From Rhodobacterales bacterium HTCC2255 (GTDB taxonomy: Bacteria > Pseudomonadota > Alphaproteobacteria > Rhodobacterales > Rhodobacteraceae), in assembly GCA_000153745.1 (NCBI GenBank), contig DS022288.2, forward strand, positions 17,999 through 65,290: DNA of 47,292 nucleotides. Direction: 5' to 3'. Below, one piece after another: positions 1-47,292 of the stretch. Both the position numbers and the translations under genes were made by a program. The notes below the pieces were generated by a model that worked only from the letters and a program-made list of their open reading frames with translations, had not been told where the DNA came from and did not search any database. Numbering within the stretch: the first letter of the stretch is position 1; each line of letters starts with the position of its first letter.

Positions 1-2
1 TA

Positions 3-701
3 TCCCCTGCGGACTCATTTATCTATGATTGTATTGCACTTGGCAGTGATGCACAGCGCCGTTCGTTAGTTGAGTTACCTTTGTGCGAGCGCCATAAACT
101 ATTCACTGAAGTGATGACTCCTGTTACCCAGCATCGATTGCGTCTGTCACCGCCATTGGTGATCGATAGCAAAGACCATTGTATCCGTTTACGTGATGAA
201 GTCTGTGAACAGTCTGGTCAACGCATCGAAGGGTTAATGTTAAAACGTAAAGCATCGTTGTATGTGCCGGGTCGCCCTAAAGGTCAATGGGTTAAGTTCA
301 AACGTGATCCTATGCTCATTGACGCCGTGATCATGTATGCCCAACGCGGACATGGTAAACGCTCATCGTTTTATTCCGATTACACCTTTGGGTGTTGGGC
401 TACGAATGATGCCGGCGAGAGAGTAATACTGCCGATTGGTAAAGCTTATTCTGGATTTACTGATGCTGAACTACATGAGATTGATAAATGGGTGCGTAAA
501 AATACAATTGGCCGTTTTGGTCCCGTCAAAGAGGTCGCAAAAGAGTTAGTTTTTGAAGTGGCCTTTGACGCGGTGCATTATTCAAAACGACATAAGTCTG
601 GAGTTGCGCTGCGCTTTCCACGTATCCACCGCATCCGCTGGGATAAACCAGCGAATGAAGCGGATGAGCTTGAGACATTAGTGGGAATGATAGCGCAGTA
701 G
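3..701 (+). CDS. ATP-dependent DNA ligase, C-terminal part (5' end outside window)
   Basis: The frame is open from the left edge, so the gene starts upstream; the TTG at 81 is only an internal codon. The visible part has the end of the nucleotidyltransferase domain and the OB-fold domain of an ATP-dependent DNA ligase. Motif IV/V is clear as EGLMLKRKASLYVPGR followed by KGQWVKFKRDP. The stretch YAQRGHGKRSSFYSDYTFG is typical of the bacterial ligases encoded beside an Lhr-type helicase, a PdeM-like phosphoesterase and a beta-CASP exonuclease. Those partners would lie left of the window and are not seen. The ligase seals nicks using ATP and probably acts in DNA repair alongside NAD-dependent LigA. 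The catalytic lysine motif is not in the window. Confidence 0.88.
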   Translation, partial: SPADSFIYDCIALGSDAQRRSLVELPLCERHKLFTEVMTPVTQHRLRLSPPLVIDSKDHCIRLRDEVCEQSGQRIEGLMLKRKASLYVPGRPKGQWVKFKRDPMLIDAVIMYAQRGHGKRSSFYSDYTFGCWATNDAGERVILPIGKAYSGFTDAELHEIDKWVRKNTIGRFGPVKEVAKELVFEVAFDAVHYSKRHKSGVALRFPRIHRIRWDKPANEADELETLVGMIAQ

Positions 702-838
702 CCGATAAGATTTAATGTCCAAGTAATTGTACAAGTCAAGTTTGTAGATCTATACATGTACCATGATAGGCTTTGTGATCAGGCGAGTAACAAATAATTC
801 AAACAAGCATTCGCTTCGCTCGAGCGTAATACTAACTA

Positions 839-1447
839 TCACGCCCGCGCACTTTCTCTTGCATTCACCGCATCATACCAGCGCTGTAAATGCACTTGGT
901 CGGATTGGATACGAATTTTTACCACACGAGCAAAATCTACTGCGGTAAAAGCAGTGATATCAGCAATGCTAAATTGCTCTCCAGCCAAATACGTTGAGTG
1001 CGCTAAGTGTTTATCAAGTAAATGTAAAAACTTCTGCGCGTTGATACCTGCTTCTTTTCCGTATTCGGGTACAGGATTCATGCGGTCTTTAAAATAGCCA
1101 GTCGAATGCTGAAAACACATCCCGACTTGCATAAACAAATACAGCTCTGCACGTTGTTGCCATTGAGAAATCAGTCCTATTTCTACAGGTGTGTTACCTA
1201 ATAACCGAGGTTCGGGCTGTAACGCCTCAAAATAGTGACAAATCGCAGTGGACTCGCTGATTGTGGTACCGTCATCTAATTCTAAGATAGGCACTTTGCC
1301 TAAGGGGTTTTTGGCCCGCATTTCTGGAGATAAGTTTTCACCAGAAACAATATCAACTTGTACATACTCAACATCAATGCCTTTCTCTGCTAAAAACATT
1401 CTGACGCGTCTAGGCGTCGGCGCGGTCTTCGTATCATATATTTTCAT
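839..1447 (-). CDS. Glutathione S-transferase family protein
   Basis: A 202-residue protein of normal GST size. The N-terminal thioredoxin fold (about residues 1-80) shows the cis-proline motif KVP at 51-53 and the glutathione-contacting pair E65-S66 in TTISESTAIC. The C-terminal helical domain has the N-capping motif FSIADITAF near residue 160. It probably conjugates or reduces electrophilic or peroxide substrates with glutathione in the cytoplasm; the substrate cannot be told from sequence. It follows ubiG on the same strand with only 5 bases between the ubiG stop and this ATG. Its ribosome-binding site (AAAGGATAA) overlaps the ubiG stop, so the two are likely co-transcribed and translationally coupled. 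Confidence 0.9.
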   Translation of the reverse strand: MKIYDTKTAPTPRRVRMFLAEKGIDVEYVQVDIVSGENLSPEMRAKNPLGKVPILELDDGTTISESTAICHYFEALQPEPRLLGNTPVEIGLISQWQQRAELYLFMQVGMCFQHSTGYFKDRMNPVPEYGKEAGINAQKFLHLLDKHLAHSTYLAGEQFSIADITAFTAVDFARVVKIRIQSDQVHLQRWYDAVNARESARA

Positions 1448-1452
1448 ACCTG

Positions 1453-2286
1453 TTATCCTTTCGCCTTAACATCTGTTTTAGCTTCGGTCTTTGCAAAGCA
1501 TTGTACATAGTTGATCGCCATATTTTCAGTATAACGCCAACGTTTGTTCCAAGGGTTAAACTTCATCCCAGTATGACTAGTCAATTCACACCCGCCACTT
1601 TTCGCCCAAGCTGATAATTCTGTCGGTTTCACAAATTTGGACCAACTGTGCGTGCCAATCGGTAAATAACGCATCACATATTCTGCGCCAACAATCGCAA
1701 ACACATACGATATCACCGTTCGATTTAACGTGGCTAAAATCAGCATACCACCGGGTTTCACTAACTGAGCACATTGATTAATTAATAGGGCTTGGTCTTG
1801 AACATGTTCAACCACTTCTGCATTAATTACCACATCAAATTGTTGTTGCTGTGCGACAAGATCTTCTGCCAACGTGTGCACATATGTTACTGGTGTTAAG
1901 GTGTTCTGCGCATGTTGCGTCGCTACTTGGATACTCATTGCCGATGCATCGATACCTGTCACTTCTGCGCCAAGACGGGCTAACGGCTCAGATACTAAGC
2001 CACCACCACAGCCTACATCTAAAATCGATAATCCCTGAAGTGGTTTGCCTAAATCATATAGACGCCATAGATTATCATTAGGCGCAGGCTCAAAAGGTAA
2101 ATCTAAAGCAAAGTGCTCGGCTATTTGACTCGTAAAATACGCTAACCGTGCATGATTAAACGCAATCGCTTGTCCATATTTACCAATGGGATCCCACCAC
2201 TGCTCCGCTAGACTATCAAATCTAGCGACTTCTTCTGGGTCAAGCGTTTGACTCACACTACCATTTAGTGCACTTTTATCTAACAT
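1453..2286 (-). CDS. ubiG: Ubiquinone biosynthesis O-methyltransferase UbiG
   Basis: Transfers methyl groups from S-adenosylmethionine to the hydroxyls of ubiquinone precursors, in both O-methylation steps of ubiquinone synthesis. The family N-terminal motif ARFDSLAEQWWDP is at 21-33. The SAM-binding motif I LDVGCGGG is at 89-96, and the membrane-interaction region IVGAEYVMRYLPIGTH lies in the second half. At 277 residues it is longer than E. coli UbiG (240). The extra length is mainly between the N-terminal helix and motif I, and at a charged C-terminal tail. Several stretches (KPLQGLSILDVGCGGGLVSE, ATLNRTVISY) look more like alphaproteobacterial and mitochondrial UbiG/COQ3 than the enterobacterial form. 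The ATG has a good site, GAGGAT, 8 bases upstream. Confidence 0.93.
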   Translation of the reverse strand: MLDKSALNGSVSQTLDPEEVARFDSLAEQWWDPIGKYGQAIAFNHARLAYFTSQIAEHFALDLPFEPAPNDNLWRLYDLGKPLQGLSILDVGCGGGLVSEPLARLGAEVTGIDASAMSIQVATQHAQNTLTPVTYVHTLAEDLVAQQQQFDVVINAEVVEHVQDQALLINQCAQLVKPGGMLILATLNRTVISYVFAIVGAEYVMRYLPIGTHSWSKFVKPTELSAWAKSGGCELTSHTGMKFNPWNKRWRYTENMAINYVQCFAKTEAKTDVKAKG

Positions 2287-2375
2287 GGATCCGCATCCTC
2301 GGTGTCTATCGATGATCTATTTTAAATGTTTACGTATAAAGACATTATATAGTTTTTAATATCTAGGAAGAATCT

Positions 2376-2744
2376 ATGGAACAACTCAATGTCCTCGGCG
2401 AATCGTTACAACTGTGTTGCACTGGCACCGGATTTCAACGTAATGGTTTTTGTGAAGTCCCTTTTGGAGACCATGGTAATCATTCAGTATGCGCCATTGT
2501 GACCGATGAGTTTCTATTAATGCAACAACGCATCGGGAATGACCTAATAACTCCCATTCCTGCTTATCAGTTCAATGGTCTTAAAGCTGGAGATCGTTGG
2601 TGTTTATGTGCTATTCGATGGCATCAAGCACATTTGGCTGGCGTTGCGCCACCGGTGGTTTTATCCGCCACCTCTAAAGATGCGTTAAAAGTGATTGATC
2701 TTGATGTACTCAAAGCATTTGCAGTAGATGAATCAACACTTTAA
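2376..2744 (+). CDS. DUF2237 family protein
   Basis: A 122-residue conserved protein. The recognisable family features are NVLGESLQLC at the start, CAIVTDEFL in the middle, and KAGDRWCLCAIRW followed by GVAPPVVLSATS. Several conserved cysteines and a tryptophan-rich core suggest a small cytoplasmic protein. I know of no established biochemical role for the family. The ATG at 2376 is preceded by AGGAAG. It is divergent from ubiG (90-base gap that must hold both promoters) and convergent with the DUF4112 gene, with only 10 bases between the stops. Confidence 0.85.
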   Translation: MEQLNVLGESLQLCCTGTGFQRNGFCEVPFGDHGNHSVCAIVTDEFLLMQQRIGNDLITPIPAYQFNGLKAGDRWCLCAIRWHQAHLAGVAPPVVLSATSKDALKVIDLDVLKAFAVDESTL

Positions 2745-2754
2745 ATAAGCTGTT

Positions 2755-3180
2755 TTAACCTGCTTTGTCGTTGATGCTGGATTCAAATTCCTCTGTCCAT
2801 TGGGCTAACGCTTGCTGAGCGTGTTCATCAACACGCCCTTTATTATTTTCGATCCACCAACGCTCCATTAAACGGACATTGCGGACGTTGGCTTTGAAGA
2901 ATAAATCAAATATATCACCGACAAGCGGGATAAATCCTAACCCAAAATCTAAAAAAGAATTCGTCAGCATTTTAAGCTGGATATCTTTTGGCACGCCTAA
3001 TTTTCTTCCAAGATGCACTATACGCAAACTAGCTAACAGCATAGTGGCATCACCTACTACAGGAATTAAGCCTATCAAAAAATCTAAGCCTACTCGGATC
3101 CCAATAAATGGGATCTTGACGGCCATATCTAAAATATTAGCAATATTTTGGGCGCGTAATAAAGGTTCAGGAGCTTGCAT
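2755..3180 (-). CDS. DUF4112 domain-containing membrane-associated protein
   Basis: A 141-residue protein with the DUF4112 signature: two similar glycine- and proline-containing hydrophobic segments, GLDFLIGLIPVVGDATMLLA and FLDFGLGFIPLVGDIFDLFF. Each is probably a membrane-embedded hairpin. The rest is charged, including KANVRNVRLMERWW. Function is unknown for the family. It begins 11 bases after hemH on the same strand and is likely co-transcribed with it. That placement does not by itself point to a haem role. Confidence 0.8.
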   Translation of the reverse strand: MQAPEPLLRAQNIANILDMAVKIPFIGIRVGLDFLIGLIPVVGDATMLLASLRIVHLGRKLGVPKDIQLKMLTNSFLDFGLGFIPLVGDIFDLFFKANVRNVRLMERWWIENNKGRVDEHAQQALAQWTEEFESSINDKAG

Positions 3181-3191
3181 AATAATTCCTT

Positions 3192-4271
3192 TTAGACTGG
3201 CGCATCTAATGCTTTAGCTTCGGCGGCACGAACGCTAGTATCGGTTTCAATATCCCAGCCTTGTAAATTATCTTGTAGAAGTGAAAATAACATATCAATA
3301 TGCGCATCATCCGAATTTAGGCATGGAATATACTGGTATGTTTCGCCACCATTTTCCATGAAATATTCCATGTTCTCCTCACCTATCTCTTCAATCGTTT
3401 CAAGGCAATCAGAGCTAAACCCAGGACAAATAACTTGCAGGGATTTGACCCCTTGAGCAGGTAATCCTTTCAACGTTTCATCAGTATAAGGCGTTAACCA
3501 TTCCTCACGTCCAAAACGCGATTGGAATGTGGTCATGTATTCACTTTTATCTAAACCCAGTGATTCAGCGACTAACCTTGTCGTTTTGTGGCATTCACAA
3601 TGATATGGGTCGCCATTTTTAAGATAGCGTTTTGGAATGCCATGGTAAGAAAAGACCAATTTATCCGTCCGCCCATGCGCTGCCCAATGCGCTTTTATGC
3701 TTTCGGCCAAACACGCAATATAGCGTGCATCATCATGATAATGCGAGATGAACCTTAAATCAGGTAACCAACGACGAGTCGTGAAATCTGCTGCCAAAGC
3801 ATCAAATGTCGAGCCGGTGGTTGAGGCACAATACTGAGGATATAAAGGTAATACGACGACTTTGCGGGCACCTTGTTCAAGCAAAGCATTCATTGCATTT
3901 TCGACACTCGGCTGACCGTAACGCATGGCATAACCGACAATGTATTTACCTGGAGAATATGCATCAAATTTTGCTTGTAAAGCAGCCGCTTGGTTTTTGG
4001 TATGGGTCAGCAGTGGTGAGCCATCCTCAGTCCATACTGTTGCATAGGCTTCAGCGGAACGTTTGGGACGGATATTAAGAATAATTAAATTAAGAATACA
4101 CCACCAAATTAACTTAGGCACTTCCACCACTCGAGGGTCAGATAAAAACTGTTTTAAATACGGTTTTAACGCCTGTTTAGTCGGTGCCTCTGGTGTACCT
4201 AAGTTACTGATCAGCACACCTATTTTATCGTTTTGGGCATGGGTGAACACGGTATTAGATGTGTACTTCAT
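3192..4271 (-). CDS. hemH: Ferrochelatase
   Basis: Inserts ferrous iron into protoporphyrin IX, the last step of protohaem synthesis. The N-terminal family motif GVLISNLGTPEAPT is at 18-31, the proposed metal-site histidine is H210 in FSYHGIPKRY, and the conserved acidic residue is E291 in ICPGFSSDCLETIEE. The length of 359 residues is normal for a proteobacterial enzyme. The hydrophobic stretch LIWWCILNLIILNI (about 54-67) is consistent with membrane association. The ATG has GAGAGA upstream. It leads a short minus-strand pair with the DUF4112 gene; hemE, another haem gene, is about 13 kb away. Confidence 0.95.
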   Translation of the reverse strand: MKYTSNTVFTHAQNDKIGVLISNLGTPEAPTKQALKPYLKQFLSDPRVVEVPKLIWWCILNLIILNIRPKRSAEAYATVWTEDGSPLLTHTKNQAAALQAKFDAYSPGKYIVGYAMRYGQPSVENAMNALLEQGARKVVVLPLYPQYCASTTGSTFDALAADFTTRRWLPDLRFISHYHDDARYIACLAESIKAHWAAHGRTDKLVFSYHGIPKRYLKNGDPYHCECHKTTRLVAESLGLDKSEYMTTFQSRFGREEWLTPYTDETLKGLPAQGVKSLQVICPGFSSDCLETIEEIGEENMEYFMENGGETYQYIPCLNSDDAHIDMLFSLLQDNLQGWDIETDTSVRAAEAKALDAPV

Positions 4272-4364
4272 TAATATCTCTCAAACACTATAAAATTAAG
4301 TTAATGCGTCTTTTACGTCTTAGCCAATCATTTAGCTTACATAATGAGTAAATAAATATGACTT

Positions 4365-5963
4365 TTATGGTGTGTAATAGGTTGGCACGCCCCAGCCTAC
4401 TGGTAATCCAAATAAAAACACCCATACGTAAAACAGCAATGTCCAACCAACGATAAAGACTAAGGTGTAGGGGATCATCATCGCTATCATCGAGCCCATA
4501 CCGATGTTCTTTTTATATTTACTGGCCATTGCGAGTATCAGTCCAAAATAACTCATCATTGGGGATATCACGTTCGTCACCGAATCACCAATACGGTAGG
4601 CCGCTTGAATTACTTCAGGTGAATAACCCACTAACATCAGCATCGGCACAAAAATAGGGGCTGTTACCGCCCATTGAGCAGATGCACTACCTAATGATAA
4701 ATTGACTAGTCCACACATTAAAATGAAGAGTAAAAAGATTTCAGGGCCATCTAAACCAACCGCTTGGATGGCAGCCGCCCCTTTAACCGCTAGCACAGTT
4801 CCAATATTGGTCCATTTAAAGAACGCAACAAATTGCGCCGCGAAAAAGACTAAAGTGATATATAACCCCATCGTACTCATGCTTTTCGCCATCGCATCAA
4901 TGACATCACGATCATTTTTCATCGTACCGGCATAACGGCCGTAAACGAAACCTGGAATAGCAAAAGTCACAAAAATAAATGCCACAATAGATTTTAAGAA
5001 CGGCGAGTTGGCTACTTCATTCGTTTCAGGATGTCGCAAAATCCCCCATTCAGGTACGATGGTTAACGAAATTAACCCCACTAATCCTAAAAAGGTCCAG
5101 CCCGCCATTTTCATTCCTTGGCGTTCTGCATCATTCGGTTTTTCAATCTTAGGCTTATCTAGTTTTTCAGGCGCATCATCGGGGTTATATACACCTAAAC
5201 GCGGTTCAACTATATATTCTGTAACGGCATACCCCATTGCTGCAACAAAGAAAGTACTCACAGCCATAAAAATATGGTTAGCAGATGGGCTTACTAAATA
5301 GCCCGGAGCAATCATTTGTGCCGCTGGCTCAGTGATCCCGGCTAAAAGAGGATCAATGGTACCGATGAGTAAATTTGCAGAATAGCCCGCAGATACACCG
5401 GCAAATGCAGCCGCTATTCCTGCTAAAGGATGTCGGCCTAAGGAGTGAAATATCATCGCTGAGAGTGGGATCATCACGACATAACCAAGCTCTGATGCCG
5501 TATTAGATAAAATCCCCGCCAATACGACGATGAAAGTGACATGACGTGGTTTTGCACCAATAACCAATGAACGTAATACTGTGGATAATAAACCGCTGTG
5601 CTCAGCCACAGACACGCCAAGCAACGCAACTAATACCGTTCCTAAGGGCGCAAATCCAGTAAAGTTCGTCACTAAACCAGTCGTAATACGTGTAAATCCA
5701 TCGACTGTCATTAATGAAATAACTTCAATCATCCCATCCGCTTCCCGACCTTTAGCACCCTCAGGTCTAGGATCAGCAACAGCCACATCAAAAAAACCTA
5801 AGATCCCACTAATAATGACAATTGCAACAGATAACAAGGCGAATAGGGTGACAGGGTGAGGAAGTAAATTACCTAAGAATTCAACACCATTGAGAAAACG
5901 ACCAAACCAACCGTTCTGCTGGGGTTCTACCGAGGGTGATGTCGTTGGAGTGTGATTTGCCAT
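4365..5963 (-). CDS. AbgT family transporter
   Basis: A 532-residue polytopic membrane protein. The N-terminal pattern (NGVEFLGNLLPHPVTLFALL) and the repeated hydrophobic segments match the AbgT/MtrF family. Members import p-aminobenzoyl-glutamate (AbgT) or export sulfonamide-like drugs with protons (MtrF). The internal hairpin-like motifs GVSAGYSANLLIGTIDPLLAG and SLGSASAQWAVTAPIFVPML resemble the substrate-site re-entrant loops. No abgA/abgB hydrolase genes are next to it, so the folate-catabolite import role is not supported by context, and direction and substrate remain open. It stands alone between hemH and a hairpin that follows hflC. Confidence 0.88.
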   Translation of the reverse strand: MANHTPTTSPSVEPQQNGWFGRFLNGVEFLGNLLPHPVTLFALLSVAIVIISGILGFFDVAVADPRPEGAKGREADGMIEVISLMTVDGFTRITTGLVTNFTGFAPLGTVLVALLGVSVAEHSGLLSTVLRSLVIGAKPRHVTFIVVLAGILSNTASELGYVVMIPLSAMIFHSLGRHPLAGIAAAFAGVSAGYSANLLIGTIDPLLAGITEPAAQMIAPGYLVSPSANHIFMAVSTFFVAAMGYAVTEYIVEPRLGVYNPDDAPEKLDKPKIEKPNDAERQGMKMAGWTFLGLVGLISLTIVPEWGILRHPETNEVANSPFLKSIVAFIFVTFAIPGFVYGRYAGTMKNDRDVIDAMAKSMSTMGLYITLVFFAAQFVAFFKWTNIGTVLAVKGAAAIQAVGLDGPEIFLLFILMCGLVNLSLGSASAQWAVTAPIFVPMLMLVGYSPEVIQAAYRIGDSVTNVISPMMSYFGLILAMASKYKKNIGMGSMIAMMIPYTLVFIVGWTLLFYVWVFLFGLPVGWGVPTYYTP

Positions 5964-6004
5964 AACGCGTTTTTCCTTCTTATTTTTATGGCGCTAGAAT
6001 AGCA

Positions 6005-6040
6005 CAAACCCCTTTAATAATCACTTAGTAAAGGGGTTTG
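6005..6040 (-). terminator. Terminator-like hairpin after hflC
   Basis: A perfect 12-bp inverted repeat: CAAACCCCTTTA at 6005-6016 and TAAAGGGGTTTG at 6029-6040, with a 12-base loop. It begins 28 bases past the hflC stop, in front of the AbgT-family gene. Neither side carries a strong T-run, so it may be a weak or Rho-assisted terminator or an RNA-stabilising 3' hairpin rather than a classical intrinsic terminator. Confidence 0.5.
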
Positions 6041-6067
6041 TTAAATGTTGAGATTGACTTTTATAGT

Positions 6068-6952
6068 CTACTTACGCTCACCTGTCTGGCTGTTTAAGTA
6101 GTTAAAGAAATCTGAACTTGGGTCGACAATCAGCACGTCTTGCTTAGAGTTAAAGCTACTGCGATACGCATCCATAGAACGTAAAAAGCTGTAGAACTCA
6201 GGATTCTTCGAATAGGTATTTGCGTAGATGTTTGCAGCTTCTGCATCACCTTCACCACGCAATTGACGCGCATTACGTTCAGCATCGGCAAGCATTACGG
6301 TCACTCGTGCATCAATATCTGCTCGAATAATATCTGCTTGCTCTTGACCTTCTGAACGGTGTTCACGAGCAACTGCTGCACGTTCTGCACGCATTCGTTG
6401 GAAAATCGAGTTGGACACTTCAAGCGGTAAGTTGATTTGTTTAACACGCACATCAACAATCTCTATACCTAGCTCATCTGAACTACTTGAAGCCTGTTCC
6501 ATGGCTTCATTCATTAACTCTGAACGCTCACCAGATACGATTTGAGGAATGGTACGAGTACCAAACTCAGAACGCAGACCATTGTTCACTTTTTGTTTAA
6601 GTAAAGCTTCTGCCTGTAAACGATTACCACCTGTAGAAAGATAGTAACGTTCAAAGTCATTAATGCGCCATTTAACATATGAATCGACAATTAAGTCTTT
6701 CTTTTCAGATGTCACGAAACGATCCGGTGCATCATCCAAAGTTTGTACACGTGCATCTAAGTGACGTACTGTATCGATAAACGGGACTTTAAAATACAAA
6801 CCCGGTTCAAATACTTTTGTCACTGACTCACCATCTTTTTGGACTTTACCAAATTGAATGACAATCGCACGAGTGCCTTCTTTGACGACAAATAAAGAAC
6901 CTGAAGCCAACACACCTAAGATCACAATGATTGCAATGATAATATTCTTCAT
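6068..6952 (-). CDS. hflC: Protease modulator HflC
   Basis: SPFH/prohibitin-family membrane protein. With HflK it forms a large periplasmic assembly around FtsH and limits its proteolysis of membrane substrates. It has an N-terminal membrane anchor (about residues 3-22), the SPFH domain beginning VVKEGTRAIVIQFGKV, and a C-terminal helical region with RAERAAVAREHRSEGQEQAD. The length of 294 residues fits the family. A GTG immediately follows the hflK stop. The next codon is an ATG at 6952 with GGGAG upstream, which I take as the start. It is the last gene of the minus-strand series. Confidence 0.95.
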   Translation of the reverse strand: MKNIIIAIIVILGVLASGSLFVVKEGTRAIVIQFGKVQKDGESVTKVFEPGLYFKVPFIDTVRHLDARVQTLDDAPDRFVTSEKKDLIVDSYVKWRINDFERYYLSTGGNRLQAEALLKQKVNNGLRSEFGTRTIPQIVSGERSELMNEAMEQASSSSDELGIEIVDVRVKQINLPLEVSNSIFQRMRAERAAVAREHRSEGQEQADIIRADIDARVTVMLADAERNARQLRGEGDAEAANIYANTYSKNPEFYSFLRSMDAYRSSFNSKQDVLIVDPSSDFFNYLNSQTGERK

Positions 6953-6955
6953 CAC

Positions 6956-8131
6956 TTATCTCCCTGTTCTTGAGTTAGAGCCACGGATATTGCTCGTTGG
7001 ACGAGAATTCCCAGGCGCATCAGGTGTCGCCGCGTTACGTAATCCATCTAATGCATTTTGCGTTGCGTTCATAGGCAACGACATAGAAGAATTCGTATTT
7101 TGACGATCCATAATCTTATCAAGTGGCAAATACATCATACTTCCGCCACCATTTTGATTATCCACCATAATTTTACTGGTATTACTAAATAACTCTTCCA
7201 TCGTCTCAAGGTAGATACGTTGACGAGTCACTTCAGGAGCTGCTTCATATTGAGGTAATAATTCTTCAAAACGAGCAATTTCACCTTGTGCTTCGAGGGT
7301 TACTCGTTGTTTATAAGCACTGGCTTCTTCATTCATACGATTTACTTGACCACGGGCACGAGGTTCTATTTCACGTGCATACGCTTCTGCTTCACGGATG
7401 AAACGAATTTCATCTTCCTGTGCTGCAATCGCATCATCAAATGCATCTTTTACTTCTTCTGGTGGACGTGCATCACGGAAGTTCATATCAATGATTGATA
7501 CGCCCATATCGTAAGGTTCGATAATGGCTTGTAACTCTTCCCAAACACGCTGACGTGTCACTTCACGACCAGATGTTAGTACATCATCCATAATTGAGTG
7601 ACCCACAACATAACGAATTGCACTGTCTAACGCTTGCGATAAACTTTGTTCTGGATTTACTACGGAAAAAATAAATTTCTTAGGGTCAACAACACGGTAT
7701 TGCATTTCCATCTGAACACGTACTACGTTTTCATCTTCCGTTAGCATTGAGCCAGCAGAAGATTGATCACGAATAGACTGAACATCGATTGGAATGACTT
7801 GATCAACAAACGTAGGTTTCCATTGTAAACCTGGATCAACCAGCTTATTGAATTCACCAAATCGTAAAACGACACCACGCTCTGCTTCACGAATGGTGTA
7901 GAATCCACTGATTACCCATACTATTACCATAATACCAATAATTACAGATATTCCGATCCCACCTAAGTTAGAGGTCGCTCCACCAGAGCCATTACCACCA
8001 CTGCCGCCAGATTTAGAAAATTTGCCAAATAAATTTTTGAACACATCATCTAAATCAGGTGGGCCTTGATCGCGGCCGCCTTTGTTTTTCCAAGGGTCGT
8101 TATTATTACCACCCGGCTCATTCCACGCCAT
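6956..8131 (-). CDS. hflK: FtsH protease activity modulator HflK
   Basis: Partner of HflC in the complex that surrounds the FtsH membrane protease. The first ~55 residues are rich in glycine, asparagine and proline (MAWNEPGGNNNDPWKNKGG), as in other HflK proteins. One membrane segment follows (about 56-78), then the SPFH domain starting EAERGVVLRFGEF and a long helical region with EIRFIREAEAYAREIEPRA. The 391 residues are slightly fewer than in E. coli (419). The stop directly abuts the hflC start, so translation is probably coupled and gives near-equal amounts of the two subunits. Confidence 0.95.
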   Translation of the reverse strand: MAWNEPGGNNNDPWKNKGGRDQGPPDLDDVFKNLFGKFSKSGGSGGNGSGGATSNLGGIGISVIIGIMVIVWVISGFYTIREAERGVVLRFGEFNKLVDPGLQWKPTFVDQVIPIDVQSIRDQSSAGSMLTEDENVVRVQMEMQYRVVDPKKFIFSVVNPEQSLSQALDSAIRYVVGHSIMDDVLTSGREVTRQRVWEELQAIIEPYDMGVSIIDMNFRDARPPEEVKDAFDDAIAAQEDEIRFIREAEAYAREIEPRARGQVNRMNEEASAYKQRVTLEAQGEIARFEELLPQYEAAPEVTRQRIYLETMEELFSNTSKIMVDNQNGGGSMMYLPLDKIMDRQNTNSSMSLPMNATQNALDGLRNAATPDAPGNSRPTSNIRGSNSRTGR

Positions 8132-8245
8132 GCCTACACTCCGTTAACATACTTAATTCAATATCTATACGATAACAAAACTAAAAAAGTCTTATTTATC
8201 CATAATTTTTTTCTATCTTAGATGTCGGTCACCCGGTTCCAGCAT

Positions 8246-9541
8246 TTAAATATCATCATTTAAATGATAACGCGTAAATGCACCATCTAAACGTTTATTC
8301 AACTGATTCCACACCGTCATCGGTAATCTAATAGTGACTATCCAATTACCTTGTTCGTCGTAATGCTCTGCTGTTATGCAGTGATATTCGTACAATACTC
8401 CCCTCATTTTGCCGTCACTTGGCGGGATATTCAAGGTTTGTACTTGCATCGTTTGTGCTAAACATTCAGTAAGGGCAGTTTGTAATAATTCAACCCCTAA
8501 ACCTTGCTGTGCAGAAATCCATACACGAATAGGCCTGCCATCTTCATCGTAATCAATACGCGGTGTAATCCCTTCCAATCTATCTATTTTGTTACAGATA
8601 ATTAGCTGTGGAATATCGCCTGCATCTATCTCTTCAAGCACGTCATTGACTTGCGTCATGTTCTCACCGTATTGATCATCGGCATAATCGACAACATGCA
8701 GTAATAAATCGGCTTCTTGAGTTTCTTGCAACGTCGCTTTAAACGCAGCCACTAAATCATGTGGTAAATGACGAATAAATCCGACAGTATCTGCTAATAT
8801 GGCAGTGCCTACATCAGCAAGTTCAATTTTTCTTAAGGTCGGGTCGAGCGTTGCAAATAACTGATCCGCTGCGTATACATTTGCGTCAGTAATAGTATTA
8901 AAAAGCGTCGATTTACCAGCATTAGTATAGCCTACGAGTGATAGCGTCGGGATCTCATTGCGTTTTCTAGCTCGGCGTCCCTGTTCACGTTGTTTTTGAA
9001 CTTTTTCCAAACGTTTTAAAATGGTTTTAATCCGCGCTCTTAATAATCGTCTATCCGTTTCAAGCTGAGTTTCCCCAGGACCTCGTAAACCAATACCGCC
9101 TTTTTGGCGTTCCAAATGCGTCCAACCACGGATCAACCGTGTCGATATGTGACGTAATTGTGCTAACTCTACTTGCAGTTTTCCTTCATGAGTTCGGGCG
9201 CGCTGAGCAAAAATATCTAGAATCAATCCTGTACGGTCAAGTACACGGCACTGGCATAACGCTTCTAAATTACGTTCTTGAGAGGGTGAAAGTGCATGAT
9301 TGAAAATCACGACATTCGCTTCGTGAGCTTTGACCATGGCAGAAATTTCTTCTGCTTTACCTGAGCCAACAAAATATTTGGGATGCGGTGCATTACGGGA
9401 TGCAGTGATCACCTCTGCTGAGTCAACGCCTGCAGAAGAGACCAACATCTGTAATTCGTGAATATCTTCTTTGGATGAGTCGTCCGCAAAATCAATGTGA
9501 ACTAGGATCGCCAGTTCACCAGCAGCGTAACGTTCAAACAA
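8246..9541 (-). CDS. hflX: GTPase HflX (ribosome-splitting factor)
   Basis: Translational GTPase that binds the 50S subunit and splits stalled ribosomes after heat or antibiotic stress. The N-terminal HflX domain carries APHPKYFVGSGKAEEI, and the glycine-rich linker GGIGLRGPGETQLETDRR follows. The G domain has G1 GYTNAGKS at 204-211, G3 DTVGF and G4 NKID. The length of 431 residues matches E. coli (426). The family alignment (MFERY, E. coli MFDRY) places the start at a TTG codon, 9539-9541, with only a weak AGAGAA upstream. It follows hfq by 35 bases, as in E. coli. Confidence 0.95.
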   Translation of the reverse strand: MFERYAAGELAILVHIDFADDSSKEDIHELQMLVSSAGVDSAEVITASRNAPHPKYFVGSGKAEEISAMVKAHEANVVIFNHALSPSQERNLEALCQCRVLDRTGLILDIFAQRARTHEGKLQVELAQLRHISTRLIRGWTHLERQKGGIGLRGPGETQLETDRRLLRARIKTILKRLEKVQKQREQGRRARKRNEIPTLSLVGYTNAGKSTLFNTITDANVYAADQLFATLDPTLRKIELADVGTAILADTVGFIRHLPHDLVAAFKATLQETQEADLLLHVVDYADDQYGENMTQVNDVLEEIDAGDIPQLIICNKIDRLEGITPRIDYDEDGRPIRVWISAQQGLGVELLQTALTECLAQTMQVQTLNIPPSDGKMRGVLYEYHCITAEHYDEQGNWIVTIRLPMTVWNQLNKRLDGAFTRYHLNDDI

Positions 9542-9576
9542 GTGAAATTTTCTCTATATGAGTCACTTAGTTTAGA

Positions 9577-9819
9577 CTACTCGCCTTGAACTTCATCGCC
9601 TTGAGTAGGCATTTGAATTGCTTTAGAAGGAACAACGGTCGATATAGCATGCTTATACACCATTTGGCTGACTGTATTTTTTAACAAAATCACAAACTGA
9701 TCGAATGATTCAACTTGGCCTTGTAATTTAATACCATTCACTAAATAGATAGCAACTGGAATACGCTCTTTTCGAAGAGCATTCAAAAATGGGTCTTGCA
9801 GTGATTGCCCTTTAGCCAT
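9577..9819 (-). CDS. hfq: RNA chaperone Hfq
   Basis: Hexameric Sm-like protein that pairs small RNAs with mRNAs. Sm1 occupies about residues 7-50, with Q8, D9, F39 and D40 of the U-binding face. The Sm2 signature YKHAIS is at 55-60. At 80 residues it is shorter than E. coli Hfq (102): the acidic, disordered C-terminal tail is cut to about 15 residues ([11 protein letters not shown]). The core is intact, so RNA binding should be normal, while tail-dependent RNA release may differ. The ATG has AAGGAA upstream. Confidence 0.97.
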
Positions 9820-9911
9820 TTGATTTTCCTTGGATTCTTATAATTTTAATTCTTCATGTAAGCGTTTTGAGAATACACAAATTTTTATGTAGTGTATAGA
9901 TTAATACTCGA

Positions 9912-10853
9912 TTATTTTTTAATCAACTTTAATATCATCTCTACATTATTATTCGCAAAAGTGTCTAACCAAATGACATCATCCCAGCTCCGTAGCCATG
10001 TTACTTGCCTTTTTGCCAGTTGTCTTGTTGCAATCACACCACGCTCAAACATATCAGATCGGCTCATCTGACCTGATAAATATTGCCACATTTGCCGGTA
10101 TCCAACACACCTCATTGACGGTAAATCTTCTAATAAATCTTGCCTAGCCATTAAAGCGCTGACTTCAGCTTCAAAATTTTGCTCGAGCATTTGTTGAAAA
10201 CGCAGCTCAATTCGTTCATGTAAAACACTGCGTTCTTGAGGGGCAATAGCAAATTGAGCGATAGTGTAAGGAATAGGACCGCTCGACTCTGCTTGCAAAG
10301 CCGACATGGGTCGACCACTAATTTGATAAACTTCTAATGCTCGGGTAATCCGCTGAGGGTCATTGGGATGGATTCGTTGCGCGCATAGCGGATCGATTAG
10401 AGCTAACTGAGCATGCATTGCTGCCCAGCCTTTTTCAGTTGCTTGCTCTTCAATATCAGCCCTGATACAAGCATTACTAGCAGGTAAAGTAGATAATCCT
10501 TTGATCAGGGCATTAAAGTACATCATTGTCCCACCCACTAGAACGGGTAAATGTCCTCTACCAATAATTTCAGCAATGAGCCGCTCTGCATCAGCCCGAA
10601 ATTGTGACACTGAATAAGTCATACTAGGATCAATAATATCAATCAAATGATGTGGAACCGCAGCGAGCTCTTCTTTCGTTGGCTTTGCAGTACCAATATC
10701 CATATCTTTATAAATAAGAGCAGAGTCAACACTGATGATCTCACAATTAACCTGCTGCGCTAATTCCAACGCTAAAGAGGTCTTACCCGATGCTGTTGGC
10801 CCCATAATAAAAATGACTTGAGCTGGGTGTTGCTCTGTGGCGACTTGATACAT
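9912..10853 (-). CDS. miaA: tRNA dimethylallyltransferase MiaA
   Basis: Adds a dimethylallyl group to N6 of A37 in tRNAs that read codons beginning with U, the first step of ms2i6A synthesis. The P-loop GPTASGKT is at 18-25, followed by [19 protein letters not shown] (substrate-binding aspartate) and [10 protein letters not shown]. The length of 313 residues is typical. Its ATG overlaps the mutL stop by one base (TAATG), indicating translational coupling. hfq follows on the same strand after a 92-base gap, which could hold an hfq promoter. Confidence 0.96.
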
Positions 10854-12655
10854 TAGACCTCAGATTTTGATAACGTAAGTTGGACGGGAAATAAATGCGT
10901 CTTGATAATATTGCTTTGTTGCGCATTGGTCAAAGTAGCAAACCAATGTAATGCCGTTTGTCTATAACTATCATATTGTACCGGTATATGGTGTAACTCC
11001 TGCACTAGAAGGGTATACAAGTCATCTTCAAAGTCAGTTGCTTGTGACAACTTAATGTTCGCTAGAATTTGACCAAACAATCGACTCCAAGGCAATGAAC
11101 GTAAAGTACTTGGTACTTTCTTGAGGATCCATTTTTGCGCATGCTGACCCGCTTGAATGCATTCAATTTCCCATTGTGCACGTTCAAAACTAGCTTCTAG
11201 TGACGTTAGCAATGCTTCGGGTAAAGTCACATTTACACTGACAGGTAATAACAATGGCTGCTGTGTTTCCGCTTGGATCATTTGGTCATGTAGATAGCGG
11301 GCGATGACGGGAATGGATGAGCAAACTTGTAATTGCTTGGCTTGAATCAACAAGTCACATCCTTCTAGCGGAGTACTTAAAATTAACATCTGACCGGCGG
11401 GTAATGCCAGCGATTGCTCACGCTTTACCTGTTCGGCTACGTTACCACCGACACGCCCCATTGTGCCTGTGTGCATAGTGCCATAATTAGATGCAGCAGT
11501 CGCTTGTTCACGGGCAGATAGTCCAGAGGCATTAGCTCGCGGATAAGACACACCTGAATTACTCTGAGCACCTGAACTGTAAGTATTTTGCTGCTGCTCT
11601 AACGGCACAATATAATCATGTTCGACAGTGAGTTCAGCGTAGTCTTGGGTAGAAGCGGTATTATCGGAAAAACCATTATGTAAGGCTTCACTCATCGATT
11701 GGTACAAAAAATCGTGCACGATGCGACTGTTCACAAAGCGCACTTCATGTTTAGCAGGATGTACATTCACATCCACTTCCCCTAACGGTACTTCGATGAA
11801 TACGACATAACCTGGAAAAAATTGGCTATCAATCAACCCTTCATACGCTTGTTTAATGGCATGGTTAATCAGCTTATCACGCATCATACGACCATTAACA
11901 AAGGTATATTGAACATCATTTTGATTACGATGCACCATAGGCTTTGTTAGCCATGCTCGCACTTTAGTTCCTTGGTATTCCCGCTCTACACATACACAAT
12001 CAGTGACAAACCCTTTACCACAAACTGCATCAATCCTTTTTTCGATATTTTGTGCCGGTGTATGACGAATCACTTTACCATTATGTGTCAATTTAATCCC
12101 CACATGTGGTGCTGCTAAGGCAATACGTTTAAGCAATTCATCGATATGAGTGAATTCTGTTTTATGGGTTTTAAGGAATTTACGCCGAGCAGGCGTATTA
12201 TAAAATAAATCCACCACATCTACCGTCGAGCCATCTGGATGTGCAGCTGGATTTATAATGACATCCATATCGCGTCCTTCACAGTGGACTTGCCAAGCTT
12301 CTGATTGAGAAGCTGGTTTTGAAGTCAAAGTAAGCCGAGAGACAGAACTAATACTTGCTAATGCTTCACCGCGAAAGCCTAAGCTCGCAATATTGGTTAA
12401 ATCATCAATAGTGTGAATCTTACTAGTAGCATGGCGCGATAATGCTAATGCTAATTCGTCTTTAACTATCCCACACCCGTTATCCACGATAGTAATTCGC
12501 TTATGACCACCCTGTTCAATCAAGATATCTATTTTCGTCGCGCCAGCATCAATACTATTTTCTACGAGTTCCTTCACAATAGAAGCGGGACGTTCAACAA
12601 CTTCGCCAGCCGCAATTTGGTTAGCAAGTTGTGCGGATAAAATTTGAATACTCAA
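10853..12655 (-). CDS. mutL: DNA mismatch repair protein MutL
   Basis: GHKL ATPase that links MutS recognition of a mismatch to strand incision and unwinding. Catalytic E29 lies in [12 protein letters not shown], the ATP-binding DNG is at 58-60, and GFRGEALAS is at about 93-101. The transducer domain contains [11 protein letters not shown]. The middle (about 340-415) is a low-complexity linker, and the last ~180 residues are the dimerisation domain. I see no DQHA(X)2E(X)4E endonuclease motif, so incision should depend on a MutH-type nuclease as in E. coli. The family start MSIQIL falls on a TTG codon with AAGG upstream. It starts 5 bases after the amiB stop. Confidence 0.95.
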
Positions 12656-12660
12656 ATGGA

Positions 12661-14016
12661 TTAACCTTTTGGGATAAGTAGCGTTTGATTCGGTTTAAGG
12701 GAATCGCGCTTAAGGTTATTAGCTTGTTTGATTTGGGCGATGCTAATGTCATAACGTTTAGCAATTTTATATAGAGACTCACCCGCTTTAACCACATGTT
12801 TGATATCGCCAGTTTTATTTAAACGAGCCCACAGCGAACCATCAGGTGGATAAACTTTAAAGTATTTACTGACTGCGGTAAAAATTGAATCAGCAAGGCG
12901 CTGACGATACTTAGACCAATTGAGATTTTTCTCTTCAGTCGGATTAGAAATAAAACCCACTTCAACCAAAATCGACGGGATGTCTTGCGCAGTTAATACT
13001 GCTAAAGAAGCGTATTGACGTTCTTTTTTATGCATTTTGGTGACTTTTTTCAACTCTGAGATGATGTAATCACTGGCATCATAACTACTTTTTCGTGTCG
13101 CATCTTTTGTCATATCCAAAATTGTGCGCACAAAACTCGCATTGTCATCTTCACTTTCTGCAATCACGGTATTGGCTCCCGCTAACAGTTCTGACTGGCG
13201 CGACTTATTCTCTAACAACCTGGCAAATTCGGTTTGAGCACGGCCATTATTAATCGTCCAGACCGATGCGCCTCTAGGTTGTGGAGTATGGAACGCATCT
13301 GCGTGAATTGAAATGAGTAAATCTGCTTTCTTTTTTCGAGCAATTAAAGGTCGCTTTGATGGAGAAATATAATAATCAGCATCACGTGTTAATACGGCTC
13401 TTAGGCCTGGCTCAGCATTGAACCGCTTTTGCAGTTTTTTTGCAATCGCCAGTGTAATGTTCTTTTCATAGGTACCTTGAGGCCCGATTGAGCCAGGATC
13501 ACGACCGCCATGCCCAGCATCAATCGCGATAATGATATCGTCATCACGTTCAGTTTGACCGCTGGTGATCATCGCTGAAATAGGCTGAGGGTCATCAAAT
13601 TTAACTTGAATATAAGATCCATCAGGGCGAGATAAATGTGTGATTTCATAATCAACAAGTTTCGCCACCTCTAACACAAATCGACTATCTTGCTTCGTTT
13701 TTGGCGTTGAGTTTCGGATCCGTTTGATCAGCTCGCCACTCCCTTTAGCACGATAGTTCAATGTGCCCGTAGCACCTTTAATATCAAGCACCACGCGATT
13801 CGGGTTTTTTAACGTAAAGTGACTATATTTTGATTTTTTGGATAATTTGAACAGTACCTGAGACCCTGAAGCGGAACTCTCCACTTTGACGTCTTTCACG
13901 TCAGCCACAGCACTAAAAGAAAACAAACTTATTGATAAAAGTATGACACAGAACCAAAGATTCAATCTATTAAGCACTTGGTCATCTCCGAATCGGTAAG
14001 GCTTGCTGCATTGCAT
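12661..14016 (-). CDS. amiB: N-acetylmuramoyl-L-alanine amidase AmiB with LysM domain
   Basis: Exported zinc amidase that cleaves the stem peptide from N-acetylmuramic acid at the division septum, normally activated by an EnvC-type protein. An unusually late signal sequence is at about 18-39 ([19 protein letters not shown]), followed by an AMIN targeting domain (about 40-140) and an Amidase_3 domain. Zinc ligands are likely H169 ([10 protein letters not shown]), E184 and H238 (SIHADAF); the catalytic glutamate is in [10 protein letters not shown]. One C-terminal LysM repeat ([16 protein letters not shown]) binds peptidoglycan. The true start could lie downstream of the annotated ATG, because about 17 residues precede the signal core. 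Confidence 0.93.
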
Positions 14017-14019
14017 GAG

Positions 14020-14502
14020 TTAGGGCACCATTTTTATGATGTGTTGGCCAACATCGCTGTTAGCTGTCCACTCCATGACACGCATATCTTGATGGTCAGG
14101 ACTCAACGTGAGATCGATCTGAATATCCGCAGGAGGCAAACACCCTTCACCTTTATTTGGCCACTCTATTAAGCAAAGTGAATTGTGCTCAAAATAATCA
14201 CGGATCCCCATAAATTCTAATTCTTGCGGATCGCCTAGTCGGTATAAATCAAAATGAAACACATCTCGACCATCGATAACATAAGGCTCTACCAAGGTGT
14301 ATGTTGGACTTTTTACTGATCCCACATGCCCTAATGACTGCAATAAGTACCGACTAAACGTCGTCTTGCCCGCGCCCAAATCACCGTTCAAATAAATACA
14401 AACATTTTGTGCGTTAACATCTTGATTAGATAACGCAGCGGCTAATAACTGAGCAATCGCTGCGGTTTGCGCTTCATTATCTAATGTGAATTCTCTATGC
14501 AT
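14020..14502 (-). CDS. tsaE: tRNA threonylcarbamoyladenosine biosynthesis ATPase TsaE
   Basis: ATPase of the TsaB-TsaD-TsaE complex that makes t6A37 in ANN-decoding tRNAs. The Walker A motif NGDLGAGKTTFSR begins at residue 39. Also present are SPTYTLVEPY and the HFDLYRL motif, with the late LIEWPNKG segment. The 160 residues agree with the family (E. coli 153). It sits 21 bases after nnr and 3 bases before amiB, all on the minus strand, which is the usual nnr-tsaE-amiB order. Confidence 0.95.
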   Translation of the reverse strand: MHREFTLDNEAQTAAIAQLLAAALSNQDVNAQNVCIYLNGDLGAGKTTFSRYLLQSLGHVGSVKSPTYTLVEPYVIDGRDVFHFDLYRLGDPQELEFMGIRDYFEHNSLCLIEWPNKGEGCLPPADIQIDLTLSPDHQDMRVMEWTANSDVGQHIIKMVP

Positions 14503-14523
14503 TAAAAGCCGTTGATATCATGA

Positions 14524-16029
14524 TTATTGATTAATTAAACGCCGCAGTTGGTCAAATAAGTCACTGGCCAACATACCACGCTCACCATATTCAGAAGCAA
14601 TCATATCAGCCGCACGTCCATGTATACAAACTGAGTACTTTGCTGCATCCGTTTTGTTCATTCTTTGTGCAAACATCGCCCCAACAATACCACTTAATAC
14701 ATCTCCCATTCCAGCAGTCGCCATACCAGGGTTGCCATGTTCACACACCCAAGTTTGAGCTGCGTCATCAATAATAGTTCCCGGACCTTTTAAAATCACC
14801 GTCGCATTATATTTTTGAGCAAGTAAACGAGCGGATACAAAACGATTAGATTCTACTTCATCAATCGACGACCCTAGTAAACGCGCGGCTTCACCGCTAT
14901 GAGGGGTGATCACGCACTGGTCCGTGGTAAATGCGACTGCATGTTTGGGGAGTAAATTCAGTGCATCAGCGTCAATGACAATAGGAATATCTGCTTTTGC
15001 ACAATGGCTAATCACTTGTTCAAACGTCTCAATCGCCCAATCATCTTGCCCTAAGCCAGGTCCAATGACTACGCAATTAGCCCACTCTAACGCTTCTGCT
15101 AAACCATCACAAATGACCATCAATTCGGGGCGTCCAGCACAAATCTGTACTCTTGATTGTGTATGAGCATATACTTTCACTAATCCGGTACCTGCCCGTA
15201 ACGCTGATTCTCCGGCTAAACGAATTGCACCAGACATTCCTGCATTACCACCTACACATAATAAGCGCCCAAAACGGCCTTTATGAGAATTAACTTGACG
15301 TGGGGCCAAGCCGGTAAAACGATCCAAGTTAAGCAGCTGTGTATTTGTCGGACATAACTCACTGAATGCCAGACCTATCTCAAGATCTTCAAAAACTAAT
15401 TTACCGGTGGCTTGTTTGCCCGTCGCAGTGACGAGCCCTTGTTTTATCCCAACAAAGGTCACCGTCATATCAGCTTGAATACAACGCCCTAAGCTCACGC
15501 CCGTATCAGCATTGATACCTGAAGGCACATCGACACTTAAAACAGGCAGCTCACTGTCGTTAACTGCGTCTATGATCATCGCAAATTCAGTTCGTAGTGC
15601 ACCCTTGATACCAGTCCCTAACAACGCATCAATGACAATATCATTGCGTTTTAGTTGATTCGGTGCAAATGTTTCAATCTCCCCACCGGCCGCAATAAAC
15701 GCCGCTTGTGCTTGCTTTGCATCTCCGCATAATTCTCGCTGTACATCTACCGCACATAGGGTTACATGCTTTCCGGCTTGCAGCGCAAGTAAACCACAGA
15801 TATAACCATCACCCGCATTATTCCCATTCCCGACTAAAACTAAAAAATGCTCAGCATTGGGAACTAATTGCAATGCGTTAGCATAGAGTGCCTTACCTGC
15901 CCTTTGCATTAATCCATATAATGAACAAAAGCTTTGTTGGGCAGCTTGCTCTTCATGATGGCGAACTTGATCCGCGCGAAATAATTTTTGTGATAAACTA
16001 GGTAAGGTTTTTTCAACTTCAATGTGCAT
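14524..16029 (-). CDS. nnr: Bifunctional NAD(P)H-hydrate epimerase / ADP-dependent NAD(P)HX dehydratase
   Basis: Repairs hydrated NADH and NADPH. The N-terminal YjeF_N domain epimerises the S and R hydrates, with GNGNNAGDGYICGLLA and DALLGTGIKG. The C-terminal ribokinase-like domain dehydrates them using ADP, with the ATP/ADP-site motif NPGMATAGMGDVLSGIVGAM. I use the ATG at 16029 (501 residues), which has GGGA at a usable distance. A TTG at 16053 would extend the protein and overlap queG. Either way the gap to the divergent queG is tiny, so each promoter must lie within the other gene. Confidence 0.94.
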   Translation of the reverse strand: MHIEVEKTLPSLSQKLFRADQVRHHEEQAAQQSFCSLYGLMQRAGKALYANALQLVPNAEHFLVLVGNGNNAGDGYICGLLALQAGKHVTLCAVDVQRELCGDAKQAQAAFIAAGGEIETFAPNQLKRNDIVIDALLGTGIKGALRTEFAMIIDAVNDSELPVLSVDVPSGINADTGVSLGRCIQADMTVTFVGIKQGLVTATGKQATGKLVFEDLEIGLAFSELCPTNTQLLNLDRFTGLAPRQVNSHKGRFGRLLCVGGNAGMSGAIRLAGESALRAGTGLVKVYAHTQSRVQICAGRPELMVICDGLAEALEWANCVVIGPGLGQDDWAIETFEQVISHCAKADIPIVIDADALNLLPKHAVAFTTDQCVITPHSGEAARLLGSSIDEVESNRFVSARLLAQKYNATVILKGPGTIIDDAAQTWVCEHGNPGMATAGMGDVLSGIVGAMFAQRMNKTDAAKYSVCIHGRAADMIASEYGERGMLASDLFDQLRRLINQ

Positions 16030-16034
16030 GCCCG

Positions 16035-17225
16035 ATGTCCCAAATTGATTCAATTGATTTAGATGTACTCGCTCAAAATATCAAGGATTGGGCCAAAGCG
16101 CTAGGCTTTCAACACGTCGGAATTTGTGATGTTGATCTGAGTCAACATACCGAACATCTTCAACAATGGCTCGATAATCATTACTATGGCCAAATGGATT
16201 ATTTCCCTGAAAGGGGCATGCTACGCAGTGATCCCGCTAAATTAGTGCCTGGTACTATTCGAATAATTAGTGTGTCCATGGACTACTTACCCCCCGATGC
16301 TTCTTTTGCCAAGCACCTTTCTGATCCGACTAAAGGCTATGTCAGTCGCTACGCACTAGGTCGTGATTATCATAAATTGGTTCGCAAACGATTAAAGCAA
16401 TTAGGTCAAAAAATTACCGCGTTTTGTGCGGAGACGCAATTTCGTCCTTTCGTAGATTCAGCACCCATTTTAGAACATGCTGTCGCTGAAAAAGCCGGAA
16501 TTGGCTTTACTGGTAAGCACTCACTAACCATAAATCCCTCTACAGGGTCGTGGTCGTTTTTGGGTGAACTGCTGATCAATCTCCCATTACCTATAGATAC
16601 ACCGATTACGGATAATTGTGGGTCGTGTACAGCATGTATCAGTATCTGCCCGACCAATGCCATTGTGAATGACTATATCGTGGATGCTCGCAAATGCATT
16701 TCATATTTAACTATCGAACATCATGGCGCTATTCCAGTGCAATATCGCCAGGCCATGGGTAATCGTATTTACGGCTGTGATGATTGTCAGCTAGTATGTC
16801 CATATAACCGAGAAGCCCCATTAACCCAAGAAACCGATTTTTTCGCTCGTGAACCGCTGCATGGCAACTCATTAGCAACCTTGTTTAGTTGGACAGAAGC
16901 TGAATTTCTCTCACATACCGAAGGGTCAGCGATTCGTCGTATCGGTTATGCAAAATGGCAGCGCAATCTGACAGTAGCAATCGGTAATGCGCCTTTGGAT
17001 GAAACGTTACAACAGCTTTTAATAAATAAAAGTCAGTACTTACACACTGCAAGCTCATCTGATTATATTGCTTATGGATTTAGCGTTTCGCCTACACCCG
17101 AACAGCGTGCCATGTTAGAAGAGCACCTTGAATGGGCACTTGCAAATCATGGTCAGCATGAGAGCTCAAGGCAACAAGCACGCTTAGTGCGATCGATACA
17201 AAAAGGGCTAGTGCGCGATGCCTAG
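16035..17225 (+). CDS. queG: Epoxyqueuosine reductase QueG
   Basis: Reduces epoxyqueuosine to queuosine in the wobble position of GUN-anticodon tRNAs, using cobalamin and two [4Fe-4S] clusters. Cluster cysteines are C195, C198, C201 and C205 (CGSCTACISICP), with C221, C248, C251 and C255 (CDDCQLVCPYN). The likely proton donor is D141 in FVDSAPILEHAVAEKAGIG. The length is 396 residues against 379 in E. coli, the extra being at the C terminus. The ATG aligns with the family but has no obvious Shine-Dalgarno sequence. Divergent from nnr with a 5-base gap. Confidence 0.95.
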   Translation: MSQIDSIDLDVLAQNIKDWAKALGFQHVGICDVDLSQHTEHLQQWLDNHYYGQMDYFPERGMLRSDPAKLVPGTIRIISVSMDYLPPDASFAKHLSDPTKGYVSRYALGRDYHKLVRKRLKQLGQKITAFCAETQFRPFVDSAPILEHAVAEKAGIGFTGKHSLTINPSTGSWSFLGELLINLPLPIDTPITDNCGSCTACISICPTNAIVNDYIVDARKCISYLTIEHHGAIPVQYRQAMGNRIYGCDDCQLVCPYNREAPLTQETDFFAREPLHGNSLATLFSWTEAEFLSHTEGSAIRRIGYAKWQRNLTVAIGNAPLDETLQQLLINKSQYLHTASSSDYIAYGFSVSPTPEQRAMLEEHLEWALANHGQHESSRQQARLVRSIQKGLVRDA

Positions 17226-17227
17226 CC
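17199..17227 (-). terminator. Intrinsic terminator of hemE, inside the 3' end of queG
   Basis: GGGCTAG (17204-17210) pairs with CTAGCCC (17221-17227) across a 10-base loop. Read on the minus strand the stem is followed by TTTTTG, a good intrinsic terminator about 30 bases past the hemE stop. It lies over the last codons and the stop of the convergent queG gene. Confidence 0.75.
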
Positions 17228-17255
17228 CTCAACTCTTGGATTACTCAATTAATCT

Positions 17256-18323
17256 CTATTTATGATATTGCGCTGAATATTTATGGACTGCTTCGACAAA
17301 TACGCCTGCATTTTCAGGTGGTACGTCTAAATGAATACCATGACCTAAATTAAATACGTGACCTGAACCTTCACCAAAACCGGCTAAAATACTTTGCACT
17401 TCTTCTTCAATGCGGGGTGCTGGTGCATACAGCATTGAAGGATCCATATTGCCTTGTAGAGCAACGCGATCGCCTACACGCGCTTTGGCATCTGCAATAT
17501 CGATGGTCCAATCCAAGCCCACTGCATCACAACCAGTATCTGCAATTGCTTCTAACCACATTCCACCATTTTTAGTGAATAAGGTCACTGGCACTTTACG
17601 CCCTTCGTTTTCACGAATAAGACCATCAACAATTTTATGCATGTACTGAAGTGAAAATAATTGATAATCACGTGGCGATAATACACCGCCCCAAGTATCA
17701 AAAATCATGACCGATTGGGCACCCGCTTTAATTTGCGCATTCAAATACGTAATCACAGAATCAGCTACTTTATCGAGTAATAAGTGTAAAGTCTGCGGTT
17801 CCGCGAATGCCATTTTTTTAATTTTGGTAAACGCTTTACTCGAACCACCTTCCACCATATAGGTCGCTAATGTCCATGGGCTGCCTGAAAAACCAATTAG
17901 CGGTACTGCACCATCTAAGCCTTTACGAATAGTTCGTACTGCATTCATGACGTATTGTAATTCCCCTTCAGGATCAGGGTTAGGTAACTGTTTCACATCT
18001 TGTGCACAGGTGATCGGACGTTCAAAACGTGGACCTTCACCCGTTTCAAAATACAATCCTAACCCCATCGCATCGGGGATCGTTAAGATATCAGAAAATA
18101 AGATAGCCGCATCTAAATCAAAACGACGTAGCGGTTGCAGGGTGACTTCACAGGCTAATTCTGCATTCTTACACAATGACATAAAGTCACCGGCTTCAGC
18201 ACGTGTGGCTTTGTATTCTGGTAAGTAACGGCCAGCTTGACGCATCATCCAGACAGGGGTGACATCAACTGATTCTTTGGCTAACGCGCGTAAATAGCGG
18301 TCGTTTTTTAATGGGCTTGTCAT
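17256..18323 (-). CDS. hemE: Uroporphyrinogen decarboxylase
   Basis: Decarboxylates the four acetate side chains of uroporphyrinogen III to give coproporphyrinogen III in tetrapyrrole synthesis. The family signature [16 protein letters not shown] is near residues 23-38 and includes the substrate-binding arginines R28 and R32. Also present are the second signature [17 protein letters not shown] and the C-terminal [16 protein letters not shown]. The length of 355 residues is standard. It follows nudC on the minus strand, the same neighbour order as in E. coli (nudC-hemE). Confidence 0.97.
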
Positions 18324-18385
18324 GTGTTATTTCATTTCCTGTTCATTTAACGCGCGCAGTTTACCAAAATCTCCGTTATTGAGCA

Positions 18386-19186
18386 TTAGGATTTTTGTAT
18401 TAGCTGTTCACAAGTGTAATCAATCAAATCACGGGCGATCGAAATAGAAGGTGGAATATGCGGCAATGCCTCAGGGTCAAACCAATCGGCATGCAAAATC
18501 TCTTTACCATCGACAACGATGTCACCGCCAGCATATTCGGCGGTAAAGCCCATCATTAGGGAGTGTGGAAATGGCCAAGGCTGAGAACCAAAATATTGTA
18601 TATTTTTTAATTTTACACCTACTTCTTCAGCGACTTCTCGATGCACAGCTTGTTCTAATGATTCGCCACTTTCTACAAATCCAGCCAACGTGGAGTACAT
18701 TTGTGTCTGTGTATGACGATTGCCTTGAGCAAGTAATATTTGTTTACCGTTATGAATGGCAACAATAATACAAGGTGAAACTCTAGGATAAGTTCGATGC
18801 TGACAAACATCACATTGGCACGCCATTTCCCATTGTACTTGACGGGTGGAAGCCCCGCATTGCCCACAGTATTGATGTGTCCTTAAAAATTGCGCATATT
18901 GCCACGCTCTTGCTATATGCTGAAAATCAAGGTTAATACTGCCGAGTAGCACTTCTCTTAGTGTCACTAAGCGATGCTGATGTTCGTTATCAACCGTTTC
19001 TAATGCAGCGTGTTGTAAATCCAATAGCTGGATGACATGTTTATCGTCTTGGTGAAGTAATACCGCATTTTCTGTATATTCTTGTAGGTCAAACTCTTCA
19101 ATAGAATCCGGTAAATGGTATTGGTCTTGGTGCTGAAATATACATAACTTATTTTGAGAAAAAATGATCCAATAAGTGTTAGGCAT
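18386..19186 (-). CDS. nudC: NAD(+) diphosphatase / NAD-capped RNA hydrolase NudC
   Basis: Nudix hydrolase that cleaves NADH to NMNH and AMP and removes NAD caps from RNA. A zinc ribbon is formed by C107, C110, C125 and C128. The Nudix box runs from about G169 (GFVESGESLEQAVHREVAEE), and the NudC-specific SQPWPFPHS motif is at 201-209. The length of 266 residues is close to E. coli (257). It is followed by hemE on the same strand with a 62-base gap and is divergent from zur (92-base gap). Confidence 0.95.
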   Translation of the reverse strand: MPNTYWIIFSQNKLCIFQHQDQYHLPDSIEEFDLQEYTENAVLLHQDDKHVIQLLDLQHAALETVDNEHQHRLVTLREVLLGSINLDFQHIARAWQYAQFLRTHQYCGQCGASTRQVQWEMACQCDVCQHRTYPRVSPCIIVAIHNGKQILLAQGNRHTQTQMYSTLAGFVESGESLEQAVHREVAEEVGVKLKNIQYFGSQPWPFPHSLMMGFTAEYAGGDIVVDGKEILHADWFDPEALPHIPPSISIARDLIDYTCEQLIQKS

Positions 19187-19263
19187 AGGCTGACTGGTTA
19201 ATTAAGTTGAATTATTTTCCACAATATCACAATCTTACCTTTATCTGAGCGTTATTTTGCCGA

Positions 19264-19269
19264 TATAAT
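19264..19269 (+). promoter_or_regulatory. Candidate -10 element for a leaderless zur transcript
   Basis: A perfect TATAAT ends only 9 bases before the zur ATG at 19279, so a start point at the usual distance falls 1-3 bases before or at the ATG. No Shine-Dalgarno sequence precedes the ATG. The -35 region (TTATCT at 19241-19246, 17-base spacing) is a weak match. Confidence 0.45.
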
Positions 19270-19278
19270 CACTGTATT

Positions 19279-19713
19279 ATGGATAAATTAATTGCCAAAG
19301 CAAAAACCCATTGTGAAAATAATGGTGCACGATTCACCCCTTTAAGAGAGGAAGTGTATCGGATATTACTCAATAAAGATGCGCCAATGGGCGCGTATGA
19401 CTTATTGGATTTGTTACGCGAATCAAATGATTCAGCTAAACCTGCGACCATTTATCGTTCGTTAGATTTTTTGCTAGATTTTGGGTTAATCCATAAATTA
19501 GAGTCAACGAATACGTTCGTCGCTTGCCATCATTTTGGTTGTGCGCATCCTGTGCAGTTTCTAATTTGTGATGATTGCGGTGATGTGACTGAAATTCAAT
19601 CTACATCTCTGTATGACGCATTATCAGCTCAAGCAATTGAAATGGGTTTTATTATTAAACAACAAACTATTGAAGCTCATGGTGCATGTAAAGCATGTGC
19701 TCAAGCTAGTTAG
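19279..19713 (+). CDS. zur: Fur-family zinc uptake regulator Zur
   Basis: Zinc-responsive repressor of zinc import genes. The winged-helix domain (about 1-80) contains RFTPLREEVYRILL and the recognition region KPATIYRSLDFLLDFGL. The dimerisation domain has the structural zinc cysteines C97, C100, C137 and C140. Possible regulatory ligands H84, H85, C88 and H90 are in ACHHFGCAHP. The 144-residue length and the FGCAHPVQFLICDDCG pattern favour Zur over Fur or PerR. No zinc transporter genes are close by. The ATG aligns with family N termini although it lacks a ribosome-binding site. Confidence 0.9.
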   Translation: MDKLIAKAKTHCENNGARFTPLREEVYRILLNKDAPMGAYDLLDLLRESNDSAKPATIYRSLDFLLDFGLIHKLESTNTFVACHHFGCAHPVQFLICDDCGDVTEIQSTSLYDALSAQAIEMGFIIKQQTIEAHGACKACAQAS

Positions 19714-19774
19714 CGAGTACTAAATATAAAATAATGACATAATACTATTTATGACCATTGCTTTATCCACTTAG

Positions 19775-19960
19775 CCATCTACACTTTACTTCACCATCTA
19801 CATAGCATTACTTGTATCACGTTATGGCGCACCAGCCGAACGTATTACAGCAATTGGCTACGGCGAATCTCGCCCAGTTAACTCTGCGAATAATGCTACA
19901 GCTCATCGTGAAAACCGCCGTATTGTCGGAATAGTTAAGGCGACAGTAGAAAGTAAATAA
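19775..19960 (+). pseudogene. Degraded remnant of an OmpA-family protein (C-terminal end only)
   Basis: A frame with no start codon, open from a stop at 19772-19774 to TAA at 19958-19960. It encodes about 48 residues that match the end of an OmpA-like peptidoglycan-binding domain: RYGAPAERITAIGYGESRP, then NNATAHRENRRIVG and KATVESK. This covers the last helix-strand and the NRRV motif. The N-terminal barrel, the signal peptide and most of the OmpA_C domain are absent. The upstream 100 bases (19714-19813) are AT-rich with nothing recognisable. A strong terminator still follows at 20011. It is best read as the tail of a deleted gene. Confidence 0.8.
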
Positions 19961-20010
19961 GCCAATACATTATGAGCCGACTCTATTGAAAAGAGTGAAT
20001 CCCATATACT

Positions 20011-20041
20011 AAAAACCCCAAATTTGTTTTGGGGTTTTTTA
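20011..20041. terminator. Bidirectional intrinsic terminator between the ompA remnant and dnaB
   Basis: Stem AAAAACCCCAAA (20011-20022) with TTTGGGGTTTTT (20028-20039), a 5-base loop and a T-run on the plus side. On the minus strand the stem begins with the same T-rich arm, so it can also end dnaB transcripts, whose stop is about 30 bases away. Confidence 0.85.
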
Positions 20042-20069
20042 TTGTAAATGACATGAGTGGCATCAATTA

Positions 20070-21470
20070 TTAGTAGTCTTCACCTAAGTCAGGCCCATCA
20101 TAGTTATCAAAACGCGAAAACTGACCTTGGAATGCTAATAACGAGGTCCCTATCGGACCATTACGCTGTTTACCGATAATGATCTCTGATACGCCTTTGC
20201 GATCCGAGTTTTCGTTATACACCTCATCACGGTAAATAAACATGATCAAATCGGCATCTTGTTCTATTGAGCCTGATTCACGCAAATCTGAGTTAACCGG
20301 GCGTTTATCAGCACGTTGCTCCAAACTACGGTTGAGCTGTGAAAGCGCAATCACAGGCACTTCAAGCTCTTTAGCTAAGGCTTTCAGTGACCGTGAAATC
20401 TCAGCAATCTCTAGCGTACGATTATCAGATAATGAAGGCACTCGCATTAACTGCAAATAATCAATCATGATCATGCTGATACCGCCTTTGTCTCGCGCTA
20501 ATTTCCGTGCACGAGAGCGCACATCCATAGGCGTCAGACCCGAGGAATCATCAATAAATAAGTTATCTTTATCTTTGAGCATCGCCATCGTATTGGAAAT
20601 ACGCGCCCAATCATCATCATCTAATTGCGCAGTACGAATTTTAGTTTGATCAACCCGACTCAAGGAGGCTAACATCCTCATCATTAGTTGCTCAGAAGGC
20701 ATCTCAAGACTAAATACCAGTACCGGTTTTTCTTCGAGCATCATGGCGTTTTCAGCCAGGTTCATCGCAAAAGTCGTCTTACCCATTGACGGCCTTGCCG
20801 CGACAATGATCAAATCGCTAGGCTGCATACCCGACGTTTTTTTATCCAAGTCGACAAAGCCTGTCGAGACTCCTGTCACCGCTTTATTGTTTTTGACAAG
20901 TTGCTCTAACCGGTCAATAGTTTTACCTAACACTGACTCCACATTACGCGGACCTTCATTTTCACCGGTACGCTTTTCAGCAATTTCAAAGACCTTACTC
21001 TCAGCCATATCCAAGACATCAGCACTGTCACGTCCCTCAGGGTTATAGCCCACTTCCGCAATATCATGTGCCACCCCAATTAACTCACGGATAATAGCCC
21101 GCTCTTTGATGATTTTGGCATAGGAAACAACGTTAGCAGCACTGGGTGTGTTTTTAGCGAGTTCAGCTAAATACGCAAAACCACCGGCTTCATCAAGCTT
21201 ATCATGAAGTTCGAGATGCTCGGAGGTAGTGATCACATCTACCGGTTGATTATTGGCTAACAGTTTTAAGATAGACTGATATATAACTTGGTGAGAACGA
21301 TTATAAAAATCTGATTCAATCACGATTTCTGCGACTTTATCCCAACTATCTGGGGATATAAGCATAGAGCCAATGACCGACTGCTCTGCTTCAATTGAGT
21401 GTGGCGGGATCTTTAAACGATCAACTTTTTCATCGTTGTATTTTTGCTTCTTCTCGTTATCCGCTTGCAT
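20070..21470 (-). CDS. dnaB: Replicative DNA helicase DnaB
   Basis: Hexameric 5'-3' helicase of the replication fork, which also recruits primase. The N-terminal domain begins KIPPHSIEAEQSVIGSML. The RecA-like domain has Walker A ARPSMGKTTFAMN (GKT at 230-232), Walker B MIMIDYLQLM, and the late DLRESGSIEQDADLIMFIYRDE. I take the ATG at 21470 (466 residues); a GTG 12 bases upstream is also in frame, and neither has a well-spaced ribosome-binding site. No intein is present. It lies downstream of rplI on the same strand, separated by a secreted hypothetical protein and two terminators, so it probably has its own promoter. Confidence 0.96.
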   Translation of the reverse strand: MQADNEKKQKYNDEKVDRLKIPPHSIEAEQSVIGSMLISPDSWDKVAEIVIESDFYNRSHQVIYQSILKLLANNQPVDVITTSEHLELHDKLDEAGGFAYLAELAKNTPSAANVVSYAKIIKERAIIRELIGVAHDIAEVGYNPEGRDSADVLDMAESKVFEIAEKRTGENEGPRNVESVLGKTIDRLEQLVKNNKAVTGVSTGFVDLDKKTSGMQPSDLIIVAARPSMGKTTFAMNLAENAMMLEEKPVLVFSLEMPSEQLMMRMLASLSRVDQTKIRTAQLDDDDWARISNTMAMLKDKDNLFIDDSSGLTPMDVRSRARKLARDKGGISMIMIDYLQLMRVPSLSDNRTLEIAEISRSLKALAKELEVPVIALSQLNRSLEQRADKRPVNSDLRESGSIEQDADLIMFIYRDEVYNENSDRKGVSEIIIGKQRNGPIGTSLLAFQGQFSRFDNYDGPDLGEDY

Positions 21471-21530
21471 GCCTTCAACCACATCGCTAAAAATTGAGTA
21501 TGATTATACTCATTTATCGTCATCACGCTC

Positions 21531-21562
21531 AATAAAAAAGCCACTGTTTTAATTCAGTGGCT
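21531..21562 (-). terminator. Intrinsic terminator after the secreted hypothetical protein
   Basis: AGCCACTG (21539-21546) pairs with CAGTGGCT (21555-21562). On the minus strand the stem runs directly into TTTTTTATT. It lies 44 bases past the stop of the gene at 21606-22151 and upstream of dnaB. Confidence 0.85.
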
Positions 21563-21605
21563 CGCTTCCCCAGCTAACAATATATATGAGAAGATGGTTA
21601 CCCGG

Positions 21606-22151
21606 TCATTTTACCTCATATTTAGCTTGTTTTTTGGCTAAGTAGATTTGCTCTGCTTGGGCCATCTTGAGTAATTGTTGGTACAGTTTCGGGTGCTTCT
21701 TCACTAATTTTTCAACATACACTAGCGCTTCTTTTCGATCCCGAGTACTTAAAAATTCAATCGTATCAAGCGACGGTGGATTTCTAACAATCCCTTGTCG
21801 GAGTAAACTTGTGTCTGTGTTACTGAATGCCTCTTGAGAAGCCTGTGCAGATTGGTTTAACCAAAATTGAGGGTAACAGAAGGTGCGCTTGATGTGAGAT
21901 CCTGTAATCCGGCGTTTATCACAAACCATTTTAAACTTAGGCTCATCCGCTAAAGAATTATATAGTTCATAAAAGTCGAGTTCTGCCATTTCAAACTGTT
22001 TCTTGTAATACAGCAAGGGCACTTTGCTCTCGACAATAATATTTTCATACTCATTCTTGTCTGGAGTCTGAGAAGCACTATATCCAACGTTAGAAAATAC
22101 AGCGCTAAGTATTAATATAATTGACGCGAAGGTTAAGTAACGAGGTTTCAT
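21606..22151 (-). CDS. Conserved secreted protein of unknown function
   Basis: A 181-residue protein with a clear signal peptide (MKPRYLTFASIILILSAVFS, cleavage probably after the YSA region near 26). The mature part has two cysteines, C77 and C92, in MVCDKRRITGSHIKRTFCYPQF, which could form a disulfide in the periplasm. A charged helical C terminus is rich in lysine and alanine. The repeated DFYELYNSLADEPKF pattern resembles a family of secreted hypotheticals I associate with Alteromonadales, but I cannot name a domain. The ATG at 22151 (one codon after a TTG) has AGGA at 7 bases. It has its own terminators on both sides. Confidence 0.8.
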   Translation of the reverse strand: MKPRYLTFASIILILSAVFSNVGYSASQTPDKNEYENIIVESKVPLLYYKKQFEMAELDFYELYNSLADEPKFKMVCDKRRITGSHIKRTFCYPQFWLNQSAQASQEAFSNTDTSLLRQGIVRNPPSLDTIEFLSTRDRKEALVYVEKLVKKHPKLYQQLLKMAQAEQIYLAKKQAKYEVK

Positions 22152-22225
22152 CAAAAGTCCTACTCGTGGTTTATGTTACTATTTATTTTTAGCATAGATG
22201 CCTTTTGAGTACAATTTTCAGGCAT

Positions 22226-22253
22226 AAAAAAACACTGCCGTGGCAGTGTTTTT
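22226..22253 (-). terminator. Terminator of the rpsF-rpsR-rplI operon
   Basis: Near-perfect 12-bp stem AAAAACACTGCC (22228-22239) with GGCAGTGTTTTT (22242-22253). On the minus strand it ends in a T-run, 25 bases beyond the rplI stop. The symmetric A and T flanks mean it could work in both directions. Confidence 0.9.
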
Positions 22254-22277
22254 ATCATCCGATCATCGAGTTGCTAA

Positions 22278-22727
22278 TTACTCAGCAGCAATAACCAGTT
22301 TAACTGTAGTCGTTACTTCAGCGTGTAATTGTACGTCAATGTCGTATTCGCCAAGTTCGCGTAATGTACCAGTAGGTAATTTCACTTCCGCTTTAGTTAC
22401 CGCAACACCGGCTGCAGAAACTGCATCAGCGATATCACGTGTACCAACAGAACCGAATAATTTACCTTCGTCACCCGCTGGTGCTTGGATAGTGACAGCT
22501 TCAAGCGCTGTTAACTGATCCGCACGTGCTTGCGCAGCGTTTAATACTTCGGTCATTTTCGCTTCAAGTTCAGCACGGCGTGCTTCAAACTTTTCAACGT
22601 TATCTTTAGTTGCTGGAACTGCTTTACCCTGTGGGAATAAGAAGTTACGAGCATAACCAGACTTAACTGAAACTTGGTCACCAAGGCCACCTAAGTTAGC
22701 GATTTTATCTAATAAAATGATATTCAT
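22278..22727 (-). CDS. rplI: 50S ribosomal protein L9
   Basis: Large-subunit protein that binds 23S rRNA at the base of the L1 stalk with its N-terminal domain. The N-terminal signature [29 protein letters not shown] is nearly canonical (shown here by [18 protein letters not shown]). A long connecting helix and the C-terminal domain follow; the latter has [15 protein letters not shown]. The length of 149 residues equals E. coli. It ends the rpsF operon, 14 bases after rpsR. Confidence 0.98.
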
Positions 22728-22741
22728 TATGATTCCTCAGC

Positions 22742-22969
22742 TTACTTATGTGAGTCAGTGTAAGGTAACAACGCTAAGAAACGCGCACGTTTGATAGCTG
22801 TTGATAACTGACGCTGATATTTCGCGCTAGTACCAGTAATACGGCTTGGTACGATCTTGCCACTTTCAGTGACATAGTTACGTAATGTTGCAGTATCTTT
22901 ATAATCAATCTCTACTACGCCTTCAGCTGAGAAGCGGCAGAATTTACGACGTCTAAAAAATCGAGCCAT
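22742..22969 (-). CDS. rpsR: 30S ribosomal protein S18
   Basis: Small-subunit protein that pairs with S6 on 16S rRNA. The 75-residue sequence has the expected RRRKFCRF start, the [20 protein letters not shown] core and the C-terminal [18 protein letters not shown]. Length and sequence match E. coli S18. It follows rpsF with an 11-base gap; the priB gene found between them in enterobacteria is absent. Confidence 0.98.
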
Positions 22970-22980
22970 GTTCCGTCTCC

Positions 22981-23376
22981 TTATGCTTGTTCGTCAGATG
23001 CGTCAGCAGCAGGAGCTGGTGCAGCGTCTTCACGTTTAGTTGGGCGTTCTTCACGACGTTCTTCTTTCTTCATTGGAGAAGCTTCAGTTACCGGACCTTT
23101 GGTGCGCATAACTAAGTTACGAAGGATTACATCGTTGAAACGGAAAGCAGTTTCTAATTCTTCAAGTGCTTCAGCTGATGCTTCTGCATTGATTAGAACA
23201 TAGTGTGCTTTGTGTAATTTTTCGATTGGGTATGCCAATTGACGGCGGCCCCAGTCTTCAAGACGAGTGATTGAACCACCATCTTGAGTTAAGATCCCAG
23301 AATATTTTTCAATCATTGCTGGAACTTGTTCACTCTGATCAGGGTGAACCATGAATACGATTTCGTAATGACGCAT
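22981..23376 (-). CDS. rpsF: 30S ribosomal protein S6
   Basis: Small-subunit protein that binds 16S rRNA together with S18. [21 protein letters not shown] is the typical start, with [19 protein letters not shown] in the body. The C-terminal tail is long, acidic and basic ([19 protein letters not shown]), ending [10 protein letters not shown] use the ATG at 23376 (131 residues), which has AAGGAA 6 bases upstream; the frame is open 18 codons further but that part is the leader. First gene of the rpsF-rpsR-rplI operon. Confidence 0.97.
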
Positions 23377-23461
23377 CGTGTATTCCTTACGGTTGTAGTC
23401 TCGACAGTACAGCCAACTGTATGGAGACAAGGAATGATTAGTATGGCTGTAAGGGTCGCGT

Positions 23462-23489
23462 ATATTACACGAATTTAGCTAAATTACAA
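23462..23489 (-). promoter_or_regulatory. Candidate promoter of the rpsF operon
   Basis: On the minus strand TTGTAA (23484-23489) and TAATAT (23462-23467) are 16 bases apart. They are followed by a GC-rich stretch (ACGCGACCC) like the discriminators of stringently controlled ribosomal promoters. The leader to the rpsF ATG would be about 80 bases. It holds a small hairpin (TACAG-TTGG-CTGTA) and a CCG just before the ribosome-binding site, which could take part in S6:S18 autoregulation. That last point is inference. Confidence 0.45.
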
Positions 23490-23520
23490 TCTTTTTGGGA
23501 GGCAGACCCATGACACCATG

Positions 23521-25917
23521 TTATTGTTGCCAAGCATAGCTAAATTTCATGAATAAGGACTGTTCATTTGCCGTCACTTTTTTCACATTATCATTGCGAT
23601 ATGCCGCATCAGAATAGCCAATAAAAAACTTAGTTAACGGGTTCACTTTATACGAGTACAATAATTGTAAGCCTCGGTCTTCATATTCCGCGTCAACTGC
23701 ATCGCGATAGTTGTTTTGGTTTCGTTGAATATCCGATACTGACAGAATCACTCTTACAAATTGCTTATCATCGATTTGATAGGTCATCCGTGTATCGAGT
23801 AATTTTGCGGTGTATACCTCTGCGCCTTCAGCTTCCAATGTTTGATATTCATAGCCCAAATTAAACCGAATATGCTCACCTATATCATAACTAATTCTAG
23901 TTTCCGTTTTATACTCATTCCCAAGACGATCATTGCTAAAGTCAATTTGTTTACCTTGGCCAAAAAATTGGTAAACACTCATACTATCAGTCGGATCGGT
24001 TTCCAGGATCAAACGCATGTAATCTTCAGTGTACAAGGTCGTTTTGTCGTTAATTGATAATAATGCATTGCGGTCAAGCGTCTCGGTCCAATCAGGTGTA
24101 TTAAGCTCTCCATCAATCTCCCCTAAGATAAACTGACGCACGCCCACTCGATCACGAATTTTTCCACCCACATCGATTAATGTATTAAATTTCCCTTTGA
24201 CGCGAAAATAGATCTCGCGCTCTTTTTCTAATAACTCACCGGCACTATTTTTATGAATATCCCAATCACCACTCAAACGCATGTAATTAAACCATCGTTC
24301 ATCATTGCGCCATAAATATCCCCCACCTAAGACCGTGATATACCGATCTGCCCGAGAGACAAATCCCATATCAGCCCTAAATCCTGCGTTATTTCTATAA
24401 TGATTCGCACGCAGGAAATAATGTTCAGTGTCACGCGCATACTGTAAGCTCATGGCATTACCTGCAAAAGGCTTATCATTTAATACTCGCAATGCCGTTT
24501 CAGATAAATCATTCACCTGAGTACAATCGTTATCGCATAAATCGACATACAAATTATGGGGATATTGAGTTTCAGAGTGAACCCATTGAACTTTGATCGT
24601 ATCGCTTTCGTTTGGCTTATATTTTACATCAATACCATTCACGTAATTATAATAATCATCTGATTCTCTGATGGTCGTGACACTCCCGATGGATAGCTGT
24701 GCATCCATGTCATAACGATATCTAGCGGTAAAGTTCTGTGATATTTGTGCTAGCGTCGCGACTGAAGAATTTAAGTTGCCGGGGATCAAAAAGCTCGTTG
24801 AGGCATCGTCAGCAAAAAACATACCTAATGAATGCCCGCCAATTCTTCCTGTGAGCTTCACTCCATAATCTGGCGCGTTAATATTTCGGGTATAAACCAG
24901 ATTTAAATTGGTAGTGAAGTAATCTGCATTTTCGACAAAAAACGGACGACGTTCAGGAAAAAATAAGGCAAACGTATTATTGACCGATAACTGCCCTGCA
25001 TCGGATTCGACCTGAGAAAAGTCAGGATTTAATGTGGCTTGTAAGGATATCTCAGGCGTGATCCCCCATTTAACGTCTAGACTCAACGCTTGGTTTGTCT
25101 CATCTACCCAATCTGACTCACCTAGTTCAATATCACGTTCTCGACTCTTACCCGCTACCATGGTCGGTACAATCGCTAAGTTTTGCCCCTGAGTAGCATT
25201 ATCAAATCCAATAGCTCTCCCCATTTGACACAAATTACATGAATTATCGCGATCGTATTGAAGATGAGTAATTCGATAGACATTGTCTCGTGGGAAAAAC
25301 CGTACAAATTCAATCCCCCATTCTTTCTCACCAGGTCGATCATCAAAATTCATAATCCTAAGCGGAATAGCCACTTCAACCACATATCCATTATCGGTAA
25401 TTTGTCCTTTGCTTTCCCAAATAGCATCCCAACTGTCTGATTCATTCCCCGTCATTTCATTTTGAATGCCATCCGATTGGATCCCAAATGGGTTAATGAA
25501 AAACTGATATGCAAGACGGGCATCATTAAACGTATCCAGCTTGATACCGACTAAATCATCACCCCATATCTGGTCGCGATCGCGATAAGAAGCTCGCACG
25601 GCTTCGGGTTGATCATCAAAAGCAATGAAAGCGACATAGAGTGTGTCATCAGATGCAAAGGAATAGACGGTAGTAGCGACAGGTGCAGAGATATTATCAA
25701 ATGGCTGCACGACGTTATCCAATATAACTTCAGCAGCACCTTGCCATTCAGCTTGCGAAAATTGTCCATCAATCGAAACCATAGCCGTATTATTAACCGG
25801 TATTATGATCCGTTCATCTGCATATACAAGGCCATTTTTATTTAAGTATAAAAACGTCAATAGTAATGCGAATTTAATAAAGTTAAACGATTTACAGCAG
25901 GAATAAATCTGTGACAT
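23521..25917 (-). CDS. CBM9-like / DUF5916 outer-membrane protein
   Basis: A 798-residue exported protein. A signal sequence (about 10-34, FNFIKFALLLTFLYLNKNGL) is followed by a carbohydrate-binding-family-9-like beta-sandwich (about 40-240; MVSIDGQFSQAEWQGA, DDTLYVAFIAFDDQP, NGYVVEVAIPLRIMNF). A DUF5916 region of many alternating strands then runs to the end (LNPDFSQVESDAGQL, FFPERRPFFVENADYF), ending in YAWQQ. This looks like an outer-membrane barrel with a periplasmic or surface sugar-binding-like domain. Ligand unknown. The ATG at 25917 is better than the upstream TTG, though its ribosome-binding site is weak. It is divergent from a large hybrid two-component regulator across a 387-bp gap, so it is a likely target of it. 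Confidence 0.8.
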   Translation of the reverse strand: MSQIYSCCKSFNFIKFALLLTFLYLNKNGLVYADERIIIPVNNTAMVSIDGQFSQAEWQGAAEVILDNVVQPFDNISAPVATTVYSFASDDTLYVAFIAFDDQPEAVRASYRDRDQIWGDDLVGIKLDTFNDARLAYQFFINPFGIQSDGIQNEMTGNESDSWDAIWESKGQITDNGYVVEVAIPLRIMNFDDRPGEKEWGIEFVRFFPRDNVYRITHLQYDRDNSCNLCQMGRAIGFDNATQGQNLAIVPTMVAGKSRERDIELGESDWVDETNQALSLDVKWGITPEISLQATLNPDFSQVESDAGQLSVNNTFALFFPERRPFFVENADYFTTNLNLVYTRNINAPDYGVKLTGRIGGHSLGMFFADDASTSFLIPGNLNSSVATLAQISQNFTARYRYDMDAQLSIGSVTTIRESDDYYNYVNGIDVKYKPNESDTIKVQWVHSETQYPHNLYVDLCDNDCTQVNDLSETALRVLNDKPFAGNAMSLQYARDTEHYFLRANHYRNNAGFRADMGFVSRADRYITVLGGGYLWRNDERWFNYMRLSGDWDIHKNSAGELLEKEREIYFRVKGKFNTLIDVGGKIRDRVGVRQFILGEIDGELNTPDWTETLDRNALLSINDKTTLYTEDYMRLILETDPTDSMSVYQFFGQGKQIDFSNDRLGNEYKTETRISYDIGEHIRFNLGYEYQTLEAEGAEVYTAKLLDTRMTYQIDDKQFVRVILSVSDIQRNQNNYRDAVDAEYEDRGLQLLYSYKVNPLTKFFIGYSDAAYRNDNVKKVTANEQSLFMKFSYAWQQ

Positions 25918-25988
25918 GTAATGGCCCAATACAAATAAATCGCGCGCATTATTTCATAGAATGATTTTAAACAACAGAATTTGGAAAA

Positions 25989-26262
25989 ACATCCGTGTAT
26001 CAAACATCCATGATATGGCATCCGATAGCACCACTTCAAGTACACCCTGTACTTAGATTTCCTTGAGGCTTTCAACATCCATGTTGATTGACATCCACTG
26101 TTTAAACTGTGTGTTAGAGTATGATTTAAATTAATTTTCATCAATTCAAAGCACAGTATAAATATACATAAAACCCTATAATTATACTTTCACATACCCG
26201 ACAATCTGTTGCTCAATTTCGACATCATCCATGAAAATGCTTGATAAATGTTGAGAACATCC
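25989..26262 (+). promoter_or_regulatory. Cluster of seven CATCC motifs in the DUF5916/HTCS intergenic region
   Basis: The 387-bp gap (25918-26304) has no gene. It holds seven copies of CATCC, all in the same orientation. Five are ACATCC (25989, 26004, 26075, 26091, 26257), one is GCATCC (26018) and one TCATCC (26225). Several continue as CATCCRTG or CATCCGAT. Three are spaced 15 and 14 bases apart and another pair 16 apart. The dense part lies 72-180 bases upstream of the DUF5916 gene. This resembles direct-repeat operators of AraC-type regulators; the neighbouring hybrid regulator is the obvious candidate binder. Confidence 0.4.
26038..26054. repeat. Perfect 7-3-7 inverted repeat upstream of the DUF5916 gene
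   Basis: AAGTACA-CCC-TGTACTT, between the CATCC clusters. A second, shorter one, CAACAT-CC-ATGTTG, is at 26073-26086 and contains one of the CATCC motifs. Both could be dimer-binding operators. Confidence 0.55.
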
Positions 26263-26304
26263 GATGATAGGCTTGTTTGATGTATTTTATTTGATAGGTT
26301 TATC

Positions 26305-29300
26305 ATGCGTTATTGGCAATTGATTATTTTCTTGTGCGGGTTGTTAAGTTTGGATGTGTTATCTCACAGCCGAGATTCATTGCACATTAATAGATATAAC
26401 ATCAGTAACGGCTTACCTGACTCTACGATCAACGCTATCGCCCAAGATAGTTTGGGTTTTATGTGGTTTGGTACAGATGATGGCCTAGTTCGATATGACG
26501 GCGTAAGGTTTACTCATTTTAATCGTCAAAATGGACTGAATATCAAGTCTAATCGAGTTACCCAAATCTTCCGTGACGCACAAAATAATTTATGGGTATC
26601 ATTTGAATGTAGCGTTCAAGTCTTGCTGGCGAATGAAAATAAATTTAAGTATGGTTTCAGCCTCGATGGTCATCAAGCTCTTAACAAATCTGTGTCTTTC
26701 ATTTCCCAACTTACAGACCAGACTCTTGTATTTGGCACGGCTGAGGGCTTATATCTACTCGATCAAATGCGTATCACTTCAGAACCACAGTATTTAACCA
26801 CAGACGAACCTCTTACTGGTTTAGTTGAGCTAGATGGCCACAATTTATTCATTGGGACCACACAGCTATATACCTTATCTCAAGATCGTCAGTCTCTTGA
26901 CACTAAAGACCTAGCAGGATTAGCCGATGGTGCGAGAATCACCAGTTCTAATGCTCACGAACATCAATTAATCATTGGTACTTACCAAGATGGCATGTAT
27001 GTTTATGATAAAGACCTCAACTATATCAATCACTCAACATTAGAGATATCAACTACCACAAATTTACACATAACTGCCATCCATTCAGATATGAGTAAGC
27101 GACTTTGGATCAGTACAGCGAATAAAGGTATCTTTGTGATGGATTCTGGCCAAATAAGCCATCGCTTGCGTTTTGATCCTACCGATCCTCACTCCATTAG
27201 TACTAACAACATTAATACTCTTTTTATGTCAGAAATTGGTGATATGTGGATCGGATCTAAGCGCGGTGGCGTTAACCATTTCAAAAAATCCAGTGAACAG
27301 CTATACCATTTAAAACATTCTGTACTTAAAGATTCTCCTCTCAGTGGTAACGATGTGACCGCAATCGCCGCAGATAAGTACCTAAGAGGTTGGATAGCAT
27401 CAAACGCCGATGGTATTTCAGTATATACCCCCACGAACAACACGAGTGTATTATTAAACCAAATGCTAACAGGGTTAGTCGTGAGTAAAATACATACTGA
27501 CGAGCAATTTGCTTGGGTATTAGATGAGCAAGGGATCACCCAGATACATTTAGATACGTTGAAAAGAGTGAATACTTACACACCACAAAACTCAGATTTA
27601 GCTTACGGTGGTCTAGTCGATTGGTTATCTTTATCAGAGGAATTAGCGCTGATTACTCATCGGAAAAATGGTGTCAGCTTATTTAATCTAACAGAACAAA
27701 CATTTGAACACTTTTCCATTCAGAATAACGACCTACCCACTAATCAATTTAGCCAAATGTTAAATATCAATGGGATCATTTGGCTCTCTTCTAACATGGG
27801 TTTACACACTTTTGATATTCGAACCAAAGAGTTCCAACACTATTTTTTTACACCTCAGCAAAATATTAATCTCGTTAATCATCTTACTTTCAATTCTCAA
27901 AACCATCTTGTTTTATCCACAAATTCAGGCATACATACCTTTGATCCATTGAGCAAAACATTTATTAAAACTGATTTTCCATCAACAATTAATAATGCCA
28001 ATATACAAGCCACTTTAATCACTGATGATGGCGTGTTGTGGTCTACGATGAAAAATGGTGTCGTTGAATATCGCGATAATAATCAGCATATCTCTTGGTA
28101 TACAGAAGCGGACGGATTACAGGGCAATGAATTTAATCCTGGTGTCGCTTTTAAAAACTCCCGTGGTTTATTTGTATTTAGTGGACTCAACGGCATTACC
28201 GTACTCAATCCAACACGTTTAAATAAACCAGCAATCAAACTTAAAATAGCCCAAATGCAAATCTTTTATAGCGATGGGAGTGAAGAAACGCTGAGCAATA
28301 TTCATGATCAAAGTGTCACGTTCGATCGGCAAATAGATGCTATCAAAATACTCTTTGGTGATACTAATTTCACCACTCATCCCATAGTTGAATTAGCCCA
28401 ATTTGGACTTGAAGGAAAAGTGTTATTGAACGATTTTTCAGCCGTTATTTCTCCCAAACCAGGCACCTCATCTTATACATTTATGAACTCTCATTATCAG
28501 TATGACAATTTACTTGCTGAACCGATAACACTTAAGATTAACTATCCAACACCTTGGCATCAAACACTATGGGCTTCAGTATTATTCGTTATTTGCTTAA
28601 TACTAGGGGTTTATCTGATTGTGACTCTTCGAACTCGTCAAGTAAAACGCACCGCTGAGGAATTAGCGCTGATAGTAGATAAAAGAACGAACGATCTGCG
28701 TAAGCAAACAGAAATATCTCGCCAGCAAACACTAAAATTAGAACAAACAGTAGCTGAAAAAGAGGCTATTTTCGAAACTATTTCCCACGAATTACGCACC
28801 CCCTTAACTCTGATCCAAGGACCGGTTCAGCAACTAAGAAATTACCAGATGGAGCCTGAGGCTCAAACCATGCTAAATATCTTAGTTCGCAATGCTGAAC
28901 GTCTCAACACACTTGTGAAAAAAATATTTGAACTCTCTGTTTCAGATAAATTACCCAATATTAAAGATACAACGCCCATCACTGATTTATCATTGGTGAT
29001 TAAACAATTAGCACAAATTTTCAAGCCCTACACAGAGCAACAAAAGCAAACGTTTACTTATCCTGACTTCGCATCGTTAAAAGTCACTTTACCTATGTAT
29101 AATTTAGAAACGATATTATCTAATTTATTGTCCAATGCCGTTAAATACACCCCGCCAGGTGGAGAAATTAATATCAAAGTTGAAACTGATCGACATTTTG
29201 TCACTATTCAGGTTTCCGACACCGGTAAAGGCATCAAAGAAAAAGATATCCCTCATATCTTTAATCGTTTTTATCGGGTAGATCACGCCAAGGGGGAAGG

Positions 29301-30231
29301 TCAAGATGGTGCGGGATTAGGGCTAGCCATAGTGCAGCAACTAGTCGATAAAGTCGATGGCATTATCAAAGTCGATTCAGAATTCGGCAAAGGCACAACA
29401 TTTAGTGTTATTTTACCCAATAACCTGAATCAACAATACCATCCAAAACTCCTCAAAGAAGAGCAACCATGTATTTTATGCATCGATGACAATAATGATA
29501 TTTTAATGTATCTGAACAATCTCTTTAAGGATGAATACCAAGTCCACACCGCTAATTCATCTAGTGACGGTTTAACGCTTGCTAACGATCTATTACCCGA
29601 CTTGATTATCAGTGACATTATGATGCCTGACATGGATGGCATTGAACTACTGAATATACTAAAAGCTGATGTTATTACTAATCATATTCCGGTCATATTA
29701 CTGACGGCCAAAAACTCAAAAGCTGCTCGACTTGAGGGACTCGCCAGCGCAGCAAGTGACTATATTAATAAACCATTTGAAGAGGAGGAGCTGCGCTTGA
29801 AAACAAGAAATATTTTGGCTGAGCAAGAAGCTATTCGACGTAAATATATAAAATCGGTTGCGAACATTCGCACTTCAGATGAACTACATGATCAAACGCC
29901 ACAGTCTGATTTCATGCAACATTTATATGCCATTTTACAAGAGCATTATCAAAAAACGGAATTTACCGTACAAGACTTAGCTAGATTAAGTAATGTAAGC
30001 GATCGTCAATTACTTCGTCGTTTGAAAAATGAAACGGGTATAGGCGTGAGTGAATTTATTCGTAACTATCGCTTACATAAAGCGGCTGATTTGTTAAAAG
30101 CGGGTAAATCGGCCTCGTTTACCGCATATGAAGTTGGGTTTACGTCACCTAGTTATTTTAGTACGAGTTTCAAGAAACTATTTAACATGACACCTAAACA
30201 ATTTTCACAACATATCAATTCAACGCAATAG
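26305..30231 (+). CDS. Hybrid two-component system protein: propeller sensor, kinase, receiver and AraC regulator
   Basis: A 1308-residue one-chain signalling protein. In order: signal peptide (1-20); a periplasmic region of two-component-propeller repeats (first at about 33-70, ISNGLPDSTINAIAQDSLGF), ending in a Y_Y_Y-like domain (about 680-750); one membrane segment (about 756-777). Next come a coiled linker, HisKA with phospho-acceptor H828 in ISHELRTPL, HATPase_c with N944 (LLSNAVKYTP) and GAGLGLAI near 1001, a receiver domain with phospho-acceptor D1104 (ISDIMMPDMDG), and an AraC HTH domain (about 1205-1305; FTVQDLARLSNVSDRQ). Such proteins in Bacteroidetes sense glycan fragments and switch on their uptake genes. 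All key residues are intact. It is divergent from the DUF5916 barrel gene. Confidence 0.95.
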   Translation: MRYWQLIIFLCGLLSLDVLSHSRDSLHINRYNISNGLPDSTINAIAQDSLGFMWFGTDDGLVRYDGVRFTHFNRQNGLNIKSNRVTQIFRDAQNNLWVSFECSVQVLLANENKFKYGFSLDGHQALNKSVSFISQLTDQTLVFGTAEGLYLLDQMRITSEPQYLTTDEPLTGLVELDGHNLFIGTTQLYTLSQDRQSLDTKDLAGLADGARITSSNAHEHQLIIGTYQDGMYVYDKDLNYINHSTLEISTTTNLHITAIHSDMSKRLWISTANKGIFVMDSGQISHRLRFDPTDPHSISTNNINTLFMSEIGDMWIGSKRGGVNHFKKSSEQLYHLKHSVLKDSPLSGNDVTAIAADKYLRGWIASNADGISVYTPTNNTSVLLNQMLTGLVVSKIHTDEQFAWVLDEQGITQIHLDTLKRVNTYTPQNSDLAYGGLVDWLSLSEELALITHRKNGVSLFNLTEQTFEHFSIQNNDLPTNQFSQMLNINGIIWLSSNMGLHTFDIRTKEFQHYFFTPQQNINLVNHLTFNSQNHLVLSTNSGIHTFDPLSKTFIKTDFPSTINNANIQATLITDDGVLWSTMKNGVVEYRDNNQHISWYTEADGLQGNEFNPGVAFKNSRGLFVFSGLNGITVLNPTRLNKPAIKLKIAQMQIFYSDGSEETLSNIHDQSVTFDRQIDAIKILFGDTNFTTHPIVELAQFGLEGKVLLNDFSAVISPKPGTSSYTFMNSHYQYDNLLAEPITLKINYPTPWHQTLWASVLFVICLILGVYLIVTLRTRQVKRTAEELALIVDKRTNDLRKQTEISRQQTLKLEQTVAEKEAIFETISHELRTPLTLIQGPVQQLRNYQMEPEAQTMLNILVRNAERLNTLVKKIFELSVSDKLPNIKDTTPITDLSLVIKQLAQIFKPYTEQQKQTFTYPDFASLKVTLPMYNLETILSNLLSNAVKYTPPGGEINIKVETDRHFVTIQVSDTGKGIKEKDIPHIFNRFYRVDHAKGEGQDGAGLGLAIVQQLVDKVDGIIKVDSEFGKGTTFSVILPNNLNQQYHPKLLKEEQPCILCIDDNNDILMYLNNLFKDEYQVHTANSSSDGLTLANDLLPDLIISDIMMPDMDGIELLNILKADVITNHIPVILLTAKNSKAARLEGLASAASDYINKPFEEEELRLKTRNILAEQEAIRRKYIKSVANIRTSDELHDQTPQSDFMQHLYAILQEHYQKTEFTVQDLARLSNVSDRQLLRRLKNETGIGVSEFIRNYRLHKAADLLKAGKSASFTAYEVGFTSPSYFSTSFKKLFNMTPKQFSQHINSTQ

Positions 30232-30277
30232 CGTATATCGCTACTCATCGATGGTTAAACCCAAGTAACAGTTGGGC

Positions 30278-30306
30278 AAAAAAAAAGCCCATCAAAAAGA
30301 TGGGCT
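30278..30306 (-). terminator. Strong intrinsic terminator pointing to the minus strand
   Basis: AGCCCATC (30286-30293) pairs with GATGGGCT (30299-30306). The nine-base A-run before it on the plus strand makes a T-run only on the minus strand. Both flanking genes are on the plus strand, so it does not serve either in the usual way. It could end a small minus-strand RNA made from the 30307-30480 interval. Confidence 0.7.
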
Positions 30307-30484
30307 AAACAGCAAGAACGCGTACACACTTTAACAGTGCCTAATAAATTACGCGTGTCTTTTTATTTTGGTTCAAAAATTTCTAAATATTTATTATTTG
30401 CTCTCTATTCCCCTTTTAAAACAAGGGGTGTGATCGTTTTTATCTTGTATTCGTATAATACATTTGTCTTATCGAGGAATAAAT

Positions 30485-30655
30485 ATGTTTGGATTATTTA
30501 AGAGCGACCCTGTTAAAAAAATGCGCAAAAAGTACGATAAACTTCTTGAAGATGGTATGCACGCCCAACGTCGAGGAGACATTAAATCGTACGCGATGCT
30601 AACCGCTGAAGCCGAGGCTTTATGGGAAGATATCAAAAAATTGGAACAAAAATAA
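30485..30655 (+). CDS. DUF6435 family small protein
   Basis: A 56-residue protein starting MFGLFKSDPVKKMRKKYDK, followed by LLEDGMHAQRRGDIKSYAML and an acidic helical end. This is the usual form of a small conserved gammaproteobacterial protein of unknown function, probably a helical hairpin. The ATG at 30485 has GAGGAA at a proper distance; an upstream in-frame start (30464) would add seven non-conserved residues. A TATAAT at 30454-30459 may be its -10 box. It stands alone between the hybrid regulator and the porin. Confidence 0.85.
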   Translation: MFGLFKSDPVKKMRKKYDKLLEDGMHAQRRGDIKSYAMLTAEAEALWEDIKKLEQK

Positions 30656-30756
30656 CTCATACGTTAATAACTTGTGATGTGTATGTAAATGTTTATGTCT
30701 GAATTTTTAGATCTTGTTTACATCAGGTCTTATGATGAGTTGAGACTTCAATATTT

Positions 30757-30793
30757 ATGCAATAATGGAAATTCTTATTTTCCATTATTGCAT
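30757..30793. repeat. 15-bp perfect inverted repeat upstream of the porin gene
   Basis: ATGCAATAATGGAAA (30757-30771) and TTTCCATTATTGCAT (30779-30793) are separated by 7 bases. The hairpin is AT-rich and followed by TTATCTTT. It may end the DUF6435 transcript or form a hairpin in the porin leader, about 72 bases before the porin ATG. Confidence 0.7.
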
Positions 30794-30864
30794 TTATCTT
30801 TCCTCTATCTGCTACTAATGTGCATCCTGCTTTATCTATAATTATTAACAGGAAGACACACATT

Positions 30865-31917
30865 ATGAAATTCACTACAAAATTAGCCGCTTCGGCTGTA
30901 TTGTTAGGTCTTGCTAGCCAAGCTAACGCTGCTGTAACTTTAGTAAAAACTGACGACACTACCGTTTCTATCGGTGGCTATGTAAAAGCTGATTTACGTC
31001 ATGTATCTGGTGATTTAGCTTATCGCGACTTATGGATTGGTAATAATCCTGGTGCAGTGGATACTTCTCAAACAAAATTAAACGTGAAAGAATCTCGCTT
31101 ACAATTTAAAGTTCAACACGATGATGTAACAGGTGTTATTGAACTTGATTTCTATGGTTCTGGTGGAACTGAAACTATTTCTAACTCCACAGGTCCACGT
31201 ATTCGTCATGCTTTCATTAAATACAACGAATGGACTGTAGGTCAAACTTGGTCAACTTTCATGCCGCTCCACGCATTATCAGAAACGCTTGATTTTGGTG
31301 GTCCTCATGTAGGTGAAGTATTCATTCGTCAAAGTCAGATTCGTTACTCTAAAGGCGGCTGGTCTTTTGCAGTAGAAAATCCTCAAACATTAGGTAGTTC
31401 AGACGAAACAAAAGAATCTGTACCTGATTTTGTAGGTCGTTATGATCACAAAGGCGACTGGGGTCAAATCTCTGTAGCAGGTTTATTACGTCAACTTGAC
31501 CAAAACGGCATTGATGAAACGGCAGTAGCAGGTAACATTGCTGCTAAATTCTTATTATCAGGTAAAGATGATATCCGTGTTCAACTATCCGTAGGTGAAT
31601 TTGGTCGTTATGCAGGTACTACTGCTGTTGCCGGCATTGCTACTAACGATCAAGACGAGACTGAAGTTGAAAGTGGTTTAGCTTATACTGTTTCATACCG
31701 TCATTTCTGGAACGATTCAACTCGTTCAACTGTATTCTACGGTAATGGCCAGTCTGATATTGCAGACAACGACCGCTCACACTGGGGTGTTAACTTAATG
31801 ACTAACGTCACACCTAAATTAAAGTATGGTGTTGAATTAGGTGAGTATAAAGTAGAAGATCAAAACTTAAACTTAAGCTCTGCATACTTCCAGTTATCTG
31901 CTCAATTCGCTTTCTAA
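30865..31917 (+). CDS. DcaP-like trimeric porin
   Basis: A 350-residue outer-membrane porin. Signal peptide MKFTTKLAASAVLLGLASQ, cleaved after ANA (about residue 22). The mature start VSIGGYVKADLRHVSG and the block GQTWSTFMPLHALSETLDFGG followed by VFIRQSQIRYS are characteristic of the DcaP-like family. DcaP-type porins pass dicarboxylate-like or other small anionic solutes. The chain ends in AQFAF, the terminal aromatic signal for BAM insertion. The ATG at 30865 starts the signal peptide; earlier in-frame codons are leader. A strong terminator follows, so it is monocistronic. The codon choice looks like that of a highly expressed gene. Confidence 0.9.
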   Translation: MKFTTKLAASAVLLGLASQANAAVTLVKTDDTTVSIGGYVKADLRHVSGDLAYRDLWIGNNPGAVDTSQTKLNVKESRLQFKVQHDDVTGVIELDFYGSGGTETISNSTGPRIRHAFIKYNEWTVGQTWSTFMPLHALSETLDFGGPHVGEVFIRQSQIRYSKGGWSFAVENPQTLGSSDETKESVPDFVGRYDHKGDWGQISVAGLLRQLDQNGIDETAVAGNIAAKFLLSGKDDIRVQLSVGEFGRYAGTTAVAGIATNDQDETEVESGLAYTVSYRHFWNDSTRSTVFYGNGQSDIADNDRSHWGVNLMTNVTPKLKYGVELGEYKVEDQNLNLSSAYFQLSAQFAF

Positions 31918-31960
31918 GATAATTGTATTGCTACAGCTGTAGCATTGAAGTTAATCATCA

Positions 31961-31989
31961 AACTGGTGCCTATCGCACCAGTTTTTTTT
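31961..31989 (+). terminator. Intrinsic terminator of the porin gene
   Basis: AACTGGTGC (31961-31969) pairs with GCACCAGTT (31975-31983), loop CTATC, followed by a run of Ts to 31989. It lies 44 bases past the porin stop. Confidence 0.92.
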
Positions 31990-32040
31990 GCCTAAATTTC
32001 TTAGTGTAAGACGTTCATTTAAGATTTAGACATAATAAAA

Positions 32041-32955
32041 CTATACAGCGGAAAACTTATTTTCTTTAGACAAATAGGCTTTACGTAAATGTTCAATTAA
32101 TAACTTTAATTTAGTGTCAGGTGAACGCATCTTAGGATAGACCGCATAAATACCAACACGCTTCGCCGTTTGGTCTGAGAGTAACTGGGTTAATTCGCCA
32201 TTTTGCAAATCATCATAGACGAGTACTCTAGGTAAATAGGCGATCCCTAACCCCGCTATTACCGCTTGATGCAATGCGTTGAGATCATTGGCCACAAAAT
32301 TACCTTGAACCACTTCTGTATATTCTCCCTCTGCGCTCAAAAAGCGCCAATGATTTGGCTGTGCTTCGTTGTATTTATACGTTAAACAATTATGGAATTT
32401 AAGTTCATTGCTCGATTCTGGTATGCCTTGCTGTTTAAGGTATTGCGGCGTAGCAACAATGACCCAATGCGAATCCACTAAGCGTCGTGCTAACAGACTA
32501 GAATCTTCCAAATAGCCAGTTCGAATAGCTAAGTCATAGCCTTCCTCGATTAAATTGGCAAACCGATCATCAATGATCATTTCTATCGTCACTTCTTTAT
32601 ATAAACGACAAAACTCCGCAATCGCTGTAGTTAAGGTCAAACGTGCTGAAACCGATGGAACGGTAATTTTAATTTTGCCACTAATAGAGTCACTATAACC
32701 ACACACTGCGTCATGTGCTTCTTGCAATGCATCTTGAGCGACCTTAGCTTTGGCATAAAGGGTTTTACCACCATCCGTTAGGCTCAGCTTTCGAGTTGAG
32801 CGATACAGTAATTGCATATTCAGGGCTTTTTCTAAGCGTGCGATACGTTTTGAGACGACTGAATTTGTGATCTCAAGTAACTGTGCCACTTTCGAAAAAG
32901 AACCAGCATCTACCACCTGAACGAATAAAAAAATGTCATCCGCCTTTGCTTGCAT
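32041..32955 (-). CDS. LysR family transcriptional regulator
   Basis: A 304-residue regulator. The N-terminal winged HTH (about 4-63) reads FVQVVDAGSFSKVAQLLEIT, then NSVVSKRIARLEKALNMQLL. The C-terminal periplasmic-binding-like domain is typical (GKIKITVPSVSARLTL, GLGIAYLPRVLV). It resembles the CrgA/AaeR-like subgroup. The ATG at 32955 has AAAGGTGA at 5 bases and is better than the GTG three codons upstream. It is divergent from the D-lactate dehydrogenase gene, so by the usual LysR logic it probably controls that gene. The 183-base gap contains an AT-rich, imperfect inverted repeat near 32990-33010. Confidence 0.9.
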   Translation of the reverse strand: MQAKADDIFLFVQVVDAGSFSKVAQLLEITNSVVSKRIARLEKALNMQLLYRSTRKLSLTDGGKTLYAKAKVAQDALQEAHDAVCGYSDSISGKIKITVPSVSARLTLTTAIAEFCRLYKEVTIEMIIDDRFANLIEEGYDLAIRTGYLEDSSLLARRLVDSHWVIVATPQYLKQQGIPESSNELKFHNCLTYKYNEAQPNHWRFLSAEGEYTEVVQGNFVANDLNALHQAVIAGLGIAYLPRVLVYDDLQNGELTQLLSDQTAKRVGIYAVYPKMRSPDTKLKLLIEHLRKAYLSKENKFSAV

Positions 32956-33138
32956 GAAAATCACCTTTATTAGTAAGCATATCTTATATAATACTATCGT
33001 ATATTATATCAATTTTGGAAACAGTTATTTTCATCTCTTGCTCTTATTTTGTGTATTATTTCGGCGTATATTGAGTACATTAGCTTTTTTGTAGATCCAG
33101 TCACTCTGGCACCTACGTTAACCTTTGGAAATCCATTT

Positions 33139-35970
33139 ATGTCATCACTCGCCCCTGCTTATATTAATGCGATTCGAGCTATTTTGCCTAAAGCTCAAAT
33201 GATTGATGATATCTCACGTCGTCGTGCCTATGCGACGGATGCCAGTTTTTACCAATTAATCCCACAACTGGTGTTAAAAGTCAGTTCCATCGAACAAATG
33301 CAATCCATCTTAAAGACGAGCCAAACACATAACGTTAGTGTTACGTTTCGGGCTGCCGGCACTAGCTTATCCGGCCAAGCAGTCAGTGATTCGGTGTTAC
33401 TTTTATTGGATGAACATTGGCGCGGTCATGAAATTATCAATGACGGCCAACAAATCAAACTGCAACCTGGTGTCATTGGCGCACAAGCCAATCAATATCT
33501 AGCTCCTTACCATCGTAAAATAGGGCCCGATCCAGCTTCGATAAACACTTGTAAAATTGGGGGGATCGCCGCAAATAATGCATCAGGCATGTGTTGTGGT
33601 GTGGCGAATAATACCTTTTATACTTTGGCTGGTATGACAATCATCTTAGCTGATGGCACATGTGTGGATACACTCAACCCCGAAAGTGTGGCTACATTTA
33701 CTGCTTCACACGCTGACTTGCTCAACCAATTAACTCAACTGGGTGAAGACGTTCGTAACGATAACGTGTTATCGGATTTAATTGCGCATAAATATCGCCT
33801 AAAAAACACCACCGGCTATGCTATTAATGCTTTGACTGATTTTACTGATCCTATCGATATATTGGTACATCTAATGGTCGGTTCAGAAGGTACATTAGGA
33901 TTTATCGCTGATATTACCTATAACACGGTGGTCGACCATCAACAAAAAGCTTCTGGTCTATATTTGTTTGACTCGCCTCAACAGGCTTGCCAACTGGTCG
34001 ATCAATTACGCGATAGTCCTGTAAATGCTGTGGAATTATTAGATCAGCGCGCTTTAGATTCCGTTCAGGGTAAGCCGGGATTACCCGATAGTTTTTGTGG
34101 TCGTAATAAACGCTGCACGGCTCTATTGATTGAAACAGCAGCGAGTGATGCTAACACGTTACATCAGCAAATCGCTCAAGTGACTCAACTAGTCAATCGC
34201 TTTAACCCCATTGAATCGATTGATTTAACCACCGACAAGATCCTATCTCAGCAGTTGTGGGCTATTCGCAAAGCCACTTTCCCAGCGGTAGGGGCAGTAC
34301 GCGAAACCGGCACCAGCGTCATTATTGAAGACGTTTCATTTCCACTTGAACAAATGGATCAAGGCGTCACGCGTTTACAAGCCTTGTTTGATAAATATGA
34401 ATACACCGAAGCGTTGATCTTTGGGCATGCACTCGCAGGTAACCTTCACTTTGTATTCACCCAAGCATTTGATACTGACACTCAAATTAAGCGCTACGAT
34501 AATTTCATGCAAGATGTTGCTCAACTTGTTGCTGTAGAGTTTGGTGGCTCACTCAAAGCCGAACATGGCACTGGGCGCAATATGGCACCCTTTGTCGAAC
34601 TAGAATGGGGCAGCACGGCTTATGCGATCATGAAACGTATCAAGCATCTCATTGATCCTCAATTCACTCTTAATCCAGGTGTCATTCTCAACGATGATCC
34701 CCAGTCCCATATTAAGCACCTTAAACCTTTACCACGAGCTAATGATATTGTGGATAAATGTATCGAATGTGGTTTTTGTGAGCCGGTCTGTCCATCCAAA
34801 GAATTGACCTTTACTCCACGTCAACGCATTGCAATATGGCGACGGATCCAACAGCTTGAAGAACTTGGCTATCTAATTGATGCACAACGCCAAGAACTTG
34901 CACAACTCAAGCATGATTATCAATATTATGGCATCGATACGTGTGCTGCTACCGGGCTGTGTGCAGAACGTTGCCCTGTCGGTATAAATACGGGCGATTT
35001 AATCCGTGAATTACGCGCCGAATCACATGGACGCTTTGGTCAAAGGATTGCATCGTTCTCTGCTGAGCAGTTTGCACCGATCACTAAAACAGTTAAAGCT
35101 ACTTTAGGGGTAGCAGGTCGCATAAGTAAAATCATTGGACCAGAATCAACGAATGTCCTAGGTAAAATTGTGCATAACATTTCCAGAAATACGATCCCGT
35201 TGTGGTTTGCCAGTTACCCACAAGCCGCTCATGATCTGCCATCGTTCGTGGCGGCATCAAGCGAACGTCCCAAAGTCATTTATTTCCCGAGCTGCGCAAC
35301 ACGCACTATGGGTGCCGACCCTCATGCTAAAGAGCAGCGCAGCGTGCCAGAAGTCGTCCAATCACTCTTTGATAAAGGCGGATATGAGGTCATCATTCCT
35401 GAATCTGTCGATGGTTTGTGTTGCGGCATGCCATTTAACTCTAAGGGATTTGTCCAGCAGGCTCAACAGAAAGGGAATGTGTTACTAACAGCTTTACAAG
35501 CAGTGTCAAAAGAAGGCGCGTATCCCATCGTATTTGATACCAGCCCCTGTAAATTACGTTTACAGGAATTGGGTCATGAGTTACCTATATTTGAAACCAC
35601 CCAATTTATGTCCCAGTTTGTGCTTGATAAGCTCCACATTACACCAACCACAAACCCTATTGCGTTGCACGTAACTTGCAGCAGTCAAAAGATGGGGATC
35701 GCACATGATTTACGTCATGTCGCTAACGCTTGCGCGACACACGTCGTTGAACCTGAAGGAGTCGCATGTTGTGGTTTTGCCGGCGATAAAGGTATGACAG
35801 TACCTGAATTAAATGCCAGTGCATTATCTGGTTTAAAAGCTCAAATCCCGCAAGGATGCTCAAAAGGTTACAGTAACTCACGTACCTGTGAAATCGGTTT
35901 AACCCAGCATTCAGGCATTGACTATCAATCGTTACTCTTTTTGCTTGATGAGGTCAGTGTCGCCAAATAA
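33139..35970 (+). CDS. FAD/Fe-S D-lactate dehydrogenase, Dld-II type
   Basis: A 943-residue fusion of a FAD-linked oxidase and an iron-sulfur/cysteine-rich subunit. The FAD_binding_4 domain shows FRAAGTSLSGQAVSDSV, GPDPASINTCKIGGIAANN and VGSEGTLGFI. An FAD oxidase C domain follows with HALAGNLHF. Two 4Fe-4S motifs come next (CIECGFCEPVCP and CAATGLCAERCP), then two CCG domains (DGLCCGMPF; GVACCGFAGDKGM). This is the architecture of Shewanella Dld-II, a respiratory D-lactate dehydrogenase feeding quinones. D-2-hydroxyglutarate as substrate cannot be excluded. The ATG at 33139 (MSSLAPAYI) fits the family; the longer frame starts at a TTG. Confidence 0.88.
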   Translation: MSSLAPAYINAIRAILPKAQMIDDISRRRAYATDASFYQLIPQLVLKVSSIEQMQSILKTSQTHNVSVTFRAAGTSLSGQAVSDSVLLLLDEHWRGHEIINDGQQIKLQPGVIGAQANQYLAPYHRKIGPDPASINTCKIGGIAANNASGMCCGVANNTFYTLAGMTIILADGTCVDTLNPESVATFTASHADLLNQLTQLGEDVRNDNVLSDLIAHKYRLKNTTGYAINALTDFTDPIDILVHLMVGSEGTLGFIADITYNTVVDHQQKASGLYLFDSPQQACQLVDQLRDSPVNAVELLDQRALDSVQGKPGLPDSFCGRNKRCTALLIETAASDANTLHQQIAQVTQLVNRFNPIESIDLTTDKILSQQLWAIRKATFPAVGAVRETGTSVIIEDVSFPLEQMDQGVTRLQALFDKYEYTEALIFGHALAGNLHFVFTQAFDTDTQIKRYDNFMQDVAQLVAVEFGGSLKAEHGTGRNMAPFVELEWGSTAYAIMKRIKHLIDPQFTLNPGVILNDDPQSHIKHLKPLPRANDIVDKCIECGFCEPVCPSKELTFTPRQRIAIWRRIQQLEELGYLIDAQRQELAQLKHDYQYYGIDTCAATGLCAERCPVGINTGDLIRELRAESHGRFGQRIASFSAEQFAPITKTVKATLGVAGRISKIIGPESTNVLGKIVHNISRNTIPLWFASYPQAAHDLPSFVAASSERPKVIYFPSCATRTMGADPHAKEQRSVPEVVQSLFDKGGYEVIIPESVDGLCCGMPFNSKGFVQQAQQKGNVLLTALQAVSKEGAYPIVFDTSPCKLRLQELGHELPIFETTQFMSQFVLDKLHITPTTNPIALHVTCSSQKMGIAHDLRHVANACATHVVEPEGVACCGFAGDKGMTVPELNASALSGLKAQIPQGCSKGYSNSRTCEIGLTQHSGIDYQSLLFLLDEVSVAK

Positions 35971-36004
35971 TCCAATTAAAAAACTAGCGTTGATGCGTAT
36001 GATA

Positions 36005-36346
36005 TCAGCGCTTTCTAACTGGTTTATATTGCGTTGCACAATATCCCCGTGTAACGTCCTTAGAGCGAAGTGCACCATGCTTAGTTTTACGTCCACTAAC
36101 ACGCGCTCGCCAATTATTAAATGTTTTACGCTTAATACTTGCTCGCATGAGATTGATTACCTGAGGCTCTGTTAACCCAAATAACGCTTCAATGGCTTCA
36201 AATGGCGTGCGATCTTCCCATGCCATCTCAATAATTCGTGAGCGAGTTTCTTCATCAAGTTTATCTTTGCGAATTGATGAAACATCTTGTTTTACTGACT
36301 TTAACTTAGCCGAAGCATGCTTAGGTGTTCTTGGTGTATCTAACAT
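36005..36346 (-). CDS. TIGR03643 / DUF2805 family protein
   Basis: A 113-residue basic protein. The family core is well kept: RIIEMAWEDRTPFEAIEALF, GLTEPQVINLMRASIKRKTF, NNWRARVSGRKTKH. It ends GYCATQYKPVRKR. The pattern suggests a small helix-turn-helix-like fold, but the function is unknown. In other bacteria this family often lies near photolyase/cryptochrome genes; none is seen here. It lies downstream of the FAN1-exonuclease gene on the same strand (38-base gap) and is convergent with the D-lactate dehydrogenase gene. Confidence 0.85.
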   Translation of the reverse strand: MLDTPRTPKHASAKLKSVKQDVSSIRKDKLDEETRSRIIEMAWEDRTPFEAIEALFGLTEPQVINLMRASIKRKTFNNWRARVSGRKTKHGALRSKDVTRGYCATQYKPVRKR

Positions 36347-36384
36347 AGGTATCTTGGTGTAATTTTATCTACTTATTACTACGG

Positions 36385-37326
36385 TTATAATTCAGAAATA
36401 GATTGCTCTGCCAAACGATGTTCATTAATAATAGTCAATAATTCATTCGCCGCAATAGCATCCGACATTGCACGGTGATGACGTGACATCTCAATCCCAA
36501 AATGTCGTGTCAAATTCGCCAGTGAATAAGACGCTAGGCCAGGTCTGGCTTTGCGCATTTCTCTAACCGTACACAGTTTTGCACGACTAAAATGCCGCTC
36601 TAACCGAGTGAATTCTTGTTTAATGAAGCCATAATCAAAATTCACATTATGCGCGACAAAAACACAGCCTTTGGTAAATTGTGCGACCTCGTCTGCCACC
36701 TCAGCAAAAATAGGCGCATTGCTCACCATAACATCATCAATTCCGGTTAACGCAGTAATATTTCGGGGGATCCTTCGTTTCGGGTTAAGTAAAGTCTGAT
36801 ACTCATCTACTACTTGTCCATTAATCACTTTGACCATGCCAATCTCAGTGATTTTATGACTCGTAGCTCGTCCGCCTGTCGTTTCAATATCCACAACAAC
36901 ATATGGCTGCATGGGATTAACTCCCCATGACACCGTTGTAATACCTACTGAAATCCCCGCTTTGGATAACATGCTCAGGGTGAGTAATTGGTTTTTACGG
37001 ACGCTATCTCCGGTTGCTTTGATCTCTTCAAAGCGCACTTGCTGGTTATCAATCACCATTATGTCAGGAAAGCCGTCGCTATACATTGCATAATCCTGTG
37101 CCATCGCTTTTAGCACGTTACCGAGCGACGCCGCCTTGGCATGTTCGATAAAGAGGACCAACCGCTTTAATATTTGTTTATGCCAACGAAAGATACCATT
37201 AGGCTCACCATAATGCGCAGTGGCTTGGGCGATAATGTGTTGTTTAAGCGCATCCATCGTCTCACATTGAATCAATAATGCCTCTACCCGTTCAGTTTGA
37301 TCATGGTATAAATTATTATGACGCAA
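36385..37326 (-). CDS. VRR-NUC nuclease plus DEDDh exonuclease domains (C-terminal piece of a frameshifted FAN1 fusion)
   Basis: A 313-residue frame starting at a poor TTG. Residues 40-135 form a VRR-NUC domain: GEPNGIFRW, catalytic P87-D88 (DGFPDIMV) and E101-x-K103 (FEEIKATGD), then KNQL and GISVGITTVSWG. From 141 to the end is a DnaQ-like DEDDh exonuclease with D146 and E148 (VVDIETTGG), D231 (AHNVNFDYGFI), H284 and D289 (HHRAMSDA). The VRR-NUC part is the missing end of the FAN1-like protein encoded directly upstream in another frame. Joining them by restoring one base at 37333-37335 gives RPLSLRHNNLYHDQTE, which fits FAN1. All active-site residues are present, so the loss of frame looks recent or may be a sequence error. 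Confidence 0.85.
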   Translation of the reverse strand: MRHNNLYHDQTERVEALLIQCETMDALKQHIIAQATAHYGEPNGIFRWHKQILKRLVLFIEHAKAASLGNVLKAMAQDYAMYSDGFPDIMVIDNQQVRFEEIKATGDSVRKNQLLTLSMLSKAGISVGITTVSWGVNPMQPYVVVDIETTGGRATSHKITEIGMVKVINGQVVDEYQTLLNPKRRIPRNITALTGIDDVMVSNAPIFAEVADEVAQFTKGCVFVAHNVNFDYGFIKQEFTRLERHFSRAKLCTVREMRKARPGLASYSLANLTRHFGIEMSRHHRAMSDAIAANELLTIINEHRLAEQSISEL

Positions 37327-38549
37327 TGATAAGGGCGCCAGTCAAATTCATTACCCACTGCAAATGCAGGATCAAATATAATGTCCCAAAACATCAAACC
37401 AAATAAACCCGGCCATAATTCGTTTTCAGTACGTAATGCTTGGATCCCACTCGCTTGGTAGTGATCAACTGTCGCGGCTTCCACTCGATGTTTATGGACT
37501 TCATCAAGTACCAACTGACGAGCACTATTACGTAGCATATCTGTCATGACACTGGTCCGTTTTTTTTGGTATTTACGTGCTAAAAAATCCTCAGCAAACG
37601 CCAATATATGTGAATTATCAGGCTGCTCAATAATCGCTTCTAATTGTTGTTTAACCTGCTCTTTATCAGCGTGCTGATACCGTATACGCAAAGCTTTTTC
37701 TTGAGCCTCGGGTAGCTCAGAGGCATCTAATATCGGTAATACTGTTTGCCAATCACTTTTTAGTTGTAATTGATACTTGGCGTATAACCATAAATATTCG
37801 TTACGCTTTTGTCGCGCAAGTGTGCCGTGTGCATCGGGCAAGGTATCGATACACAACGTAGGCTGTTGCGCGATTCGTCCAAGTTTGTGAATGCGTTTTA
37901 ATTCACTTAGCGCAGATGCATAGAAATATGTCGACGTCGCTTCATTGAGAGAAGCAAACCTGGCTTGCATTTGAGCTACTTTTTTACGTGTCCTCATCAC
38001 GCCTAAATCACGCATTGAAAACTGATTAAGGCGGCTACCCACATTCCCAAAAAACAAGAAAAGTAGATAATCGATGATCGTATCTACTTGGCGATACACA
38101 TATTGATGAAATATGGCATGCTCAGACACCAGAGCAAATGTTAAATGCGCTTGTGCTAAAGATAACAATTGCGCTTTAGAAGCACTGCTTAGCACATTAT
38201 CCACATCATGATCACGCAATAAAACCAATAACTTTGGCTTTGTCAGTTGCTCAAGCCATTCAAGGAAATGGGTTGCAGGGATCTGAGTTAGCCATTGTTT
38301 ATCAAAGCAAACTTGCAAAGCATGCTCTGGGTCAGGGATTTCATCGTATCGTAATGAAGCACTGTCGATAAACGGTGATTTACGGTTTAAACTGCGCGCT
38401 AAAGTACACTGGACATGATGTGGTTGCTGTTTAAATACCTCAATAAATGCCCAATGCTGCTCTTCCAATAGCACTTCGCAACTACCACTGATAAAGCCTA
38501 AACATTCATGCAAGTGTTCTAAATAATAATAAGTAGGTAAATCTTTCAT
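37284..38549 (-). CDS. FAN1-like structure-specific nuclease, N-terminal part (frameshifted)
   Basis: A 421-residue frame matching the N-terminal and helical domains of bacterial FAN1. It has YYYLEHLHECLGFI at the start, TLARSLNRKSPFIDSASLRYDEI, and the pre-nuclease block TENELWPGLFGLMFWDIIFD. FAN1 is an interstrand-crosslink repair nuclease that trims DNA 5'-3' from flaps. After EFDWRP the frame leaves the family and runs 15 codons to a stop (YHCVIIIYTMIKLNG). The VRR-NUC catalytic domain continues in the -1 frame in the next ORF. Alone, this piece lacks the nuclease site and should be inactive. The ATG at 38549 is consistent with the family start. Confidence 0.85.
   Translation of the reverse strand: MKDLPTYYYLEHLHECLGFISGSCEVLLEEQHWAFIEVFKQQPHHVQCTLARSLNRKSPFIDSASLRYDEIPDPEHALQVCFDKQWLTQIPATHFLEWLEQLTKPKLLVLLRDHDVDNVLSSASKAQLLSLAQAHLTFALVSEHAIFHQYVYRQVDTIIDYLLFLFFGNVGSRLNQFSMRDLGVMRTRKKVAQMQARFASLNEATSTYFYASALSELKRIHKLGRIAQQPTLCIDTLPDAHGTLARQKRNEYLWLYAKYQLQLKSDWQTVLPILDASELPEAQEKALRIRYQHADKEQVKQQLEAIIEQPDNSHILAFAEDFLARKYQKKRTSVMTDMLRNSARQLVLDEVHKHRVEAATVDHYQASGIQALRTENELWPGLFGLMFWDIIFDPAFAVGNEFDWRPYHCVIIIYTMIKLNG
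37333..37335 (-). other. Frameshift site in the FAN1-exonuclease gene
   Basis: The GGG (CCC on the coding strand) falls where the upstream frame stops resembling FAN1 and the downstream frame starts. One extra C would read cgc-ccc-tta and restore a single protein of about 735 residues. No X-XXY-YYZ slippery heptamer is found at the junction, so programmed -1 frameshifting is unlikely. Confidence 0.7.
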
Positions 38550-38685
38550 ACCAAACAGTGTATATACATACAGCTTTTTTGTAAAATCATTGCACTATTT
38601 AGTTTTTTTCAGTGTACATAAACAATCTTTTTTCTGATTCGTTGCGTAAGTATAATCATCTTCAATTAATAAGTGACTCGCCCCA

Positions 38686-38877
38686 ATGAGCCTAACGGAA
38701 CCTAAAACGTTTGAATGTCCATATTGTATGGTAATTAACGATGTGGATGTTGATATTGACAATGATGTTGGGCAACAACAAATCGTTGATTGCCAAATTT
38801 GCTGTTCACCGATAGAGTTATTGATTCAAGATTCAGGCTGGGGTTTAGAAATGATTGCCAAGAGGGATGACGAATAA
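38686..38877 (+). CDS. CPXCG motif-containing cysteine-rich protein
   Basis: A 63-residue protein with two cysteine pairs, FECPYCMVINDVDVDID and VDCQICCSPIEL, forming a likely zinc ribbon, followed by an acidic end. The family motif is CPxCG; here the first pair is CPYC followed by methionine rather than glycine. Function unknown. A TATAAT at 38651-38656 may be its -10 box. Its stop overlaps the next ATG by one base (TAATG), so it is translationally coupled to the flavin reductase-like gene. Confidence 0.85.
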   Translation: MSLTEPKTFECPYCMVINDVDVDIDNDVGQQQIVDCQICCSPIELLIQDSGWGLEMIAKRDDE

Positions 38878-39509
38878 TGCACTTTAATGCTTGCGATATC
38901 AGCAACATGGAACAGCGCTATCGTGCTAACTTCATCAACACGTTATCCGGTTTTAAAAGTGCTAACTTAATTGGATCCGTTAATGCTGCAGGGCAACACA
39001 ACTTAGCGATTGTCAGTTCCGTTTTCCATATTGGCGCACACCCACCTCTAATAGGGATGATAATGCGTCCACATACTGTCCCGCGCGATACGCTTCAAAA
39101 TATCAAAGACACTGGTGTATATACGATTAATCATGTCCACAGTGATTTTGTAAAGGCCGCCCACCATACTTCAGCTCGTTTCCCTGAAGAGGTCAGTGAA
39201 TTTGAAGAAGTTGGATTAACTCCTTGGTTCAGTGCAACGCATAAAGCCCCATTTGTACAAGAATCTCGAGTGAAAATCGCCTTAGAAGTCCAAGACATTC
39301 AACTTTTAGCGCTGAATCAAACCGAGCTAGTGATTGGCCAAGTGGTTGAAGTTGTTGTCGATGAGCAGAGTATCGCTGAAGACGGATACATCGATCTTGA
39401 ATCATTAGGAAGTGCCACTATCTCCGGTTTAGATAGTTACCATCAAACACAACGAATTTCCCGATATGGATATGCAAAAGCAGGTGAACCTGTTACAAAG
39501 ATAAAATAG
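38877..39509 (+). CDS. Flavin reductase-like FMN-binding protein
   Basis: A 210-residue protein of the flavin_reduct split-barrel family. Recognisable parts are FKSANLIGSVNAAGQHNLAI, VSSVFHIGAHPPLIGMIMRP with DTLQNIKDTGVYTINHV, and late GLDSYHQTQRISRYGYAKAG. It is the flavoredoxin-like branch that binds FMN; partner oxidoreductase unknown. It overlaps the preceding CPXCG gene by one base and forms an operon with it. A small membrane protein gene follows after 13 bases. Confidence 0.88.
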   Translation: MHFNACDISNMEQRYRANFINTLSGFKSANLIGSVNAAGQHNLAIVSSVFHIGAHPPLIGMIMRPHTVPRDTLQNIKDTGVYTINHVHSDFVKAAHHTSARFPEEVSEFEEVGLTPWFSATHKAPFVQESRVKIALEVQDIQLLALNQTELVIGQVVEVVVDEQSIAEDGYIDLESLGSATISGLDSYHQTQRISRYGYAKAGEPVTKIK

Positions 39510-39522
39510 TGAGAACGCTTAT

Positions 39523-39720
39523 ATGAACCCAGCACTGGATCCGAACTTTGACCAATTATTAATTATTTGCGGTATTATTAGTGTCATTGTAATTGCATTT
39601 GTTTTGTTCGTGATCAAACTACCAGATGAAGAAATCCGGTATGATGAAAAAGATACAACGTCAAAAAATATATCTAAACCTAATTGCAGTCGTTCACAAA
39701 ACGAAGATGAAGAGTTTTAA
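39523..39720 (+). CDS. Small single-pass membrane protein, unknown function
   Basis: A 65-residue protein with a hydrophobic segment at about 12-32 (LLIICGIISVIVIAFVLFVI), then a charged cytoplasmic or periplasmic tail (PDEEIRYDEKDTT) ending in NEDEEF. I recognise no family. GAGAA lies before the ATG. It is 13 bases behind the flavin reductase gene and 36 bases before the HiPIP gene, so it probably belongs to the same transcript. Confidence 0.65.
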   Translation: MNPALDPNFDQLLIICGIISVIVIAFVLFVIKLPDEEIRYDEKDTTSKNISKPNCSRSQNEDEEF

Positions 39721-39756
39721 TTTAATCCATATAGAATGAGAAACTAAGGAAGCATA

Positions 39757-40044
39757 ATGAAAGATATTAAACGCCGTGACTTTTTAAAATTATCAGGTGG
39801 TGCACTAATTGGTATGACACTTGGTTCAGTATCATTACGCGCTGCTGCAGAGGAACTTGATCCTTCAGACCCAACTGCCGCAGCATTAAAATATGCGAAA
39901 GTATCACCTGTCGAAGGTGCATACTGTGAAAACTGCATGTTTGTGCAAGGAGAAGACGGCCAAGAACTTCGACCTTGTGCAATTTTCCCAGGCAAACAAG
40001 TAGCGGCAAAAGGCTGGTGTTCTGCCTGGGCGAAGAAAGCATAA
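39757..40044 (+). CDS. High-potential iron-sulfur protein (HiPIP), Tat-exported
   Basis: A 95-residue precursor of a small periplasmic electron carrier holding one [4Fe-4S] cluster. A twin-arginine signal (R6-R7 in KRRDFLKLSGGALIGM) ends near RAAAEE (about 32). Cluster ligands are C57, C60, C74 and C88 in YCENCMFVQG, RPCAIFPGK and KGWCSAW, with the correct HiPIP spacing. Such proteins carry electrons from the bc1 complex to terminal acceptors, but no partner is encoded nearby. The ATG is preceded by AAGGAAG. A hairpin follows the stop. Confidence 0.95.
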   Translation: MKDIKRRDFLKLSGGALIGMTLGSVSLRAAAEELDPSDPTAAALKYAKVSPVEGAYCENCMFVQGEDGQELRPCAIFPGKQVAAKGWCSAWAKKA

Positions 40045-40070
40045 TTACATAAAATATGAGAGTTAATCGT

Positions 40071-40112
40071 TAGAATAAGAGATGAAACACGCTCTTATTC
40101 TACGTCGCTTTT
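40071..40112 (+). terminator. Intrinsic terminator after the HiPIP gene
   Basis: An 11-bp perfect stem, TAGAATAAGAG (40071-40081) with CTCTTATTCTA (40092-40102), is followed by CGTCGCTTTTTC. It ends the CPXCG-to-HiPIP gene group. The rest of the gap to 40254 shows nothing recognisable. Confidence 0.7.
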
Positions 40113-40254
40113 TCATTCAAATAATGTAAGGCCATTAACTGTTCTGTTATCCAAAGGCCTAATATATACCTCATCTTTGCCCAGCACATTATGATAAGAT
40201 TGGTGTGATAATTAATCTATTCAAAGAATAAACATATTTCCTTTAGGTGAACCT

Positions 40255-41757
40255 ATGTCAAACACCCTATATACGCTGATTTTTTTATTGCTTACACTTT
40301 CATGCATTGGCAAAGTCTTAGCGACTGAGCAACCTGTTGCTACCGATCCTGAAGCACGTATGAGTATCACTCAACATAGTGCAAAGTTTAATGGTAAAAC
40401 CGTGAAATACTCGGTCCACGCTGGCGATCATTTTTTATATGATGAGCACCGCACTCCTAAAGCCAACATATACTCAACCGCGTATTTTGCTGATCAACAA
40501 ACTTCCTCTGAACGTCCAATATTATTTATCTTTAATGGCGGGCCTGGCTCTTCAAGTGTCTGGTTACATATGGGGGTATTTGGCCCTAAACGTGTTGTCT
40601 TGCCAAGTAATGCAGAACCTGTCGGTGCGCCGCCTTACGATTTGGCTCATAATCCTCTTAGTTTAATCGACATAGCAGACATGGTATTTATTGACCCTGT
40701 AGGTACTGGCTACTCTCACCCTTTAGGCAAATACCAAGGAAAAGACTTTTGGGGCGTCAAAGAAGATGCTGTCGTAATGGCCGATTTTGTCAGGGCGTTT
40801 ACCCGTCAACATAATTTATTTAATCGACCAAAATATCTCGTGGGTGAAAGTTATGGCACCACTCGCGCTGGCGCAATGGTTAAAGAGCTCCAAGAAGGCT
40901 GGGGAACATTTGATTTATCAGGCGTGATGCTCATCTCGTCGATTGTAGATTTTCAAACCGGTGATTTTAATGTAGGTAATGATTTACCTTTTATTACGTT
41001 CTTACCCACTTATGCCGCCACTGCTTGGTATCACAATGCGATTGATCGCAGCCAATTTGCAAACCTTGAGGCCTTTCTTCAGGAAGTCCGCGACTTCGCT
41101 CTGGGAGAATACGCAACGGTTCTACTTAAAGGTAGTTTGGCTTCTGAGGCTGAACGTGAGTCGGTGTTATTGCAACTTAAGCGTATGACGGGTTTAAGTA
41201 AAGCATTTTTAACCCGCGCCAATTTACGCATTAATGAATTTCAATTCATGAAAGAATTAAAGCGTGATGAAGGACTCGCCGTGGGACGTTTAGATAGTCG
41301 ATACTTAGGTAAAGAGAGTGATTTAAATGCCGAACGTTTTGAGGCTGATCCTTCTGGATACGCTATCGATGGCGCATACACTGCATTAATCAATCATTAC
41401 ATGCGCACCGAACTAAACGTTAAGCGTAATGCTCAATATCATATTTTAAGTGGTCAGGTCTTCAGTAACTGGAATTGGTTGTATGAGCGCAGTGCCCGCA
41501 GCCAAGGATTTTTAAATGTGACGCCTTTTATCGCTAAAGCGATGCGACAAAACAAAGATTTTCGTGTCTTTGTTGGCAATGGTTATTATGACCTTGCGAC
41601 TCCATTTTTCGCCACAGAACATTCTATGAACCATAATGGTATAGATCCGTCTCGGGTCACTATGAAATATTATGAAGCCGGTCACATGATGTATATTCAT
41701 GAACCTTCTTTAATTGCTATCGTGAACGATATGCGTCAATTTTTACAGGCACAATAA
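40255..41757 (+). CDS. S10 family serine carboxypeptidase
   Basis: A 500-residue exported peptidase. Signal peptide about 1-23 ([16 protein letters not shown]). Family S10 motifs: oxyanion-site FNGGPGSSS (93-101), nucleophile S199 in [12 protein letters not shown]446 in [10 protein letters not shown], and H477 in [11 protein letters not shown]. Catalytic triad is complete. It should remove C-terminal residues from peptides in the periplasm or outside the cell. The next gene, prmA, starts one base after its stop, an uncommon pairing that probably means shared transcription. Confidence 0.93.
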
Positions 41758-41758
41758 C

Positions 41759-42637
41759 GTGGCATATATCCAACTTAAAATTAATATGATTGCAGAATAC
41801 GCTGAAGCGCTTGGTGATATGCTATCAGGTAATGGCGCTCAAGCTGTCACATTCTTAGATGCAAAAGACACTCCGATGTATGAACCGAAGCCAGGGGAAG
41901 TAATGCTGTGGCCTGACACTCAAGTCATTGGATTATTTGATGCCGCGGATGATATGCAGGGAATTATTGAACGACTGGCACAATCTAAGCTACTTAAAGA
42001 CGAATTTGTATATGTCCTTGACCCACTCGAAGATAAAGATTGGGAGCGTGAATGGATGGACAATTTCCACGCTATGCGTTTTGGTGAGCGTCTATGGGTA
42101 TGCCCTTCATGGCGTGAAATTCCCGAACCTGATGCGGTCAATGTGATGCTCGATCCGGGGCTGGCATTTGGTACCGGGACACACGCAACTACAGCGTTAT
42201 GCTTACGTTGGTTAGATAGTTTGTCCCTTTCAGGAGCAAAAGTACTCGATTTTGGATGTGGTAGCGGGATTTTAGGTATTGCGGCTTTAAAATTAGGTGC
42301 TGCGGACATGTTAGGTATTGATATTGATCCACAAGCTTTACAAGCCACTGAAGCGAACGCTCAACGTAATGGTGTCGCAGATAAACTTACCCTTGCATTA
42401 CCAAAAGATGATACTCAATACCTGGCTGATATCGTATGTGCCAATATCCTTGCTGCGCCACTTCGTGAGCTAAGAGAGGTCATCAGTGGATATTGTAAAC
42501 AAGGCGGACAAATTATCCTGTCAGGTATATTAGTCGAACAAGCAGCAGAAATCGCCGATCTTTACCGAGCTGACTTTTCCATCAATGACATCGTTGTGGA
42601 AGGTGATTGGGCAAGTATTAGCGGCACCAAGCTCTAG
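41759..42637 (+). CDS. prmA: Ribosomal protein L11 methyltransferase PrmA
   Basis: Trimethylates several amino groups of ribosomal protein L11 using SAM. The N-terminal recognition domain starts MAYIQLKIN. The central linker and the catalytic site have [15 protein letters not shown] (131-145), SAM motif VLDFGCGSG (162-170), and [12 protein letters not shown]. The length of 292 residues is usual. The start is GTG at 41759, one base after the peptidase stop; the family alignment supports it. It is followed by dusB-fis after 184 bases. Confidence 0.96.
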
Positions 42638-42693
42638 TTATTTACTTTCATACATGTCAAGTAAAAAAATTACATTTTGATTAAAAAATAGTC

Positions 42694-42722
42694 TTTTCAA
42701 ATAACTCAAAAAGGCGTAATAT
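42694..42722 (+). promoter_or_regulatory. Candidate stringent-type promoter of dusB-fis
   Basis: TTTTCA (42694-42699) and TAATAT (42717-42722) are 17 bases apart, followed by TGCGCTCC. A GC-rich discriminator and a likely start at C are features known for the fis promoter of E. coli. The leader to the dusB start would be about 95 bases. Confidence 0.45.
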
Positions 42723-42821
42723 TGCGCTCCTTTGACGAATTCCAGGTTATTAATTGCACAATATGCGTGTTTTTTATGCATGTTGCGATTATTTTTTTTG
42801 GTTAAGTACATGAGGTCGTAG

Positions 42822-43823
42822 TTGAACTCTCCTATTCAAATTGGTGCTTATTCACTAGAAAATAACTTGATGTTAGCACCTATGGCAGGTGTAACTGATA
42901 GGCCTTTTCGTCAAATGTGCAAACAGATGGGCGCAGGTTTAGTGGTTTCAGAGATGCTCTCGAGTAACCCTAAGGTTTGGCATACTGAAAAGTCAAAAAT
43001 GCGTATGGACCATACTGGGGAACATGGAGTTCGTTCCGTTCAAATAGCGGGCTCTGACCCGAATCTCATGGCTGAGGCTGCACAATTTAATGTCAATAAC
43101 GGTGCGCAAATCATCGATATCAACATGGGTTGTCCAGCAAAGAAAGTAAATAAAAAAATGGCAGGCTCTGCGTTACTGCAGTATCCAGAAATCGTAGAAG
43201 AAATTCTCGATGCTGTTGTTAATAGTGTAGATGTGCCAGTGACACTAAAAATACGAACTGGTTGGGATACGGATAATCGAAACGGTGTGCAAATTGCTAA
43301 ACTTGCACAACAGTACAATATCCAATCCTTAGCAGTACATGGCCGAACCAAAGCCTGTATGTATAAAGGTAATGCTGAATACGATACGATCCGTGCAATT
43401 AAACGTGCGGTGGAAATCCCAGTCATTGCTAATGGTGATATTACGACACCAGAAAAAGCGAAATATGTTTTGCAACACACCAATGCTGACGGATTAATGA
43501 TAGGTCGTGGAGCCCAAGGAAACCCTTGGATTTTCCGTGAGATTTTACATTATTTAGAGCATGGTGAGCGTTTACCTGAACCAGAGCTAACCGAACAATG
43601 CACTGTCATGTTGGAACATGTGTCCAATGTCCACAAATTTTATGGTGGAATTAGTGGTGTAAGAATTGCTCGAAAGCATGTGGGTTGGTATATCGCTAAA
43701 TATGATCAAGGAAGAAGTTTTCGTGAACACTTCAACGGTATTGATGATGCTGCAGAGCAGCTAGATGCACTAGAAATGTTCTATTCACGACTTCATAAGA
43801 AATTAGTTTCTTCAGTCGCTTAA
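42822..43823 (+). CDS. dusB: tRNA-dihydrouridine synthase B
   Basis: FMN enzyme that reduces uridine to dihydrouridine in tRNA. The TIM-barrel start has LMLAPMAGVTDRPFR (17-30), catalytic C104 in NMGCPAKKVNKKMAGSALL, and VHGRTKACMYKG and GLMIGRGAQGNPWIF later on. The length of 333 residues is standard. The start is a TTG at 42822 with GAGGT at 6 bases; the ATG at 42810 runs into a stop at once. It is co-transcribed with fis (28-base gap), the classic dusB-fis operon. Confidence 0.96.
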   Translation: MNSPIQIGAYSLENNLMLAPMAGVTDRPFRQMCKQMGAGLVVSEMLSSNPKVWHTEKSKMRMDHTGEHGVRSVQIAGSDPNLMAEAAQFNVNNGAQIIDINMGCPAKKVNKKMAGSALLQYPEIVEEILDAVVNSVDVPVTLKIRTGWDTDNRNGVQIAKLAQQYNIQSLAVHGRTKACMYKGNAEYDTIRAIKRAVEIPVIANGDITTPEKAKYVLQHTNADGLMIGRGAQGNPWIFREILHYLEHGERLPEPELTEQCTVMLEHVSNVHKFYGGISGVRIARKHVGWYIAKYDQGRSFREHFNGIDDAAEQLDALEMFYSRLHKKLVSSVA

Positions 43824-43851
43824 TTGTCTAAAATAATAAAGAGCAGTATAT

Positions 43852-44145
43852 ATGTTTGATCAAAATGCATCGTCACCGTTTACTACTATAGTTACTACCC
43901 CTGCACAAACTACCGCCCAGAAGCCTTTACGCGAGTCAGTAAAACAAGCAGTTAACAAGTATCTTAAGCAGCTAGAAAACACAAATATCGAAACCTTATA
44001 CGATATGGTGTTAAGCGAAGTGGAAGCACCACTACTTGAAGAAGTGATGACCTACACCCGTGGTAATCAGACTAAAGCAGCGAATATGATGGGTATCAAC
44101 CGTGGTACTCTTCGCAAAAAATTAAAGCAATACGGCATGGGCTAG
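43852..44145 (+). CDS. fis: DNA-binding protein Fis
   Basis: Nucleoid protein that bends DNA and activates rRNA and many growth-related promoters; abundant in early exponential phase. The 97 residues compare with 98 in E. coli. The C-terminal HTH (about 70-95) is nearly identical to E. coli, with [20 protein letters not shown] and KLKQYGM. The N-terminal arm ([13 protein letters not shown]) is the region used in recombinase contact. It lies downstream of dusB and before a terminator. Confidence 0.98.
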
Positions 44146-44171
44146 TATTGCAAAGGGGATTCCCCTAAGCT

Positions 44172-44206
44172 AAGAGCACCTTTTGAGGTGCTCTTTTCGT
44201 TTTACC
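44172..44206 (+). terminator. Intrinsic terminator after fis
   Basis: AAGAGCACCT (44172-44181) pairs with AGGTGCTCTT (44186-44195), loop TTTG, followed by TTCGTTTT. A smaller GGGG-ATT-CCCC hairpin precedes it at 44155-44165. Confidence 0.9.
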
Positions 44207-44251
44207 TACGCATAGAATTTTTCACTAAGCACACATAAGAAGTATATTATT

Positions 44252-45850
44252 ATGTCTACATCATCTCCTATTCGCCGCGCTTTGTTAAGCGTATCTGATA
44301 AAACTGGCATCGTTGAGTTTGCCTCAGCTTTAGTCGCCCAAGACGTAGAATTGTTATCTACGGGTGGCACAGCAAAGCTGCTTGCAGAAGCGGGCTTACC
44401 TGTGATTGAAGTGTCTGATTACACGGGACATCCTGAAATTATGGATGGTCGAGTAAAAACCTTACACCCAATGATTCATGGTGGTATTTTAGCTCGCCGT
44501 GGTCAAGACGAAGCGGTGATGGCAGATAATAATATCCAAGCTATTGATTTAGTTGTGGTCAACCTATATCCGTTCGCAGCAACCGTAGCCAACCCTGACT
44601 GTACTTTACCTGACGCAATTGAAAATATTGATATTGGTGGCCCAACCATGGTCCGTGCAGCAGCTAAAAACCATAACGATGTCACTATTGTGGTGAATGC
44701 TTCTGATTATGCTCATGTACTTCAACAAATGTCAGATAATAATGGCGCGGTTGATCACGCGACCCGATTTGACCTGGCGATTAAAGCATTTGAACATACG
44801 GCAGAGTATGATGGCATGATTGCTAACTACTTTGGCGCTCGTTTAGACTCTGCAAATTGTGATGATGATTGTGGACATGAGCACAGTGAATTCCCGCGTA
44901 CTTATAATATCCAAGTAAGCAAAAAACAAGATTTACGCTATGGTGAAAACGCTCATCAATCTGCAGCATTTTATGTTGAAAACGATATCCAAGAAGCATC
45001 AGTTGCGACTGCAGAGCAATTACAAGGTAAAGAGTTATCGTTTAACAATATCGCTGATACCGACTCCGCCTTAGAATGTGTTAAAGAATTTGCTGAGCCA
45101 GCTTGTGTTATAGTGAAACATGCTAATCCATGTGGTGTAGCATTAGGCGACGATATTTTAGCCGCTTATAACCGTGCTTATCAGACTGATCCAACATCGG
45201 CTTTTGGTGGTATCATCGCATTTAACCGTGAACTTGATGCGAACACCGCTCAAGCAATTATCGATCGTCAGTTTGTAGAAGTTATCATCGCTCCCACTGT
45301 CAGCAAAGAAGCACAAACAGTACTAAGTGCTAAACAGAACGTACGCGTATTAGCCTGTGGTGATTGGCAAGGCCAGCTTACTGATGGGTTCGATTTCAAA
45401 CGCGTCAATGGTGGATTATTGATCCAAGAGCGTGATTTTGGCATGGTTGAATTAGATGATTTAACTGTCGTCACTAAAGTCAAGCCAACTGAAGCTCAGT
45501 TACAAGATCTATTATTTACGTGGAAAGTGGCTAAATATGTTAAATCTAATGCGATTGTTTACTGCAAAGACGGTATGACGATTGGTGTGGGTGCCGGTCA
45601 AATGAGCCGTGTCTATTCTGCAAAAATTGCGGGTATTAAAGCCGCAGATGAAGGTCTTGTGGTTGAGGGCAGTGTCATGGCATCAGATGCGTTCTTCCCA
45701 TTTAGAGATGGAATTGACGCAGCCGCTGCTGCAGGTATTAGTGCGGTCATTCAGCCAGGCGGTTCGATGCGAGATGATGAAGTCATCGCTGCTGCTGATG
45801 AAGCGGGCATTGCTATGGTATTTACTGGCATGCGCCATTTCCGCCACTAA
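44252..45850 (+). CDS. purH: Bifunctional AICAR formyltransferase / IMP cyclohydrolase
   Basis: Performs the last two steps of de novo purine synthesis. The N-terminal MGS-like IMP cyclohydrolase domain has [27 protein letters not shown] and [12 protein letters not shown]. The C-terminal formyltransferase domain has [29 protein letters not shown] and [12 protein letters not shown]. At 532 residues it is close to E. coli (529). A short cysteine- and acid-rich stretch ([13 protein letters not shown]) sits at the domain junction, a variable place in the family. No PurR box was evident in the 45-base upstream region. It is followed by purD after 24 bases. Confidence 0.97.
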
Positions 45851-45874
45851 ACCAACGAATATTAAGGAATTATT

Positions 45875-47161
45875 ATGCAAGTATTAGTTATAGGTAGCGG
45901 GGGTCGCGAACATGCACTGGCATGGAAAGCGGCTCAATGTGCAGATGTGACAAAGGTATTTGTTGCACCGGGTAACGCAGGTACTGCTACTGAAGCAAAT
46001 TTAGAAAATGTTGATATTAGTGTTGGTGACATTGCAGGATTGGTGGCATTTGCACAAAACAATGCCATTGAATTGACGATTGTTGGACCTGAACAACCCC
46101 TTGTGGATGGTGTGGTAGATGCATTCAACGCGGCAGGATTAGCTTGCTTTGGTCCTACTGCAGCAGCGGCTCAGTTAGAAGGTTCAAAGGCTTTTACTAA
46201 AGATTTTTTAGCGCGTCATAACATCCCTACTGGCGCATATCAAAACTTCACTGAAATCGAACCTGCCATCGCTTATGTACGTGAAAAAGGGGCCCCCATC
46301 GTAGTCAAAGCTGACGGTTTAGCCGCTGGTAAGGGTGTAATTGTCGCCATGACTTTAGTTGAAGCCGAAGATGCGATCAAAGATATGCTCGCGGGTAATG
46401 CCTTTGGTGAAGCAGGTAGTCGTGTCGTGATTGAAGAATTTTTAGATGGTGAAGAAGCTAGCTTTATCGTCATGGTAGACGGTAAAAATATTGCGTCTTT
46501 TGCCACTTCTCAAGATCACAAACGTGTCGGTGATGGTGATACTGGCCTTAACACAGGTGGAATGGGCGCATATTCGCCAGCCCCCGTTGTTACTCCAGAA
46601 ATTCATGATCGTATCATGCAAGAAGTCATTGAACCGACCGTAGCAGGTATGGCTTCTGAAGGTAACGATTATACTGGATTTCTATATGCCGGATTAATGA
46701 TTACTGCAGATGGCACACCAAAAGTGATTGAGTACAATTGTCGTTTTGGCGATCCAGAAACACAGCCGATCATGATGCGTTTGCAATCTGATCTCGTCGC
46801 ACTATGCTTAAAAGCAACACAAGGCGAATTAGCTGATACCGTTATTGAATTTGATTCACGTCCTGCAGTCGGTGTCGTATTAGCTGCTGGCGGATATCCT
46901 GGCAGTTATGCAAAAGGCATTGAAATTTCAGGTCTTGGCACAGGTGAATCTGATGATGCTAAGGTGTTTCATGCAGGTACAGCATCTCATAATGGTTCAG
47001 TCGTCACTGCCGGTGGACGTGTCTTATGTGCAACTGCATTAGGTGAGTCAGTCACGCAAGCGCAACAATCGGCTTATCAACTTGCCAAAACAATCTCATG
47101 GGATGGTATGTTCCATCGCAATGATATTGCATATCGTGCAATTGCCCGAGAAAATAACTAG
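45875..47161 (+). CDS. purD: Phosphoribosylamine-glycine ligase
   Basis: ATP-grasp enzyme that joins glycine to phosphoribosylamine in de novo purine synthesis. The start MQVLVIGSGGREHALAWK is diagnostic. ATP-grasp elements include PIVVKADGLAAGKGVIVA, GEEASFIVMVDGK and the HKRVGDGDTGLNTGGMGAYSP block; NCRFGDPETQ binds metal. The length of 428 residues equals E. coli (429). AAGGAA precedes the ATG. It is the second gene of purHD and only 10 bases from the next gene. Confidence 0.98.
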   Translation: MQVLVIGSGGREHALAWKAAQCADVTKVFVAPGNAGTATEANLENVDISVGDIAGLVAFAQNNAIELTIVGPEQPLVDGVVDAFNAAGLACFGPTAAAAQLEGSKAFTKDFLARHNIPTGAYQNFTEIEPAIAYVREKGAPIVVKADGLAAGKGVIVAMTLVEAEDAIKDMLAGNAFGEAGSRVVIEEFLDGEEASFIVMVDGKNIASFATSQDHKRVGDGDTGLNTGGMGAYSPAPVVTPEIHDRIMQEVIEPTVAGMASEGNDYTGFLYAGLMITADGTPKVIEYNCRFGDPETQPIMMRLQSDLVALCLKATQGELADTVIEFDSRPAVGVVLAAGGYPGSYAKGIEISGLGTGESDDAKVFHAGTASHNGSVVTAGGRVLCATALGESVTQAQQSAYQLAKTISWDGMFHRNDIAYRAIARENN

Positions 47162-47171
47162 GAAGGTAATT

Positions 47172-47292
47172 ATGTCAGCGAAACACCCTATTATTGCTAT
47201 TACGGGTTCATCTGGTGCTGGGACAACCACCACTACCAATGCTATTCGTCATATTTTTCGCAATTTAAGTGTCAACGCTGCTGTAGTCAGCG
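47172..47292 (+). CDS. prkB: Phosphoribulokinase-like protein PrkB, N-terminal fragment
   Basis: The first 40 residues of a protein cut by the right edge of the window. MSAKHPIIAITGSSGAGTTT is nearly the same as the start of E. coli PrkB, with P-loop GSSGAGTT. PrkB-type proteins belong to the phosphoribulokinase/uridine kinase family; their substrate in organisms without a Calvin cycle is not established. GGAAGG lies before the ATG. It follows purD by 10 bases and may be co-transcribed. Confidence 0.85.
   Translation, partial: MSAKHPIIAITGSSGAGTTTTTNAIRHIFRNLSVNAAVVS

Follow-up and report, generated by a model that had tools for sequence, protein, structure and literature searches.

The gene described here joins a FAN1 body, a VRR-NUC domain and a complete DEDDh exonuclease, in that order, in a conserved single-protein architecture, and is not a product of joining reading frames. 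In all 88 homologous loci (L009–L016 and L017–L096; 87 distinct proteins, L013 and L062 encoding the same one) the three parts lie in a single open frame. The intact gene probably encodes one DNA damage-induced repair enzyme of about 720 residues with two nucleases, whose activities and cooperation we infer from sequence and from a structural model. Its parts are known ones, and genomes carry the combination, a variant of FAN1, frequently. The earlier note on this DNA did not know it as a described architecture, and the literature searched, an open-access library, yielded no account of a FAN1-DEDDh protein.

The Gene in the Window and Its Intact Counterpart

In the window, i.e., the whole stretch of 47,292 nucleotides that was analysed, the gene is present as two pieces on the minus strand. 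The first, at positions 37284..38549, is an ORF of 421 aa that ends early at a frame break and carries the N-terminal half of FAN1: the HTH (residues 7-87; Pfam FAN1_HTH, PF21315, E 1.1e-14), a middle helical or TPR-like region, and then residue 375, the Glu of TENELW and the upstream one in the FAN1 metal site. The second, at positions 36385..37326, is an ORF of 313 aa that overlaps the first in a different frame. It comprises the VRR-NUC domain with its PD...ExK motif (minus strand, 36925..37242, residues 29-134; VRR_NUC, PF08774, E 1.8e-12), followed by the DEDDh exonuclease domain (minus strand, 36439..36900, residues 143-296; RNase_T, PF00929, E 1e-35). Both ORFs exist at the coordinates and lengths that the earlier note had given, and the domain order it had proposed, FAN1 N-terminal and helical domains, VRR-NUC and a complete DEDDh exonuclease, was confirmed by Pfam and by residue positions: PD at 87-88, ExK at 101-103, D146, E148, D231, H284 and D289 all stand in the second ORF where it had placed them. 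As read, neither piece has a whole FAN1 active site, because E375 falls in the first ORF; the exonuclease domain is whole.

That the two ORFs are one gene, as had been assumed when they were joined, is borne out by their relatives, in which both halves match one open frame (88/88 loci), and by a near-identical intact copy. The latter, L052, lies on a metagenome-assembled contig of Glaciecola sp. HTCC2999 and encodes 721 aa in one frame (FAN1_HTH, E 2.1e-14). The contig is 99.27% identical to positions 32099-44540 of the window over 12,443 alignment columns with a single gap, which must therefore be the frame break of the window; the break arose by a mutation of recent date or is an isolated error in the sequence. 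The occurrence of the halves in two frames in the window itself would agree with an artefact, either two separate genes or a frameshift mis-join, but this is practically ruled out by the single frames in 88 of 88 relatives, one of them on the 99.27% identical contig.

The contig that carries the window was most likely mis-binned, making the assembly chimeric, since it is near-identical to a Glaciecola contig (99.27% over 12.4 kb) and its PrmA is distant from those of same-genus genomes (only 32-36% identity in the best rows for eight such genomes). A second PrmA, encoded on the other contig of the assembly, is 32% identical to that of the window. The fused gene is absent from 12 same-genus genomes, 10 of which have exonuclease-only matches and two none; if the contig is mis-binned, this absence is uninformative on the window's close relatives.

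Distribution of the Fused Gene

A scan of genome contigs that used an alignment gave 186 relatives confirmed by tblastn; the best 80 of the 186 were retained, and every one of these is fused. Further full-length relatives are present in plasmid records of Pseudoalteromonas and Bradyrhizobium and in other genomes. Three annotated plasmid copies are labelled only 'exonuclease domain-containing protein', and in one plasmid copy (L011) the annotated start falls inside an open frame of 734 codons. At the nucleotide level no near match to the window was found in plasmid DNA, the weak match obtained (66.6% over 15% of the query) being to two Pseudoalteromonas records. The fused gene occurs in many marine and soil bacteria: among the Gammaproteobacteria its hosts are Pseudoalteromonas, Alteromonas, Glaciecola, Paraglaciecola, Aliidiomarina, Rheinheimera, Alishewanella, Arsukibacterium and others, and among the Alphaproteobacteria, Bradyrhizobium, Denitrobaculum, Hellea, Robiginitomaculum and others. 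With its FAN1_HTH domain, its VRR-NUC motif plus upstream Glu and a predicted body fold like that of Pseudomonas FAN1, the fused protein qualifies as a FAN1, the KIAA1018 group of VRR-NUC proteins. Ending after VRR-NUC is usual in bacterial FAN1 proteins but does not define them, and in 88 of 88 loci a DEDDh domain follows. The exonuclease is split off as a separate gene in none of the 88, the outcome of the homologue alignment that the earlier note had proposed as a check.

Two genomes hold more than one copy. An 8.0-Mb genome (G373) has two fused genes, L014 and L016, both near a Bradyrhizobium plasmid copy, as judged from the pairs L012-L014 and L014-L016. In the metagenome assembly of Glaciecola HTCC2999 a second fused gene (L192, G397:C12) is 81% identical over the FAN1 body; it is either a paralogue or comes from a second strain in the bin, and the best SOS-like site it has carries a single mismatch.

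Catalytic Residues and Selection

The residues of both putative active sites are invariant in the 88 loci (L052 numbering): E375, D496, E509 and K511 in FAN1, and D554, E556, D639, H692 and D697 in the exonuclease. E375, which we take to be the upstream metal-site Glu of FAN1, has an equivalent Glu also in 14 of 14 unfused FAN1s. D496, E509 and K511 align with D507, E522 and K524 of Pseudomonas FAN1 (PaFAN1), which have been superposed on D230, D245 and K247 of TseV3, according to PMC9635880.

Among ten chosen pairs, the dN/dS ratios (Nei-Gojobori) were 0.010-0.119 for the exonuclease domain, computable in all ten, and 0.014-0.127 for VRR-NUC, computable in eight, the others being saturated. 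These low ratios show that both nuclease domains are kept under purifying selection. The distances of the VRR-NUC and exonuclease domains correlate (Pearson 0.77, Spearman 0.57), as expected under co-inheritance.

Predicted Structure and Closest Known Proteins

The AlphaFold2 model of L052, built from a 59-row alignment, has a mean pLDDT of 92.8 and a pTM of 0.83. In the model the last strand of VRR-NUC ends at residue 542 and the first strand of the exonuclease begins at residue 550, which leaves a linker of about seven residues. Foldseek against the PDB ranked PaFAN1-DNA complexes (5y7q) first; human FAN1 came next, followed by the exonucleases of DinG and DnaQ; the 5y7q match over the FAN1 body had E 2.5e-24 and TMt 0.80, and DnaQ/epsilon chains matched the exonuclease part with TMt 0.84-0.87. 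None of the 50 Foldseek rows listed is a PDB entry with both the FAN1 and the exonuclease parts. Sequence alignment to solved structures gave the same division, with PaFAN1 at residues 6-545 and the exonucleases of DinG, PolC and DnaQ at about 547-711.

PaFAN1 (PDB 4R89, 5Y7G and 5Y7Q) resembles the fused protein in its HTH, helical middle and VRR-NUC domain with D507/E522/K524, but stops after VRR-NUC, whereas the fused family has an extra C-terminal DEDDh exonuclease of about 165 residues. Human FAN1 aligns by sequence in its VRR-NUC part (residues 356-538) and by fold search in its body; UBZ, SAP, TPR and VRR-Nuc domains are named for it in PMC9635880, with no DEDDh-type exonuclease among them. 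The PRK07883-type proteins, in which a DEDD exonuclease is combined with a UvrC-like GIY-YIG nuclease, likewise have a DEDDh domain joined to a repair-type nuclease, and PRK07883 is the best NCBIfam match of the exonuclease domain, far under the whole-model cut-off. In this type, however, the exonuclease is N-terminal and its partner is GIY-YIG (in the Tsukamurella example, RNase_T then GIY-YIG), whereas in the fused FAN1 it is C-terminal and its partner is FAN1/VRR-NUC. The exonuclease of Staphylococcus aureus DinG (PDB 8ZEF, 9II8) is 37% identical to the fused one, with an rmsd of 1.6-1.7. It belongs to a protein of about 890 residues that has a helicase-like part and no FAN1.

Origin and Spread of the Fusion

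Unfused FAN1s were collected from a survey of 369 genomes in the class of the Alteromonas marina genome G399, the host of locus L045. A FAN1_HTH match was present in 20 of them, 19 above the cut-off and one further match below it. Those above the cut-off comprise 14 unfused FAN1s (frames of 539-631 aa), four fused ones (718-755 aa), including that of the centre genome G399 itself, and one truncated frame (118 aa). In the class to which the window's assembly is assigned, four of 385 genomes match, at five places with the window included, and all five are fused. A genome of this class encodes the same fused protein as Denitrobaculum (L013 and L062), so the window's assembly is probably filed under Alphaproteobacteria. 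Eleven of 12 genomes with a fused gene have one FAN1_HTH gene; G397 has two, the second of which (L192) is also fused.

A tree of the FAN1 body, with 41 fused (thinned) and 14 unfused members, requires one label change (SH-aLRT 100); it came from a quick search, has two long unfused branches, and its fused rows were gathered by similarity to a fused query. In the samples used, the sequences thus place the fused FAN1s in one clade apart from the 14 unfused ones. The exonuclease domains of 37 fused proteins also form one clade (SH-aLRT 97) when compared with 40 phage rows (alternate ones out of 80), seven DnaQ rows and one exonuclease-GIY-YIG protein. The latter, from Tsukamurella and the single row of its kind, is sister to the FAN1-exonuclease domains (SH-aLRT 93) in a tree in which 38 of 82 inner branches are weak. 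The simplest reading of these trees would be one fusion event followed by spread, all sampled members being in Pseudomonadota.

Two other sources of the exonuclease were considered. No DEDDh gene was found near the 14 unfused FAN1s in the DNA of up to about 5 kb on each side, several of these stretches being cut by contig ends, and the exonuclease as a gene neighbour of FAN1 before fusion was rejected on these grounds. A scan of viral contigs gave 92 relatives; the best 80 of the 92 match the exonuclease end only (query residues 522-721), and the FAN1 profile has no match in the open frames of these 80 viral loci and seven DnaQ loci. Phage origin of the fused gene was rejected since these relatives lack FAN1.

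LexA Boxes Upstream of the Fused Gene

The LexA motif is CTGT-N8-ACAG in most beta- and gammaproteobacteria and GTTC-N7-GTTC in alphaproteobacteria, according to PMC3323433 and PMC8565304. In the window a LexA/SOS-box-like site of the former type with one mismatch lies on the minus strand at 38558..38573 and begins 24 nt upstream of the start codon; the box is identical in L052. Alone it is weak, given one-mismatch sites at 27 of 467 other ORFs, but as a family feature it is strong. The span scanned ran from 160 bp before each gene to 30 bp into it, with both strands considered for the alpha motif. The exact alpha motif is present in 16 of 16 alpha loci (two of them hold the same gene, and four, L013-L016, were placed in this class by likeness), against 0 of 72 gamma loci. 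The exact gamma motif is present in 20 of 72 gamma loci, or in 52 of 72 within one mismatch, and in 0 of 16 alpha loci. Among the other ORFs of the same loci, the alpha motif was found in 5 of 72 (alpha loci) and the exact gamma motif in 1 of 395 (gamma loci). Shuffled upstream sequences gave 0.2% exact and 5.4% one-mismatch gamma sites, and 0.4% exact alpha sites per orientation (250 bp). For exact gamma sites, 20/88 against 1/467 corresponds to a Fisher value of 2.5e-16; kinship among the loci is ignored in this value and in the counts. Two exact sites and one one-mismatch site precede the 14 unfused FAN1s (one upstream stretch being only 51 bases long).

The gamma box is unevenly distributed: it is present in 10 of 12 Pseudoalteromonas, 20 of 21 Alteromonas and 7 of 7 Glaciecola loci, in 1 of 7 Paraglaciecola loci, and in none of 4 Idiomarinaceae and none of 6 Rheinheimera/Alishewanella/Arsukibacterium loci. 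For the 20 gamma loci that lack a site, extending the upstream span to 400 bp added little. A lineage-appropriate LexA box near the start codon, a feature of SOS regulon members, is thus found in the family and is missing in some genera, so LexA control is not universal. From the boxes we infer that the fused gene is under LexA control and induced by DNA damage. The presence of two LexA box types before the same gene in two classes suggests that damage control may have been kept or regained across the change of regulator specificity. The SOS boxes are an addition to the earlier finding on the fused gene. As background, Pseudomonas PA1865, described as guiding interstrand-crosslink unhooking, responds to UV-C and to ciprofloxacin with induction and to hydrogen peroxide with repression (PMC12796719).

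Proposed Function and Alternative Readings

DEDDh enzymes degrade in the 3'-5' direction. FAN1 enzymes cut 5' flaps and have 5'-3' exonuclease activity (PMC4103454 and PMC9635880), FAN1 activity being reported for the human, mouse and Pseudomonas proteins in PMC4103454. Trimming of both strand polarities by one polypeptide, as put forward in the earlier note, is plausible on the domain content. In the proposed mechanism LexA would repress the fused gene and DNA damage would lift the repression. The FAN1 body would then bind a branched or nicked DNA end, such as a 5' flap, a crosslink or a stalled fork, and the VRR-NUC domain would cut the 5'-ended strand. Joined to the last VRR-NUC strand by about seven residues, the DEDDh domain at the C terminus would trim the adjacent 3' end. 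It would thereby remove a terminus that is blocked or mismatched, or a released fragment, and allow a polymerase to fill in.

A narrower version, a LexA-controlled crosslink machine in which FAN1 unhooks the 5' side and DEDDh resects the 3' side of the same lesion, is put forward only tentatively. If true, it would mean UvrABC-independent clearing of both strand ends in these bacteria. Alternatively, the exonuclease might, with a similarly modest chance, be mainly an end-cleaner or proofreader outside crosslink repair (in recombination, mismatch correction or fork resection), with FAN1 as the structure-specific platform for its delivery to branched DNA. The domain is nearest to the exonuclease domains of the exonuclease-UvrC-like, DinG-related and PolC models, enzymes that serve general repair and replication. 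It is also the most conserved domain, which favours the end-cleaner reading: the mean pairwise identity is 0.61 for the exonuclease, 0.42 for VRR-NUC, 0.37 for TPR and 0.31 for HTH+SAP (for the 68 of 88 rows that thinning at 90% left, with our own domain limits). The four FAN1 metal-site residues are, however, invariant too (88/88), so the FAN1 site is also kept as an enzyme.

The exonuclease domain could be largely structural; the full DEDDh set (D-x-E, D, H, D) is kept in 88 of 88 loci. Action of the domain on RNA or R-loops, not on DNA 3' ends, is improbable: DEDDh folds include RNases, and the ribonuclease ERI3 is also among the Foldseek matches, but the nearest relatives of solved structure by sequence are the DNA enzymes DinG, PolC and DnaQ. 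An anti-phage defence nuclease is a still more doubtful reading; PADLOC models (PDC-S48 and Cas-associated DEDDh) match the exonuclease domain, and a gene belonging to a GTPase-associated system is found close to one plasmid copy, but the PADLOC matches are confined to the DEDDh stretch and the SOS boxes point to repair.

FAN1 is relevant to human kidney disease and to repeat-expansion disorders. Its partner activities are hard to learn; a fusion that occurs in nature suggests that 3'-5' trimming is one of them, and the fused bacterial protein could serve as a system for testing this.

Neighbouring Genes

A DUF2805/TIGR03643 gene (minus strand, 36005..36346) lies downstream in the window, 38 bp past the stop of the fused gene. 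In 27 of 85 regions a member of its homologue cluster comes after the fused gene in the same orientation (the regions are those of the window and 84 loci, L013-L016 being left out; only the window's member was matched to Pfam/NCBIfam), and these neighbours are confined to the Alteromonas-Glaciecola group. The DUF2805 gene is possibly an operon partner of the fused gene that shares its SOS control; as a general operon partner it is ruled out by this count and this restriction to one group.

On the other side of the fused gene and divergent from it, a small plus-strand ORF (38686-38877, 63 aa) has the cysteine pairs CPYC and CQIC and presumably resembles CPXCG-type zinc proteins. It adjoins a 210-aa ORF (38877-39509) that has no NCBIfam match. 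On the Bradyrhizobium plasmid with copy L012, a gene for an SOS response-associated peptidase (SRAP; 2874-3623) immediately precedes the fused gene in the same orientation.
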